DNA of 64,000 bases from Asticcacaulis sp. ZE23SCel15 (GTDB lineage: Bacteria; Pseudomonadota; Alphaproteobacteria; Caulobacterales; Caulobacteraceae): assembly GCF_030505395.1 (NCBI RefSeq), contig NZ_CP130044.1:667001-731000 (forward strand). Direction: 5' to 3'. A program made the position numbers and the translations under genes. The notes under the pieces are model-generated. The model did not search any database, was not told the DNA's origin, and was given only the letters and a program-made list of their open reading frames with translations. Shown in pieces: positions 1-64,000 of this stretch (the stretch's first letter is position 1; each line of letters begins with the position of its first letter).

Positions 1-885
1 ATCGAGCGCGCCACCTTTGCGCAGCAGCGGCGACAGCGGCACAATCACTACGGTCTTGCCCGGCGTTTGCAGACCGCTATTGATCGCGCCCACTATGTCT
101 TCGACGCTGCGCTCCAGCATGGCTGTGCCGACATCTGAGCCTTCCAGACACGCCGCCATCACCCCGCCCTGATAGTTGGCGCGCACCGTGCGTATATCAC
201 CGACCGCCCAGGCGGCGGCGGCTTTGGGGGCACGGTCCATGTTAAAATCAATGTCGCCCAGCGTATAGCGCAGGCAATCCTGACTATCCTGATCGCTCAG
301 GCGGTTCAGGTCTTTCAGCACCGGCCCGGTTTTGTACTTGCCCGCAGGTCTAACCGGCACGCCCTGTTTGCGGGCGATGCGTACAATCGTATCGGTCGGC
401 TCATCGGCGCTCAGGCGGCGTTTTTCAAGCACTTCACGGCGCAGACGCGCCCCCGCCCAAACCGGCTTGTCGCGCACGAAGGATTTGGCCGACACCCCGG
501 CCCGTTTGGCCGTCGCCTCAAACCGGGCATTGAGGTCAGGTGGCAACACGTCTTTCAGGGTTTGTTTACCGGGCAATCCCTTGGTGCGCAAAACCCGCAC
601 CGCATCGCCCGCACTGGTTTTGGCATCGGGCGGGGTGATCAGAACTTTCGCACCGCGCAGGGCGTTTTCAAGGCGCTTGGTGCTCCAGCCCTGCGATTTC
701 GGAAATACCGGCAGGACGCCGACGATCACCACCTCGGCCTCGCCCTTTTTGATGCGCCACAGGGCCGGGCCCGGCGGACGCTTAGCCGCCACCACGACCT
801 CAGTGTGATTCCAGTCCTCAACCGCCGCCTGAACCGGCAGCGAGACAAAAACCATCAGAACTAAAATGAGCGCAATACGGAGCAT
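1..885 (-). CDS. TraB/GumN family protein, 3' end beyond window
   Basis: This frame is open from an ATG at 885 down to base 1 (295 codons, no stop), so the C-terminus lies outside the window. The start follows an AGGGG ribosome site about 6 bases upstream. Residues 1-20 form a hydrophobic signal peptide ending VQAAVE, so the product is probably periplasmic or outer-membrane linked. The mature N-terminus (ALWRIKKGEAEVVIVGVLPV, then a Pro-Pro turn after VLIT) resembles the first strand block of TraB/GumN proteins, a family with a gelatinase-like fold and mostly unknown function. The codon choice and length fit a real gene, whereas the opposite-strand frames here have no family pattern. It lies just upstream of a separately oriented cell-wall gene on the same strand. 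The family call is from pattern memory only. Confidence 0.7.
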   Translation of the reverse strand, partial: MLRIALILVLMVFVSLPVQAAVEDWNHTEVVVAAKRPPGPALWRIKKGEAEVVIVGVLPVFPKSQGWSTKRLENALRGAKVLITPPDAKTSAGDAVRVLRTKGLPGKQTLKDVLPPDLNARFEATAKRAGVSAKSFVRDKPVWAGARLRREVLEKRRLSADEPTDTIVRIARKQGVPVRPAGKYKTGPVLKDLNRLSDQDSQDCLRYTLGDIDFNMDRAPKAAAAWAVGDIRTVRANYQGGVMAACLEGSDVGTAMLERSVEDIVGAINSGLQTPGKTVVIVPLSPLLRKGGALD

Positions 886-917
886 AATCCCCTCATAAAG
901 CCCATATGTGACCGTTT

Positions 918-1784
918 TTATGCAGCCGCGACCTGAGACGCCGCAAAGTTCAGCGGTGCGCCCCAAAAGGTTTCAATCAGGGCCGACTGGGTTTTTGGCT
1001 CACCGGTCGTCAGGAACACCCGCTTGCCCGACGATCCGATATCAAATTCAGTATGGCGCTCAACATAGCGGCCCATAGCTTCAGCGACCGACGATGGCTG
1101 ATGGATCAGGGGCGTTCCGGCAGGCAGGGCCGCTTTGAACAGGTCAGCCACAATCTCATAGTGGGTGCAGCCCAAGATTGCCCGGTCCGGGAACCGCCCG
1201 ATGCGGGCCTTAAGCGCACCCACATGGCCGTCGATCTTGGCCTTCAGGGCGTCATGATCCGCCCCCTGCTCGATCATATCAGCCAGACCGGGGCAGGGCT
1301 CGGCAAACACCGCCAGATCCTGACGGCGCTTATCGATTTCGATCTCATAGACGCGCGAATGGGCCGTCGCACGGGTACAGAACAGACCGAGGATATCGAG
1401 GTTTTCAATCTTTGGCCCGCGCCGTTCGGCCTCATGCTCCCACGGCACGCCGGTCGCGGCTTCAATGGTCGGCACGATAATGCCCAGCACATTGACTGGC
1501 CGCCCGGCCGTTTTGCGATAGTCGGAAAGCCAGGTCGATTGCAGCCGCCTAAGCGCCACGGCGGAGGCCGTATTGCACGCCAGTATAACCAGAGACGCCC
1601 CCTGATCGAACAGGGTCTCGCAGCCTTGGCGCGTCAGATTGACAATGTCTTCGCCCGTCCGTTCACCGTATGGGGCGTGTTTCTGATCGGCCAGATAGAC
1701 AAAATCGGCAGACGGCAACCGCTCAACCAGGGCACGATGGATGGTAAGCCCCCCGACACCGGAATCAAAAACGCCAATCGCCAT
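918..1784 (-). CDS. murI: Glutamate racemase
   Basis: This cytoplasmic enzyme converts L-glutamate to D-glutamate for peptidoglycan precursor synthesis. The 288-residue length is normal for the family. The N-terminus AIGVFDSGVGGLT carries the conserved Asp7-Ser8 pair. The two catalytic cysteines are seen as ACNTAS (Cys70) and GCTHYE (Cys206, with His208). There is no signal peptide. A stretch around residues 112-125 (WEHEAERRG) looks like a lineage-specific insert. The stop lies 32 bases before the start of the TraB-like gene, so the two may be co-transcribed. The start is divergent from the M3 peptidase, with 144 bases between them. Confidence 0.95.
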   Translation of the reverse strand: MAIGVFDSGVGGLTIHRALVERLPSADFVYLADQKHAPYGERTGEDIVNLTRQGCETLFDQGASLVILACNTASAVALRRLQSTWLSDYRKTAGRPVNVLGIIVPTIEAATGVPWEHEAERRGPKIENLDILGLFCTRATAHSRVYEIEIDKRRQDLAVFAEPCPGLADMIEQGADHDALKAKIDGHVGALKARIGRFPDRAILGCTHYEIVADLFKAALPAGTPLIHQPSSVAEAMGRYVERHTEFDIGSSGKRVFLTTGEPKTQSALIETFWGAPLNFAASQVAAA

Positions 1785-1928
1785 AATCTGAACTATCCGT
1801 AATTCGCCAAACCCGTCCCGCCATGCTTAAGCTAAGCCCCGGTTCGCGTCCATATGTCTTGTGACTTGCCAGCACGGCGCCCATATGATTTCTATTGTGA
1901 CGATTGTGACAAATAACGAGGATTATTC

Positions 1929-4046
1929 ATGACCATCGACCGCCGCACGACTTTGGGCCTCATGGCCGCCGCTGCCGCAGCCCCTGCCGTTGGCTTTGCG
2001 CAAGGCGCCGCCCCTAATCCCCTGACGGCAGTATGGACCGGCCCCTACGGTGGCGTCCCGGCGTTTGATAAGGTCAAGGTCTCGGATTTCGAACCGGCCT
2101 TTGACGATGCCATGACTATGCAGCGCAAGGAAATTGACGCCATCACCCGCGTTAAATCCATGCCGACGTTCGATAACACCATCGTCGCCCTCGAAAAATC
2201 GGGGCAGGCGGTTGAGCGCGTCTATACCTATTACGGTATCTGGAGCGGCAATCTGTCCTCCCCCGAAGTGCAAGCGGCGTCCAAGGTCATCAGCCCTAAG
2301 CTGGCGGCCTTCAGCGACGAGATCAGCCAGAACGAAGCCCTGTTTCAGCGGGTCGAGAGCGTCTACCAAAATCAGGACAAAATGAACCTGACGCCGGAGC
2401 AAAAGCGCCTGCTGTGGGTGACCTATATCGGCTTTGTGCGCTCAGGGGCCAAACTGTCGGCGGCGTCCAAGACCCGCATCGCTGAGATCAATAAAGAACT
2501 GGCCGGACTGTTCACGCAGTTCAGCGACAACCTGCTGCACGACGAAGAACAGGTCACCTACCTGACCAAGCCGCAGTTGAACGGTATGCCGCAGGCCTAT
2601 ATCGACAGTGCCGCCGCCACCGCCAAGAAAAATAGTAAGGACGGCCAATATGGCATCGTCAACACCCGCTCCGCCGCCGATCCGTTCCTGACCTTTGCTA
2701 CCGATCGTAGTGCGCGCGAAATCATCTGGAAGGCCTTCGTCAATCGTGGCGATAATGGCGGCGCGCACGACAATAACGCCCTGATTTCCAAGATCCTGAA
2801 GCTGCGTTTTGAGCGCGCCCAGTTGCTGGGCTATGCCACCCACGCTCACTGGCGACTGGAAAACGCTATGGCCAAGACGCCGGACAATGCCACCAAACTG
2901 ATGGAAGCCGTCTGGCCCGCTGCCGTCGCCCGCGTGAAGGAAGAAGTGGCCGACATGCAAAAGATCGCGGATTTAGAAGGGGCCAAAATTAAGATCGCGC
3001 CGTGGGATTACCGCTTCTATGCCGAAAAGGTGCGCAAAGCCCGCTACGACCTCGATGAAAACGCCATCAAGCCCTATATGCAACTTGATAAGCTGGTCGA
3101 GGGCATGTTCTGGGCGTCGGGTCAGATTTATGGCTTTAGTTTTGAACCGATCACCGATGTGCCGGTCTATCACGAAGATGTCCGCGTCTGGAAAGTCAAC
3201 CGTGCCGGTAAGATGATTGGGCTATTTTATTTCGACCCGTATGCCCGTCAGGGTAAGCGCTCCGGCGCATGGATGAACGCCTACCGCTCGCAGTCGCGCA
3301 TGGACGGCAAGGACATCCTGACCATCGTCTCAAACAACTCGAACTTCATCAAAACCGCCGATGGCTCGCCGGTGCTGATTTCCTGGGATGATGCCTCGAC
3401 CCTGTTCCATGAATTTGGTCATGCTATCCACGGCCTGTTGTCCAACGTCACCTATCCGTCGCTGGCCGGCACGTCGGTGGCGCGCGACTATGTCGAGTTC
3501 CCGTCGCAGCTTAACGAAGACTGGCTGGGCACCCCCGAAGTGCTCAACAAATTCGCCCTGCACTATGAAACCGGAAAGCCGATCCCGGCAGATCTGGTCG
3601 CCAAGATCGAAAAGGCCGACACGTTTAATCAGGGTTTCGGCACGGTCGAATATCTGGCCTCGGCCCTGATCGACATGAAGCTGCATCTGGCCGGTGGCGC
3701 GGATATAGATGCTGATAAATTTGAGCGCGAAGAACTGACCAAGCTGGGTATGCCCTCTGAGATCGTTATGCGCCACCGCACGCCGCAGTTCGGCCATGTG
3801 TTCTCCGGCGATGGCTATTCGGCAGGATATTACTCCTACCTGTGGTCGGATACCCTGACGGCCGACTGCGCCGAAGCCTTTACTGAAAAAGGCGGCTTCT
3901 ACGACAAAACCGTGGCCGATAAGCTGGTCAAGGAGGTCTTAAGCCGCGGTAATACCGTCGATCCGGCCGAGGCCTATCGCAATTTCCGGGGTCGTGATGC
4001 GGGTATTGCGCCCCTGATGCGCAAACGCGGCTTCCCGGTCGCTTAA
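1929..4046 (+). CDS. dcp: M3 family zinc metallopeptidase (peptidyl-dipeptidase Dcp-like)
   Basis: This is a zinc oligopeptidase of the M3 (thimet/Dcp) family that trims dipeptides or short peptides. The metal site is FHEFGHAIHGLLS near residue 494, with the downstream conserved block EFPSQLNEDW. The 705-residue length is typical of Dcp. The N-terminus MTIDRRTTLGLMAAAAAAPAVG has an RR pair followed by a hydrophobic stretch and an Ala-rich cleavage region, which reads as a Tat signal peptide, so the enzyme is probably exported to the periplasm. The start is preceded by AACGAGGATT. A strong hairpin terminator follows the stop. The Dcp versus OpdA assignment is based on length and export signal and is not certain. 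Confidence 0.9.
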   Translation: MTIDRRTTLGLMAAAAAAPAVGFAQGAAPNPLTAVWTGPYGGVPAFDKVKVSDFEPAFDDAMTMQRKEIDAITRVKSMPTFDNTIVALEKSGQAVERVYTYYGIWSGNLSSPEVQAASKVISPKLAAFSDEISQNEALFQRVESVYQNQDKMNLTPEQKRLLWVTYIGFVRSGAKLSAASKTRIAEINKELAGLFTQFSDNLLHDEEQVTYLTKPQLNGMPQAYIDSAAATAKKNSKDGQYGIVNTRSAADPFLTFATDRSAREIIWKAFVNRGDNGGAHDNNALISKILKLRFERAQLLGYATHAHWRLENAMAKTPDNATKLMEAVWPAAVARVKEEVADMQKIADLEGAKIKIAPWDYRFYAEKVRKARYDLDENAIKPYMQLDKLVEGMFWASGQIYGFSFEPITDVPVYHEDVRVWKVNRAGKMIGLFYFDPYARQGKRSGAWMNAYRSQSRMDGKDILTIVSNNSNFIKTADGSPVLISWDDASTLFHEFGHAIHGLLSNVTYPSLAGTSVARDYVEFPSQLNEDWLGTPEVLNKFALHYETGKPIPADLVAKIEKADTFNQGFGTVEYLASALIDMKLHLAGGADIDADKFEREELTKLGMPSEIVMRHRTPQFGHVFSGDGYSAGYYSYLWSDTLTADCAEAFTEKGGFYDKTVADKLVKEVLSRGNTVDPAEAYRNFRGRDAGIAPLMRKRGFPVA

Positions 4047-4070
4047 GCTACCAAAATATATTGCTAATTC

Positions 4071-4107
4071 AGGGGCTCCGTCTTACCAATGGAGCCTCTT
4101 TTTTTAT
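4071..4107 (+). terminator. Rho-independent terminator after the M3 peptidase gene
   Basis: AGGGGCTCC pairs with GGAGCCTCT (one G-U) around an 11-base loop and is followed by a run of seven T. It lies 25 bases past the stop of the peptidase gene and 16 bases before the entericidin start. Confidence 0.85.
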
Positions 4108-4122
4108 TCAGAGGTTGCCCCC

Positions 4123-4248
4123 ATGAAACGTCTGCTGATCATCGCCCTCATCGCCACCCTGCCGGTTCTGTCGGCCTGCAACACCGTCAAAGGCGTTGGC
4201 CGCGACATCGAATCCGTCGGTGATGCGATGGACAGGGCCACCAAGTAA
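4123..4248 (+). CDS. Entericidin A/B family small lipoprotein
   Basis: A 41-residue reading frame begins MKRLLIIALIATLPVLSAC. This is a short lipoprotein signal with lipobox LSAC, so Cys19 would be acylated and the mature product would be about 23 residues (NTVKGVGRDIESVGDAMDRA). The pattern, including the G-x-D-I-x-S-x-G-D motif, is typical of entericidin A/B small membrane lipoproteins, which in Escherichia coli are antidote/toxin-like peptides induced under stress. The frame is too short for most gene finders. GAGG lies about 10 bases upstream of the ATG. The upstream terminator means that a separate promoter must lie in or near 4046-4122, or that terminator read-through is used. Its function here is not known. 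Confidence 0.85.
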   Translation: MKRLLIIALIATLPVLSACNTVKGVGRDIESVGDAMDRATK

Positions 4249-4285
4249 CCTTGCGGACACCATCCGTTACACGGCGGAGGATAAG

Positions 4286-6454
4286 ATGAACAAACCCATC
4301 GTCGGCGGCGGCCCCAAAAAAGTGCTCTATGCGCTGAAAACCGCCCGCCGCATCGGCCTGGAAAACACCGCCAAGGCCCTGACCGCGCACAATACCTGCA
4401 AGGCCTGCGGGCTGGGCATGGGCGGCCAACGCGGCGGCATGACCAATGAACTGGATGAGTTCCCCTCCGTCTGCAACAAATCGATTCAGGCCCAGTCGAC
4501 CGACATTCAGCCCGGTATCCCAGTTGAGGTCTTAGCCCATTCACTGGCTGATCTGCGCGAACTGGATGGTCATGAGCTTGAGCATCTGGGGCGGCTATCC
4601 ATGCCCATTTACAAATCCCGTTATGCCGATCGTTTTGAGCCGATATCGTGGGATGACGCGCTGGACTTGGCGGCCCGCCGGTTTTTAGCCACCACGCCGG
4701 AACGGACGTTTTTTTACTCATCAGGCCGGTCATCCAACGAAGCCGGTTTTGTGCTGCAATTGCTGGCGCGGGCTTTTGGGACCAACAATGTCAACAACTG
4801 CTCATATTATTGCCATCAGGCGACCGGTGTGGGACTTGGCACCACCATCGGCACCGGCACGTCGACGGTTGAACTGGAGGACTTAAGCCGGTGCGATTTC
4901 ATTCTGGTGATCGGCGCCAATCCGTCCTCGAACCATCCGCGCTTTATCCATCAGCTTAAAAAATGCCGGGAACGTGGCGGCGAAGTCGTCATCATCAATC
5001 CGGCCAAAGAAGCCGGTCTGGTTAAATTCGCCATTCCTAAAAGCCCGAAGTCCATGCTCAAGGGCGGGGATTTTATTGCCTCGGATTATCTGCAACCACG
5101 CATAGGCTCAGACATGGCCGTGCTCAAAGGGCTGGCCAAGGCGGTGCTGGCGATGGGGGCCGAGGACGCGGACTTTATTGCGCAGCATAGTCATGATTTC
5201 TCAGCCTTCCGCGCCGACATAGAGGCAACCGATTGGGAGGATATCGAGTCCGCAACAGGTCTGGTGCGCGCCGATATTGAGCGGGTCGCCGCCCTTTATG
5301 CCAAAGCCAAATCCGCCGTGTTTGCCTGGGGCATGGGTATTACTCACCATCTCAACGGCGTCGACAATGTCGAATATATCGCCAATCTCGCCCTGCTGCG
5401 TGGCCAGATTGGCAGGGTGGGCGCGGGGCTTTTGCCCCTGCGCGGTCACTCAAACGTCCAGGGCATAGGCACGATCGGCGTCAAGCCGGTGCTGGCCAAG
5501 GAGGTCATGGCGAAGATGGAAGCCGCCTTTGGTCTGACGCTACCGACTGAGACCGGCCTTGACACTATGTCCTGCATGAAAGCGGCGGCAGACGGCAAGA
5601 TGGATGCGGCCCTGATGATGGGCGGTAACCTCTATGAGGCTAATCCCGATAGCACCTGGGCCGCGAAAGCGCTCAGTCAGGTCGGGTTTAAAATGTACCT
5701 CACCACCACGCTCAATAAGGGCCATATCCACGGCATCGATAATTCCGAAGCCCTGATCCTACCGGTCACGGCCCGCGACGAAGAATGGCAACCGACCACG
5801 CAGGAATTGATGTTCAACTATGTGCGCCTGTCCGATGGCGGCATCACGCGCCTGAAAACCGTGCGGCCGGAAAGCGATATTTTGTGCGATCTGGCCACTC
5901 GTTTGATGCCGGACTCACCCGTCGATTTTCAAGCATTTAAGGCCCACAAAACCATCCGCGAAGCCATTGCGGGCATCGTCCCCGGTCTTGAAGGTCTGGC
6001 TGATATCGATGTCGCCAAGCGCGAGTTTCATGTGCGCGGGCGGCTGATGCACACGCCGGAATTTCACACACCCGATGGCAAGGCCCGCTTTATTACCCGC
6101 CCTTTGCCGCCGGTGCGGGGTGACACTTTGCTGCTGACCACCGTACGCTCAGAGGGGCAGTTCAACACGATTATCTATGAGTACAAAGACAGTTACCGCG
6201 GCATGGACGACCGCTGGAGCGTCATGATGAACGCTGAAGATCTGGCGCAGTATGGCCTTAGCGACGGCGACACAGCCACCCTCACATCCGATCATGGGAT
6301 CATGGAAAACGTCACCGTCCGCGCCTTTGATATCGCGCGCGGCTCGGTCATGGCCTATTACCCCGAAGCCAATATCCTGACCGGCACCGCTGTCGATCCG
6401 CGCAGTCAAACACCGGCGTTTAAATCCACGCCGGTGCGCATAAAGGCCGCTTAA
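4286..6454 (+). CDS. FdhF/YdeP-family molybdopterin oxidoreductase
   Basis: The product is a large bis-MGD (molybdopterin) oxidoreductase of the YdeP branch, whose physiological substrate is unknown. YdeP in Escherichia coli is linked to acid resistance. The chosen ATG follows a good CGGAGG site with 5-base spacing; an upstream in-frame start at 4196 would overlap the entericidin gene and is rejected. This gives 722 residues. The N-terminus has TCKACGLGMGGQRGG, the CxxC-plus-glycine block typical of YdeP, followed by the VCNKSIQAQSTD block. The central part (FILVIGANPSSNHPR, EVVIINPAKEAG) is the usual MGD-binding Rossmann pattern, and the C-terminus is the molydopterin dinucleotide-binding beta barrel. 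There is no twin-arginine signal, so it is cytoplasmic. It converges on the FKBP gene with a two-base gap. Confidence 0.88.
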   Translation: MNKPIVGGGPKKVLYALKTARRIGLENTAKALTAHNTCKACGLGMGGQRGGMTNELDEFPSVCNKSIQAQSTDIQPGIPVEVLAHSLADLRELDGHELEHLGRLSMPIYKSRYADRFEPISWDDALDLAARRFLATTPERTFFYSSGRSSNEAGFVLQLLARAFGTNNVNNCSYYCHQATGVGLGTTIGTGTSTVELEDLSRCDFILVIGANPSSNHPRFIHQLKKCRERGGEVVIINPAKEAGLVKFAIPKSPKSMLKGGDFIASDYLQPRIGSDMAVLKGLAKAVLAMGAEDADFIAQHSHDFSAFRADIEATDWEDIESATGLVRADIERVAALYAKAKSAVFAWGMGITHHLNGVDNVEYIANLALLRGQIGRVGAGLLPLRGHSNVQGIGTIGVKPVLAKEVMAKMEAAFGLTLPTETGLDTMSCMKAAADGKMDAALMMGGNLYEANPDSTWAAKALSQVGFKMYLTTTLNKGHIHGIDNSEALILPVTARDEEWQPTTQELMFNYVRLSDGGITRLKTVRPESDILCDLATRLMPDSPVDFQAFKAHKTIREAIAGIVPGLEGLADIDVAKREFHVRGRLMHTPEFHTPDGKARFITRPLPPVRGDTLLLTTVRSEGQFNTIIYEYKDSYRGMDDRWSVMMNAEDLAQYGLSDGDTATLTSDHGIMENVTVRAFDIARGSVMAYYPEANILTGTAVDPRSQTPAFKSTPVRIKAA

Positions 6455-6456
6455 AA

Positions 6457-6954
6457 CTATTTCGGCTGAATGTCGATTAGCTCGATCTTGAACACCAGCA
6501 CGCTGCCCGCCGGAATGGGGCCCATAGCCTGATCGCCGTAGCCCATTTCGGCCGGGACATAAAGCATCCAGGTATCGCCCTTGTGCATCTTCGGGATAGC
6601 GATCTGCCAGGCCTTGACCAGCCCTTTGAGCGGAAACGCCGCCGGCACGCCGCGATCATAGGACGAATTGAACTTGGTGCCGTCGATCAGCGTGCCTTCA
6701 TAGTGCACCTTGACCGTATCGGTCACAGCCGGTTGCGGCGCGGTCGGGGCCGGCGACGACACGACCTTATAGTACATGCCGCCTTCCAGCGGCAGGACGC
6801 CCTCTTCCTTAGAGGTTTTCTCAAGGAAGGCCTTACCTGCTTCGGCATTGGCGGCAACCGCGACCGGATCAGGGCCTTTGTTGCAGGCCGCTACAGCCAT
6901 GACACCCACAGCGGCAACAGCCGCTAACGCGCGTTTAATCCATTCTGAGCGCAT
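6457..6954 (-). CDS. FKBP-type peptidyl-prolyl isomerase, lipoprotein
   Basis: The product is a periplasmic prolyl cis-trans isomerase/chaperone of the FKBP family. The start at 6954 gives 165 residues with a lipoprotein signal (KRALAAVAAVGVMAVAAC, lipobox VAAC), so the enzyme is probably anchored to a membrane. The C-terminal FKBP domain shows VKVHYEGTLIDGTKFNSSYDR, GLVKAWQIAIPKMHKGD and YGDQAMGPIPAGSVLVFKIEL, the standard strand order with the conserved Tyr, Asp and Phe of the binding pocket. The longer frame upstream is only the ilvA overlap. The gene overlaps the ilvA stop by 20 bases and is likely translated from the same transcript, with GGAG about 10 bases before its ATG. Confidence 0.92.
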   Translation of the reverse strand: MRSEWIKRALAAVAAVGVMAVAACNKGPDPVAVAANAEAGKAFLEKTSKEEGVLPLEGGMYYKVVSSPAPTAPQPAVTDTVKVHYEGTLIDGTKFNSSYDRGVPAAFPLKGLVKAWQIAIPKMHKGDTWMLYVPAEMGYGDQAMGPIPAGSVLVFKIELIDIQPK

Positions 6955-8137
6955 AGCCCGTTCTCCGCAAAGCTTCTTCAATTTCATAGGCATGCCGCGC
7001 GTCCTGGGTCTCGACCATGATGTCGAACTCAGCCCCCTTGGCCGGGACATCGAGCACCAGACGATTATGCGCCACATCGACGATGTTGCCGCCCTTATCA
7101 GATATCACATCGGCCATGCGCGACAACATGCCCGGACGGTCATCGCCCAGTATGCGATAGGTCACCAGGCGCTTTTCACGTACCAGTTCACGCTGAAGCA
7201 CGCTGGCCAGCAGACGCAGATCGATATTACCACCGCACAGAACCAGACCAACCTTCTGGCCCGCAAAGCGTTCGGCATGGCGCAGAACTGCTGCCAACCC
7301 CGTGGCCCCAGCTCCTTCGGAGACGGTCTTTTCGACATTGACGAACATGGCAATGCCGCGTTCGATATCCGATTCATCGATCACGATGACATCGTCCACC
7401 AAGGGATTGGCGACCGCAAAGGTCAGTTCGCCCACTTCCTTGACCGCAATGCCTTCCGCGATCGTCGCCCCGCCGGAGACAACCGTCTGACGGTTACGTT
7501 TCGCGGCAAAGGACGGATACATGGCCGCTTCAACGCCGATGACCTTGATCTTAGGGTTGATCGCCTTGGCCGCGACCGCCATGCCCGCAATTAGCCCGCC
7601 GCCACCGACCGGCACCAGCAGCACATCAAGGTCCGGCACAGCCTCCAGCATCTCAATCGCCAGCGTGCCCTGCCCGGCCATGACATCATAGTCGTCAAAC
7701 GGATGGACATAGACCGCCCCGGCTTCGCGGCACAGATCCTGCGCGTGAGCCGAGGATTTGTCGTAGCTGGCGCCCGAAATCACCACCTTGGCGCCAAAGC
7801 TCTGGGTCTTCTGGATTTTTACGAACGGCGTGCCATGCGGCATGACGATGGTCGCCGGAATGCCTAAGCGCGTCGCATGATAGGCCAGCCCTTGGGCGTG
7901 ATTACCGGCCGAGGCAGCATAGACACCGCGCGCGCGCTCTTCTTGCGTCAACTGCGCCAGCTTATTGAGCGCGCCGCGTTCCTTAAAGGCCGAGGTCATC
8001 TGCTGGTTTTCGTACTTGACCCACAGGCTGACCTTGGTGACCGCACTCAGGCGCTGAGAATAGGCGAACGGCGTCTTTAGCACGTGGCCCTCGATGCGCT
8101 GGGCGGCGGCCTTTACATCGTCAAACGTCAAACTCAT
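6935..8137 (-). CDS. ilvA: Threonine ammonia-lyase with C-terminal ACT domain
   Basis: A PLP enzyme that deaminates threonine to 2-oxobutanoate, feeding isoleucine synthesis or threonine catabolism. The start at 8137 (MSLTFDDVKAAAQRI) matches the common family start; an in-frame GTG 45 bases upstream is less likely. The 400-residue length fits the short form. The PLP lysine is in SAFKERGA near residue 53, and the glycine-rich phosphate loop is VGGGGLIAGMA. The C-terminal 75 residues (TYRILGDDRPGMLSRMADVI onward) form one ACT domain, which usually binds an amino acid effector. This arrangement matches the allosteric/catabolic type rather than the two-ACT biosynthetic enzyme. The 283 bases between this start and nadE are AT-rich and hold no gene I can see; divergent promoters are expected there. 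Confidence 0.93.
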   Translation of the reverse strand: MSLTFDDVKAAAQRIEGHVLKTPFAYSQRLSAVTKVSLWVKYENQQMTSAFKERGALNKLAQLTQEERARGVYAASAGNHAQGLAYHATRLGIPATIVMPHGTPFVKIQKTQSFGAKVVISGASYDKSSAHAQDLCREAGAVYVHPFDDYDVMAGQGTLAIEMLEAVPDLDVLLVPVGGGGLIAGMAVAAKAINPKIKVIGVEAAMYPSFAAKRNRQTVVSGGATIAEGIAVKEVGELTFAVANPLVDDVIVIDESDIERGIAMFVNVEKTVSEGAGATGLAAVLRHAERFAGQKVGLVLCGGNIDLRLLASVLQRELVREKRLVTYRILGDDRPGMLSRMADVISDKGGNIVDVAHNRLVLDVPAKGAEFDIMVETQDARHAYEIEEALRRTGYALRMD

Positions 8138-8420
8138 GGGTATTCCGATTACGGTTGGGCAAATGAGGCCCTCCCTTAGCACCGGACTTTACGCGGCATC
8201 TACAAAAAAGGCGGCATCAGTGGTTTATGGCGGCAGTTTTATAGAGTGTGTACAGGGAATGATATTATTTCAATTGATATCACTTTTGCCAAACATATTT
8301 ATCAGACAGTTTAAATTGACCATTTTCCACGCATTTATTCAGATTTAGCGAATATGATTTTGTCATTATCAGCCTATAACCAGATAATTACGATCCGAAA
8401 GCGATGCAGAAAGCTTAAAA

Positions 8421-10448
8421 ATGCCCAAATTTGACACATCATCGTCCCATGGCTTTGTGCGCATCGCGTGCGTGACCCCGAAAGTGCATCTGGCCAATCC
8501 GCCCGCCAATCTGGCCGAACATCTGCAACTGGCCACGCGAGCCGACGAAGCTGGTGCCGATTTGGTTTTGTTTCCGGAACTGAGCCTTACCGGCTATTCG
8601 CTGGATGATTTGCTGACCCAATCCACCGTGCTGGACGCTGCCCGTCAGGCGCTGATTGATCTCATGGCCCAGACCGCAGATTTGCGCTGTGTGATTGTCG
8701 CCGGGCTACCCTTGAGGGTGGGCGATGCAGTTTACAATACCGCGGCGGTTGTGCAGGGCGGGCGTTGTCTGGGGCTGGTCCCCAAAATCTTCCTGCCCAA
8801 TTACCGCGAATATTATGAAAAGCGCTATTTCGCCTCCGGCCACGGCCTGTCCGCTACTATCAAACTCGGCAATACCGATGTGGCCGTCTCACCCGACCTG
8901 ACCTTTGCCACGGATGGATTTGAGGCGTTCGTGTTCGGCGTGGAAATCTGTGAAGATGTGTGGTCGCCGGATACGCCGTCGACAAAACTGGCCTTAAGCG
9001 GGGCCACCCTGATCGTCAACCTGTCGGCTTCACCCGTCGTGGTCGGCAAATCGCGCGCGCGCAAAGCCTTGTGTGCGGCAGCGTCTGAGCGCCTGATGTG
9101 CGCCTATGCCTATAGTGCTGCTGGCCCCGGCGAGTCCACGACTGACCTCGCCTGGGACGGGCAATCGCTGATCTATGAGTTGGGAGGATTGCTGGCCGAG
9201 AGCGAGCGCTTTACCTCCGATACCCTGACCCTGGCCGATGTCGATGCCGACCGCATCGTGCAGGATCGTCTGCGCAATGGCACTTTTGCTGATGCCAGAA
9301 GGTTCAGGAGCGCGGCGGGAATGACGCAGATCAATTTCGATTACCACCCCCACGACCTGACAGAGTTTCATCGCCACGTACCGCGCTTTCCCTATGTACC
9401 CGCTGACAAACACCGCCTTGATGAAGACTGTTATGAGGCCTTCAATATTCAGGTTCACGGCCTGATGCAGCGGCTGGAATTGACCGGCACACAGCATGTT
9501 GTCATCGGCATATCGGGCGGGCTGGATTCCACCCATGCCCTGATTGTGGCGTGCAAGGCGTTTGATCGCTTGGGATTACCGCGCGAACATATCCACGGCT
9601 ATACAATGCCGGGATTTGGCACGACCTTGGGCTCCAAGACCGATGCCTTAAAGCTGATGAAGGCTTTGGGGATTACCGGCGAAGTGCTTGATATCCGACC
9701 GGCCGCCAAGCGGATGCTTATAGACATCGGCCACCCTTACGGCGAGGGCAAGCCGGTCTATGACATCAATTTCGAGAATGTGCAGGCGGGCCTGCGCACC
9801 GATTTCCTGTTCCGGTTGGCCGGTGAGAAAAAGGGCTTTGTCGTCGGCACAGGCGATTTATCAGAACTCGCGCTCGGCTGGTCGACCTACGGGGTCGGCG
9901 ATCACATGAGCCACTACAATGTCAATTGCGGCGCGCCCAAGACCCTGATCCAGCACCTGATCCGCTGGGCGGCGACTAAGGAATTTGATGCCCGCACCGG
10001 CCGGATTTTGAAATCGGTGCTTGAGCGCGAGATTTCGCCGGAACTGGTGCCGGTCGGGGCCGACGGAGCCTTGCAAAAGACCGAAGACAAGGTCGGCCCC
10101 TATGAGCTGCAGGACTTTACGCTGTATTACATCACCCGCTTTGGGCTTAAGCCGTCAAAGGTCGCTTATCTGGCGTATCAGGCATGGAAGGATAAGGACG
10201 CCGGTGAATGGCCGCAGGATTATCCTGACCATAAAAAGCGCAGCTATTCGCTGGCCGAAATCAAAAAGTGGATGGAAGTGTTTTTGTGGCGGTTCTTCAC
10301 CACCTCGCAGTTCAAACGCTCAGCCGTACCGAACGGACCGAAACTGATCTCAGGCGGGGCGTTGAGCCCGCGCGGAGACTGGCGCGCCCCATCCGATGCC
10401 ACCGCCAAGATCTGGCTGGACGAACTGCGCGCCAATGTACACGATTGA
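8421..10448 (+). CDS. nadE: Glutamine-dependent NAD+ synthetase
   Basis: Makes NAD+ from deamido-NAD using glutamine and ATP, the last step of NAD synthesis. The 675-residue two-domain form is typical. The N-terminal nitrilase-like glutaminase domain has its catalytic triad in FPELSLTGYS (Glu), PKIFLPNYREYYEKRYF (Lys) and FGVEICEDVWSP (Cys). The C-terminal synthetase domain has the PP-loop GISGGLDSTHALI near residue 365. There is no export signal. The ribosome site is weak (GAAAG). The gene is transcribed alone, divergent from ilvA and convergent with the SGNH hydrolase. Confidence 0.95.
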   Translation: MPKFDTSSSHGFVRIACVTPKVHLANPPANLAEHLQLATRADEAGADLVLFPELSLTGYSLDDLLTQSTVLDAARQALIDLMAQTADLRCVIVAGLPLRVGDAVYNTAAVVQGGRCLGLVPKIFLPNYREYYEKRYFASGHGLSATIKLGNTDVAVSPDLTFATDGFEAFVFGVEICEDVWSPDTPSTKLALSGATLIVNLSASPVVVGKSRARKALCAAASERLMCAYAYSAAGPGESTTDLAWDGQSLIYELGGLLAESERFTSDTLTLADVDADRIVQDRLRNGTFADARRFRSAAGMTQINFDYHPHDLTEFHRHVPRFPYVPADKHRLDEDCYEAFNIQVHGLMQRLELTGTQHVVIGISGGLDSTHALIVACKAFDRLGLPREHIHGYTMPGFGTTLGSKTDALKLMKALGITGEVLDIRPAAKRMLIDIGHPYGEGKPVYDINFENVQAGLRTDFLFRLAGEKKGFVVGTGDLSELALGWSTYGVGDHMSHYNVNCGAPKTLIQHLIRWAATKEFDARTGRILKSVLEREISPELVPVGADGALQKTEDKVGPYELQDFTLYYITRFGLKPSKVAYLAYQAWKDKDAGEWPQDYPDHKKRSYSLAEIKKWMEVFLWRFFTTSQFKRSAVPNGPKLISGGALSPRGDWRAPSDATAKIWLDELRANVHD

Positions 10449-10449
10449 A

Positions 10450-10493
10450 GCGCATTCCAAAAAGTGTGAAGCGGTTTTTGGAATCGAATGCGC
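10450..10493. repeat. Short palindromic repeat / bidirectional terminator-like hairpin
   Basis: GCGCATTCCAAAAA and TTTTTGGAATcgAATGCGC flank a GTGTGAAGCGG centre, giving a long imperfect hairpin. The centre AAAAAGTGTGAAGCGGTTTTT resembles the dispersed AAAAGTGGGAACCGGTTTTC palindromes of many alphaproteobacteria. It sits between the convergent nadE and SGNH genes and may stop transcription from both sides. Confidence 0.6.
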
Positions 10494-10494
10494 G

Positions 10495-11658
10495 CTAACC
10501 TGGAAAAATAAGATCGGCGACCGCCGTGGCGATCTGAGCATAGCCGCTGGCATTGGGATGCAAGGTGTCGCGCATCCAGCCGGCCGCATTGGCGGTGGTG
10601 TAGTCAGTAAAGCGGGTACGCAGGTCGATGACCGGCACCCCGTTCGTGATCCCAAGCGCTACAACCGCCGCCGATAGCGTGTTGAGATTGGCGGCATAAC
10701 TGCTGCCGATCGGGGTGGGCGCCATCAAAACCACATCCGCGCCTGCCGCCTTGGCCGCGGTAATCACCGCCTGAACATGGCTGGAAAAGGTGGCCGTGGC
10801 GGTGGGTGAAGCCTGATTGGCGTCATTGATGCCGATATTGATAATCACCAGATCCGGATCATAGACACTAATCGCATTGACCGGGCCATAAGCATAGGGG
10901 GAGCCGTTGTTGAGGTCGGAGGCTTTCGCTCCCGACCAGCCGGCATTGAGCACCGATATTTCCTTTATCGCCGAATTATAGGCGATGATACCGGCCAGAT
11001 AGGTGGTCTCTATATTCTGCGCCCTAATGTTGAGCGCGTTCGCACCCAACTCCGTGGTCAGGGTATATTTTTCAAACTCACCTGGCGGCGAAGGGGTTTG
11101 CAGATTCGAGATCGTCGCCAGATCAGCGCCGTCATTGACGCTCAAAATCCATGCCCGCGCATTGCCCCCCGCCTTGGGGTTATAGACCTCGAATGTATCG
11201 CAGGCATTTAGCGGTGCAAAGTTGTATTTCGACGGTGGGTTATAGCCTGAGACCATCGTGTGATACCCGCCGAGGGTCGAGCCGTTCACCCCGCTCGCCG
11301 TGGAAAACGCCCAGCCCTGTAAGGCGGGAAAGGTCACCCGGCTGTCATAAAGACGGCTATCCGCTGCATTATTATTACCGATGATCGAAGACCACGACGC
11401 CACACCGCCGCGCGCGTTGATGAGGGCGGCCAGTTGAGTGGGCCAGGCACCGGCCTTATTGTTATCGCCCATTCCGGCGGCATAAGCGCCGTGCCCCGCC
11501 GTTGTGGAATTGCCGATACACAGGATGCGGGCATTGCGCTCTCCCGCCGCCACCGCAGCACGGGCGGCGCGCCAGATCGGCAGGTCAGGCACAACCGGCC
11601 CGCGCACACGGCGGCGACAGGCCGCCACCTGCGGCAGCTTTAATCCTAATGAGGGCAT
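10495..11658 (-). CDS. SGNH/GDSL-family hydrolase, tail-associated context
   Basis: A serine esterase-type hydrolase of the SGNH fold. The family blocks are visible in order: ILCIGNSTTAGHG (block I, Ser nucleophile in GNS), INIGINDANQ (block III, GxND) and MRDTLHPNASGYAQIA (block V, DxxH). The central region (about residues 80-220) is a beta-rich insert. There is no clear signal peptide. The ATG overlaps the stop of the spike base gene by one base (TAATG), so the two are translationally coupled. In Rhodobacterales and Caulobacterales this pairing occurs in phage or gene-transfer-agent tail regions, where the hydrolase may act on surface glycans. That role is inferred from context. Confidence 0.85.
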   Translation of the reverse strand: MPSLGLKLPQVAACRRRVRGPVVPDLPIWRAARAAVAAGERNARILCIGNSTTAGHGAYAAGMGDNNKAGAWPTQLAALINARGGVASWSSIIGNNNAADSRLYDSRVTFPALQGWAFSTASGVNGSTLGGYHTMVSGYNPPSKYNFAPLNACDTFEVYNPKAGGNARAWILSVNDGADLATISNLQTPSPPGEFEKYTLTTELGANALNIRAQNIETTYLAGIIAYNSAIKEISVLNAGWSGAKASDLNNGSPYAYGPVNAISVYDPDLVIINIGINDANQASPTATATFSSHVQAVITAAKAAGADVVLMAPTPIGSSYAANLNTLSAAVVALGITNGVPVIDLRTRFTDYTTANAAGWMRDTLHPNASGYAQIATAVADLIFPG

Positions 11659-11963
11659 TAGTTATAAAGCCCCCACACGCTGGCCGTGCCGCTGCCCACC
11701 ACCGACAGGGCTGACACCCGCCGCACAGAGGTGTCAGAGACCCAGCCGTCAGCCACTTCGACCGTCACGGTCTGGGCATCATCATTATCGGTCGGGATAT
11801 AGCTCAGGCTGGCCCGGCCGCCACCGGTGACATGGACCACCACGGCCTTGGTGTAGGGATCAAGGTCGGACGCACCAGGCGTAATCGGGTGCTTGCGCCG
11901 CGCCTGACTCTGCGGCGTCGGCATGGAGGATGGGAACTGATCGCGATCGCGAGAATAGGGCAT
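11658..11963 (-). CDS. Spike base protein, RCAP_rcc01079-like
   Basis: The product is a 101-residue protein without a signal peptide. Its core (SDLDPYTKAVVVHVTGGGRA, then DGWVSDTSVRRVSALSVVGSG) matches the pattern of the small spike-base proteins encoded next to gene transfer agent and prophage tail fibres: an N-terminal ITPGASDLDP-type lead, a GGG turn, then VRRV before a GT-rich end. GAGG lies 8 bases before the ATG. It is the first gene of a two-gene unit with the SGNH hydrolase. No other tail gene is nearby, so it is either a remnant or a detached fibre cassette. The call is by recognition of a short family and is moderately sure. Confidence 0.7.
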   Translation of the reverse strand: MPYSRDRDQFPSSMPTPQSQARRKHPITPGASDLDPYTKAVVVHVTGGGRASLSYIPTDNDDAQTVTVEVADGWVSDTSVRRVSALSVVGSGTASVWGLYN

Positions 11964-12023
11964 GGATTAAGCCTCTGCTGGGAAAACCAGCCTTGAGGCT
12001 AAACGGCCCTTTCACTGCGGGGA

Positions 12024-13451
12024 TCAGGTGGTGGATAAGCCGGCTGCGCGGGCACACATCAGGGCAGTCGCGACGGCCTTTTGAGTTTCCGGGGCAGCGT
12101 CATTGCCGACACTGGCGCAGACCACACCGGCCTTCGGATCAACCATCACTTCGCCGTACCAGACGGTGTTGGAGCCATTGTGCCACAGGCTACCGTCTTT
12201 GCGCACCACCCAGCCCATAGCATAGTCACCACCGAACGGCGGTGTATGCAGGGTTTGCCAGGATGCGCCTTTCAGAAACGCCTCCGGCTGATCACGGTGG
12301 GCGGACAAATAGGTGAGCATATCCGCCAGCGACATATGCACCCGCCCGGCAGGTCCCAGCGCCACCGGGTTATCATTGGCTATGTTCGGCCCCACCGACA
12401 TGGCCCTGCGGTTAGTCCCTATCACCGTATGTCCCAGCGGCTGATCGATCATACCCGCCCGCCCCGGCGCACCAAATCCGGCGGACGACAGACCCAGCGG
12501 ATCAAAAACATAGGCCTTGATCAGGGTTTCCCACGACTGGCCCGTGATGGCCTCCAGCATGGCACCGGCGACGATATAGCCGTTATTAGAATAAACCATT
12601 TTCTTAGCCAAAGCGCCCGCCGGTTTCTGTTTCAGCGCCGTTAGGGCATAACGGCGACGTTCTTCTCGCGCATCGGGTAGCGGGTCACGCGAATAGCCCA
12701 GAAAATGGAACATATCAATATTGGGCTGCAATCCCGCCCGGTGGCTGAGCAGGTGGCGGAAGGTGGCATCGGCATAGGCGGGGTCAATGTTTTTTTGGAA
12801 AACTGACCCAACGCGGGTGTCCCAACTCAGCTTACCCGCCTCAACCAGTCGCGCCACGAGGGTCGCGGTCATGGATTTGGTGATCGAGCCCCAATGTCAC
12901 TGATCTTCGGGTTGAACGCCAATTTCGTCTTCCGACGAGCGCGCGCCATTGACGATTATAAGCGGGGCCTTACCTTTCGCTTGCGCCGCTGCCCCCAGAG
13001 CTGGCGTTCCGGCATCAGCCCGCAGGGTTTGCAGCAAGGTGAGGGTCAGCGGTTCAACCGCAACCGGCGGGATATCGGCCATCGCCTCACCCCGCTTAAG
13101 GGTCAGGGGAATCGCCGCCCCTTGCGTAAACGTGCCGGTCAGGGTGTCCTTATCGGTCAATTCGCCCTCAAAGCGAGCATTGATCGACTTAAAGCCCAGA
13201 TCGGCCTTTTTGCCGTCGAGCTTGACCGAACTGGCCGGGATTTCAGTATTGCCTTGATCAAGGCTGATGACTTTCGCCGTACTGGCATCGGTTATGATAA
13301 ACCGCAGCCGCAGCGACGTGGCCCCAACCGCCAGCGTCCCCGACCAAGTGCCAATCAGGTCGGATTCCGCCGCCCTAGACGCGCCGGAGCATCCGATCAA
13401 GCCCGCAGAGGCCAGCAGTGACTTAAGATGCAAACGGCGCGATATCGACAT
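12024..13451 (-). pseudogene. Serine hydrolase (beta-lactamase/PBP4 fold) interrupted by an in-frame TGA
   Basis: Two minus-strand frames (13451-12897 and 12872-12024) lie in the same reading frame and are separated only by TGA at 12899-12897 plus eight sense codons. Reading through gives EDQ-stop-HWGSITKS, where the catalytic SxxK (SITK) comes directly after the stop, and the TGA sits where a residue before HWGS is expected. The upstream part has a lipoprotein-like or Tat-like leader (SRRLHLKSLLASAGLIGC) and a lipocalin-like domain, GTWSGTLAVGATSLRLRF. The downstream part has the class C/PBP motif YSNNGY and the C-terminal HNGSNTVWYGEVMVDP (HxG box). Whole length would be about 475 residues. 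The start at 13451 follows GGGGG. It may be a recent nonsense mutation or a sequencing error. Neither half would be active alone. Confidence 0.85.
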
Positions 13452-13534
13452 GAAAGCCCCCTGATATGTGGCCAGAAGGATCGGGCAACCGGCCACCACA
13501 ATCAAGTGAATTTCATGTCATGTCCGTAACCGTA

Positions 13535-15142
13535 TCAGCCCTTAACGCGCTTGATCAACGCGGTCGTCGAGGCATCGTGGGCGGCGATGGTATCGCCAGT
13601 GATGTCTTTCAACACCGAGGTCGCCAGCGTCTTACCCAGTTCAACTCCCCACTGATCAAAGCTGTTCAGCCCCATGACGATCCCTTCGGCAAAGGTCTTG
13701 TGCTCATAAAGCGCCAATAGCGCCCCAAGGGTTTCGGGGGTCAGTTCATTCAGCAACACCGTCGTTGACGGCTTATTGCCGGGGCAAACCTTTTGCGGGG
13801 CGATGATTTTCGTCTGCGCTTCATCAAGGCCCATCGCCTTGCATTCGGCTTCGGCAGTCGCGTAGGACTTACCAACCATAAAGGCTTCACCCTGCGCGAT
13901 GACATTCGACAGCAGTTTTTGCTGCATATCCGCCGACGCCTCAGAATTGTACTGAACCGCGATCAGTTCCAGCGGCACGACGTCTTCTGACTGATGCAGC
14001 ATCTGGAAAAAGGCGTGCTGGGCATTGGTACCTTCGTCACCAAACACCACCGGACAGGTCGCGGAACTTAAGGTCTCACCCGTGGGCGAGGTGCGCTTAC
14101 CGTTCGATTCCATCTCAAGCTGTTGCAGGAAGGCCGCCAGACGGCGCAGGCGGTGGACATAGGGGATCACGGCGCGCGATGGACGATCCAGACCGATACG
14201 ATTGAAGATTTGCGCGGCCGCCAGCAATACCGGCGCGTTCTTATTCAGCGGGGCGTGATAGAAATGCTGATCCATCTCATAGGCGCCGTTAAGCAGACGC
14301 TCATAGACATCAAAGCCGAGCGCGATGATGACGCTTAAGGACACCGCCGACCACAGCGAATAGCGTCCGCCAACCCAATCCTTGAAACCGAACACCCGGT
14401 CGGGCGCAATGCCATAAGCCCCGGTCTTATCCGGTGCCGCGGAGACGGCGGCCATGTGGGCCTTGGCCTTATCCTCACCCAGATTTTTGATCAGCCAGTC
14501 ACGAGCCCCCACAAAATTCGCCAGAGTTTCCTGCGTCGTGAAGGTCTTGGAAACCGCGATGACCAGCGTTTCTTCAGCATCAAGACCGGCCAATGCCAGA
14601 GCCAGTTCTGAGCCATCAACATTGGCCACAAAGCGGATGTCGATGTCCGGATTAAGGGCCGCCAAACCTTGGTAAACCAGACGTGGCCCAAGATCCGACC
14701 CGCCAATCCCGATGTGAACTATGGTCTTGAATTTTTTGCCGGTGGCACCGGTGATGGTGCCCGACCGGATCGCCCCTGCATAGGCCTGCATCGCCTTGCG
14801 GGCAGACGCCACATCTTCGGTGATCTCAGGGCCGCGCAGGCCCAGATTGTTGGCGTCGGAATTGCGCAAAGCCACATGCAAAACGGCGCGGTTTTCCGAC
14901 ACGTTGATGGCCTGCCCCGACCACATGCGCTCCTGTGCGCCCTTGAGGTTGGCGGCTTCAAACAGTTTCAGCGCCGACTTAAACCCGGCATCGGACCAGC
15001 TTTGCTTGGAGACATCGACATAAAGCCCCGCCACCTCAAGGCTCAAGGCCTCAAGCCGTGACGGATCGGCGGTAAAGTGATCGACAATAGCCGTCTTGGC
15101 ATCGGCCTTGGCCTGGGACTTCAACGCATCAAACGCACTCAT
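13535..15142 (-). CDS. pgi: Glucose-6-phosphate isomerase
   Basis: Interconverts glucose 6-phosphate and fructose 6-phosphate in the cytoplasm. The 535-residue protein carries the family blocks in order: HIGIGGSDLGPRLV (phosphate binding), VSKTFTTQETLAN, GGRYSLWSAVSLS, the catalytic-Glu region MESNGKR, GDEGTNAQHAFFQMLHQ (catalytic His), and a C-terminal Lys in SFDQWGVELGKTL. Its ATG overlaps the glycosyltransferase stop by four bases (ATGA), so it is the last gene of a queG-glycosyltransferase-pgi operon. In Caulobacterales that use the Entner-Doudoroff route, this enzyme mainly recycles fructose 6-phosphate; that is background knowledge and is not shown here. Confidence 0.96.
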   Translation of the reverse strand: MSAFDALKSQAKADAKTAIVDHFTADPSRLEALSLEVAGLYVDVSKQSWSDAGFKSALKLFEAANLKGAQERMWSGQAINVSENRAVLHVALRNSDANNLGLRGPEITEDVASARKAMQAYAGAIRSGTITGATGKKFKTIVHIGIGGSDLGPRLVYQGLAALNPDIDIRFVANVDGSELALALAGLDAEETLVIAVSKTFTTQETLANFVGARDWLIKNLGEDKAKAHMAAVSAAPDKTGAYGIAPDRVFGFKDWVGGRYSLWSAVSLSVIIALGFDVYERLLNGAYEMDQHFYHAPLNKNAPVLLAAAQIFNRIGLDRPSRAVIPYVHRLRRLAAFLQQLEMESNGKRTSPTGETLSSATCPVVFGDEGTNAQHAFFQMLHQSEDVVPLELIAVQYNSEASADMQQKLLSNVIAQGEAFMVGKSYATAEAECKAMGLDEAQTKIIAPQKVCPGNKPSTTVLLNELTPETLGALLALYEHKTFAEGIVMGLNSFDQWGVELGKTLATSVLKDITGDTIAAHDASTTALIKRVKG

Positions 15143-16140
15143 TGTCTCATCTCCTTCACATCAATACCGCGCCCGGTAATCTTACCGGGGTTCCATGTCA
15201 AAAGTTTTAGCAGGCGTAAAGACTTTAAGCGCCGCGTCGTCTGAATGTCACGGCGTTTGCGCCGGATATGACCGAGGTTGGTCAAAGCCTCCCAAATAGC
15301 TGCCCCGGCAATCACGCCTTTACCCGACAGCGCATCTTTGATCATCACCGCGATGGTCATTAATATATGGGGCATCAGAGTCAAAATCATCACCGGCCAC
15401 GGTGTGTTTTTCAGATACATCCACAACCGGTTGCGATAGCCATAACGCAAGGCGAAATCCGAGCGCGCCCCCAGGGTGGCTGAGCCGATATGATCGACCC
15501 TGGCCTGCGGGATCAGCAGGCATCTTTCGCCCAGCAGACGCGCGCGGTAGCCCAGATCGGCATCTTCGCAATAGATGTAAAAATCCTCATCAAAGCCGTT
15601 TAAGCGCTCAAACAAGTCGCGCCGGATCATCATCGCGGCTCCGCACGCCGAAAAGACTTCACCGACCGGTAAAGACTGCGGCATATCGTGGCCGTAGCCC
15701 ATGCGGTAGTTAAACCCAAACGCCATCATGCCATCGCCCGCACCGTCCAGCTTACCTGCATGATTGGCGCTCAGTTGTAGGGCGCTGAACATGGAAACGG
15801 CCGGATAATCACTCACCGCCCCCTGCAAGGCCTGCAACATATCGGCATGAGCAAAAGCATCGGGATTGATCAGCACCAGCCACGGCGCACTTGCCATTTG
15901 GGCGGCACGGTTATTGGCTACAGCAAAGCCCAGATTATCCTCAAACTGCTCAAACCGGATAGTGGGATAGCGGTCCCGCCACGCGTCCAGTTCAAAATCG
16001 GTCGAGGCATTATCAACCACGAGAATCTCATAGGTCGCGCGCGGCAGGGTTTGAGCCTGCAACGCCTCAAGGCAGCGCGGCAGATAAGCTGAACTGTTAT
16101 AGCTAACGACGATAATTGAGAATTTGAGACGGTCCGTCAT
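15139..16140 (-). CDS. Glycosyltransferase family 2 (rhamnosyltransferase-like)
   Basis: An inverting GT-A glycosyltransferase, probably in surface polysaccharide synthesis. The start at 16140 (MTDRLKFSIIVVSYNS) overlaps the queG stop by ATGA; a four-codon upstream start is less likely. The 333-residue protein shows IIVVSYNS, ILVVDNASTD, the metal-binding block LINPDAFAHAD (DxD position read as PDA), and a later FDEDFYIYCEDADLGYRARL, which is typical of the WbbL/rhamnosyltransferase subgroup (the ED acceptor-base motif). A hydrophobic C-terminal stretch (WPVMILTLMPHILMTIAVMI) suggests membrane association. The donor and acceptor cannot be told from sequence. Confidence 0.9.
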   Translation of the reverse strand: MTDRLKFSIIVVSYNSSAYLPRCLEALQAQTLPRATYEILVVDNASTDFELDAWRDRYPTIRFEQFEDNLGFAVANNRAAQMASAPWLVLINPDAFAHADMLQALQGAVSDYPAVSMFSALQLSANHAGKLDGAGDGMMAFGFNYRMGYGHDMPQSLPVGEVFSACGAAMMIRRDLFERLNGFDEDFYIYCEDADLGYRARLLGERCLLIPQARVDHIGSATLGARSDFALRYGYRNRLWMYLKNTPWPVMILTLMPHILMTIAVMIKDALSGKGVIAGAAIWEALTNLGHIRRKRRDIQTTRRLKSLRLLKLLTWNPGKITGRGIDVKEMRQ

Positions 16141-17285
16141 AGGCCGTCCCATTCGGCCCGCACATCGGGGTCAGCTTCATCCATGTGCCGCGCCCGTAAG
16201 ACCGCAAACACATCCGCTGCCATACCCTGTTTCAGCGCCCAGACCGCCGAAGCCCGTACCACCGGATGTTCGCGTGTCAGATTATCGTTAAGTACCGCGA
16301 TCATCTCGTCGTTTTCAGTTCCCGCCAACGCGTTTCCTATGGCGTAGTGGACATTCCTTAAAAAAGACGCCAACCCGATGCGCTTGATCGGCGATTTGGC
16401 AAACAGAGCCCGAAACGCTTCGTCATCCAGTTGCGCCAGATCGGTCAGGCGTAACTGATCAAACCCGTCGCGCTGAGCCAGCTTTATTTCCTGCGTCGTT
16501 TGGGCAAACTTGTTCCACGGGCAAGCCGCCAGACAGTCATCGCAGCCATAGATGCGATTGCCCATCTGATGGCGGAAAACCTCCGGCCACGCGCCCTTAT
16601 GCTCAATAGTGAGGTACGACAAGCATTTGCGGGCATCCAGTTGGTACGGCCCGATAAAGGCGTCAGTCGGGCAGGCCTCAAGACAGGCCTGACACGACCC
16701 GCAATGATCGGGCTCATAGGCGTCACTGTCCAGCACATGGTCGGTCAGGATCACACCTAAAAACAGCCATGATCCGAACTGACGCGACACCAGATTGGTG
16801 TGTTTACCCTGCCAGCCCAGCCCCGAGAGATGGGCCAGCGGCTTTTCCATCAGCGGTGCCGTATCGACAAACACCTTAAGCTGACAATCAAAGTTTTGCG
16901 CGATGAAGCCCCCCAGCGCTTTCAGCTTTTTCTTGATCAGGTCGTGGTAATCGTCACCGCGGGCATAGACGCTGATATTGGCAGTATGTGGATGTTGCAG
17001 TTGTTCCAAAGGGTCTGTGTCGGGGCCATAGTTAAACCCCAGCACAATCGCACTTTTCGCGTCAGGCCACATAGCCGTGGGATGGGCGCGGCGCTCTAAC
17101 GTGTCTTCCATCCACTGCATCTGGCCGTGCAGACCGGCTTCGACAAAGGCCTTCAATCGCTCTGATGCAGACCATGACGATGGAATATCTAGGAACCTGA
17201 GATCAGCAAACCCAAGCGTCAGAGCCTCTGTCCTGACCACAGCCTTAAACGCTTCTGGTGGCAGCTTTTTGGGTTTCGCCTTCAT
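16137..17285 (-). CDS. queG: Epoxyqueuosine reductase
   Basis: Reduces epoxyqueuosine to queuosine in tRNA, the last step of this wobble-base modification, using cobalamin and two [4Fe-4S] clusters. The 382-residue protein contains CGSCQACLEACPTDAF and CDDCLAACPWNKF, the two ferredoxin-like cysteine sets; the proline spacing is typical of QueG. The C-terminal HEAT-like part (REHPVVRASAVWALKQG) is also characteristic. It is the first gene of an operon whose next two members start by ATGA overlap. It begins 24 bases after the stop of the upstream GST gene and may be co-transcribed with it. Confidence 0.95.
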   Translation of the reverse strand: MKAKPKKLPPEAFKAVVRTEALTLGFADLRFLDIPSSWSASERLKAFVEAGLHGQMQWMEDTLERRAHPTAMWPDAKSAIVLGFNYGPDTDPLEQLQHPHTANISVYARGDDYHDLIKKKLKALGGFIAQNFDCQLKVFVDTAPLMEKPLAHLSGLGWQGKHTNLVSRQFGSWLFLGVILTDHVLDSDAYEPDHCGSCQACLEACPTDAFIGPYQLDARKCLSYLTIEHKGAWPEVFRHQMGNRIYGCDDCLAACPWNKFAQTTQEIKLAQRDGFDQLRLTDLAQLDDEAFRALFAKSPIKRIGLASFLRNVHYAIGNALAGTENDEMIAVLNDNLTREHPVVRASAVWALKQGMAADVFAVLRARHMDEADPDVRAEWDGL

Positions 17286-17308
17286 GGGATCATTGGGCGC
17301 ACGCTGAC

Positions 17309-18001
17309 CTAAAAATCAAGTTCTTTATAATGGGCCGCCGCCGTCACGCCCGGCAGGATATCATTCAGCAATGGCCGGAAACAGGGGCGCGATTTGATGA
17401 CCATGTACCAGGTCTTAAGGTGCGGGTATTTCTGCCAGTTCATCTCATCGAAATAGTCGATGACGCTGAGGTGGGCGGCGCAGACGAAATCGGCATAGGA
17501 CATCGACCGTCCGGCCAGCCAGTTGCGTGTTTCCAGCAGGCTCTCAAAATAGCTCAAGTGATCACGCAGAAACTCACGCCCGGCACGCAGATTGTTAATG
17601 TCTGGCGCACCGTGCCCCATTAACCGCTTTTCCATTTTTTCATAGAGCAGCAAGGCATTGACCTCATAGTCGAACTTGCGCTCAAACCAGCCGACCAGAC
17701 GGCGCGCTTCGGCCCGCTCCTGCATCGGCACCGGCCACAGGCGCGGCGACAGCGGTAGTTCTTCGAGGTGCTCTAAGATCGCGCGGTTTTCACACACCAC
17801 CACGGTTTGGCCGTCTTCGTAATTCTCAACCAGCACCGGCAAAAGCCCTGACGGATTGAGCTTTAACAACTCATCGGTTGGCGCCCAGTATTTGACGGCG
17901 ATTTCAGTGACATCAAGTTTCTTTTCGCCCAGCGCCATACGCACCACGCGCGAAGCCGGGTCAAAGGCGAAATGATAAAACTGCCGTTCAATGGCACTCA
18001 T
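17309..18001 (-). CDS. Glutathione S-transferase family protein
   Basis: A 230-residue thioredoxin-fold protein with an all-helical C-terminal half. The N-terminal domain shows the GST pattern, including a proline after the beta strand (SGLLPVLVENYEDGQTVVVCENRAILEHLEE), where the Glu-Asn replaces the usual Glu-Ser that contacts the glutathione gamma-glutamyl group. The C-terminal half (MSYADFVCAAHLSVIDYFDEMNW) carries the conserved N-capping Asp of the GST fold. Substrate is unknown. The gene lies just upstream of queG on the same strand; no functional tie between the two is known to me. Confidence 0.85.
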   Translation of the reverse strand: MSAIERQFYHFAFDPASRVVRMALGEKKLDVTEIAVKYWAPTDELLKLNPSGLLPVLVENYEDGQTVVVCENRAILEHLEELPLSPRLWPVPMQERAEARRLVGWFERKFDYEVNALLLYEKMEKRLMGHGAPDINNLRAGREFLRDHLSYFESLLETRNWLAGRSMSYADFVCAAHLSVIDYFDEMNWQKYPHLKTWYMVIKSRPCFRPLLNDILPGVTAAAHYKELDF

Positions 18002-18474
18002 AAACGAAACCGTAATTGAAAAGTCGCGCGCGTGGCGACGCGGCCAAGGAGAACGAGTAAAACCATATTGCGCACGGTCACGGCAAGCCTTTTACCGCAG
18101 GATGCGCAAATAAGGCATGAAAAGCTTTGGAATCATTCCCACACCTACCATGCTTATGATTTTCTTATATTTATTAGTTTCAAAACACTGTGATCGCCTG
18201 CGCATTGAACTGCCACATTATCGTCTTATTCCCTAAGCAGATAGTATGCGTCTCAAGCTCACGCCCGGCTAAAAACTTAAGCGGGACAAGGGATGGACGG
18301 TTTTAAAGCTGAAGCTACGGCTAAACGCGACTTACGCACATCTTTATCGAAATCCATCTTGACTCGCACCCAAATCAATAATGGATTTTTTATATGAAAT
18401 GTGTCTAATTACCGCAAGTCGTCAATCTTGATTATCGCATTGTCAGTTCGCGTTCGCATACACAGGGAAAACAT
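18002..18474. other. Intergenic region without a gene
   Basis: About 470 bases lie between the divergent GST and citrate-synthase-like genes. The right half is AT-rich (TTATATTTATTAG near 18160-18180; TTTTTTATATGAAATG near 18387). I see no reading frame with a ribosome site, no RNA gene and no strong hairpin. It probably holds promoters for both genes. Confidence 0.5.
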
Positions 18475-19668
18475 ATGACACGTCAATGGATTAGCCGCGC
18501 CGAAGCGCTGGAGCGTCTGGATGTTAAGCCCCAAACCCTCTACGCCTACGTCAGCCGTCAGCGAATCGCGGCCAAAAGTGACCCTGATCACCCGCGCAAA
18601 AGTCTCTATTCCCTCGACGATGTTGAGCGCCTGTCCGGCCGCAGCGACCATACCCACGCCACCCCTGCCTCCGCACGCCCCGCCCCCAATATCATAAGTT
18701 CAGGCAATCCGGCGCGTGGCGAAGCCTCCATCGATTCCGAGATTTCGATCACCTTTCAGGGCCGCCACTATTATCGCGGCCAGGACAGCCTTGTCCTGGC
18801 GGAGACTGAAAACTTCGAGCCCGTAGCGACACTGCTGTGGCAAAGCGACAATTCAAACCTGTTCGGCCCCTTGAAGCCGCGCCCCGATGTCAACTTCCCC
18901 GGCGGCCCGCGCGCACGGGTCATGGCCATGCTCAGCCGCCGCCTCGAAGAAGAGGCGATGCAGGAAATCCTGCCGGAGCGCGACCTTGAACTCGAAGCCG
19001 CCGGTCTGCTCAACGAGCTGATCAACTCGGTCACCAACGGCGGCCCGCGTCTGTTTTTCCATCAACGCCTTGCGCGCGGCTGGAAGGTCAATGACCCGCG
19101 CGATATCGACCTGATCCGGCGCATTCTGATCCTGTCGGCTGACACCGAACTGGATGAATCAACTCTGGCCGTGCGCGTCAGTGCCGCCACCCAAGGCCCG
19201 CTGGCCAATTCGATCATGGCCGGTTTCGCCGCCCTGATGGGGCCTAAACTCGGTGGCCGCATTTCCCGCGCCGAAGCCTATGTCACTCAGGTGCGCCGCC
19301 ACGGCAATCCGGAACTGGTCGCCAAGACCTACCTTAATCAGGGTCTGGAACTCCCCGGCTTTGAGGCCGGCACCGCCTCATCCGAAAAGCAGCGCGCCGA
19401 AAGCTTGATGGCCGCTGCCCCCCACATGGGCAATGACCTCAAGACCATCCTTCAGGTCGGCGAAGACCTGACCGGACGCCCCGCCGGGTTCTCGCTGGCC
19501 GTGGCCTTGCTGGGTCGCCATCTCGATCTGCCCAAGGAAGCGCCCTTTACCCTTTACGGCTTAGGTCGCAGTGCGGGCTGGCTGGCGCACGCCATGGAGC
19601 AGATTGCCTCCAAATCGGCCCCCAAGGCCCGCTTGCGCTACATCGGCAAACATCCTCTAAATCCCTGA
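18475..19668 (+). CDS. HTH-fused citrate synthase homologue lacking catalytic residues
   Basis: A 397-residue protein in two parts. Residues 1-60 form a MerR/excisionase-like winged HTH (SRAEALERLDVKPQTLYAYV, then a basic R-K-S-LYSLDDVERL). The rest has the citrate synthase fold (YYRGQDSLVLAETENFEPVA, LHL-like helices, GLGRSAGWLAHAMEQI). HTH fusion is a known subgroup in alphaproteobacteria. All three catalytic positions seem changed: the ADHELNAS-type histidine reads ADTELDES, the second (GPLHGG-type) reads GPKLGG, and the aspartate-bearing GFGHPLY-PDGD loop reads GFEAGTASSE. The alignment was made by eye. If it is right, the protein cannot form citrate and may be a sensor or DNA-binding regulator. 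It is a single gene, followed by uppP. Confidence 0.8.
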   Translation: MTRQWISRAEALERLDVKPQTLYAYVSRQRIAAKSDPDHPRKSLYSLDDVERLSGRSDHTHATPASARPAPNIISSGNPARGEASIDSEISITFQGRHYYRGQDSLVLAETENFEPVATLLWQSDNSNLFGPLKPRPDVNFPGGPRARVMAMLSRRLEEEAMQEILPERDLELEAAGLLNELINSVTNGGPRLFFHQRLARGWKVNDPRDIDLIRRILILSADTELDESTLAVRVSAATQGPLANSIMAGFAALMGPKLGGRISRAEAYVTQVRRHGNPELVAKTYLNQGLELPGFEAGTASSEKQRAESLMAAAPHMGNDLKTILQVGEDLTGRPAGFSLAVALLGRHLDLPKEAPFTLYGLGRSAGWLAHAMEQIASKSAPKARLRYIGKHPLNP

Positions 19669-19790
19669 AAAGCGTAATATAAACTTTTTCGCAGGCGCGA
19701 CTTAACCCTCTTGTCATACCCGCACAGTACATTAGGGTCGATCAGACGTATGTGTTTGTGAGCCACCAGGCTGCGTTTCAAGAGGGATTT

Positions 19791-20597
19791 ATGGATTATC
19801 TGATTGCGTTGCTGCTGGGCTTTGTCGAAGGCCTGACAGAATATATCCCCGTGTCCTCGACGGGCCACCTGCTGCTGCTCAGCCATTTCCTGAATTTCAG
19901 CACAACCGGTAAGACGTTTGAAGTCCTGATCCAGTTGGGGGCCGTGCTGGCCTTGCTCAGCCTCTATTTCAACCGGCTGTGGAACGTCGTCATCACCCTG
20001 CCCTCTAATCCGCAGTCACGCGGGTTTGTCATCAGTATACTGGTCGCCTTTTTGCCCGCGCTGGTGCTGGGGGTTTTGCTGCACGACTTTATCAAGGGGG
20101 TGTTGTTTGAATCGCCGCAGACCATCTGCTACGCCCTGATCATCGGCGGCATACTGTTGTGGCTGGTTGACCGGTTTGCCCCCACGCCTACTCATAGCGA
20201 CGCCATGCGGTTGGATGTTAAAACCGCCCTGGCCATCGGCCTGTTTCAATGTCTGGCCATGATCCCCGGAATGTCGCGCTCAGGCTCAACCCTGATCGGG
20301 GCCATGCTGATGAAGGTCGAGAAAAAAGCCGCGGCCGAGTTTTCATTCTTTCTGGCCATGCCGACCATGGCCGGTGCCTTTGCCTACGACATCTATAAAA
20401 CCTACGATCAGATGGATTTCAGCGATGTCGGTCTGATCGCCACCGGCTTTATTGCCGCCTTTGTCACGGCCCTGTTTGTGGTGCGCGCCGTGCTCAATTT
20501 CGTCAGCAAGCATGGCTACGGCGTCTTCGCCCTGTGGCGTCTGGCCGTCGGCATTACCGGACTGATCCTGCTGCATTACGGCGTGGTGTTCAGATAA
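19791..20597 (+). CDS. uppP: Undecaprenyl-diphosphate phosphatase
   Basis: This membrane phosphatase regenerates the undecaprenyl-phosphate carrier for peptidoglycan and other cell-surface polymers; overproduction gives bacitracin resistance in other bacteria. The start at 19791 follows AGAGGGA; a longer frame from 19752 is not supported. The 268-residue protein has about seven to eight membrane segments, the catalytic EGLTEYIPVSSTGHL near the N-terminus, and PGMSRSGSTLIGA in the middle, both diagnostic for the BacA/UppP family. A strong terminator follows directly. Confidence 0.96.
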   Translation: MDYLIALLLGFVEGLTEYIPVSSTGHLLLLSHFLNFSTTGKTFEVLIQLGAVLALLSLYFNRLWNVVITLPSNPQSRGFVISILVAFLPALVLGVLLHDFIKGVLFESPQTICYALIIGGILLWLVDRFAPTPTHSDAMRLDVKTALAIGLFQCLAMIPGMSRSGSTLIGAMLMKVEKKAAAEFSFFLAMPTMAGAFAYDIYKTYDQMDFSDVGLIATGFIAAFVTALFVVRAVLNFVSKHGYGVFALWRLAVGITGLILLHYGVVFR

Positions 20598-20599
20598 CA

Positions 20600-20632
20600 A
20601 AAAAGCCCGCTGATGTCTCAGCGGGCTTTTTA
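20600..20632. terminator. Bidirectional terminator between uppP and the convergent NAD(P)-binding gene
   Basis: GCCCGCTGA pairs perfectly with TCAGCGGGC across a TGTC loop. A-runs precede and T-runs follow the stem, so it can work in both directions. It lies between two convergent genes. Confidence 0.92.
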
Positions 20633-20650
20633 AATCAGACTTCAGCCATC

Positions 20651-21607
20651 TTAGCTGACGGCCACGGCAAACTGGCCGTTCTTGCGGAAGCGCCACAGAT
20701 AGCCCGGCACCACCAATTCCACCGCCGTAGGTGCGACACCCAAGGCCTTAAGACCCGACGCCTGCGCGCCCACAACATTATCCTTTTGCAACAGCAGCAC
20801 CTGATCGGTCGTCACCAGCGGCGGCAGACCAAAGGCCGCCATCAGATCCCCGCCGATCCCAATGGCGCTGGCCAAAAAGAACGGCATGTATATGAGTGGC
20901 TTGGGCGCCATGACTTCCTGACCGACATATTTAACGACGTCATTGAAGCTATAGACCTTGGGGCCACCCAGTTCATAGGTTTTGCCAAAATGCGTATCCG
21001 ACGACATGATCGTCGCAAAGGCTTGCGCGACATCGCCAATATAGACCGGCTGGAATTTCGTCTTGCCGCCACCGATCGACGGCATGAACGGGAACATCTT
21101 GGTCTGATAGGCCAGCGAGGTAAAAAAACCGTCCTGCGGGCCGAAGATCACGCTGGGGCGAACAATGGTGGCGGTCGGAATGGCCTTAAGCACCGCGGCT
21201 TCGGCCTGCCCTTTTGAGGCGGCATATTTCGATGATGATGCCGGATCAGCACCAATCGCCGACATCTGCACAAAGCGCTTGATACCCAGAGCCGCCGCCT
21301 TTTGGGCAATCGTCGCCGACGCCTGACGGTGCAGGGCATCAAAGCTTTGCCCGCCAGATTGATATAAAATACCCACCAGATTGATCACCGCAGAGGCACC
21401 CTCAAGCGCGCGGTCAATATCGGCCTCTTTGCGCACATCGCAGCGCACAACCTGAATCTGCCCCACGTCACCGGCCGGTTTAAGGTCATAAGCGACGGTC
21501 GGTTTACGCACCGCCACACGGATGCGCCAGCCCTGCTTGGCTAAGGCCCGCACCACCTGCTTGCCCACAAAGCCCGAACCACCGAAGATCGTGACCAATT
21601 CCGCCAT
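20651..21607 (-). CDS. NAD(P)H-binding SDR-type protein, complex I NDUFA9-like
   Basis: An atypical extended short-chain dehydrogenase. The start at 21607 (MAELVTIFGGSGFVGKQVV) follows AGGGG and gives 318 residues. Seen are the nucleotide-binding GGSGFVG near the N-terminus, a D-V-R-K block after strand 3 (VVRCDVRKEADIDRAL), INLVGILYQ, and QMSAIGADPASSSKYAASKGQAE, in which the active-site YxxxK is conserved. The IVRPSVIFGPQDGFF block is the family signature of NDUFA9/YMF-type proteins. In mitochondria the homologue is a complex I accessory subunit binding NADPH; in alphaproteobacteria the role is unclear. It converges on uppP. Confidence 0.88.
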   Translation of the reverse strand: MAELVTIFGGSGFVGKQVVRALAKQGWRIRVAVRKPTVAYDLKPAGDVGQIQVVRCDVRKEADIDRALEGASAVINLVGILYQSGGQSFDALHRQASATIAQKAAALGIKRFVQMSAIGADPASSSKYAASKGQAEAAVLKAIPTATIVRPSVIFGPQDGFFTSLAYQTKMFPFMPSIGGGKTKFQPVYIGDVAQAFATIMSSDTHFGKTYELGGPKVYSFNDVVKYVGQEVMAPKPLIYMPFFLASAIGIGGDLMAAFGLPPLVTTDQVLLLQKDNVVGAQASGLKALGVAPTAVELVVPGYLWRFRKNGQFAVAVS

Positions 21608-21808
21608 AGGAAACCCCTGGATAATCGCTACATTCCCCCAATTAGCGTAAGGTTTTCGCTTACGCAACGCCTGATGAAAGCCCCCCGTCAAAACATGCAC
21701 AAATTGTTTTGGATATTCGTCACATAAGCCATTGACGCCACAAAAGTTTGTCGTTAAACGTCCGCCTCCTCAGCCGATAAGGCTTGAGGCCGCACCTAAT
21801 GATAAAGT

Positions 21809-21872
<64 letters not shown>

Positions 21873-21895
<23 letters not shown>

Positions 21896-21950
21896 ATAGG
21901 TCTTCCGGATATGTCCGGGAAAATTTGGAAAATCCCTTATAATCTGGTAC
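21873..21950. repeat. attL: tRNA 3' end and downstream flank
   Basis: TTCGAGTCCTCTCCTGGGCACCA plus the downstream flank (AATAGGTCTTCCGGATATGTCC and an AT-rich tail) recurs at 42,463-42,540, with one lost G and scattered changes. A more degenerate copy of the flank, without the tRNA part, lies at 63,463. Homology past the tRNA end implies that related element ends flank both sites. Confidence 0.85.
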
Positions 21951-22008
21951 TTTACACGGTGAAATGTTCGCCGTGGTCCGCGCTTGTCCGCCCTCATCCG
22001 GGCCCAAA

Positions 22009-22068
22009 GTGGGGTATAAAGTGGGGTACATTTCGCTGTTTTTAAATTTCCAGCGGACGATACCCCAC
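22009..22068. promoter_or_regulatory. GTGGGGTA motif cluster before the integrase start
   Basis: Two direct copies (22009-22018 and 22021-22028, reading gtggggtataaagtggggta) and one inverted copy (22061-22068) lie just before the integrase ATG. The same 20 bases recur at 42388-42407 inside the right border, and the core recurs in the palindrome at 23472-23524. This spacing suits integrase arm-type sites, an integrase repressor operator, or both. Confidence 0.65.
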
Positions 22069-22069
22069 T

Positions 22070-23264
22070 ATGGCACTTTCAGACATCGAAGTTCGCACTG
22101 CCAAACCTAAGAACGGCAAGGCTTCCAAGCTATTTGATGAGCACGGATTGTTCCTTTCCCTGCCGCCCACCGGAGCAAAGCTGTGGCGCTTCCGTTATAA
22201 GGTCGCTGGCAAGGAAAAACTCCTCGCCCTGGGTGCATATCCAACCGTAAGCCTAAAAGAAGCCCGCGCCCGTCGGGACGATGCACGCCGCCTTCTTAGC
22301 GAAGGTACTGATCCTGGGGCGGATAAGAAGCGCAAGGCCATCGCGGCCAAGATTTCGGCTGCCAACACCTTCAAGGCTTTGGCCGACGAATTCATTGATA
22401 AACTTGAGCAGGAAGGGCTGGCGGAGGTTACGGTCGCTAAACAGCGCTGGCTAGTTTCCCTGCTGGACAGCGCGATCGGCGATCGCCCGGTGACCGAGAT
22501 CGAACCTTTTGAAGTCTTGTCAGTTCTCAAATACATCGAAAAGCAGGGGAAACATGAAACGGCCAAGCGCGCCCGCGCCTTTGCCTCCCGCGTGTTCCGG
22601 TACGCCATCATTACAAGCCGTGCCAAGCTTAACCCGGCGGCTGATCTAGGCATGGCGTTGGTTAGCAAAAAGGCCAAGCATCACGCAGCGCTTCACGATC
22701 CGGGTGACGTCGGAGGGTTGCTGAGAGCAATTGACGAATATTCTGGGCATGTCTCCACCCGTTTAGCGCTGAGAACTCCTGCCCCATGTCTTTGTGCGGC
22801 CGGGAGAGTTACGACACATGGAGTGGGTCGAAATCGATTTTGAAAAATCTGTCTGGCGCATTCCCTCGGGTAAAATGAAAATGCGCAGCGAACATGTCGT
22901 TCCCCTATCGCGGCAATCGATTGCTATCCTACTAGAAGCTAAACAGCACCACATCAATGGTCTATATGTCTTTCCGGCGGTTAGCACCTGGCAGCGGCCT
23001 ATGTCGGAAAATACTCTAAATGCGGGGCTTCGCAGGCTCGGCTACACTAATGATGAAATGACGTCTCACGGCTTTCGTAGTACGGCGAGTACACTCCTCA
23101 ATAAATCAGGGCTTTGGTCATCTGATGCCATTGAACGCTCGCTCGCCCACAAAGATTCAAACTCCGTCCGAGGCATTTATCACCGTGGTGCACACTGGAA
23201 AGAGCGTGTGGATATGGCGCAATGGTGGTCCGATTACCTGGATGCCCTTAAAACGGCAGGCTAG
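22070..23264 (+). pseudogene. int: P4-family tyrosine integrase, frameshifted
   Basis: An N-terminal DUF4102-type DNA-binding domain (ALSDIEVRTAKPKNGKASKLFDEHGLFLSLP) and the core-binding region run in one frame to about 22774. The catalytic domain then continues in the +1 frame: LLPHVFVRPGELRHMEWVEI with the first catalytic Arg, MTSHGFRSTAST (His-xx-Arg) and the tyrosine in SVRGIYHRGAHW. An extra A near 22775 (or two missing bases) would account for the shift. The join restores about 397 residues, the usual length. The gene is the first inside the element, reading away from the tRNA. The first ORF runs on to 22843 out of frame; the second could start at a GTG at 22794. Without correction, the protein lacks its catalytic domain. 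Sequencing error cannot be excluded. Confidence 0.9.
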
Positions 23265-23471
23265 ATGCCAGGCACTTCATATAACTAGTAAACCGCCTAA
23301 GACCGGCAATTGTCTCAGCGCTGATGAGAAATTGCCGTGGTCTAATACCAAGGCAATTTATCTAACTTTTGTGGTCGGTGGGCACGCTTTGATGTTGGCC
23401 CTTACAATAGCCGGATAGCTTATTGAGTATACGACACGGCGTAAACTGACTTATGCAGCGCGACACACCGC

Positions 23472-23524
23472 TCCTTATACCCCACACCGTATATTTGCGG
23501 TTTATACGGTGTGGGGTATAAGGA
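23472..23524. promoter_or_regulatory. Perfect 22-bp inverted repeat, likely operator of the HipB-like gene
   Basis: Bases 23472-23493 and 23503-23524 are perfect reverse complements around a 9-base centre (TTTGCGGTT). The arms contain TTATACCCCACAC and its mirror GTGTGGGGTATAA. The right arm ends 19 bases before the ATG of the HTH gene, so a bound regulator would block its promoter or ribosome site. HipB-type repressors bind TATCC-N8-GGATA palindromes, and this site is longer. It shares the GTGGGGTA core with both element ends. Confidence 0.7.
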
Positions 23525-23542
23525 ACTCAAAGGGCTACCACT

Positions 23543-23791
23543 ATGAAGCAAATTGCTAGATCTCCGAAACAAATCGGATCGATCCTACGGCGACATCGCG
23601 TGTCGAAGAAGATGACACAAGCAGACCTTGCAGGAACAACAGGACTCCGCCAGGCTACGATTTCGGAGGTCGAAACTGGGCAGGAAGGCACAAAACTAGC
23701 GACTCTTTTATGTGTCCTTGCCGCCTTAGACCTCGAAATTACAATATCATCTAGGACACGCGACAGCCATGATATCGAAGACATATTTTAG
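23543..23791 (+). CDS. HipB-like XRE-family regulator, no hipA partner
   Basis: An 82-residue XRE/HipB-like protein with a clear HTH: IGSILRRHRVSKKMTQADLA, then GLRQATISEVETGQEGTKLATLLCVLAALDLEITI. The C-terminus (ISSRTRDSHDIEDIF) resembles HipB tails that contact HipA. The next gene downstream is hsdR on the other strand, so no HipA kinase follows. It probably regulates itself through the 22-bp palindrome. It could be a leftover antitoxin or a regulator of the integrase or the restriction genes. Confidence 0.85.
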   Translation: MKQIARSPKQIGSILRRHRVSKKMTQADLAGTTGLRQATISEVETGQEGTKLATLLCVLAALDLEITISSRTRDSHDIEDIF

Positions 23792-23843
23792 TATCATGTC
23801 GCACATGCATCAGCCATATCTGCTGACACGTGAAAGGCGTGCC

Positions 23844-26168
23844 CTAAATAGAATAGAGCGTTTCTTGCAGGCCAACATACGCCGCCTTGATAGCCGTAAG
23901 GTCACCCAATCTGGCCTTGCCCTCGGCCACGCTGCCGTAGCGGGCGATCAGGTAGTTGCCAAGCTTTTTGGTGCCCAGTTCGCCTTCGCCGTTGGTCACG
24001 TAAGCCCGCAGTATCGACACCAGCAGATTTTTCAACTCACCATCGACCGCCTTAAGCCCCAGCGTTTCGGTCGTCCTGGCCCGTTGCTGGCGGGTAACCG
24101 GCGCATGCGTGAACAGAATATAGGCCAGCACGTCAAACAAGTCGGAATCCCTGGCGTCGATCAGGCGGCGCATATCATCCAGCTTATCGTGATCATAACC
24201 GCGATCAGAAAGCTGTTCCAGAAACTGTTCGCGTCTGTCCGGATTACTCCACGCGGCTCTTAGGGCGTCTTCGTCCGGTATCATGCCCGACAGATCACCA
24301 AACAGCCGTTGCAGGAACTGCGCCGCCGTCATCGGGTGCCCGTCCGGCCCCCAATAGGTCGTGGTGGCGATAAAGCGGATATGTCGGTCTTTGCCATCGG
24401 CCAGTTTGATGACGATCTTTTCGGTCGGACCGGCATCGTCTCCGCCGTCACCCCCATCAAACGGTTCCTCCGGTTCAGGTTCACCCGGCATCCGTGGTCC
24501 GCGTGGGCCGGGCACGACCGGCTCCAGCGGCTCACCGTCCCATTCCGGGTCCTGAAAATTCTCGTGCGCCTTGACGAAATCCCAGATGGTGAAAAAGGCC
24601 TTGTCCTCAAAGGTGCGGGTGCCGCGTCCGATAATCTGTTTGAATTCGATCATCGATTTCACCGGCCGCATCAGTACGATATGGCGGACATTGCGCGCAT
24701 CGACCCCGGTCGACAGTTTCTGAGAGGTGGTCAGGATGGTCGGAATAGTCTTATCGTTATCCTGAAACGCCCGCAGGTGCGCTTCGCCAATTGCTCCGTC
24801 ATTGGCCGTCACCCGGTGGCAATAGTCAGGGTTGGTGCTGGTCTTCACCTGATTGATCAGATCACGGATCAGGGCGGCATGATCTTGCGTGGCGCAGAAT
24901 ACAATCGCCTTTTGCCGCTGATCGACCTGGCTCATAAACTCTTTGACGCGGCTCAGTTCGCGGTCTTCGATGATGATGCGGGTGTTGAAATCTCCTTCGC
25001 TGAACCGTTCCCCTTCTTCGACCTCACCGCTCAAAAGCTCGTCCGAGCCGTCATAGATATATTCATCGATGGTGCTGGCCATCTGGCGCACCTTGAACGG
25101 CGTAAGAAACCCGTCCTCGATCCCTTCCTTCAGGGCATAGGTATAGACCGGCTCACCGAAGTAGGCGTAGGTGTCGGCATTATGTTTGCGTTTGGGCGTG
25201 GCGGTCAGGCCAAGCTGCGCTGCCGGTTCAAAATATTCAAGAATGGCCCGCCATTCGCTTTCATCCTTGGCCCCGCCGCGGTGACATTCGTCGATGATGA
25301 TAAAATCAAAAAAATCAGGTGGATACTGCTTATAGAGCGGCTCACTATCACCGGTCATAAAGGTCTGGAAAATTGTGAAAAACACGCTGGCATTTTTCGG
25401 CACCCGACCTTTGTTTTTGGCGATGGCCGCCGGATTGATCCGCGTCAGGGCGTCGGTGTCAAAGCCCGAAAACGAGTTATAGGCCTGATCGGCCAGAATA
25501 TTTCGGTCGGCCAGAAACAGGATGCGCGGGCGGCGCACAGGTTCGCGGCTCAGGTTCCATTTGGATTGAAACAGCTTCCACGCAATCTGAAAGGCAATTG
25601 AGGTCTTACCCGTGCCGGTCGCCAGCGTCAGCAGGATGCGGCGCTTGTTTTCGGCAATGGCGTCAAGTACCGCCGTAATGGCCCGGTGCTGGTAATAGCG
25701 CGGGTCCCACTTGCCGCCGTCGGTTTCAAATTCGACGGCCCCAAAACGGTCGCGCCAGTTGTTGTGGAGCGGATAGACCTTTTCCCACAGCTCATCCGGC
25801 GTCGGAAAGGCCGTGGCCATGTCGCCTTCATGGCCGGTGGCGCGATCGATCTGATACCAGTTGAGGCCGTTGGTGGCGTAGGCGAAACGGGCATTAAGCC
25901 GCATCGCATAGTCCTTAGTCTGCCCCACCCCTTCACGGTGCGACAGGCCCGCGCGCTTGGCCTCAATGGTCGCCAGCTTATGGCCGCGATAGATCAGCAC
26001 ATAGTCGCAACTTAAAGATTTGCCGCGTCTGTTGCCGCTCAGGATTCGCCCCGGACAGATGACCTCACGCCGCACCCGTGAGCCTTCGACCACGCCCCAT
26101 CCGGCGGCCCGCAATACGGGGTCGATGCGGTCAGCGCGCGTCTCAGACTCGGTCTCGTCGTGAATCAT
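23844..26168 (-). CDS. hsdR: Type I restriction enzyme subunit R
   Basis: The DNA-translocating and cutting subunit of a type I restriction enzyme. The 774-residue length fits the EcoEI-type short HsdR subgroup. The N-terminal nuclease has the PD-(D/E)xK pattern with CDYVLIYRGHKLATIEAKR (Asp, then Glu-x-Lys). Motor motifs are LLTLATGTGKTSIA (Walker A), FFDFIIIDECHRGG (DECH) and QLGLTATPKR, then the second RecA lobe with KAIVFCATQDHA and IGRGTRTF. The start at 26168 follows GGGGGATC. It is the last gene of the hsdM-hsdS-hsdR operon, with a ten-base gap after hsdS. A polyacidic linker (EPEPEEPFDGGDGGDDAG) lies near residue 570. Confidence 0.94.
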   Translation of the reverse strand: MIHDETESETRADRIDPVLRAAGWGVVEGSRVRREVICPGRILSGNRRGKSLSCDYVLIYRGHKLATIEAKRAGLSHREGVGQTKDYAMRLNARFAYATNGLNWYQIDRATGHEGDMATAFPTPDELWEKVYPLHNNWRDRFGAVEFETDGGKWDPRYYQHRAITAVLDAIAENKRRILLTLATGTGKTSIAFQIAWKLFQSKWNLSREPVRRPRILFLADRNILADQAYNSFSGFDTDALTRINPAAIAKNKGRVPKNASVFFTIFQTFMTGDSEPLYKQYPPDFFDFIIIDECHRGGAKDESEWRAILEYFEPAAQLGLTATPKRKHNADTYAYFGEPVYTYALKEGIEDGFLTPFKVRQMASTIDEYIYDGSDELLSGEVEEGERFSEGDFNTRIIIEDRELSRVKEFMSQVDQRQKAIVFCATQDHAALIRDLINQVKTSTNPDYCHRVTANDGAIGEAHLRAFQDNDKTIPTILTTSQKLSTGVDARNVRHIVLMRPVKSMIEFKQIIGRGTRTFEDKAFFTIWDFVKAHENFQDPEWDGEPLEPVVPGPRGPRMPGEPEPEEPFDGGDGGDDAGPTEKIVIKLADGKDRHIRFIATTTYWGPDGHPMTAAQFLQRLFGDLSGMIPDEDALRAAWSNPDRREQFLEQLSDRGYDHDKLDDMRRLIDARDSDLFDVLAYILFTHAPVTRQQRARTTETLGLKAVDGELKNLLVSILRAYVTNGEGELGTKKLGNYLIARYGSVAEGKARLGDLTAIKAAYVGLQETLYSI

Positions 26169-26178
26169 GATCCCCCGA

Positions 26179-27399
26179 TCAGGTCAGTTCGCCCGCAAAG
26201 GCCTTATGCAGCAAAGATTGGCGCAGGTCGTCAAGATCTTGGAGTTTAGAACGATAAGAACTCAACAAAATGTTCAAATCTGATCTAATTTTCTCTAACT
26301 GACTTAGCGTGGACGTTTGCACTGTTAATTCTGGCACTAAAATCGGCAATTCCGCGAGCATTTTCTGGTTCAGATTGCTAATATTTGAGCCACCACCACT
26401 GGCCGACATTCGCTCACGCATCGCTTTTGTTTTCATTTGTTCGCAAAGATATTCGGGGAGCAATTCATCAGTGTTCAAACGTATGCGTATAGTAAAACCA
26501 GAAAATGCTGCGAGCTCGCTCAAATATGGCACCACCATTGTTCTGCCAATAAGCGCCTTGTTTCCATTCGAACGCACAGCTACCAAATCACCCGCCTGCA
26601 ACTGATCTTCTTGTTGTAACGTCCCGTCTAAAGTTATTTCTGACAGATCATCGACGGGCACGTAAAAATTATCTTTAAAGTCACCAACCCCAACAATCTT
26701 AACTACCTGTCCTTTGCTCGATTGGCTAAAGTTCAACCCATTACGGAAACTCGCAATATCCCCAAGCTTAAGCCGATTATCGGTGTTATCTTCTGCGTTT
26801 TTGAGACAGGCCGAGACAGAGGCTTCAAACAAGTCCCGTGCATTTTGGAGATTGGCTTCGGCGTTGGCGCGGGAGCGGTTCAGCCCCTCAAGGGCTTGAT
26901 TCAGGATAGCCACAATACGCTGTTGCTCTTCCAACGGGGGCAATGGGATAGATATTTGTCTTAACAACGGCATGTTTAAACCGCGTCGTTCGTTGCCAGC
27001 ATCGCCTGTAATATGGCGAATTTCTTTATATCGTCCGTGTAAATTGAAGTAGAGGTATTCCGGCAATAGCTGAGAGTGAGAGTTGGGATTTATACTAACA
27101 ACTGATTGGTTGCAGGTGGCCATTGTACGCAGAATAGCTACCGTTCCACGCGTTTTACCTTGACCATTCAATGCAATAACAATTGAATTTATTGGCAAGT
27201 AACGGGCATTGGAATTATTCATTCCTTCTTTGGTGATGCGACCCTCGCAGTCAAAGATTTCCTTTTGGTGGACATCACCTGACACTAGCCATTTTATTTC
27301 ACCACCTTCAAAGTACTCTGGCTTAGCGCGGCTAGGCGTTCCGCCCGTATTTAGCTCACAGACATCACCAACCTTAACCACTTCCCACCCCGGTTTCAC
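26179..27399 (-). CDS. hsdS: Type I restriction enzyme specificity subunit
   Basis: The DNA target-recognition subunit. The 406-residue protein has the usual two target recognition domains with conserved helical spacers: PLLRQISIPLPPLEEQQRIVAIL ends the first half, and MLAELPILVPELTVQTSTL ends the second. Base composition is lower in GC than the flanking hsd genes, which is common for fast-changing specificity genes. Its start overlaps the hsdM stop by ATGA. The target sequence cannot be predicted from sequence. Confidence 0.94.
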   Translation of the reverse strand: MKPGWEVVKVGDVCELNTGGTPSRAKPEYFEGGEIKWLVSGDVHQKEIFDCEGRITKEGMNNSNARYLPINSIVIALNGQGKTRGTVAILRTMATCNQSVVSINPNSHSQLLPEYLYFNLHGRYKEIRHITGDAGNERRGLNMPLLRQISIPLPPLEEQQRIVAILNQALEGLNRSRANAEANLQNARDLFEASVSACLKNAEDNTDNRLKLGDIASFRNGLNFSQSSKGQVVKIVGVGDFKDNFYVPVDDLSEITLDGTLQQEDQLQAGDLVAVRSNGNKALIGRTMVVPYLSELAAFSGFTIRIRLNTDELLPEYLCEQMKTKAMRERMSASGGGSNISNLNQKMLAELPILVPELTVQTSTLSQLEKIRSDLNILLSSYRSKLQDLDDLRQSLLHKAFAGELT

Positions 27400-28844
27400 A
27401 GTAGCCTCCGGATGGTCTCTAAAATCTCCGCCGTTTCGGCATCGCGGGCCAGCATATCGTCGATAATTTTCTGCGGGGTGCGCAAGGCTTCTTTTTCTGG
27501 TGCAAACGGGTTTTTCACCGACAGATCAAAGGTCGCGTCATCCAGCGCCGACCGCAGGACGGTCCAGCTTTGCGGACTGTCGGCCTTGGTCTTTTGCTTA
27601 TCGATAAAATCGCGCATGTCGTCGTCATTGAGCGGGTTGGTCTTACCCATGCTGCGGCCCGGATCGAGCTGATAAAACCATGTCTGGCGGGTCGCGGCCC
27701 CTTTCTCGAAAAACAGCACGACCGTCTTGACGCCCGCGCCCTGAAACGTGCCCTGCGGACAGTCAAGGATGGTATGCAGGTCGCAGGTTTCCAGCAGTTC
27801 TTTGCGCAAGGCCACGCTGGCCTGATCACTGTTACTCAGGAAGGTATTCTTGATGACCACCGCCGCCCGCCCGCCGGCTTTGAGCTTACGGATAAAGTGT
27901 TGCAGGAACAGATAGGCGGTTTCTCCGGTGCGGATGGGGAAGTTTTGCTGCACCTCCTTGCGCTCACCGCCACCAAAGGGCGGATTGGCCAGAATGACGT
28001 GGTGGCGATCCTTTTCCTGAATATCCAGCACGTTTTCATTTAAGCTATTGGTGTGGATCAGGTTCGGCGCTTGGATGCCGTGCAGGATCATGTTCATGAT
28101 CCCGATAATATAGGCCAGCCCCTTTTTCTCCTGCCCGTAAAAGGTGTTATATTGCAGGGTCTCATAGTCGATGGCGCGCAGGTTACCCTGACGCATGTAG
28201 TCATAGGCTTCGCACAAAAAGCCCGCAGAACCTACGGCACCATCATAGACGGTCTCGCCAATCTTCGGGTCGGTCACCTTGATCATCGCCCGGATCAGCG
28301 GGCGCGGAGTATAGTATTCACCGCCGTTTCGGCCCGCATTACCCATGCGCCGGATGCGGGTCTCATAGAGCTGCGACAGTTCGTGGCGCTGGGCCTGTGT
28401 GTTGAAGGACAGGCTGTCGATCTGCCCCAGCACGTCGCGCAGAATGTAGCCTGAGCGGAATTTGTTGCGCAGTTCGCTGAAGATCTCACCGATCTTATAC
28501 TCGATCGTCTTTGGCCCGGTCGCTGACGCCTTGAACTTACCCAGATAGGGGAACAGCCGGTCATTGACGAAGGCAATCAGGTCATCGCCGGTCAGGGCGG
28601 CGTTATGGTCGAACGCGCCATTTGTTTTCGGCGCGGCCCAGCGGTCCCACTGAAACTCACCGGTTATGATTGGGCTATAGGTCTCACCGTCCAGCTCGGC
28701 GCGGTCTTTACGCTCGGATTCAAGGTCATGCAGGTATTTCAGGAACAGCACCCATGACGTCTGTTCGACGTAATCCAGTTCGCTGGCGACCCCTTCTTCG
28801 GCACGCAGGTCACGCTCGATCTGGTTAAAGGCATTATCGTACAT
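27396..28844 (-). CDS. hsdM: Type I restriction-modification methyltransferase subunit
   Basis: An N6-adenine DNA methyltransferase that with HsdS modifies the host sites. The 482-residue protein has the HsdM N-terminal helical domain (MYDNAFNQIERDLRAEEGVASELDY) and the Rossmann-like core with ETVYDGAVGSAGFLCEAYDY (motif I; the usual DPACGTGGF reads DGAVGSAGF) and VILANPPFGGG (motif IV). The motif I variation is notable because it alters the SAM-binding loop. Gene order M-S-R on the minus strand. It is divergent from the nuclease gene, with 118 bases between them. Confidence 0.93.
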   Translation of the reverse strand: MYDNAFNQIERDLRAEEGVASELDYVEQTSWVLFLKYLHDLESERKDRAELDGETYSPIITGEFQWDRWAAPKTNGAFDHNAALTGDDLIAFVNDRLFPYLGKFKASATGPKTIEYKIGEIFSELRNKFRSGYILRDVLGQIDSLSFNTQAQRHELSQLYETRIRRMGNAGRNGGEYYTPRPLIRAMIKVTDPKIGETVYDGAVGSAGFLCEAYDYMRQGNLRAIDYETLQYNTFYGQEKKGLAYIIGIMNMILHGIQAPNLIHTNSLNENVLDIQEKDRHHVILANPPFGGGERKEVQQNFPIRTGETAYLFLQHFIRKLKAGGRAAVVIKNTFLSNSDQASVALRKELLETCDLHTILDCPQGTFQGAGVKTVVLFFEKGAATRQTWFYQLDPGRSMGKTNPLNDDDMRDFIDKQKTKADSPQSWTVLRSALDDATFDLSVKNPFAPEKEALRTPQKIIDDMLARDAETAEILETIRRLL

Positions 28845-28962
28845 AGAGCAGTCAGACTTTTCGTTTCAGTGATTCGCTCACCCTAGGCAGGCCGATGCCG
28901 TCACGCAAGGCTTGGCAAACACTGCAATTGCCTTTACGCAGGGTTGCACAAAAGGGGGCGTC

Positions 28963-30009
28963 ATGACTACTTTATTTAAGGTTCAAAACGGGAGCCTCAT
29001 ACCGGCCCAGCGAAAGCCGCTGTCGCGGGAGACGTTGATTCAGGATTGGGTCGAGAAAGACCCTCAACTGCTGGGCTTGGACGCCATCCTTCTGGGGCGC
29101 GAGGTTCAGACCGCGCACGGAAACAAAATTGACCTCCTGGCAATGGACGCCGACGGCGGTCTGGTCATTATAGAACTGAAGAAAAGCCGGACACCACGGG
29201 AAATCGTAGCGCAGTTGCTTGACTATGCGTCGTGGGTGCGAACGCTTACGACGCCGGATGTCTATGCCTTGGTTGAGAAATACCGGCCGAACGATAAGCT
29301 GACTTTGCTGTATCAAAACCACTTTCAGGAGCGCTTGCCAGAACAACTGAACACCTCGCATTCCATGCTGATTGTAGCCAGTGAGCTTGATCCGGCTTCC
29401 AAGCGCATCGTTGAATACCTGTCTGAGGAATACAAGGTTGCGATCAATACCGCCTTTTTTAATGTGTTTGAATCTGACGGTCAGGAATGGGTGACCACGG
29501 ACTTTCTGCTCGAACAGGCGGAGGTCGAAGAGCGCTCAGAACAGCGCATTCGTCCGCCTTGGTCGGGGTATTATTTTGTCAACGTCGGCGACGGTCCGTC
29601 GCGTTCCTGGGAAGATATGCGGCGGTACGGATTTGTTGCCGCTGGGGGAGGTGAGTTTTACTCGAAACGTCTGGATCAGCTCAGCGAGGGCGATCAGGTT
29701 TTTGCCTATCAAAAGGGCTGTGGCTACGTCGGCTTCGGGGTTGTCACATCTAAAAAAGTACCGGTCACCCAATTCGAAACACCCGGCGGTTTGCTCATAG
29801 ATCAGCCCTTGAAGGAACCTAACCTTAAACACGACGCTGATAACCCGGTCACAGCGGAATATGCGGTCGGCGTAGATTGGAAGCGCACCTTGCCATTTTC
29901 AGAAGCCAAGCGTTTCCCTGGCGCCTTCGCCAATCAGAATATCGTTTGCAAACTGCGTGATCCCGCAACCGTGGATTTCCTAGTTCAGGAGTTCGGGCTC
30001 TCAACATAG
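28963..30009 (+). CDS. NucS/DUF91-type nuclease with C-terminal PUA/EVE-like domain
   Basis: A 348-residue protein; the ATG at 28963 follows AAAGGGGG, while a longer frame from 28912 lacks a ribosome site. The N-terminal half holds a PD-(D/E)xK core: LGREVQTAHGNKIDLLAMDA, then GLVIIELKKSRTPREIVAQLLDY, i.e. Asp, then Glu-x-Lys with the following Gln of the NucS/DUF91 group. The C-terminal half (from about residue 195, WSGYYFVNVGDGPSRSWEDM, LSEGDQVFAYQKGCGYVGFG) has the pattern of a PUA/EVE-like domain, a fold known in other proteins to recognise modified bases. Beside a type I restriction operon, a modification-dependent nuclease is plausible but not shown. A small DNA-repair role is the alternative. 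Confidence 0.78.
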   Translation: MTTLFKVQNGSLIPAQRKPLSRETLIQDWVEKDPQLLGLDAILLGREVQTAHGNKIDLLAMDADGGLVIIELKKSRTPREIVAQLLDYASWVRTLTTPDVYALVEKYRPNDKLTLLYQNHFQERLPEQLNTSHSMLIVASELDPASKRIVEYLSEEYKVAINTAFFNVFESDGQEWVTTDFLLEQAEVEERSEQRIRPPWSGYYFVNVGDGPSRSWEDMRRYGFVAAGGGEFYSKRLDQLSEGDQVFAYQKGCGYVGFGVVTSKKVPVTQFETPGGLLIDQPLKEPNLKHDADNPVTAEYAVGVDWKRTLPFSEAKRFPGAFANQNIVCKLRDPATVDFLVQEFGLST

Positions 30010-30103
30010 CGCAACTCACCGCACATTCTAGTATCGATAGTTACCCATCCCACGGAAATTTCAATTTAGATTCTGCCACGCCGGATTTAACCCGTCCATT
30101 TTT

Positions 30104-30364
30104 CTAGGATGCTTTAGCTCCCGACGACAGTTGTGAAATAGGATGCGACGCGGCATCGGGTGCAACGACCTGAGCCCCTCTTAGAAACGCCATGAGATCG
30201 TCCTGAAGAATCAACCGCCTTCCGCCGATCTTGACGGACTTGAGCGATCCCTCGGCCATACGTTCATATAGAAATGATCGGCCCAGGCCAGTAGCCCTGA
30301 CGGCTTCATCAATACGATAGGCCAGCTTCGGCGGGTTTTGCGGCGCTGGTGTCGATGTTGTCAT
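30104..30364 (-). CDS. AlpA-like helix-turn-helix (excisionase-type) protein
   Basis: An 86-residue product from the ATG at 30364, which has GGAG about 6 bases upstream; longer in-frame starts lack one. The core RIDEAVRATGLGRSFLYERM, then GSLKSVKIGGRRLILQDDLMAFL, is the HTH_17/AlpA pattern used by excisionases and P4-type regulators. The C-terminal 20 residues are polar and not conserved. It lies downstream of the CopG and relaxase genes on the same strand and could control excision or the transfer genes. Confidence 0.82.
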   Translation of the reverse strand: MTTSTPAPQNPPKLAYRIDEAVRATGLGRSFLYERMAEGSLKSVKIGGRRLILQDDLMAFLRGAQVVAPDAASHPISQLSSGAKAS

Positions 30365-30451
30365 ATCAGTCTCCATGTTCGGAATGAGATGAGTGTCAAT
30401 TGTCGGACGCCGCCTGTGATGCGACCTGATGGGTGAGTGTCGGCCCATCGG

Positions 30452-30805
30452 TCAGCCCCCTTGGCCGACACGGTCGATGTAGTTGTCGAACCTGATTTGG
30501 GCCACTTTGCGGGCCGTCTCATCCGGGCTTGCCACATTGGCGGTCAGCAGCAGATAGACATGGACAAACTGGGTCAGAGCCTCTTGCAGCATTTCTAGGT
30601 CTTTGCGGTTCTGACCGCATTGCTGGCTGATCCGGTCAAGTCGTTTGAGTACGGCCTGATCCTGCGCATTGCCGCCCCGGTTGTGGAGGTACTGCCTTAG
30701 CGCATCAGACACGATAGCGGACTTCGACGCACCCGGCTTTGCGGCCAGTCGCTCCAGTTCATCGGTCAGTTCGTCATCAAGATAGAGGTGGTGGCGGGGC
30801 TTCAT
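30452..30805 (-). CDS. CopG-like ribbon-helix-helix protein
   Basis: A 117-residue protein with an N-terminal ribbon-helix-helix: RHHLYLDDELTDELERLAAK, then GASKSAIVSDALRQYLHNRG. The remainder (residues 50-117) is predicted helical, with a leucine/valine-rich end (FVHVYLLLTANV). The start follows AGGAGG with good spacing. Such proteins often lie next to relaxase genes and act as auxiliary oriT-binding or copy-control factors. An inverted repeat directly upstream (30817-30844) is a likely binding site. Confidence 0.85.
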   Translation of the reverse strand: MKPRHHLYLDDELTDELERLAAKPGASKSAIVSDALRQYLHNRGGNAQDQAVLKRLDRISQQCGQNRKDLEMLQEALTQFVHVYLLLTANVASPDETARKVAQIRFDNYIDRVGQGG

Positions 30806-30816
30806 TGGATTGCCTC

Positions 30817-30995
30817 CTGTCCGGATTTATCCGGACGGACAGGTGTGGAAGCTGGGGCACTATCGAGGCGGGTCATCAAAGGCGCGTCTCCTCAAAAGAG
30901 AAAGCGCCATGATGACCCTGCCGGGTCGTAAGCCCAATAACCGTTGTCTACGCTCGACCTACGATATTGCCGCCAGTCCCCGCACGGCGGTTATT
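30817..30995. promoter_or_regulatory. Inverted repeats upstream of the CopG-like gene
   Basis: CCTGTCCG (30817-30824) pairs with CGGACAGG (30837-30844), and two TCCGGA boxes lie between them. Further on, AATAACCG (30936-30943) pairs with CGGTTATT (30988-30995). The 283 bases between the CopG start and the relaxase stop hold no convincing gene. The first repeat overlaps the likely CopG promoter and is a candidate operator; the region could also be part of an oriT. Confidence 0.55.
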
Positions 30996-31088
30996 CCGGA
31001 CACGGATTAGGCGTTTATAACTGCCGGTGGATTGGCAGTGGATCGGCATGGCGTGGCATGGATGAGGCCGGAACAGTGCGTGTTTGCC

Positions 31089-33107
31089 CTATCTGCTGAG
31101 CCCTCGGTCTCGTCCAAACGACCAGCTAACGTCGTCGCCTCGGCTGATGCCGCCGACCGCTTTACCTATGTGCCGCTCCAGAACCGGCCGCCACGGTACC
31201 AGCGCAAAGTCTCTGGCCCGTTCGACCACGGCGAACTTGTCGCCATTGCTGAGGGTAACACTGCCGGTCAACTTACCCTCGAAGTTCTCATATTTGTGGA
31301 TATGGCCCATAGGTTTTCCCAGTTCCTGCGACAGCCGTTGCCCCTCGGTTACCTTCTCACGGGCGGTAAGTTGCTTTTCAAGATTGCGGTCATAACTGAA
31401 GGTGCCATCATCATTGGACTGAAACAGCCCTTCTTCGATCATCCAGTTATAGCGGTTGCGCAAAGCCTGAGTGACCTGCGCGCCAAAACCCTTGTCCGAT
31501 AGCGGCATCTTATCCGGCGAGGTCAGTTCTTTATCGAGCCAGGTGTAGGCACCCTTCCGTTCCAGCACCTTCAGGGGCTCAGGTGACAGCACCTCAACCC
31601 GGATCGGTGTCTGAGCGGCCTTTTGGCGCTCATAGGCTAGTGCGGTTTCCCTGTAGTTATGACCGACTATGAACTCCCCATTGTAACGGTCGCGCTCGAT
31701 CCCGCTACCGTACCGCCGGATCGCCTCCAGACGGCGGACATGGGTTTCCGCGAAGGTCTGTTGCGCATTGCGGTCATGGTTCAGATGTAGCTCTACCGAA
31801 TACCTGCCGCCAGTGGCAGCCGCGACGTCGGCGATGGTGTGATCAACTGATCTGAGTTCCACGGTCTTCGGGGCTAATCGCAGAACGCTATTCGGTGTCA
31901 GATCAGGAGTGTTCTCACCCTTGCCGATATCGACCACATGGGCTTGACCGTCGGTGGCGTCGATGATCAGATAATGGCGATCCTCAATCTCATCGTAAAG
32001 CCCCCGCCGTACCAGACGACCGGTGATCGGCTGGGTAAGACTTGACGTTCCGTGGTTGTTGGTACCTAACGCACCGCCGTCATGTATGCGGACATTCTCC
32101 AGAAGCTGGCCCTGACCATCGGGGCTGAGGTCATAGCGCAGGCTGTTAATGATGTCGCCACGCCGCCCGAGTTGGCGCAAGGCAGGCTCCAGGTCTTTAC
32201 TAACCTGCCAGTAGCCCTGACCATCAGGTGCCGCCAGATCGAAGCTCTCCAGCCGCTTGAGGCGGCCTGTGATCAGCGACTGCCGCTCCGGGCTGGCATC
32301 TATCACCGACACCCGGCCATCGTCCTGGCGACGGTCCAGTATCCACTGATCGAGCGAGGTGAACCGCCCCGCGCGCATCTCGTGCTGTAATGACTGTTCG
32401 ACCTCAAGCTCCGTGCGTGGGCCCAGGTCAAAGCTGACTATATCGGAGGCCCGTTCGCGCACCCCGTCGGTGATATAGCTGCGGGCGATGACCAGATCTT
32501 TGTCCTGATCGTCTCTTCCTCTGATCAGGATATGGGTGTGGGGATGACCAGTGTTAAAATGATCGACAGCGACCCAGTCCAGCTTTGTGCCGAGATCGGT
32601 TTCCATCTGATCCATCAGACGGCGGGTGACGGACTTGAGGTCATCATACTGCAAGCCATCTTCTGGCGAGACGATAAAGCGGAACTGATGGCGGTCACCG
32701 TCCGAGCGCTCCAGAAACGCCTTGCCGTCAGCGACATCAGAAAGCCCGTCATAAAGCTCGCCACGCTCACCCGACCGGGTGACGCCATCGCGCTGGACAT
32801 AGCGCATGTGCGCGACCGCTGCACCTTTGCCCTTACCGGCCAGCTTGACGATACGAGCCTTGACCATCACCCGGCGGCCGCGAACACCGGCAGTACCAGA
32901 GCGCGAGGCCAGCACCGTACCGGCTCCACTTCCGCGACCCAGACGCGCACCGGTAAAGCTCGACGGCTTTGATCCGACCGCCTTACCACCGCGCGCCAGA
33001 TTGCGGGTCTTGATCACCTGGTTGCGGAACTCCCGGCCCAGCGATACCGCACGGCCGTTGCGGCCTATGCGTCCCACCCTCGGCTCAAAGCCATCGTCCC
33101 GATCCAT
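31089..33107 (-). CDS. Relaxase/mobilization nuclease, DUF3363 type
   Basis: The nicking enzyme that starts conjugative transfer of the element. The start at 33107 (MDRDDGFEPRVGRIGRNG) has GGAG at about 10 bases and matches the typical family N-terminus; a 17-codon longer frame is less likely. The 672-residue protein has the metal-binding histidine cluster (VDHFNTGHPHTHILIRG), preceded by KARIVKLAGKGKGAAVAHMRYVQ, and a large C-terminal DUF3363 part ending VPWRPVLERHIGKAVGG. No coupling protein or secretion genes are nearby, so transfer would need a helper element. Confidence 0.9.
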   Translation of the reverse strand: MDRDDGFEPRVGRIGRNGRAVSLGREFRNQVIKTRNLARGGKAVGSKPSSFTGARLGRGSGAGTVLASRSGTAGVRGRRVMVKARIVKLAGKGKGAAVAHMRYVQRDGVTRSGERGELYDGLSDVADGKAFLERSDGDRHQFRFIVSPEDGLQYDDLKSVTRRLMDQMETDLGTKLDWVAVDHFNTGHPHTHILIRGRDDQDKDLVIARSYITDGVRERASDIVSFDLGPRTELEVEQSLQHEMRAGRFTSLDQWILDRRQDDGRVSVIDASPERQSLITGRLKRLESFDLAAPDGQGYWQVSKDLEPALRQLGRRGDIINSLRYDLSPDGQGQLLENVRIHDGGALGTNNHGTSSLTQPITGRLVRRGLYDEIEDRHYLIIDATDGQAHVVDIGKGENTPDLTPNSVLRLAPKTVELRSVDHTIADVAAATGGRYSVELHLNHDRNAQQTFAETHVRRLEAIRRYGSGIERDRYNGEFIVGHNYRETALAYERQKAAQTPIRVEVLSPEPLKVLERKGAYTWLDKELTSPDKMPLSDKGFGAQVTQALRNRYNWMIEEGLFQSNDDGTFSYDRNLEKQLTAREKVTEGQRLSQELGKPMGHIHKYENFEGKLTGSVTLSNGDKFAVVERARDFALVPWRPVLERHIGKAVGGISRGDDVSWSFGRDRGLSR

Positions 33108-33179
33108 CTGCGCGCTCCAGAAAGGCCAATCACCCTCTAAAGGATCGGCGTTCTGCACGCAGATTCAAGAGCGCCAAAA

Positions 33180-33208
33180 TAGCGCCATACCCTAAGCAAA
33201 TGGCGCTA
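33180..33208. other. Inverted repeat upstream of the relaxase gene, oriT candidate
   Basis: TAGCGCCAT (33180-33188) is a perfect mirror of ATGGCGCTA (33200-33208) with 11 bases between. Another GGCGCTATA lies at 33271-33279 and GCGCCA at 33171. The cluster sits 70 bases upstream of the relaxase start, where oriT is often found. No nick site can be assigned by eye. Confidence 0.4.
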
Positions 33209-33301
33209 TGCCGCGCTCCCCAAAAACAGACGTGCAGACAGCCACTTAGGCCGACAAAGGCGGCAAACGTGGCGCTATAGCTTTAATCTTGCTCTCCACT
33301 C

Positions 33302-33868
33302 TTACTTCTCAGGTTGCGCTAAATCGACCGGATAATTGAAGTTCTGAGGATGAATGAACGCGCGTCGACAGGCATCAATGCCTTGAGTGTAGTGCTCAAG
33401 GTCAGCATACCTGTACGTGACCGTTTCAGTGTGGCGCTCGTTCGGTTTGCCGACTGAACACAGGATATGCGGGCCATCGGGTGCATTAGATATCCCACCC
33501 TGAAGACCGTGAACAATGTGATTTCGTATCTCACGCAGTGCCAGGGTCTGTCGTTGCACCTGATCAGCGACCTCGGTATATTGCGCCCCGCCCGGCTGCG
33601 CACAGACAGCCGTTCGCCATGTTGTAAGACGGTCAGTCATGGATGCGGGGATATTACCTGCATCCATGCCGGCGCTCTCCCGCGCGGATATGATACCCCG
33701 GATGAGTTCCTGCTCCAATGAGGCCCAATAGAACAGGAAATACCCAATCTTCGCCATCAGGTCTTTGAAGTATATGACAGGGGCGCCGTCGTTGCCGGTT
33801 TCCGATACGGATACGGATAAAGATGCGGATGTCACTGGATAATCACTCGCAGGCAATACCATCACCAT
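33302..33868 (-). CDS. Hypothetical protein, helical
   Basis: I do not recognise this protein. The frame is open well upstream, but the part before about 33868 lies inside the excalibur gene and is unlikely to be coding in this frame, so the start is uncertain (33868, 33862 or 33757). From the first there are 188 residues. A polar Ser/Thr-rich lead is followed by IGYFLFYWASLEQELIRGII and REIRNHIVHGLQGG. The EIRNHIVHG motif, together with the earlier E-x-x-L-I-R, resembles HEPN-like or C4-type nucleic-acid-linked helical domains (R-x4-6-H pattern: RNHIVH). A HEPN RNase is only a suggestion. It may be coupled with the excalibur gene. Confidence 0.6.
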   Translation of the reverse strand: MVMVLPASDYPVTSASLSVSVSETGNDGAPVIYFKDLMAKIGYFLFYWASLEQELIRGIISARESAGMDAGNIPASMTDRLTTWRTAVCAQPGGAQYTEVADQVQRQTLALREIRNHIVHGLQGGISNAPDGPHILCSVGKPNERHTETVTYRYADLEHYTQGIDACRRAFIHPQNFNYPVDLAQPEK

Positions 33869-34103
33869 CGCGGTCAAGCTTGCCAGAATAGCCGGGCTCG
33901 CCTCGCCGTATTGGTGCGGCACCCGCGGCGCGAGCTTCGGAACAGTTACGGTAGTAGGAACTGCCACCTGACCGGCTCGTGCTCGTTGAAAGGCGGCGTG
34001 ATGACGCGCGGCGACGCTTTTTTCGGCTTTTCGCTTCAGCCATTATTGGGGCCAGCGACAACAGACTGACTAAGATGCCTAAGAAAACTCCACGACGCTC
34101 CAT
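33843..34103 (-). CDS. Excalibur-domain secreted protein
   Basis: An 86-residue protein starting at 34103 after an AAGGTAGGG ribosome site. It has a signal peptide (MERRGVFLGILVSLLSLAPIMAEAKS), a basic Ser/Arg-rich linker, and a C-terminal excalibur calcium-binding domain: NCSEARAAGAAPIRRGEPGY, then DRDGDGIACE. The D-x-D-x-D-G-x-x-C-E ending is diagnostic. Excalibur domains occur in extracellular nucleases and surface proteins; here there is no nuclease domain. Role unknown. It overlaps the following hypothetical gene. Confidence 0.88.
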   Translation of the reverse strand: MERRGVFLGILVSLLSLAPIMAEAKSRKKRRRASSRRLSTSTSRSGGSSYYRNCSEARAAGAAPIRRGEPGYSGKLDRDGDGIACE

Positions 34104-34338
34104 CGACCCTACCTTCTCTAGTTTTAAGGCAGGATAGATCGGCACGGTTAAAATTCTTACCTGAGTTGCAATTCCCACAGCCCAAAGTTTTGTTATGCGC
34201 CGCAGTTGCCAGTTTTGAGGCGGTGATGTACGGTAACAGGTGAAGCCGCCCCATGCGACTTCCGGGCCGTAGTAAGCCTGATAACGAGTGGTTGATGCTG
34301 GCCATTTCCAGCACACTTTCCTTTTGACCTCTTTGTGG

Positions 34339-34418
34339 TCGGGGAGCCTATGGCGTATGCAATAGGCCCCGGCTAAAGGCCATAGGGACCGTCTCGTTAC
34401 GGTTTACTAACTCCCCGA
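34339..34418 (+). ncRNA. Candidate structured RNA or leader with three pairing stems
   Basis: TCGGGGAG (34339-34346) pairs with CTCCCCGA (34411-34418), CCTATGG (34347-34353) with CCATAGG (34380-34386), and ACCGT (34388-34392) with ACGGT (34399-34403). Together they form a branched structure of 80 bases. It ends 71 bases before the XRE regulator ATG, and a separate imperfect hairpin (34441-34461) lies just before that gene. The strand is assumed. It may be a leader, a small RNA or a DNA hairpin used in transfer. No known family is recognised. Confidence 0.4.
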
Positions 34419-34489
34419 TCTCCAAAGGTTCTGAAGCTGACCAGGCGGCACTGCCACCTGGCCTTCACACAAAAGGAAGGAGTTAGATT

Positions 34490-34789
34490 ATGCGTAAGAC
34501 GGTAAACCCAACCACCCGCACGCCTGTAACTCAGCCGCGTAACCCTGCCGACGTTCTGCTCGGCCAGTTAATGCAGGAAAGGCGCAAGTTCGTCGGCTTC
34601 TCACGTAAGGGGCTGGCGGCACAACTTGGCCTCACCAAGCAGGACATCAAGGCCTATGAGCACGGCGAACGCCATTTCGGTGCCGACACCATCGCCCTGC
34701 TGCGGATCGTGCTTAAGGTCAAGATTGGCTTCTTCATTGATCCGCTCACCCCCCTCGTCCGCAAACAAGGGGTGGCACGTAATGGCTAA
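34490..34789 (+). CDS. XRE-family HTH protein
   Basis: A 99-residue protein with an HTH_3 domain: ADVLLGQLMQERRKFVGFSR, then GLAAQLGLTKQDIKAYEHGERHFGADTIALLRIVLKVKIG. The start has an AGGAAGGAG site. The N-terminal 20 residues are polar and flexible. The next gene starts inside its last codons (8-base overlap), so the two are tightly coupled. The pair could be an antitoxin-like regulator with an effector, but the partner has no known fold to me. Confidence 0.85.
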   Translation: MRKTVNPTTRTPVTQPRNPADVLLGQLMQERRKFVGFSRKGLAAQLGLTKQDIKAYEHGERHFGADTIALLRIVLKVKIGFFIDPLTPLVRKQGVARNG

Positions 34790-35729
34790 TACACTCGATC
34801 CCCATGCCTGGCTTGATCCGGAATATCCCGACTGCGCGTTTCCACCGCACGGTTTGGGTCAATGGCAGTTGCGTTTCATGGAAGAGGTGTTCCACAAGGA
34901 TATTTCAAACGGCAAGCTGCTCAATCTGTATTGCATGGCCTACGATAAGTACCTCGACTCCGCTCAAGTGTTTGGCGACTACTACGGTCGCGTGACCGCC
35001 CTCTTACTCAGTCGTATGTCAGGGAACGTTATAGAGCCCGGCAATGATCCTGCAGCCCTTGAGGCGGACATTGGCTTTGAGCCGGAAGCCTATATGGACG
35101 CTATCGGACGGCTATGCGCGGGCGACCTCACGGACGCAGAGCTTCTGTGCCTTTATGATCTGGCAACCTCGCTGCGCGGCGATGACGACTATGGCCCGCA
35201 GTGGCAATCGGTCATGGACCTATGCCGGGCCAGTGCCCTCAAACGCATTGACCAGCATCAAGAGCGCAAGGTGTCCAAAAAACACGATTGGCAATGGCGG
35301 TTCGATGCCGACGATGATGACAATGACGGACTATCGTTACGGGAGCATTTGCGCCGCTCGGAATTTGCGCTTGATCCATCACTGTCCGATGTGCGGTTGC
35401 TGAACCTTCACATCTATCTTCAACAGTTCGGGGTTGACCAGCCCGTGTTCGATGAATTGATCGACATCACAAAAGTGATGGTTGAGGAACGTCTGGAACG
35501 CGGAGGTGGCGAGCCTGAGAGGAATCCGCATTTCCCCGGCTACGACCCGGAACAATACCTTCAAGCGGCTGAGGCCGTTTGTTCCCGCCAGATGCCAAGC
35601 CCAAACCTCCTGGTGCTATGTATCGTTGCGCGGAACAATTCGAGCTATGATGACGATATCGGACAATGGTGGGCGGCGACGGCGGATATGACGTGTGCGC
35701 AGCTTCTTACAAGGATGCGAGGCGGGTGA
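34782..35729 (+). CDS. Protein of four degenerate ~55-residue helical repeats, unknown function
   Basis: A 315-residue acidic protein that I do not recognise. The true start is the ATG at 34782; the ORF begins earlier (34626) inside the XRE gene. Four repeats are visible by their core: GKLLNLYCMAYD (res 44-55), AELLCLYDLATS (119-130), VRLLNLHIYLQQ (204-215) and PNLLVLCIVARN (274-285). Each is followed about 20-25 residues later by a helix ending in R-M, R-I or R-L (LLLSRM, ALKRI, EERL, LLTRM). Starts are 75, 85 and 70 residues apart. A DDDDNDG acidic linker separates repeats 2 and 3. There is no signal or membrane segment. It is coupled to the XRE regulator and may be an effector, toxin or scaffold. 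Confidence 0.8.
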   Translation: MANTLDPHAWLDPEYPDCAFPPHGLGQWQLRFMEEVFHKDISNGKLLNLYCMAYDKYLDSAQVFGDYYGRVTALLLSRMSGNVIEPGNDPAALEADIGFEPEAYMDAIGRLCAGDLTDAELLCLYDLATSLRGDDDYGPQWQSVMDLCRASALKRIDQHQERKVSKKHDWQWRFDADDDDNDGLSLREHLRRSEFALDPSLSDVRLLNLHIYLQQFGVDQPVFDELIDITKVMVEERLERGGGEPERNPHFPGYDPEQYLQAAEAVCSRQMPSPNLLVLCIVARNNSSYDDDIGQWWAATADMTCAQLLTRMRGG

Positions 35730-35790
35730 GCGCCTATGTCAGGCTTCTTCTTCCCAATTCGATTGCGAGCGGCATTGCGCGAATAAAAGA

Positions 35791-36678
35791 CTATTCTGCC
35801 TTCGCTTTTTCCGTGGCTTTGGCCAACGCATCTAAGAAAGCGGCAACCTGGCCGAACGCATCCTGTTGCCACTGATCCTCGCTCCTCTCCCCAAGGGCCT
35901 GAGTACCCCTAACGAATTCACGGACATTAACGGGCCCAACATGCTCGAAGGACTGGAACTTATCCGCGATATATTGAAATCCCTCCGCACCAGACTGTTC
36001 AGCCAAAAGCGGAACACACTGCGCAGCCAAAGCCTCAATGCCCTGCGGGAAATTGCGGATACAGTAGTAGATATCATAGGCATCCTTGGGCTTGTCGCGC
36101 TTACCGATCGCATGCCCTTTCATGGCAAGCAGAGCCGGGATGGACGCAATAGCTATCTCCACCCGATTGATGCCGCCTCTTGGCATGGTACCCTCGATCG
36201 CGACCATTTCAGCGAACTTCAATGCTAGGTCGGCACCATCTGCACGCTGAACCGCGAAATCATCCAGGAAAGGTGGGTCGTGCTTTTCCAGCTTGACGTT
36301 GCGAGGCATTAGGAAGTCGACATAAATGTCGATGGGCGCACCCCCGTCGTTAACGCGCACCGTGCGGACAAGCTGAAACCGCCGCCGCTCGCCTTTCTGT
36401 GCGTAACCGCTAATTAAGAGCGCCTTGACCAAGTCCACGTATTCGCTTTCCCTTAGGCCTTCGGCGTCAAGGCTGAGATCTACGTCGAGCGTGCCAACGT
36501 GCCGCATATCGTCATTATCAAGCAACAGCCAAGGGACGGCGCCACCGATTAACACAAACTTTCCGCGGAAGGCGCCAAGAACTTGGCCTATCTCTACCAG
36601 TACCGATCGAACGGCCGTTTTTGAGCGATCATCATAGTCGACAGCTGACTGGGGGTCTTTATTGGGAGTTAAGACCAT
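35791..36678 (-). CDS. AbiEii-type nucleotidyltransferase, toxin of a type IV-like pair
   Basis: A 295-residue protein of the nucleotidyltransferase AbiEii/AbiGii family. It shows the NTase core FVLIGGAVPWLLLDN followed by HVGTLDVDLSLD (the two acidic residues after GG-x-x) and a third acidic position in PIDIYVDFLMPR. The C-terminal KPKDAYDIYYCIRN is a typical AbiEii block. In known AbiE systems the toxin transfers nucleotides to tRNA or another target and is blocked at the transcription level by AbiEi. The start overlaps the end of the antitoxin gene by 10 bases. Confidence 0.85.
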   Translation of the reverse strand: MVLTPNKDPQSAVDYDDRSKTAVRSVLVEIGQVLGAFRGKFVLIGGAVPWLLLDNDDMRHVGTLDVDLSLDAEGLRESEYVDLVKALLISGYAQKGERRRFQLVRTVRVNDGGAPIDIYVDFLMPRNVKLEKHDPPFLDDFAVQRADGADLALKFAEMVAIEGTMPRGGINRVEIAIASIPALLAMKGHAIGKRDKPKDAYDIYYCIRNFPQGIEALAAQCVPLLAEQSGAEGFQYIADKFQSFEHVGPVNVREFVRGTQALGERSEDQWQQDAFGQVAAFLDALAKATEKAKAE

Positions 36679-37757
36679 TGCAGCATTGCCTTGCGCAGAA
36701 CATTAGCGGATTCGAAGCCGCGATCACCAGACACCGATAGGTCTAGATAGGTTTGAACGGGGCTCGTGCACCAAATCCCTTCAGTCGGTTCGATCGCATC
36801 CCAGATCGGACCTTCATCCTTCAAGACGGTGATCTGAACATTTTCGCCGTGTCCAGATGCGGTCAACTGTAGTGCAGACTTCAATCGCTGAAGCCCGCGC
36901 TTATCAGCGTAAAAGGTTTCCGAACCAACCCGCGCATAAGGCGCCATCCACTTAGCCGCTGAGAAAGATGACAACACGGCTTGTCCTATGTTTGAATGCG
37001 TCCCCAAGACGTCGCGAAGGGCAAACGTGAACTGGTTCCCGTGCAAGGTCGTGTAAAAGGAATATGTCTCCCCCGCTGGCTTCGTGTAGACCTTCTGCCA
37101 TGCCTCCAGTAGCTCGATGGGCTTCGTCAAAACGATGCCCTGGCTTTGATCAGAAGCAAAACCCTTTTCGATAAGTGCCTTTCGGACATTGCTGACCAAC
37201 CCGAGGCTCACCGCCGCTTTCAACCGAAGCTCATCGACCCGCCATTGGCGCCATGGTCCCGTCTCCAGTTCCGGCAAGCCGGGAACCGTCTTTAACATGA
37301 CGCGAAGAACTGAAGCCGCCTTAGGCGAAAACAGAGATTTGAACTCACGCTTTTCCTTGAACGGATTATCCTCAGATTGCCTTTCGATATAAAGCCCATC
37401 GACCGCAATCCGGGCGTTCCCAGCCAGGTCGAAATAGGACACTTTTTCTTCCTCACAAAAGGCCCGAACGGCTTCCGATAGATAGGGAGCGACAAACACA
37501 GGAAACGCATTGGGCCCAAAGGCGCCTATATCGCGCTTCAGCTTGTAGATCGCTAGCTCCGCTACCTTTGGCTGACCGTTACTTTTCACTTCACAGACTA
37601 GAATGGATTGTCGTCCTTGGTTTGAGATAGTTACGACAATGTCCGCCCCTGCGGAGTCCGATCTATCCTCTTCTTCCACGAATTGAGCATCAAGGCCAGG
37701 CACCCGCCCAAGAAGGGTAACCAGCGCGTCACGGGCATCTTGTTCTGTTTGTTTCAT
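36669..37757 (-). CDS. AbiEi-like antitoxin with a nuclease-like N-terminal domain
   Basis: A 362-residue product from the ATG at 37757; 13 more codons are possible upstream. The N-terminal 100 residues have a PD-(D/E)xK-like pattern (GADIVVTISNQGRQSILVCEVKSNGQPK, Asp and Glu-x-Lys), unlike short AbiEi proteins. The middle has a winged-helix-like region (RVDELRLKAAVSLGLVSNVRKALIEKGF), and the C-terminal part matches the repressor-type domain of AbiEi relatives. It directly precedes the toxin, with the 8-bp palindrome upstream as a likely operator. Whether the nuclease-like core is active is not known. Confidence 0.8.
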   Translation of the reverse strand: MKQTEQDARDALVTLLGRVPGLDAQFVEEEDRSDSAGADIVVTISNQGRQSILVCEVKSNGQPKVAELAIYKLKRDIGAFGPNAFPVFVAPYLSEAVRAFCEEEKVSYFDLAGNARIAVDGLYIERQSEDNPFKEKREFKSLFSPKAASVLRVMLKTVPGLPELETGPWRQWRVDELRLKAAVSLGLVSNVRKALIEKGFASDQSQGIVLTKPIELLEAWQKVYTKPAGETYSFYTTLHGNQFTFALRDVLGTHSNIGQAVLSSFSAAKWMAPYARVGSETFYADKRGLQRLKSALQLTASGHGENVQITVLKDEGPIWDAIEPTEGIWCTSPVQTYLDLSVSGDRGFESANVLRKAMLQWS

Positions 37758-37769
37758 TGCAGAGACCAC

Positions 37770-37787
37770 TTTCACCAGATGGTGAAA
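37770..37787 (-). promoter_or_regulatory. TTTCACCA-GA-TGGTGAAA palindrome upstream of the AbiE-type pair
   Basis: TTTCACCA (37770-37777) and TGGTGAAA (37780-37787) are perfect mirrors around two bases, 13 bases upstream of the antitoxin ATG. A related half pair, TTTCA...TGAAA (37837-37841, 37850-37854), lies further upstream. AbiEi repressors bind inverted repeats in their own promoters. Confidence 0.65.
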
Positions 37788-38331
37788 ATTATTCATTTGC
37801 TGAAATATGTCAAGATTTTTTCATTAAAATCCAAATTTTCACCGTGCGATGAAATTGAATTTTTGATGAAATTAAATTCGCCTCTCGCGCGAGGTTATGC
37901 GATATTAGTATAAAGGACGGCACAAAGGCGAAAATGAAGCGAGCCAACACCCTCGTCTTGACCAGTAGCAGAATTTGCCAATAGGCAAGGTTACCAAGCC
38001 CATGATTTCCGACCGTCACAACGAATACAAGGCTAAGGGCCTGCTCGGCAAAGGACAAGCGTCGCAGTAGCGGTGGTCATAACGCCGTTTTGGCTGAACC
38101 CTTGTGCTGCGGAAAACCCCCGTCGGGAGCCATACCTGGCAGGGCCCTACCAGATTGATACAGCCCACAACCCGCTACGCGGCGGATACCGCCACTAAGT
38201 AGATTCCGGCGCGCCATCGGTGATGAACATTGGGCCTATTATCGCCACAAGAATTGGTTAACCATTGATTGATAAGGTGAGTTGACGAAATCGCGTGTTC
38301 ATGTTATGTTCTTCGCCGGAACGAGGTTTAC
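37788..38331. other. Intergenic stretch, AT-rich left half, no gene seen
   Basis: Bases 37788-37920 are AT-rich, with TTTCACC/GATGAAA repeats and ATGAAATTGAAT/ATGAAATTAAAT direct repeats (37850-37877), likely promoter DNA. Short frames (82 codons or fewer) have no ribosome site or family pattern. The part from 38060 to 38330 has no feature I can support apart from two small hairpins. Confidence 0.4.
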
Positions 38332-38559
38332 ATGCTGCGTTACAATCAAGAAAAACCTTTTTCGAGGCCTAGGTGCAAACATTGCAGACGCATGTGGACG
38401 CCAGAAAACGGTAAAAATACCAGGTTCGACTATTGCGGTGCGTGCTCCGCCGAGCGCAAGATGACGGCCACCAGTTCGCTATCGTTGAGAAAGCTGGACC
38501 GAAGCGACGATCAAAACGGTTATGTCTTGCCGAGAGCACTGCGAAAAGCCTCGCGCTAA
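38332..38559 (+). CDS. Small zinc-ribbon-like protein
   Basis: A 75-residue protein with CKHC (res 15-18) and CGAC (35-38), spaced by 16 residues and read as a four-Cys zinc ribbon (RCKHCRRMWTPENGKN...FDYCGACSAERK). GAGG lies 9 bases before the ATG. The C-terminal half is basic. The stop overlaps the end of the kinase gene, which converges on it. It may be a small DNA- or RNA-binding regulator of the element. It is short and unsupported by family, so confidence is modest. Confidence 0.5.
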   Translation: MLRYNQEKPFSRPRCKHCRRMWTPENGKNTRFDYCGACSAERKMTATSSLSLRKLDRSDDQNGYVLPRALRKASR

Positions 38560-39590
38560 GGGTTGTTTTTGAAAAACTCTTGAAGCTGCCGATCGACTTC
38601 CTTTCGAGAAAGAATGTCATCTCCGCCCCCTAAAGTGTGCGTCTTGCCCGTTTTTAAAGGTTCACTCCATGCATGCCACTCGTGGTCACGAGCATTGTGA
38701 CGCTGCCATAACACGCTCACTTTGCGAGGTCCTTTAACTCGCTCCCACCTTATTTCTTTAGGTGTAACGCTGCACGACCATTCAGGAGTTGGGAGCCTAC
38801 TTAGTGCCGCAAAAAGTTCAGTGGCAGTTTGCACCCGTTTGTCAGGCGAATCATGAAGCATTTTTCTTATAATTCGACGCCACTCATCAGGGATATGGGG
38901 CAGCCACTTCAGAGTCTTGCAGTAGTCGCCATCTTGTACAACCGTTCGTGGCAACGGCGCTGCCGAGTACCAGCTCGAGCCATGCAAAAGCCTATACAAT
39001 GTCATTCCCATACTCCAGATGTCCGCCTTGACACTGGTGCCGCCGCCCGCCCAAACTTCTGGTGCTATATGGTCAGAATATCCGGCTTGAGAACCATACC
39101 CCAAAATGAGGTTGTCCGTGACAAGTCCGAAGTCACCCAATTGAGCGACGCCTGAACCACTAATCAAGATATTTCCGGGTTTAATGTCACGATGCAACAT
39201 GCCTCGGCTATGTAGCGATTGCAGTCCGAGTGTGATTTCTGTCGCCACCTTTCGAAGACGGTCGAGCTTCATCGGTCCTGCATCGTATACACCTTGCAAA
39301 GAACCACCGGCGCAATATTCCATAGCGAAAACGATACTGTCATCAGTCTCATCTTCGACCAGATGATGAATTTGCACTACATTCCGGTGCGAAGCTGCCT
39401 TCAGGTTCTGGGCTTCCTTCAATAAGCCCTGTTTTCTCGCCGACCATTCCGCATCCGGTTTCGTTGGATCCTTTTGAATTCTTTTAACTGCCACGGCACC
39501 GTGCACTGGGTCTTGCCCCATATAAACATCGCCAAAAAACCCACTGGCGATATGCTTACCGATAATCAGACCGGATTTAAAACTAGCCAT
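38556..39590 (-). CDS. Hanks-type Ser/Thr protein kinase with unknown C-terminal domain
   Basis: A 344-residue cytoplasmic kinase. The full set of kinase motifs is present: IGKHIASGFFGDVYMG (glycine loop), VAVKRI (ATP lysine), a Glu in KEAQNL, MLHRDIKPGNIL (catalytic loop), LGDFGL (metal Asp) and HIAPEVWAGG (APE). So the kinase is probably active. The last 80 residues (from WERVKGPRKVSVLWQR) form a separate small domain that I do not recognise. There is no membrane segment. It starts three bases after the end of the RuvC-like gene, so the two form an operon. Kinases in such elements have been linked to phage sensing or abortive infection in other bacteria; the role here is inferred. Confidence 0.9.
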   Translation of the reverse strand: MASFKSGLIIGKHIASGFFGDVYMGQDPVHGAVAVKRIQKDPTKPDAEWSARKQGLLKEAQNLKAASHRNVVQIHHLVEDETDDSIVFAMEYCAGGSLQGVYDAGPMKLDRLRKVATEITLGLQSLHSRGMLHRDIKPGNILISGSGVAQLGDFGLVTDNLILGYGSQAGYSDHIAPEVWAGGGTSVKADIWSMGMTLYRLLHGSSWYSAAPLPRTVVQDGDYCKTLKWLPHIPDEWRRIIRKMLHDSPDKRVQTATELFAALSRLPTPEWSCSVTPKEIRWERVKGPRKVSVLWQRHNARDHEWHAWSEPLKTGKTHTLGGGDDILSRKEVDRQLQEFFKNNP

Positions 39591-39593
39591 GCC

Positions 39594-40055
39594 CTATAGC
39601 CGTGACGCCAATAACAGCATCGCAGCCTCACGACTACCGCTGCGCAAATGAACACCGGCAATTTCAGCCGTCCAAAATGCCTCGTCCTTCAGGTATTCGT
39701 CCATTTTTCGATTGCCGAAATTGCGACTGATGTTGTTCTTTGCAAGCACGGAAACGTTAGCAACAGAACTTGCGGCCGCGCATATAACCACGCCTCGGAG
39801 TTCTGCAGAAGTTAGGTGCGATAACTTCGTGCTACTGGAAACAGCGCTCGCCTTCACAATTACTTTCTCGACGCGCTTACTGCCGAGAAAGTCAGCAATT
39901 TGATGGTGCATAAATTTATAGGCATCAGCGCGATTGCCGGTTTGCATTGTCCAGGTTACATCACACTCGATCACCATGGGACCAGAGGCGGGCACTGTTG
40001 CCCCCACTATTGTGACCTTATCGCCTACCACCGCAATTCCGACCCAATGCCCCAT
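39594..40055 (-). CDS. RuvC/RNase H-like fold protein, probably inactive, kinase partner
   Basis: A 153-residue protein upstream of the kinase. The strand order (HWVGIAVVGDKVTIVGATV, PMVIECDVTWTM, a helix RADAYKFMHHQIADFLG, then VEKVIVKASAV) and the following TSAELRGVVICAAASSVANV resemble the RuvC pattern (V-x-E, then ARG-VV-LAAA). The first-strand Asp is missing, and the Glu position reads Lys (VIVKAS), so nuclease activity is doubtful. The match is by eye and weak. Role unknown; the operon suggests that it is a target, sensor or partner of the kinase. Confidence 0.6.
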   Translation of the reverse strand: MGHWVGIAVVGDKVTIVGATVPASGPMVIECDVTWTMQTGNRADAYKFMHHQIADFLGSKRVEKVIVKASAVSSSTKLSHLTSAELRGVVICAAASSVANVSVLAKNNISRNFGNRKMDEYLKDEAFWTAEIAGVHLRSGSREAAMLLLASRL

Positions 40056-40328
40056 TTTGCCCTCTTTGACTCCAGCGTTGCATGTATGACGTGCTTTTCG
40101 GAATAAAGAAAAGGAAAAGTTGCAGTTACCCCGGCGAACTCATGTCAATGAGAGGACATGGAGTTGGAAGACGGTTGACGCACGTTAATAGGCCATAAAG
40201 TCGTCTTTTTTAATTGATGCCGCTTTGTTTCTGTTACTGCCCTTAGCGCGTAGCGCTTCGAAACGCGGCCTCTGCCCATCTTGCCAGAACGGTATTAACT
40301 TTTGCTGGATCACGTCAGGTGAACGACC

Positions 40329-40935
40329 ATGTCACGAGATCAAAGACCTCATAGGCTGGCACTAGCTATAAAGGAGGATGGCAAAGGCGTCCCATATGGT
40401 GGATCTGACCAAGCTCCCTTAGACGGCCATGCGAACCACGGCTTCAAATACCTGAGACAGAACCTGTCGCTGATCGACCAGATTCCGGAAGTTAAGGATG
40501 ATCCCCTCTTCAGGGAATCTCATACTGACGATCAGCAGGCCCAACGGAGGACTATTTACAGTTGGTTGTGGTCGCCGGCAGTTTGAAGAAGGTCAAGACC
40601 ATCGAATGGGCGGCTATCTCGAACTGGCTTTCAATTCTAGTGAATGGGACCCTGCCCACTAATTCCGCCTTTTCTACCATTTCTACCGTTTTCTGAGAAA
40701 CAACTCGTTCGACGCGCCCGTAGCAGTAGATTGGGAACTGGGGAACGTTTATTTTACTGATGCGGGTGTCCACGGCTATTCACTCACTACCTGGATCAAC
40801 ACTTCATTTGTTGGGGCTGAAGAGCAGGCCTCGATCGACTGGGACCGCGCACTTGATTCTCTAGTCTTTTCTTCGGCGCGATGGAGGGGCAGAGAGATGA
40901 CAAGATCATTGCCTAAGGCGCTCGATATCCTGTAG
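40329..40935 (+). pseudogene. Decayed gene with frameshift and stop codon, family not recognised
   Basis: The first frame runs from an ATG at 40329 (MSRDQRPHRLALAIKEDGKG) to a stop near 40586. The sense then seems to pass to the next frame at about 40552 (LFTVGCGRRQFEEGQDHRMG, GYLELAFNSSEWDPAH), meets TAA at 40660-40662, and continues (FRLFYHFYRFLRNN, NVYFTDAGVHGYSLTTWINT, SLPKALDIL) to TAG at 40935. The join makes a plausible protein of about 200 residues. Both lesions are inferred from the sense of the sequence, not from a homologue. The surrounding 40056-40328 and 40936-41192 hold no gene I can support. Confidence 0.55.
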
Positions 40936-41192
40936 CGCTATCTCGTGAAGGAAAGTATGCACGGGAGGTGATGCGACCCGCGCGAAGCGCTGATCATCCG
41001 CTATTTGTCGAACTGCGCGTTGAACCACAGAACGATACTGAAAGCGAAGACCAAAGGCACAATCATGCGCGGGGCGTAGCACTAGAGCCGCAAATTTGCC
41101 AAAAATCATCAATTTGATCGATTTGCGACTTGCCGCTACATATTTGAAGCCCCAATTTATCAGCGCGAAAGACACTTAGTGGGGGAAAATAC

Positions 41193-42014
41193 ATGCTTGG
41201 CAAATCATCACCTATTCCAGATCATATACTTGAAGACGACAAGCTGAAAGGACGGGTTACAACCGGACTTGCGACGGCGGCATCTTCGGCACTTACGAAA
41301 AGCGACTGGAAATTTGCGGCAGAAAAAGGCGGTTATTCGGACAGCCTAGATGGGCACCGACGTTTTTACAAGAGCCTCGATTTCGGTGACGACGACTACG
41401 AGGGTAATGTCCTCACTTTAGTGAAATATCTTTTCGATGAAATGCCGTTGGAATTCGTCGAACTGTTCAACCATCCCAAGGTGCAGGCCCGGCTTATGCA
41501 ACGCGACCCTGCCTTAGTCGATTTATGGAGAGGCGAAGCCGATCCGGTACTGGTCGCGGTGGCACACGCCTTCGATGAGATCAAGGCCGTCAGTACCAAC
41601 ATCGATCTATCACAATATGCGTCTCGGATTAATGCCGCTCTGCCCGGCGACCCCAAGCAGGCCATTGGCGCCACTAAGGACATGCTCGAGGCCGTTATGC
41701 GGACCATATTGCATCGCACTGGACATCAGGATGTTGACGATCTGGACTTCCCGGGCCTCACGACCCACACATTCAATGCCTTGGGCCTTACAGAGGCCAG
41801 TAAGCCCTCTACCGAGGGCGAGGGACTTGTCAGGAAAATAGCCAGCACGGCCAGGAAAATGATTCTGACAGCCAACGAGTTGCGGAACCATCTTGGCACG
41901 GGCCATGGGCGGAACGTCGATGAAGAGGAGGACCTGTCCGCAGACGATGCCAGCATGGTGGCCTCAAGCGGGCTGATTCTGGCCGCTTGGCTGATAAAAC
42001 GCGCCGGCATTTGA
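41193..42014 (+). CDS. Abortive-infection C-terminal (Abi_C) domain protein
   Basis: A 273-residue protein. The C-terminal half (from about res 145) matches the Abi_C pattern: RINAALPGDPKQAIGATKDM and MLEAVMRTIL, LNALG-like segment, then ANELRNHLGTGHGR and an ending AAWLIKR. Abi_C is found in abortive-infection and anti-phage proteins. The N-terminal 140 residues (SSALTKSDWKFAAEKGGYSD, GNVLTLVKYLFDEMP) are less familiar. It is the last gene of the element before the right border and probably has its own promoter in 40936-41192. Confidence 0.82.
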   Translation: MLGKSSPIPDHILEDDKLKGRVTTGLATAASSALTKSDWKFAAEKGGYSDSLDGHRRFYKSLDFGDDDYEGNVLTLVKYLFDEMPLEFVELFNHPKVQARLMQRDPALVDLWRGEADPVLVAVAHAFDEIKAVSTNIDLSQYASRINAALPGDPKQAIGATKDMLEAVMRTILHRTGHQDVDDLDFPGLTTHTFNALGLTEASKPSTEGEGLVRKIASTARKMILTANELRNHLGTGHGRNVDEEEDLSADDASMVASSGLILAAWLIKRAGI

Positions 42015-42387
42015 GATGGCGTGACCGCCGACGACGCTCGGGTTGCGAACCCGGGATCATCGACGACGGTAAAATAGCTGATGAGGCCATCTTCGAACTC
42101 GACAATGACAGGGGCAACCGCATCCGAACTTCGTGGTCCGAATTCAAGTCGTAAATTTGCTTGCCGAATGTGTTTGTCAAGATAACTTTCAGCGCGTTCG
42201 GGGGTGTCCGCTTTAGGGCTACTCGAACGCGGATGAATGTCCGAATTGGGCCATTTCCAGCAGAAAATTGCCGCATTTTCACACCCGAACCGCTCGACCG
42301 AAAAGCAAATTAGTGTTATAAAGACGGCAACGAATGGCACCGGACGCAATTGGATTCGGGACTGTAACCCGCACAACACATTTTCGA

Positions 42388-42407
42388 GTGGGGTATAAAG
42401 TGGGGTA
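42388..42407. repeat. Right-end copy of the GTGGGGTA motif pair
   Basis: The 20 bases gtggggtataaagtggggta are identical to those at 22009-22028. They sit 56 bases inside the right tRNA repeat, while the left copy is about 114 bases inside the tRNA end. This suggests arm-type sites for the integrase or a shared regulator site. Confidence 0.6.
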
Positions 42408-42462
42408 TCTTAAAAACCTCACTGATCAAATAAGACATTCAATCAATTGACAATTTTATAAC

Positions 42463-42560
42463 TTCGAGTCCTCTCCTGGCACCAATAGGTCTTCTGGATT
42501 TGTCCGGGAAATATAGAAAACCCTTACAATCTGATATTTTCGGAGTAAAATTTTACCGCC
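42463..42560. repeat. attR: decayed tRNA-Leu 3' end with flank
   Basis: TTCGAGTCCTCTCCTGG is followed by C-ACCAATAGGTCTT. Compared with the left copy it lacks one G, so the acceptor arm is no longer complete. The following bases (TGTCCGGGAAATATAGAAAA, TGATATTTT) match the left flank with small changes for about 80 bases. Confidence 0.8.
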
Positions 42561-42651
42561 ATTCGCGCTTTGCCCGCCTTATCGGGGTCTGCCCATACCA
42601 AGTGGGTCTGGCTTTTGATAGCCATCAGTCAGGCGCCCCTCGTGAGGGCAT

Positions 42652-44304
42652 TTACACCACGCCCGTAATCTTTAACGCCACACCGATGTCGTGGCCGGAA
42701 GCTACCGGCACAGAAATGTGCAAACCTTTGTCGTCCTGACGAAAATCAAGCGGTGACGCGTCCCCGACGATCTGAACGCGCCGAACCTGACCGCGGGCAT
42801 ATTTAGCGCCCTTCGCCAGAGACGCAATCGTAAGCTTACCGTTGACCGGGCGGCCGAGGCTAATGGCATAGAGCGCCTTATCTTTGGTGGTGAAGCGGAT
42901 ATCCTGATGTGTAAAAGGTTTTTGCTGGCTTTCACCGAACATGCCGACCCCCACTTGTGTGGGGCCTTCGCCATAGATTTCCCAGGGGCGTGTACCGTAG
43001 ATCGCTTCTGAGAAACGCCCCATCCACTCACCTATATCCTCGACAATGCGGCGCTCCTGATCGTCAATCGACCCGTCGGCACGAACGGGGATACTGAGCA
43101 GCAGATTGCCGTTCTTGGAGACGATATCACACAAGCGATGAATGACAGCCGCTGCCGGCAGATACTTATTTTGCTCATAGACCCGGCGATCATAATGCCA
43201 GTGGCCGATGCAGGTATCTGTCTGCCACGGTTCGGGGCTTATTTCCGCCCGGAAACCCCGTTCGACATCGGCCACATAGCCTTTTTTAGGCTCGCCCTGC
43301 GGCTTGATATTCAGCACGGTATCCAGCTTTCCGCGCCACTGGACCGAAGCATTGTAATAATGAGCCGCGATATCCAGTCCCGCCTGCCCCAGCGGCAAAT
43401 CAAAATTGTCAAAGTACACAAGATCGGGCTTATAGCTATCGATCAGATCCTTGCAGCGCAAATACCACTGACGCGTAAAGGCCGGGTTCGCCAAAGGCGG
43501 CGCTTCAGTCCATACCCGATCGTTTTGTTCGTGCCAGTCATTGGCCTGCGCAATGGTCTTTATGCCGTCCGGCAGGGGCATAACCGCGCCCCCATAGAGG
43601 GCTTGCGGGTCCAGACCTTCCCACCATTTGCCCCGGCCATCCAGTTTGGTCAGCTTATATGCATCATAGCGTTCGCCCGCCCGCGGACCTTCCGGATCAT
43701 AGCCATAGGCCGTCTGAAACCAGTGCCAGGCATGGGCCCCGTGGTTGGAGACACCGAATTTCAAGCCACGCTCACGGGCTTCTTTTTCCCAGATGCCGAT
43801 AATGTCCTTTTTCGGCCCGATCGCGACGGAATTCCAGTCATGAAACTTCGAATTGAACATATCGAAATTGTCATGGTGATTGGCCATGGCGACGAAATAT
43901 TTCGCACCCGCCTTCACATAGAGATCAAGCAACTCGCCGGGGTTCCAGTTTTCAGCCGTCCAGCGCGGATAAAACTCCATAAAGCCAAAATCCGACGGGT
44001 GGCCATAGGTTTTGACATGATGGTCATAGACCCCATTTCCTTGCAGATACATGCTGCGGGCATACCAGTCCCCGTACTCAGGCACGCACCCCGGTCCCCA
44101 GTGAGCCCACAGTCCGAACTTGGCATCACGGAACCAGTCGGGTGTCTTATAACTGGCTGAAAGCGACTCCCAGTTGGGTTTAAAAGCGCCGTCTGCGATC
44201 CGGTCATAGCCCGGCTCAGGCAATTCGACGGCTTTGGCAGGCAGCGCGCCCGCCAGCCCCAGTCCAGCCACACCCCGCAGCATGTTACGTTTTGTGCTAT
44301 CCAT
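42652..44304 (-). CDS. Alpha-L-fucosidase, GH29
   Basis: A 550-residue glycoside hydrolase of family 29, removing alpha-L-fucose from glycans. Seen are the GH29 N-terminal pattern WFRDAKFGLWAHWGPGCVPE, YFVAMANHHDNFDMF, and the nucleophile region DLVYFDNFDLPLG (Asp). The N-terminus (MDSTKRNMLRGVAGLGLAGALPAKA) is a short Tat-like or Sec signal. GGAG lies 7 bases before the ATG. It is the last gene of the PUL operon, overlapping the halogenase-like gene by 8 bases. Substrate linkage is unknown. Confidence 0.9.
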   Translation of the reverse strand: MDSTKRNMLRGVAGLGLAGALPAKAVELPEPGYDRIADGAFKPNWESLSASYKTPDWFRDAKFGLWAHWGPGCVPEYGDWYARSMYLQGNGVYDHHVKTYGHPSDFGFMEFYPRWTAENWNPGELLDLYVKAGAKYFVAMANHHDNFDMFNSKFHDWNSVAIGPKKDIIGIWEKEARERGLKFGVSNHGAHAWHWFQTAYGYDPEGPRAGERYDAYKLTKLDGRGKWWEGLDPQALYGGAVMPLPDGIKTIAQANDWHEQNDRVWTEAPPLANPAFTRQWYLRCKDLIDSYKPDLVYFDNFDLPLGQAGLDIAAHYYNASVQWRGKLDTVLNIKPQGEPKKGYVADVERGFRAEISPEPWQTDTCIGHWHYDRRVYEQNKYLPAAAVIHRLCDIVSKNGNLLLSIPVRADGSIDDQERRIVEDIGEWMGRFSEAIYGTRPWEIYGEGPTQVGVGMFGESQQKPFTHQDIRFTTKDKALYAISLGRPVNGKLTIASLAKGAKYARGQVRRVQIVGDASPLDFRQDDKGLHISVPVASGHDIGVALKITGVV

Positions 44305-45823
44305 TCGGTGTCTCCTGTTTCATGCCGATAGTGCTGCGGCAATAGTGCTGTATGAAGGCGTCGTGCGGGGGCATCCGCTCGCCACAGGCCGCGATCACCT
44401 GGCGGATATCGGACAGTGAGCGGCTAAGGTCGGCGTGGGGTATGCTCAAAGCCAGTGGATCGGCCTGACGCGGGCGCAGGCCCTGCCCCCACATGACCGC
44501 CAGCCAGTTGCCGGTGCGAAACTGCTCACCACGCTCAGGCGGAATACGTCCCCGGCTCTCGAACAGGGCAATTCTGGCCGCCAAGGTCTCCGGTATGGGC
44601 ATGCTCTGGCAATAGCGCCAGAAGTCACTCTCCTGACGCTGACCGACATGATAGTGCAGGATCAGGAAATCGCGCACCTCTTCATATTCGCGCGTCATTT
44701 CGGCGTTGTAGGCGTCGATGTCGGCGGCCTCAAACGCCCGGTCCGGAAACAGGTACTGCAGGCGGGCAATGCCGTTCTGGATCAACATAATCGATGTCGA
44801 TTCCAAGGGCTCAAGAAATCCTGATGCCAACCCGATAGCCACGCAGTTGTTATGCCAGAACTTTTTGCGGCGGCCGGTGGTAAAGGCAATGCGCCGCGGC
44901 TCAGCCAGCGCAGGCTCACTCAGGCTCGACATCAGGTGCGAAACCGCCGTTGCTTCATCCATGAACGCACTGGAAAACACAATCCCGTTGCCATTGCGAT
45001 GCTGAAGCGGAATACGCCACTGCCACCCGGCACTGTGCGCTATTGAGCGGGTAAAGGGTTGTGGCGGCGTGGTCGTTACGGTGGGCACAGCATAGGCGCG
45101 GTCGCAGGGCAGCCAGTGCGACCAGTCCTCAAAGCCAACGCCCAGCGCCTCACCCAACAATAGTGACCGAAAGCCCGTGCAATCGATAAACAGATCGCCG
45201 TCAACCTGACGGTCGCCGTTCAGCTTCAGACCGGTAATAAAGCCGCGATCGTCGGTCAGCACCGTCTCAATCTTGCCTTCGATCCGCGTCACCCCGCCGG
45301 CTTGCGACATCTGACGCAGAAAACGGGCATAGAGCGAGGCATCGAAGTGATAGGCATAGGTGATTTCGGCCAGCGGGGAATTGGCCCCGGCTGGCGGCAT
45401 GAACTTCCCCGCCCGCGCAGCCACCGCCTGAAGATTGTAGGCTTCAAGACTATCCGAAGGGGTCTCCAGCGCATGGCGCAACCACGCCGAATGAAACGGC
45501 AAGGCCCCAAAATCACGCCCAAAGGCCCCAAACGGATGGAAATAGCGGTTGTCTTCCCGCCCCCAGCCGTCAAACTCAATACCCAGCTTATAGGTGCCGC
45601 CGGTGAATTTTAGAAAGGCGGCCTCATCGATACCGAGTACCTGATTATAAACCTGGATATAGGGCGTAGTCGCCTCACCGACCCCCACCGTCGGGATGTC
45701 GTCGCTTTCGACTAGAATGATCTCTTCGACATCAGATTTGAGCGTTTTGGCAAACCACGCCGCCGTCATCCACCCGGCGGTGCCGCCCCCGGCAATGACT
45801 ACTTTTCTAATGGGTTGAGACAT
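44297..45823 (-). CDS. Tryptophan-halogenase-family flavoprotein
   Basis: A 508-residue FAD-dependent halogenase-like protein. It has the FAD-binding IAGGGTAGWMTAAW (res 10-23), the GVGEATTP loop, Lys79 in GGTYKLGIEF (same position as the catalytic lysine of PrnA), the WQWRIP motif (res 267-272) and the GFLEPLESTSI block (Glu338/341). So the residues known from true halogenases are kept. Such genes are common in TonB-receptor sugar loci of Caulobacterales and Xanthomonadales, but their job there is unknown. It lies between two GH29 genes. No flavin reductase is nearby. Confidence 0.88.
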   Translation of the reverse strand: MSQPIRKVVIAGGGTAGWMTAAWFAKTLKSDVEEIILVESDDIPTVGVGEATTPYIQVYNQVLGIDEAAFLKFTGGTYKLGIEFDGWGREDNRYFHPFGAFGRDFGALPFHSAWLRHALETPSDSLEAYNLQAVAARAGKFMPPAGANSPLAEITYAYHFDASLYARFLRQMSQAGGVTRIEGKIETVLTDDRGFITGLKLNGDRQVDGDLFIDCTGFRSLLLGEALGVGFEDWSHWLPCDRAYAVPTVTTTPPQPFTRSIAHSAGWQWRIPLQHRNGNGIVFSSAFMDEATAVSHLMSSLSEPALAEPRRIAFTTGRRKKFWHNNCVAIGLASGFLEPLESTSIMLIQNGIARLQYLFPDRAFEAADIDAYNAEMTREYEEVRDFLILHYHVGQRQESDFWRYCQSMPIPETLAARIALFESRGRIPPERGEQFRTGNWLAVMWGQGLRPRQADPLALSIPHADLSRSLSDIRQVIAACGERMPPHDAFIQHYCRSTIGMKQETPNG

Positions 45824-45843
45824 GGTGAAATCCCGATAAGCGC

Positions 45844-47913
45844 TTAGCGCGTGACGATACCCAAGTCCTTGAAAGCGACTTTTTTACTACCGACGACGGG
45901 CTGAGGCAGCACCAGCCGGACAAAGCGCCCGTTTACAGACGTTTTGAACCGAACCGTCTGAACCGCGCGGCTGTTAGCGATATTGGAGAACTCGCCTTGC
46001 GCGACCAAAGCACCCCAGTTTTGACCGTCCGTGCTGATCCATATCTGATATCCGGCAGGCGGCCCTTCGCTGAGCAAAGGATTGACCTCCCCCGGTGACA
46101 GGGTAATACCCAAAAGATCGTAAGAGCGGCTCAGGTCGATAATCAATTCATAGGCGTCGTCGACAGGGCCTGAAAACTTTGCGTCTGAGAACGGCATGAC
46201 ATCTGGTTTCACAAGGCTCCATGACGCCGACGACACATCAAAACTGGCCGATGATACCTCGCTGACCGTGCCGTCCGGCAGTCGGGCGACCGCGTTAATC
46301 AAACCACCGTTCACCAGAGATACAGCCTGTGTGTAGACCGGGCTGGATACAGAAGGGATTGAACCATCGGTCGTGAAATAGATCAACGCTTTCGGGTTAG
46401 CGGCTAAAAGTGTGACCATGCCCGCCCGGTCGCGCTGGATCTGCGGCGCTTCAACCACGGCCGGCTTCAGGAACAGGGCAAACTGCCCGATGACCGGTGA
46501 GGCGTCAGCCTTAACAAAGCGCACCCGCACACGGTCGGTCGTGACCGGCTCCGGCAACAGCACAAAGCGTTTATAGGCAATGCACTGATGTTGCGCCACC
46601 TGTTGCCAGCCGCCCGCCTTAAATATGTCAATGGCAAAGCTTTCCACCCGAACGCCCAGCCCGATATCTTCGGCTAGCCGGATGACATCAAAGGTCTGGG
46701 CTGTCGGCAGTTTGACCTCAACCCATGCGCCTGAGCGATCCTCTGTCTTTGCTGCCCAGTATGCCGTGTCGGACAACAGCTTGGCGGCCTTATAGTGCGA
46801 CGACAGGTGGCTTGATGCCGTCACCGTGGCGCCCTTTGCCAAATTGACCGCATAAAGCTGATCGCGCAGGGCTTTCCAGGCTTTCAGTTCGCGCACATCT
46901 TCGTCGGGCACACGCCCGCGTCGGTCTGGGGCCATGTTGAGTAACAGATTGGAGCCACGCCCCACGGACTCAAAATAAAGTCGCAACAGATTGGCGGCAC
47001 TGCGTGGGGCTTCGTCCGCGTGCCAGAACCAGCCACGCCGGATCGACACATCAGTTTCCGCCGGATTCCAGATGTCGCCATTACGTGTGCCGCTATTGCC
47101 CTTGGCCTTGGTGAACGGCGTCGCGTCAACCGTAGGCCAGCATGGATCACCCGCGTGGCCCTCCTCGTTGCCCACCCAGCGAATGTCCATGTGGGCATCG
47201 GCAAACATAACCGCCTGCGGTCGGTTGCGGCGAACGATGTCGCGCACGCGGTCCCACTGGTAATAGGTTGCGCCGTCAATGCGCCGGCGTTCCCGCGCCC
47301 CACCATAATAGCCGTCGCCACCGTTGGCACCGTCAAACCATACCTCAAACAAGGGTCCGTATTGTGTGGTCAGTTCTTCCAGTTGATTGTGGTAATAGCG
47401 AACATAGGCGTCACGGCCATATTCGGCGTGGTTACGATCCCACGGCGACAGATAGGTGCCAAATTTCAGACCCTTACGCGCACAGGCCTCAGCCAGTTCG
47501 CGCACGATGTCGCCTTTTCCGGCTTTGTAGGGGCTATTTTTGATTGAATGTTCGGTATAGGCGCTGGCCCACAGGCAAAAGCCGTCATGATGCTTGGCCG
47601 TCAGGATCAGGGCATTCAGGCCACCGGCTTGTGCGGCATCAACAATCTGATCCGCACTAAAATCAGACGGATTGAACAGGGACGCAGGTTCATCACCATA
47701 CCCCCACTCCCGATCGGTGAAGGTATTAATGGTGAAATGCACAAAGCCATAGGTTTCTAGCCGATGCCACGCCGCCTGACGCTCAGATGGCACGGCGCCA
47801 AAGGGCTGAATACCGGAGGCCGCAAAGGCCCCATTCCCAAAGGCTCCGGTCCCAAAAGCGCTGGCACCCGCGGCCCCGCCCAACATAACCTGCCTGCGCG
47901 ATAGATAGAACAT
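45844..47913 (-). CDS. Multidomain alpha-L-fucosidase, GH29, with F5/8-type C-like modules
   Basis: A 689-residue exported enzyme. The N-terminus has an RR Tat-like signal (MFYLSRRQVMLGGAAGASAF). The catalytic domain shows YGFVHFTINTFTDREWGYGD, ILTAKHHDGFCLW, and the nucleophile in LFEVWFDGANGG. C-terminal to it are two beta-sandwich regions: one after about res 360 (ATVTASSHLSSHYKAAKLLS, F5/8-type C/CBM32-like) and one near the end (AYELIIDLSRSYDLLGITLS), with a CHB_HEX-like segment (IYFTTDGSIPSVSSPVY) between. These would bind sugars. Differs from the other GH29 in length and domain content, so the two may take different fucose linkages. Confidence 0.88.
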   Translation of the reverse strand: MFYLSRRQVMLGGAAGASAFGTGAFGNGAFAASGIQPFGAVPSERQAAWHRLETYGFVHFTINTFTDREWGYGDEPASLFNPSDFSADQIVDAAQAGGLNALILTAKHHDGFCLWASAYTEHSIKNSPYKAGKGDIVRELAEACARKGLKFGTYLSPWDRNHAEYGRDAYVRYYHNQLEELTTQYGPLFEVWFDGANGGDGYYGGARERRRIDGATYYQWDRVRDIVRRNRPQAVMFADAHMDIRWVGNEEGHAGDPCWPTVDATPFTKAKGNSGTRNGDIWNPAETDVSIRRGWFWHADEAPRSAANLLRLYFESVGRGSNLLLNMAPDRRGRVPDEDVRELKAWKALRDQLYAVNLAKGATVTASSHLSSHYKAAKLLSDTAYWAAKTEDRSGAWVEVKLPTAQTFDVIRLAEDIGLGVRVESFAIDIFKAGGWQQVAQHQCIAYKRFVLLPEPVTTDRVRVRFVKADASPVIGQFALFLKPAVVEAPQIQRDRAGMVTLLAANPKALIYFTTDGSIPSVSSPVYTQAVSLVNGGLINAVARLPDGTVSEVSSASFDVSSASWSLVKPDVMPFSDAKFSGPVDDAYELIIDLSRSYDLLGITLSPGEVNPLLSEGPPAGYQIWISTDGQNWGALVAQGEFSNIANSRAVQTVRFKTSVNGRFVRLVLPQPVVGSKKVAFKDLGIVTR

Positions 47914-47931
47914 AGGGCTGCGTCCTGATTT

Positions 47932-48852
47932 TTAGCGCTTGATCTCTTCGATAGTGCCGTCAGGGCGATGGATCAGCGGTGCAAAGCTGATCGAGCGTCG
48001 GTGACTGCCGCCTCCGGGCAGAAGATTGTCATGATAAAAGAACCACCATTTACCGCCCCGCTTCATGATCGCCTGATGGTTGGTGCTGATGGACAGATAA
48101 TCGAAAATCACGCCGCGATATTCAAACGGCCCCGTGGGCGATTTTGAGGTGCCATAGACAATCTGCCCCGGCCATCCGGTCGAAAAACTGAAATAATATA
48201 GCCCGTTATGCTTATGCAAAAACGGCGCTTCGCCGTATTTCTTCTTTGGGTCGCTGGCAGGGAAACCCGTGATTTCGACGTTCATGATCGGCCCGGAGGT
48301 TGAGACCATATCCTTATTGAGCTTAATGACCTTGGGTACGCGCGTGCCAAAAAACAAATAGGCTTGCCCATCATCATCAATCATCACCGCCGGATCGATG
48401 GGTTCATCACCGGCATTGGCGTCGCGGGCCTTGTCGATCAGGGCATCGGTGCGAGCATCTTTAAACGGCCCCTGCGGTTTGCTGGCGACGGCCACCCCGA
48501 TCTTGTCACCCCCGACCGGCGCGTAGAAATAATATTTACCGTTGCGATAGGCGGCTTCCGGTGCCCAGGCCTTGGCATCAGGCTTGGCCCACTTAAAGAC
48601 ACTGACGCTGAGGAAAGCCCCGTCGTCCGACCAGGTTTTCATGTCCTTTGACGAATAGAGCCGCCATGTGGTCGAATCCCAATATGTGCCCGAATTGGAC
48701 GCATCATCGGTCGCATAGACATAGACCTTGCCCTTAAAGTCATGGGGCGACGGGTCGGCATTAAAGCGCGGTGATATAGGTGTTTGCGCCACCGCCGCGC
48801 TGGCCGCGAGCAACAGAGCCGCTGTGAGAAATCCTGCCCATTTTCGTTTCAT
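47932..48852 (-). CDS. GH43 family glycoside hydrolase
   Basis: A 306-residue five-bladed beta-propeller hydrolase. The start at 48852 (MKRKWAGFLTAALLLAASAA) has AAGGAG upstream and a Sec signal peptide; the longer frame is not needed. The three catalytic acids are visible: the Asp in FNADPSPHDF, the Asp in EPIDPAVMIDDDG and the Glu in KKKYGEAPFLHKHNGLYYFS. GH43 members remove arabinofuranose, xylose or galactose; the exact type cannot be told here. It starts 13 bases after the GH115 gene ends. Confidence 0.88.
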   Translation of the reverse strand: MKRKWAGFLTAALLLAASAAVAQTPISPRFNADPSPHDFKGKVYVYATDDASNSGTYWDSTTWRLYSSKDMKTWSDDGAFLSVSVFKWAKPDAKAWAPEAAYRNGKYYFYAPVGGDKIGVAVASKPQGPFKDARTDALIDKARDANAGDEPIDPAVMIDDDGQAYLFFGTRVPKVIKLNKDMVSTSGPIMNVEITGFPASDPKKKYGEAPFLHKHNGLYYFSFSTGWPGQIVYGTSKSPTGPFEYRGVIFDYLSISTNHQAIMKRGGKWWFFYHDNLLPGGGSHRRSISFAPLIHRPDGTIEEIKR

Positions 48853-48865
48853 GTCCTGCTCCTTA

Positions 48866-51640
48866 TTATTCGACGATGCCATAATATTTGTCGGCCCCGT
48901 CTAGCCGGATCTCAGCATGGTCCAGAACCACACCGGGGTCGAGCGGCCAGATCTTAAGCTCATGGGCTCCTGCGTTCAGCATCCGCAGCGGCAGGGTTTG
49001 CAAGGCCTTGTTGACCAACACATTGGCACGCCACTGATCACTGCGACCGACGGTCGAAAAATCGAGCACTTCGATAGGGCCGCTATCAAGTTGCACCGCG
49101 ATCTTTACCCCCGTCCCCGGATTGAGCGCATGAACCGGCAGGGCCACCAGATTTAGGCTACCGCCCACGGAACTGTAGGTCGAAAACCGGTATCGCAGCG
49201 GCTCACCGTCAGGGGCCTGTAAGGTTGGCAGATCAAGGCGCGACCGAAGCACGGCCCCAGTATGGCCCAATTCCCCTAGTCGCTCCCAGCGCGCATCGCT
49301 TTGGCTGGCCAGCGGTATGATCACGCGGCGATCATTTTCAACATAATCGGCCGGGGCCGGTGCGGGCAGAAGCTTTGTGTGGATGCGGATCGTTTTGCCG
49401 CCACACTTGATATCGATCGGACCCAGTTCGGTTGTGCCGTCATAGGTAACGGTCAGGCGCTGTTCCCAGCCATTGGCCGCATTAAGGGTGCCGCTTTCAG
49501 ATGAAAGCTTAAGCGCCCCTTGCGGCACTTTGAGCGACCAGTTCTGATCCGTTGCCTGGCGCGAAAAAAGCTCGATCACCCGGCTGCGCGGTTGGCCCGT
49601 CACAAAGGTCAGGGCGTTTTCATCATTCCACCAGCCGCCCGCAACGGCGGTCGCACAGCCCGGTTGCGATGACGGTGACCACTGAGGGTAGACCGGCTCC
49701 ATAAACACCGGCAATCGCCGCGGTGCCATGTCCATCATGCGGTTCCACTTGCCGTTTTCCAGACCGTTATAGGCGGCGGTATCGGCCACGATGGCCTGAT
49801 GGGCGGCGCGGGCGCGGTCAGAGTAAACATTGGCACTGGCCCGCCCCTGACGGGCATAGAGACCGGCCAGATCGATGTTGAGCACCCGCGCATTGAGATT
49901 GGCCGCTCCTCTGACCGGATAAAGCACCAGTTCAAAATAGGCCGACTGACGATCCGGCGGCAACCGTGCCCCCAGCGCCTCGGCCCGCGCCACCAGGTCG
50001 GCATAGGCCGCAAGTCGCGCCTGCGCCTTTTCACCGTCCGGCTTTACGAAGTCGCTCTGGGTGACCGGTGTGACCGGCTCAGTTTCGGAAAAGCCCATAT
50101 ATTCAGGCTTTCGCTCAAAGGCCAGATCATAAAAGCCCATCATAATATCGGCGACTTCGGTGCCGTTTCCGGCCCCGAAGGTTTCATCGCCCCACCGCGT
50201 CAGATGCGCCCTTGGGCCTGATTTAAGAAGGTCCGCATCAAACGCCAGATCAAGAAAATACTGCGTCAGATATTCCAGTGGTTTGACATCACCAACATTG
50301 AGTATCCAGATGCGGCGCGCCTCAAGCTCATAGGCTTTCTGCATTTCCGACCGCAGCAACTCAGGATGGTTAGTCCCCAGCCACTGATAATCGTGAGGCC
50401 GCCCCCAATAGGAGACATGGTAATATACCCCTGATCCGCCGGAGCGCTTACGCTCCTCAGCGTTACTCAGGCGGCGGATATAACCGTAATTGTCATCGGC
50501 CCACATCAGGGTGACATCGTCCGGCAATTTCAGCCCGGCGTCATAGGCTTCCTGAAGCTCATGATAGAGCACATAGGTCTGCGGCACGGTCTCCGGCGAC
50601 CGGTTAAGCGCCGATTTAAACAGGTTGCGCTGAAGGCCGATCACCGACTGCAACACGTCCTTGCGCGCCTCAAGCGTATCGGCGCCCTGCATCGGCCCAT
50701 CGTGAATCCCGCGCAGGCCTACGGTATAGATGTTCTCGTAAGGCGCACTTTCCTTAAGCCGGGTGCGCCAGTATTTGAGGATCTTATCGCGGTTGACGGT
50801 AAAATTGAACGGCCCGTCGCGGGCCTCATCCCATTCGCGCAGATTGTTGCGCATCATCGGCTCGGCATGGGAAGTCCCGATAATGATGGCATAATCATCG
50901 GCCACCTTTAGGTTTTGTTTCAGCCCGTAAAACTGCACCGTATTGATGTGCATGGCTGGCCACAAAGTATTGGCCTTCAGCCGCCACATCAACTCATAGA
51001 CCCGCGCATAGGTCTTTGGTCCGATATTGCCGACTTCGGGCTCAAAGGTCTTGCCCGCCCAGGGCTCAAGCCCCCAGTCCTCGTCGTTCAGGAATAAGCC
51101 GCGATACTGAACCGAAGGGGTCTGGGACAGGCGCGCCGTGTCATCGATCACCAGCCGCTCGGTCCGGCGCGGCTTGACATCGGCCCACCATTCCCACGGC
51201 GACACCCCCAGTTCACGCGACAGGTCGGTAACGCCGTAGACCGCGCCCCGACGATCAGAACCATAGATCAGCACATAGGTCTTACCGTCCTTTTGCAGCA
51301 CGGCTCGGCCATAGCGCTCCCATTGCCCTTTGAGGGCGAACGGATCAACACCTGCCGACTTGGCAAGGTCTGCCACCACGCCTGAGTCATAGGTGCCAAT
51401 GATCACGCACACCTGCGGGCAATCGCGCAGACGGGTCGAGACCTTCGCGGCGTGTCCGGTCAATGCCTCAACGTCACGCGACAGCATCTCTGCGGCCAGC
51501 TCCAGCGTGCGTCCCTTATCGTGGACGACGCCGATCTTATTCGTGCCGTCAAACAGGGTGACCTCGGCACTGAACGCCGACGATGCCGACAGCAGCATAA
51601 CTCCGGACAAAAGCCCCGATAACAACCGTGAGCGAAGCAT
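48866..51640 (-). CDS. GH115 alpha-glucuronidase-type hydrolase
   Basis: A 924-residue exported enzyme; the ATG at 51640 has a perfect AGGAGG with 5-base spacing, better than a start two codons upstream. It has a Sec signal (LLSGVMLLSASSAFSA). The family pattern is clear: RGAVYGVTDLSRELGVSPWEW, YRGLFLNDEDWGLEPWAGKT, NTLWPAMH and GTSHAEPMMRN. GH115 members remove (4-O-methyl-)glucuronic acid from xylan or type II arabinogalactan. C-terminal residues 780-924 are beta-rich and may be a carbohydrate-binding part. Only nine bases separate it from the GH2 stop. Confidence 0.9.
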   Translation of the reverse strand: MLRSRLLSGLLSGVMLLSASSAFSAEVTLFDGTNKIGVVHDKGRTLELAAEMLSRDVEALTGHAAKVSTRLRDCPQVCVIIGTYDSGVVADLAKSAGVDPFALKGQWERYGRAVLQKDGKTYVLIYGSDRRGAVYGVTDLSRELGVSPWEWWADVKPRRTERLVIDDTARLSQTPSVQYRGLFLNDEDWGLEPWAGKTFEPEVGNIGPKTYARVYELMWRLKANTLWPAMHINTVQFYGLKQNLKVADDYAIIIGTSHAEPMMRNNLREWDEARDGPFNFTVNRDKILKYWRTRLKESAPYENIYTVGLRGIHDGPMQGADTLEARKDVLQSVIGLQRNLFKSALNRSPETVPQTYVLYHELQEAYDAGLKLPDDVTLMWADDNYGYIRRLSNAEERKRSGGSGVYYHVSYWGRPHDYQWLGTNHPELLRSEMQKAYELEARRIWILNVGDVKPLEYLTQYFLDLAFDADLLKSGPRAHLTRWGDETFGAGNGTEVADIMMGFYDLAFERKPEYMGFSETEPVTPVTQSDFVKPDGEKAQARLAAYADLVARAEALGARLPPDRQSAYFELVLYPVRGAANLNARVLNIDLAGLYARQGRASANVYSDRARAAHQAIVADTAAYNGLENGKWNRMMDMAPRRLPVFMEPVYPQWSPSSQPGCATAVAGGWWNDENALTFVTGQPRSRVIELFSRQATDQNWSLKVPQGALKLSSESGTLNAANGWEQRLTVTYDGTTELGPIDIKCGGKTIRIHTKLLPAPAPADYVENDRRVIIPLASQSDARWERLGELGHTGAVLRSRLDLPTLQAPDGEPLRYRFSTYSSVGGSLNLVALPVHALNPGTGVKIAVQLDSGPIEVLDFSTVGRSDQWRANVLVNKALQTLPLRMLNAGAHELKIWPLDPGVVLDHAEIRLDGADKYYGIVE

Positions 51641-51649
51641 AGGCACCTC

Positions 51650-57362
<5,713 letters not shown>

Positions 57363-57570
57363 GAGCATCCCTTCCTGTTTTTTTGTTTTACGCACTGTAG
57401 ACCTCCGAAACGCCGGGTAAAGCCCGTAAGGCGTCAGTTCAGAGTAAAAATATGGCGATGCCTAAAAGACCCGCCGCAAAAGACCAATCATTGTGATTTG
57501 ACCGAAGACCGGATTACGCTTGGCCGTGAGCCATCCCGCATCTGATAACGCAGCTTCAAATTAGAAAAAT

Positions 57571-57600
57571 GGCGGGCCAGCAAGGAAGAACTGGCCCGCC
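57571..57600 (-). terminator. Hairpin between TonB receptor and GH92, partial terminator
   Basis: GGCGGGCCAG and CTGGCCCGCC form a perfect 10-bp stem with a 10-base loop. On the minus strand the stem is followed by ATTTTTCTAA, a T-run. It may let the receptor be made in excess over the enzymes or end its transcript. The rest of 57396-57618 holds no gene. Confidence 0.8.
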
Positions 57601-57618
57601 CAGGGGGAGGGAACTTCG

Positions 57619-60600
57619 TTAGAATACGGCGCGGGCGGTCAGGGTGACTGTACGGCCGTCATAATCGATCCAGCGCACGAAGCGCTCATCGTTCTCATAC
57701 TCGTAACGCTTCTCATCGGTGATGTTGTAAGCATCCAGCGAGATGGTCACCGCATCGGTCAGGTTATAGGATGCCGACAGATCGAGCTGACCACGTTCCT
57801 TCACCGAACGGGCGCCGCCGGTATAGGTGCCGTTGGCATTGAGCGGATAATCGGTGCGGTAGTTGTAAACGGCCCGTACACCGAACTTGGAGGTTTCATA
57901 GAACAGGATCGCGTTGGCGGCATGCTTTGAAATCCCTGGGAACGGCGCGATCGCCGGGCTCTTGGAGTCCGTATAGGCATAGTTGAAGTTACCGCCGAAG
58001 TTACGCCAGAAGCCGGGCAGGAAGTCGAAGTTCTGCTGGATGCTGAACTCAACCCCTTCAACGGTCGTGTCCTTGTCTAGATTATAGGCCCCCGACGCAT
58101 TGACATGAACAACACTGCTCGCCGTAGACAGGGCCGTTGCGGTACAATACTGACCGTCCCATGACAACGCCCCAAAGCCCCAGGTCGACCCGTCCGCCGG
58201 ACACAGGATCGCCGGATCAGCGGTCGCAACAACACGACCGGTGATGATCTTCTTGAAATAGGCCAGAGAGACCATACCACCCGGACGATTGTACCACTCA
58301 AGCGACAGATCGTAAGAGTTGGCCAGATAAGGTTGCAGCTTGTTGTTACCAATTCGCACAGTTACGTCAGAAACGCTGATGGTTGGAGAGGATAGGCTGG
58401 CATTTGCAATTGGCGATGGTGAGATACGCGTAACCGGCGAGAACTGACGCGCCTGCGGACGTACATAGGTCTTGTAGTAGGCCCCACGCAGCAGCAGATC
58501 ATCGGTGATATCAGCCGCAAAGATAGCCGACGGCAGCCAATAATCATAGCTGTTCTCAATGCTCTGCCATTCAAAGTTCGACAGAGACCCGACCGAGTTG
58601 GCGAACGGCGTGACAACATCGTAGGAATTGATTGTGTTGTCGGTCGATTTATAACGTGTGCCGAAATTACCGCGAACGCGATGCCCCAGAACATCCGCAT
58701 CGAATTTGAACTGGATATAGGCCTGACTTACATCGTTTTGGGTATTGTAGTTATAGTCGGCAAACGCACCGTCGGCATATTGAATATTGAAACCGGCTGT
58801 CGTCAAACCGCCGCCTGATGCGGTATAGGGTGTTACCGGGGTCACCGCATCAATGAAGCGCTCAGCATCGAACGTGATCCAGTTGGTGGTGATATCGGCA
58901 TCGCCGTTCATGAAGTCACCCACGAACGACGGCGTATAGACCATATCCGCGGTAATATTCTGCATCTGAAGGCCAAAGCCCATATTGCGGAAGCCGCGGG
59001 ACTGGAACTTGTTTTGCAGCAGTTGAACACCGCCCTTGATGCTCTTGATCGGGCCAAAGTCCACGAAACGCTCGACATTGACCTGCGCCGAATTGACGGT
59101 TTCTTCCGCCAGAGACTCTGAGCCGCTCAGGCTGAAGTAGTACCGTCCGCCCGGTTGAAGGTAACCGGCAGGATCAGTCCCGGTAGGTGGCCCTTGCCAG
59201 GTCCAGCCTGACGTAAAGAGTATATTTTGCGGAGACGGCGTGACCGAATAGCTGAAATCATCAAGATCGCCAAAACCGGTGGTGATCGTCCCGCTGATGC
59301 CATTGGTTCCGCCACCACTGACGGAGTTTGTCTGAAGGTTCAGTTCAGTTTCAATCGATGAGTTTTCACCTTTGGACAGGGCCAGCACCCCGTCAATTTT
59401 CCATTCTTCGCTCGACCACTCGGCATTAGCGACGATACCGCCGGCCTTTTGATGCTGACCGTACTGACGTGTCGAGATCTTGGCCGGGAAGTTGTTGTGG
59501 GTGACCGTTTCATAGAGCCAACGACCGTCCGAGGTTTGCACCGGCGTGCCAGACGGCGTCATGGTGCCATTGCCAGCCCAAACCGCATTGATCAGGAAGT
59601 GCTGGGTGGTCTTGGGCAGGTCACGATCGGTATAGTAGCCAACGATACCCACCTTGGTGCTGGCATTCGGCTTCCATTCGATACCGCCGGACGCCGTCCA
59701 CAGGTCGCCTTCGTTAGTGCGGGTATACTGACGAATGGCATCCAGCGCATAAACGCCCGTATTGCCCTTCGAGCCGGTAGCACTACTCAGGAAGGGCGTG
59801 ACATCGCCTGTAGCTGGTAAACCCAGCGCATTCTTGAGCGAATAACAAAATGATGTCGTACCCGCCGGGCAATCCGACGCCGAATAGTAATCACCATAGG
59901 TCGTCGCAAACTGCGAATTGGTCAAGCCCGTCAGAGTCGGGGTTAGACGGCTATAACCGTTGAAGCGCAGCGTATCCCGGCGGAAGTTTTCCTTTTTGAA
60001 GGCTACCGTGCCAAATACCGCTAGGTTTTCATTCAGGTGCTTATTGTAGCCAATCGTAAACGCGGGTGCCAGATTTTTACCCAGCTCGTTATACTCATAA
60101 GACGCCTTGAACGTACCGCCGTCCTTACGGGACAAGGCCGGCGCGATCTGCATGTCAACGTTACCGCTAAGGCCGCCGGACGGCGCATTGGCCATCGGTG
60201 ATTTCTGAATAACAAACGCCGAGAAGATATCTGAATTGAAGGCCCCCAGAGGCGCCCCCTGATCATTAGCCAGAGACGGCGGCGCAGCAAACGAAACCCC
60301 GTTGATGGTTGTCTGGGCATAAGAGCCCGGCATACCACGCACATTGATTGTGGCGTTACGGCCCTCGGCCTCACGGTTGATTTGCACGCCCGGCACGCGC
60401 TGCAACGCTTCGCCGACGTTCAGATCCGGGAAGCGCCCCAGACCGTCCGATGAAATCCCGTCAGTGATTTCAATGTTGCTGCGCTTGGCGCGAACCGCAT
60501 CAAGGTAGCTTTTCTTAATGCCGGTAACGACGACCGTATTGATTTCGTCATCCGCAGGCGCAGGTGCCGCCTCCTGCGCGCTGACGATCACAGGCATGCC

Positions 60601-60672
60601 GCCGATAACCGTGGCACAAAGCAGCGCCGCTCTCCAAGCAAGCCTGGCACGAGAGTTTAATGGGTACACCAT
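57619..60672 (-). CDS. TonB-dependent receptor
   Basis: A 1017-residue outer-membrane receptor importing glycan fragments. It has a Sec signal peptide (RAALLCATVIGGMPVIVSAQ), a TonB box-like lead (INTVVVTGIKKS), a plug domain (GRFPDLNVGEALQRVPGVQI, RGMPGSYAQTTING) and a long barrel ending in a strand that closes with Phe (TVTLTARAVF). AGGAAACCT precedes the ATG. It is the first gene of the operon. The long loops (res 240-360) fit a large-ligand type. No SusD partner is present, as usual in proteobacteria. Confidence 0.95.
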   Translation of the reverse strand: MVYPLNSRARLAWRAALLCATVIGGMPVIVSAQEAAPAPADDEINTVVVTGIKKSYLDAVRAKRSNIEITDGISSDGLGRFPDLNVGEALQRVPGVQINREAEGRNATINVRGMPGSYAQTTINGVSFAAPPSLANDQGAPLGAFNSDIFSAFVIQKSPMANAPSGGLSGNVDMQIAPALSRKDGGTFKASYEYNELGKNLAPAFTIGYNKHLNENLAVFGTVAFKKENFRRDTLRFNGYSRLTPTLTGLTNSQFATTYGDYYSASDCPAGTTSFCYSLKNALGLPATGDVTPFLSSATGSKGNTGVYALDAIRQYTRTNEGDLWTASGGIEWKPNASTKVGIVGYYTDRDLPKTTQHFLINAVWAGNGTMTPSGTPVQTSDGRWLYETVTHNNFPAKISTRQYGQHQKAGGIVANAEWSSEEWKIDGVLALSKGENSSIETELNLQTNSVSGGGTNGISGTITTGFGDLDDFSYSVTPSPQNILFTSGWTWQGPPTGTDPAGYLQPGGRYYFSLSGSESLAEETVNSAQVNVERFVDFGPIKSIKGGVQLLQNKFQSRGFRNMGFGLQMQNITADMVYTPSFVGDFMNGDADITTNWITFDAERFIDAVTPVTPYTASGGGLTTAGFNIQYADGAFADYNYNTQNDVSQAYIQFKFDADVLGHRVRGNFGTRYKSTDNTINSYDVVTPFANSVGSLSNFEWQSIENSYDYWLPSAIFAADITDDLLLRGAYYKTYVRPQARQFSPVTRISPSPIANASLSSPTISVSDVTVRIGNNKLQPYLANSYDLSLEWYNRPGGMVSLAYFKKIITGRVVATADPAILCPADGSTWGFGALSWDGQYCTATALSTASSVVHVNASGAYNLDKDTTVEGVEFSIQQNFDFLPGFWRNFGGNFNYAYTDSKSPAIAPFPGISKHAANAILFYETSKFGVRAVYNYRTDYPLNANGTYTGGARSVKERGQLDLSASYNLTDAVTISLDAYNITDEKRYEYENDERFVRWIDYDGRTVTLTARAVF

Positions 60673-61093
60673 AGGTTTCCTTTCCTGATCATGCCGGTCT
60701 TAAGCCGGTTTCTTATTTTTATGAGCCGTCATGCCACCAACGGCATAATAGGTCTGACCAATCACCTATCAGGGTCAGATTGACGCGTCAATTTGTACGA
60801 CCATATACCCCTTCCTAATTTTGACAATGAGATAAAAAAGTCACACACCAATCATAGATGATTGTTTTTGCTTGATTTTAAATACAAAATTTGAAATATT
60901 TATTTTCAAAACATAATTTAAGTTCAAACATTGCGCATCAAGGCCGCTTCAGATACAAATTTAATGGTAAGGCCAATACCGCTTCACTTTGGTGAAGCCC
61001 CAATATACACAACACTTAATTGGTAATGCCAATTGGCCGCGAAGTTGGCGACAGCGTACAATCAGGCCCACACGCCTGAAGGGAATCGACAGC
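60673..61093. promoter_or_regulatory. Divergent regulatory region with twin operator-like sites
   Basis: The 421 bases separate the receptor from the ROK kinase. TGGTAAGGCCAAT (60965-60977) and TGGTAATGCCAAT (61021-61033) differ in one base, are 56 bases apart, and the second sits in a palindrome AATTGG-TAATG-CCAATT (61018-61034). A weaker GGTCTGACCAAT lies at 60751-60762. The middle (60830-60960) is very AT-rich. A GntR- or ROK-type regulator could bind here; the local ROK repressor is the obvious candidate. Confidence 0.65.
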
Positions 61094-62077
61094 ATGATTT
61101 ATACCGGGATTGATTTCGGAGGCACAAAAATCGAGGCCGCCATCCTTGATTTAAACGGCACATTCTTAGCCAGGGAACGCATACCAAATCCCGGCGCCTA
61201 CGCCCCGGCCCTTAAAGCTATCGCTCAGTTAATAACGACGACCGAACAAATGGCGCGTGATAAAATCGGCGACCAAAAGCTTAAATCCGCAGGGGTCGGC
61301 ATAGGCATCCCCGGTTCAGTGTCACCGCGCACCGACGTGGTGCGCAACGCCAACTCCACATGGTTAAACGGCCGCCAGTTCCTTACAGATCTTCAAGAAG
61401 CCTTACTCCGGCCGGTTCGATTGTCCAATGACGCCAACTGCCTGGCTCTGTCTGAGGCTATGGACGGCGCGGCCGCAGGCAGCGACAGCGTCGCTGCCGT
61501 GATCTTAGGCACCGGATTCGGGGGCGGCCTCGTTTTAGGCGGCAGACTGATACAAGGCGCCAACGGTATTGCCGGTGAGATTGGCCATTTCGGCCTACCG
61601 TGGGCCGAAGGCGATGAAACGCCCGGCCCGCCATGTTGGTGCGGCCAAAGGGGTTGTGTCGAAACCTGGGTGTCCGGCACAGGCTTCGCACGCGATTTCA
61701 CCGTACACACAGGCCAGGTTCTCACGGCTGAGGCTATCATAGCGGCAATGCGACAGGGCGACCCGCACGCGGAAGCGGCGTTTCAGCGCTTTATCTCGCG
61801 GCTAGGGCGGACACTGGCAACCCTCGTCAATCTCTACGATCCCGAAGTGTTTGTGCTGGGTGGCGGCCTTTCAAACGTTTCGGAAATATATGAGCATTTG
61901 CCCGATCAAATCCGAGCGCGCGTGTTTTCGGACGCATGGGAGGCGCGCATTGCTCCGGCGCGTTGGGGAGACTCATCCGGCGTCCGGGGCGCCGCCTATC
62001 TGTGGAGAGACGCCTCGGATATCCCGCCGCGCGCACCCGCCTCCATCGCCCCCTCTAATCTGGCCGTGAGCGCGTGA
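61094..62077 (+). CDS. ROK-family sugar kinase
   Basis: A 327-residue cytoplasmic sugar kinase. The start at 61094 (MIYTGIDFGGTKIEAAILDL) follows GAAGGGA; the longer frame lacks support. The ATP/sugar motifs are DFGGTKIE, IPGSVSP, SNDANCLALSEA (catalytic Asp), GTGFGGGLVLGG, and the zinc-site GEIGHFG...CWCGQRGCVETW. Fructokinase or N-acetylglucosamine/mannose kinase are possible; the Mak-like spacing favours fructose or mannose. Mannose fits the GH92 enzyme. It overlaps the next gene by four bases (GTGA). Confidence 0.88.
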   Translation: MIYTGIDFGGTKIEAAILDLNGTFLARERIPNPGAYAPALKAIAQLITTTEQMARDKIGDQKLKSAGVGIGIPGSVSPRTDVVRNANSTWLNGRQFLTDLQEALLRPVRLSNDANCLALSEAMDGAAAGSDSVAAVILGTGFGGGLVLGGRLIQGANGIAGEIGHFGLPWAEGDETPGPPCWCGQRGCVETWVSGTGFARDFTVHTGQVLTAEAIIAAMRQGDPHAEAAFQRFISRLGRTLATLVNLYDPEVFVLGGGLSNVSEIYEHLPDQIRARVFSDAWEARIAPARWGDSSGVRGAAYLWRDASDIPPRAPASIAPSNLAVSA

Positions 62078-63318
62078 TCCCCTCCGCTCACATCAGGGCC
62101 ACCTCTATGGACTGGGCGCGCAAGACCCCGATGGCATCTGAGGGCCTGTCCGGAACGAACCTTGTGCGGGCAGGCGAGCACAATCAGCGCGTTATACTTC
62201 AGGCCATACGATCAAACACCTCCATCACCCGCAGCGAACTGACGACCATTACCGGCCTGACGCCCCCTGCCGTCGCCAAGATCACGAATCGCTTGCTGGA
62301 GGAGCGGTTGATCCAAACCAGCGGAAAAGTGCTGGGCAGCCGGGGACAACCGGCCAGCAAGTTCGTCATTCGCCCGGAGGGCGCCTATGCTCTGGGGCTG
62401 AACATTGATCGGGATCATACCACTCTGGTAGCGATGGACTTCGGGGGAAGGGTCGTCGATCGCGCCTGCATGGAAGGTCACTTTGCCCTGCCGGAGGATG
62501 TCCTGACCTTCGTACAGACACAAATAGACCGGCTGAAACGTGAAAAGCGCTTCAACATGAACCGCCTGGCCGGCATAGGCATTGGAATTCCTGACAAGCT
62601 CGGCGACATTCCCCTGCCAAATAAGCCCGCTGGCTATGAAATATGGTCTCAGATCGACGTCGGTGAGTTCTTTTCCGAAGCACTCGCCCTGCCCGCCTAT
62701 ATTGAAAATGATGCGACGGCAGCCGCCATCGGAGAACTGCATTTTGGCGGCGGCGGCCCCTATCAGCACTTTATCTTCACCCTGATGAGCGCCGGACTGG
62801 GATGCGGCCTGATTATCGGCGGCCAGCCCTACAGAGGCGCAGAAGGACGAAGCGGTGAAATCGCCTTCATCGCGCGCAGTCTTTTTCAACCGTCGCAGGA
62901 CGGCATCGTGCAGGATAATCTTTCGCTCTATTCGCTTTATGCGTTTCTGGCAGAGCGCGGCGTCAAGGTTTCAACACCATCCGACATCCGGACGGACGAT
63001 CCCGCTCATGCCGACGCCATTGAAATTTGGTCCCGACTGGCGGCAATTGAGCTTCTCGGCACTGTGGCTGTTTTAAACTGCGCTCTGAACCCGGAGGCTC
63101 ATATCATTGGCGGTCGCCTGCCCGCCATGGTCATAGAACGCATTTGCGATCTTTTGAATGGATTGCTGGCACAACGCCTCCCGCACGCCCCCGCCATCGC
63201 CAATATCCGCCCGGCCAGAGCTGTCGCGGACGCTGCCCCAATGGGGGCCGCGATGCTGGTGTTCCAAAACAGATACCTGCCGACACCAGAGGTACTAATG
63301 AAGACTGAATACGCTTGA
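62074..63318 (+). CDS. ROK-family transcriptional repressor (NagC/XylR type)
   Basis: A 414-residue protein from a GTG at 62074 that overlaps the kinase stop; an ATG at 62107 with CAGGG is an equally good start (403 residues). The N-terminus has a winged HTH (NLVRAGEHNQRVILQAIRSN, LTTITGLTPPAVAKITNRLL). The ROK domain has IENDATAAAIGELHFGGGGPY, GLGCGLIIGGQPYRGAEGRS and a GEIAFI block, but the Cys zinc set of kinases is missing, as in repressors. A tail of 16 residues ends YLPTPEVLMKTEYA. It is coupled with the kinase and is likely to control this PUL, binding the twin sites. Confidence 0.88.
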   Translation: MIPSAHIRATSMDWARKTPMASEGLSGTNLVRAGEHNQRVILQAIRSNTSITRSELTTITGLTPPAVAKITNRLLEERLIQTSGKVLGSRGQPASKFVIRPEGAYALGLNIDRDHTTLVAMDFGGRVVDRACMEGHFALPEDVLTFVQTQIDRLKREKRFNMNRLAGIGIGIPDKLGDIPLPNKPAGYEIWSQIDVGEFFSEALALPAYIENDATAAAIGELHFGGGGPYQHFIFTLMSAGLGCGLIIGGQPYRGAEGRSGEIAFIARSLFQPSQDGIVQDNLSLYSLYAFLAERGVKVSTPSDIRTDDPAHADAIEIWSRLAAIELLGTVAVLNCALNPEAHIIGGRLPAMVIERICDLLNGLLAQRLPHAPAIANIRPARAVADAAPMGAAMLVFQNRYLPTPEVLMKTEYA

Positions 63319-63462
63319 ACATGAAAACGGTGTTTTTAGCTTGAAGTGACGCGTAGCCATTTACTGGCATCAGCTTCCATATCGAGCCTTTCAACCGAGC
63401 TTTCACCGCGCTGGCATTTTAGACGTTAAGCGTTTGTCCGCTTTAGTTCGCCGGCTGCAATC

Positions 63463-63521
63463 GTCCGGGGAAGTTTGAAAAATCCTTATTTGATATTTTT
63501 TGTAGTAACATTTAACCGCAT
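63463..63521. repeat. Degenerate third copy of the tRNA-flanking repeat
   Basis: CGTCCGGGGAAGTTTGAAAA, then ATCCTTATTTGATATTTTTT and GTAACATTTAACCGC, lines up with the flank at 21911-21974 and, better, at 42500-42562. The tRNA 3' part is missing. The similarity is seen by eye, with gaps. The rest of 63319-63575 holds no gene. Confidence 0.55.
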
Positions 63522-63575
63522 TTCAAACTTAAGCTCAATTTTAATTCTCCTAGTGGGGAGACTATCCGGTAAGGC

Positions 63576-64000
63576 TCATCGCTCGCCGCGATATCTGAGG
63601 GCATCAACAATGACCGAAAATGCGGCCGAGTGTTGCCGACGGGATGGATAATAAAGGTGATATCCGGGGTATGGCTCACACCAGTCAGCCAGAACCATCA
63701 CTAAGCGCCCTGCGTCGACATGGGGCTGCACCAGGTCAATTGGCAGAAACCCGACGCCGACCCCGGCGAGTACCGCCGTCATAACTTGCGGCAGGCTGTT
63801 GAACACCAGTTGGCCATCCACCCTGACTTTTAACTCACGTCCCTGCTTTTCGAACTCCCAGGCATAGATCGTCCCGGACGTGGGCAGGCGAAGATTGATG
63901 CAGTTATGAGCGGTCAGGTCCTGCGGAACCACAGGTATATCCCGCTTAGCAAAATAATCCGGAGTGCCTACCGGCACCATGCGCATGTCCGGCCCGATGC
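63576..64000 (-). CDS. LysR-family regulator, 5' end beyond window
   Basis: The C-terminal 141 residues of a LysR-type transcription regulator. The effector-binding domain shows MVPVGTPDYFAKRDIPVVPQ, DLTAHNCINLRLP, LVFNSLPQVMTAVLAGVGVGFLPIDLV and YPGYHLYYPSRRQHSAAFSVIVDALR, the usual order. The frame is open to the right edge (IGPDMRMVP), so the HTH lies outside the window. The Met at 63986 is not the true start. Its targets are not visible; the gene beyond the window edge may be the regulated one. Confidence 0.88.
   Translation of the reverse strand, partial: IGPDMRMVPVGTPDYFAKRDIPVVPQDLTAHNCINLRLPTSGTIYAWEFEKQGRELKVRVDGQLVFNSLPQVMTAVLAGVGVGFLPIDLVQPHVDAGRLVMVLADWCEPYPGYHLYYPSRRQHSAAFSVIVDALRYRGER

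Follow-up and report, generated by a model that had tools for sequence, protein, structure and literature searches.

A predicted RuvC-fold protein that apparently lacks two catalytic acids is paired with a Ser/Thr kinase in a possible antiphage cassette

Introduction

Kinase-based phage defence is, to our knowledge, represented by few examples. In PMC11341870, KKP is described as a module of Ser/Thr kinases that is carried by prophages, gives protection against lytic phages, and works both as a toxin–antitoxin and as a defence system; its kinases become toxic once the partner phosphatase is inhibited by a phage protein. The same paper names Stk2 of Staphylococcus. PMC3564112 describes Stk, the kinase of prophage 933W, which is termed a tyrosine kinase and aborts infection by HK97. 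Here we describe a cassette of three genes, which we designate A, K, and Z, within a 64,000-nucleotide stretch of Asticcacaulis sp. ZE23SCel15 DNA that was analysed as a whole (the window).

Comparison between the cassette and the described systems revealed that (i) KKP comprises two kinases and a phosphatase, whereas the cassette comprises one kinase (K), a predicted RuvC-fold protein (A), and a four-cysteine protein (Z), with no phosphatase; (ii) K shares 26.9% identity over residues 17–300 with the stk genes of phi24B and similar phages, and 933W-type Stk has been described as cotranscribed with the cI repressor; (iii) K matches the PD-T4-6 kinase of PADLOC (E 5.2e-41) over the kinase domain only, PD-T4-6 is a single-gene kinase, and K has a fixed partner gene; (iv) K matches the MAD6 kinase of MADS (E 7.4e-56), again over the kinase domain only, and its score against the NCBIfam model of MAD6 (NF047741), 94.9 bits, is below the curated cut-off of 460; and (v) the RuvC family (PF02075) shares its fold with A over the whole length of the A model, but A is only about 12% identical to it, has no acids at two positions, and sits with a kinase. 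Searches of the open-access PMC literature gave no description of a pair of a RuvC-like, RNase H-like, or resolvase protein and a kinase.

Organization of the cassette

The first-pass annotation had presented A and K as a two-gene unit in which the kinase starts three bases after the small protein. Both open reading frames (ORFs) are present as described, with a gap of 3 nt between A and K (Table 1), and the pair itself is conserved. The unit is not confined to two genes, however, because a Z homologue, which had been overlooked, is found at the same place in 13 of the 14 A–K loci.

Table 1. Positions of the cassette features and neighbouring defence-like genes in the window, and settings of the 13 related loci.
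Feature or locus	Position	Strand	Description	Basis or match
AbiEii-like and AbiEi_2-like pair	35791–37796		just beyond Z	over Pfam cut-offs
Gene Z	38332–38559	+	75 aa; four-cysteine protein, convergent with K	ORF and homologues
CTAA common to the K and Z stops	38556–38559	both strands	TAG of K (-), TAA of Z (+); 4-nt overlap	
Gene K	38556–39590	-	344 aa; Hanks-type Ser/Thr kinase	Pkinase match and motif columns
C-terminal domain of K, residues 271–344	38559–38780	-	five strands and a helix in the predicted model	no family match
Gene A	39594–40055	-	153 aa; RuvC-fold protein (predicted)	ORF, predicted model, and residue columns
AbiJ_NTD5 and Abi_C protein	41193–42014		divergent from A	over Pfam cut-offs
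L011			Sinorhizobium meliloti plasmid pHRB800, conjugative	ShosA, E 4.6e-75
L017			viral contig; between tape-measure and minor-tail genes	
L018			viral contig; beside endolysin or chitinase-like gene	
L019			Rhodobacterales BW5	
L020			Sphingomonas gilva; near integrase	
L021			Rhodospirillales MAG; near tail-lysozyme gene	
L022			Mesorhizobium ES1-1; near VapE-like gene	
L023			Jiella mangrovi	
L024			Erythrobacter; Shedu nuclease adjoining	SduA, E 6.2e-137
L025			Rhizorhapis suberifaciens; near ArdC anti-restriction gene	
L026			Novosphingobium Chol11; Eco57I-type methylase and ResIII helicase (restriction-modification) directly upstream	
L027			Sphingobium Leaf26; near recombinase; HEPN/Toprim gene directly upstream of A	UG6 reverse transcriptase, E 3.3e-272
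L029			viral contig; beside S24-type repressor	

Structure of the A protein

The AlphaFold2 model of A, built from 12 sequences, has a pLDDT of 86.7 and a pTM of 0.82. Comparison of this model with known structures revealed that (i) the best 12 rows of a Foldseek search against the PDB were all RuvC (best E 2.7e-8); (ii) the model superposed on T. thermophilus RuvC (4ep4) in VIA-align with a Z score of 18.0 and 2.4 Å over 147 of its 153 residues; (iii) the next structural neighbours in VIA-align were the chloroplast resolvase (Z 13.4), TEFM (13.0), and Spt6 (12.4), with Tex also among them; and (iv) many phage RuvC-like resolvases from a viral library matched it. By contrast, profile comparisons at the sequence level did not retrieve the family. 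A alone gave only chance-level rows in Pfam and NCBIfam and no PADLOC match, PF02075 was absent among the Pfam families that matched any of the 12 A members at E values up to 1, and profile–profile alignment of A with RuvC gave a probability of 0.4%. The assignment is therefore founded on the predicted model, according to which A has a RuvC/RNase H-like fold over its whole length. That is to say, the RuvC likeness claimed for the small protein in the first-pass annotation is upheld end to end by structure prediction but not by the profile–profile search.

We take the catalytic acid positions of RuvC to include a Glu at the fourth-strand place occupied by Lys68 in A. The residue correspondence between A and RuvC was derived from the full-length superposition together with a weak profile alignment. 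Residue 8 of A, located in the first strand and Ala in the window, is Ala, Ser, Thr, Ile, or Val and never an acid in all 12 aligned rows, and residue 68 in the fourth strand is Lys in 12 of 12; the A protein of L029, which lies outside this alignment, has the same residue pattern. The catalytic acids that the earlier reading had found wanting thus appear to be lost at two positions, and one may survive as Glu143, which belongs to a Ser-Arg-Glu motif (residues 141–143) that is invariant in the last helix throughout the 12-row alignment. Because acid positions of RuvC are lost, A is very probably not a nuclease, as judged from its sequence and predicted model.

TEFM, Spt6, and Tex use the RuvC-type fold and are not known to cut. 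Their place among the next neighbours of A, together with the RuvC fold across its full length, would be compatible with a module for the control of DNA repair or recombination, in which a junction-bound dead resolvase recruits the kinase to mark repair or replication proteins without any link to phages. A patchy presence and neighbourhoods of mobile and defence genes, both of which apply to the cassette (described below), are unlike a repair function, and we regard such a role as improbable.

Structure of the K protein

K scores 148.3 bits against Pkinase (cut-off 31.7), and the catalytic motif columns, comprising Lys36 (the ATP lysine), Glu59, HRD Asp135, Asn140, and DFG Asp153, are invariant in all 12 rows, in agreement with its initial description as an intact Hanks kinase. 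The Pro of the APE motif is retained in 3 of the 12 kinases. The K model (11 sequences) has a pLDDT of 83.9 with a poorly predicted activation loop, and its residues 4–267 align with PknB with a Z score of 26.7.

The kinase domain is followed by a C-terminal domain (Table 1) that is predicted with block-mean pLDDT values of 91–96 for residues 271–340 and 87 for residues 341–344, and that carries invariant Trp and Arg positions across the aligned relatives. Nothing convincing matched it among the sequences of solved structures or in Pfam; a structure search with the whole of K returned kinases throughout and is uninformative on this domain, which may conceivably resemble AP2 or arm DNA-binding domains. 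Among 250 genomes of the class, with at most 22 candidates scored per genome, the domain was found in the genome of the window only. A row in G246 from the same search contained internal stops and was rejected.

The Z protein

Z of the window has the cysteine arrangement C-x2-C-x16-C-x2-C. Cys15, Cys18, and Cys38 are invariant in all 12 aligned rows, and the third cysteine is displaced in 2 of the 12 (L017 and L023). We infer that Z binds zinc; family searches with Z gave only weak zinc-ribbon-like or other matches. A dN/dS ratio was obtained for 6 of the 21 pairs compared among the relatives; at 0.11–0.21, with synonymous sites near saturation, it speaks for a protein-coding gene.

Linkage and distribution

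The 14 A–K loci, all of which carry A and K or parts of both, comprise nine genome contigs and three viral contigs found with A profiles, the window, and the S. meliloti plasmid locus found via K; the matches in G733 and G946 were counted as the same loci as L023 and L019, respectively. Among the 12 distinct loci found via A, K lies directly downstream of A in every one, truncated in one of them (L020), and the pairing of A and K is therefore beyond chance. With 14 A–K loci altogether, the conservation on which the first-pass annotation had made its proposal depend is evident.

The A–K gap, measured in the window and 11 of the other loci (all but L011 and L020), ranges from -13 to +3 nt. The overlap of K with Z is exactly 4 nt in 10 of the 12 loci measured and 14 nt in L024; in L017 the two genes are instead 109 nt apart. 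The genes are disrupted in two loci. In L011, only the front part of A precedes an IS5-family element, whose other side borders the start of K, and K and Z are 5 nt apart; in L020, the similarity to K ends at residue 211, and a search for Z found none. Pairwise protein distances over 12 loci correlate between A and K (r 0.898) and between K and Z (r 0.895), which would fit joint inheritance of the three genes, although shared descent alone also gives such correlations.

These relatives emerged only after the search was widened to the phylum and profiles were used. Single-sequence searches with A of plasmids, phages, viral contigs, and genome contigs found nothing, and neither did A of L025 against plasmids or A of L018 against phages. 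Because the plasmid search with A missed the A fragment that is present on pHRB800, these blanks reflect limited reach and not absence. Searches matched only the genome of the window for 249 Sphingomonadales genomes, matched 2 of 297 genomes in the order of G733, and gave 2 good matches (the genome of the window and G733) with 4 further weak rows among 398 genomes of the phylum, so that the presence of the cassette appears sparse and patchy. The following weak rows were judged to be chance: that in G557, antisense to a gyrB-like ORF (by eye); those in G469 and G213, which contain internal stops; that in G083, inside an unrelated 487-aa ORF; and those in G237 and G372, where ORFs resembling an ABC transporter and queA were recognized by eye. 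A weak row also occurred in G465.

Genomic neighbourhoods

Recurrence beside defence genes, which had been named beforehand as a sign of a defence role, was observed in 5 of the 14 loci (the window, L011, L024, L026, and L027; Table 1). In the window, the two Abi-like neighbours flank the cassette on both sides; the AbiEi_2 match spans only residues 223–370 of 375, and the AbiJ_NTD5/Abi_C gene is separated from A by 1.1 kb without an ORF over 90 aa. PADLOC gave a weak AbiEii match (1.2e-5) on the window and made no call for the AbiEi- or AbiJ-like genes. Over 110 ORFs of the 14 loci, PADLOC matched SduA, UG6 reverse transcriptase, a reverse-transcriptase-associated nitrilase, ShosA, and a type II methylase at 1.4e-49 to 3.3e-272, whereas 14 stretches taken at random from the window's genome (112 ORFs) gave 8.3e-31 (BstA) as their best match; this comparison sets the best 25 of 72 families for the loci against the best 25 of 52 for the control, and the control, drawn from the chromosome of the window's genome, is matched neither to mobile DNA nor to the 13 genomes of the remaining loci. 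The pooled 110 ORFs further matched RmrA, mad2, mad8, and Drt1a with 2 members each. The ORFs of both sets were picked by length and codon-position score, and some of them are not genes.

Several neighbouring arrangements were observed in addition. In L027 (L027:1139-7879), the UG6 reverse transcriptase is followed by a nitrilase-like gene (by eye), the HEPN/Toprim gene, and A. A ShosA-like DprA protein in L011 (L011:4404-6540) is accompanied by a HAD hydrolase and a protein annotated as a phosphoribosyltransferase, and the three might be a Shosta-type system. A 910-aa protein with a DNA_pol_B_2 match directly precedes A in L024 (L024:4934-7666). Two ORFs of L025 (L025:2464 and L025:6214) have about 45 residues in common close to the N terminus, so that a sequence repeat occurs in the vicinity of the cassette.

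Genes of prophages, integrative elements, or plasmids lie on or near 9 of the 14 loci, and four settings are prophage-like (L017, L018, L021, and L029). In L017, A and K are oriented against the surrounding tail genes. Transposon- or recombinase-like genes were recognized in L023 and L024 by eye only. Among the neighbours scanned, no mobile-element genes were found in L026 and the window, and neither defence nor mobile genes were recognized in L019.

Copies of the cassette occur on prophage-like contigs and a conjugative plasmid and close to genes for integrases or recombinases, and the position of the small partner gene hardly varies. These features would also suit a toxin–antitoxin-like or lysogeny-control module resembling KKP, which is both toxin–antitoxin and defence according to PMC11341870. 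In such a module, K by itself would be toxic or regulatory and A or Z would restrain it, so that the cassette keeps its element or controls a prophage and defence is secondary. We consider this unlikely, as the cassette lacks a phosphatase, neither A nor Z matches antitoxin or phosphatase families, and A is conserved as much as K (mean identity among relatives 56% and 55%, respectively).

A tool of prophages and integrative elements for anti-defence or host takeover is a further reading, to which the four prophage-like loci and the one near an ArdC anti-restriction gene could be assigned. Other copies stand with Shedu, reverse transcriptase, AbiE, and restriction genes, and the orientation of A and K opposite to the tail genes in L017 is like that of a gene expressed in the lysogen. 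We therefore hold this reading to be very improbable.

Proposed mode of action

The predicted RuvC fold without acids, the intact motifs of K, the linkage of A and K, the near-constant presence of Z, and the mobile and defence neighbours, together with the DUF3010–kinase pairs at 3 further loci (described below) and the precedents of the 933W kinase and KKP, point to A–K–Z as a mobile, kinase-based, abortive-infection-like antiphage cassette, a reading to which these sequence data give an even chance. Against it stand (i) known defence neighbours in only 5 of 14 loci, compared with a control from the chromosome rather than from mobile DNA, so that other genes carried by mobile elements could give a similar picture; (ii) the retention of the APE Pro in just 3 of 12 K proteins; (iii) L019, with its lack of defence or mobile neighbours; (iv) the AbiEi- and AbiJ-like genes of the window, which PADLOC does not call; and (v) the DUF3010 loci examined (described below), most of which have no kinase.

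For the antiphage cassette, we infer an antiphage activity, a target of A, activation of K by A, substrates of K, and a role of Z as follows. A would keep the junction-binding RuvC scaffold with cutting lost, and would most likely recognize branched or replicating DNA made by the phage, or a phage protein acting there. It would then activate K, probably by way of the β domain at its C terminus, and active K would phosphorylate host or phage proteins, whereupon phage growth would stop. Z, encoded on the opposite strand, would most likely act as a small regulatory protein or a brake, if not as a substrate.

Kinase-based phage defence is already known; the cassette would possibly add a new class to it if A proves to be the sensor of the trigger. 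The kinase would likely be switched by a second protein that has the fold of a DNA-junction enzyme but is dead as such, and this suggests triggers that can be tested. Tentatively, and with somewhat more doubt than confidence, the proposal may be extended to a new immune signalling family, in which a dead Holliday-junction-resolvase fold senses, or acts as bait for, structures that arise in phage recombination or replication and gates kinase activity via a new C-terminal domain, the convergent zinc-ribbon gene is a third component, and DUF3010–kinase pairs form a distant branch.

Relationship to DUF3010

PMC3985635 assigns DUF3010 to the RNase H-like superfamily, close to the Holliday junction resolvases, and its text does not contain the word kinase; DUF3010 is also mentioned in PMC10441182. 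Three of the 12 A members match DUF3010 (PF11215) at E values up to 1, the best at 0.019 and below the curated cut-off, and profile–profile alignment of A with DUF3010 (hhalign) gave a P value of 4.2e-4 and a probability of 34% over 75 columns. The A profile matched the DUF3010 protein of G416 with an E value of 0.0012 in a one-sequence search. At the fourth-strand place, DUF3010 has Lys in 4 of 6 rows and Arg in one. By contrast, the first-strand acid is present in 5 of 6 DUF3010 rows, and A has no acid there.

Pairs of DUF3010 and a kinase were found at 3 loci: (i) in G416, the last 8 nt of the DUF3010 gene are also the first of the kinase gene; (ii) in Rhizobium sp. BG6, the kinase start overlaps the DUF3010 gene (profile E 7.4e-34) by one base; and (iii) on plasmid pHG1 of Cupriavidus necator H16, two DUF3010 fragments (E 2.5e-7 and 4.4e-5) precede the kinase. 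The latter two are the plasmid records examined of the 448 that match the G416 kinase, among which another C. necator record and that of R. grahamii have the same scores. Beyond the A–K loci, a kinase thus stands next to an RNase H-like protein in a further, more distant group of loci. Z was absent at all three of these loci when looked for, and comparison of the C-terminal domain of K with that of the G416 kinase did not show homology (E 0.14).

DUF3010 is not generally a partner of kinases, as most of the DUF3010 loci examined have none. Among 160 genomes, 12 DUF3010 loci were found, 11 of them over the cut-off, and no kinase lies within about 1.5 kb of 11 of the 12, the exception being G416; likewise, no kinase lies beside the 3 plasmid DUF3010 loci examined of the 8 found. 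A search of 199 genomes from the order to which G733 belongs detected no DUF3010, although Rhizobium sp. BG6 has one, and the DUF3010 protein of G416 found nothing among phages and viral contigs. A weak DUF3010-like protein below the cut-off (L058:1084-1911 in G498; wider stretch L060) lies beside an integrase-like gene (by eye) and has no kinase next to it. For some members of the DUF3010 family, the cassette offers a possible functional setting.

Sequence context of the window

The GC content is 0.51–0.52 at 36–42 kb of the window and mostly 0.55–0.60 elsewhere; because it is equally low at 26–28 kb (0.507), low GC is not special to the cassette island. The right flank of the island is kept in three congeners (G002, G004, and G013) at 91–96% identity, and no match between positions 36774 and 42245 was present among the matches listed for 22 congeners. 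Further to the left, positions 34338–34427 contain an sRNA-Xcc1-like element, which at 36.3 bits falls short of the gathering score (53) and short matches to which recur in several congeners, and the segment 33889–34789 has a second copy with 90% identity at G000:C1:280326-281231.
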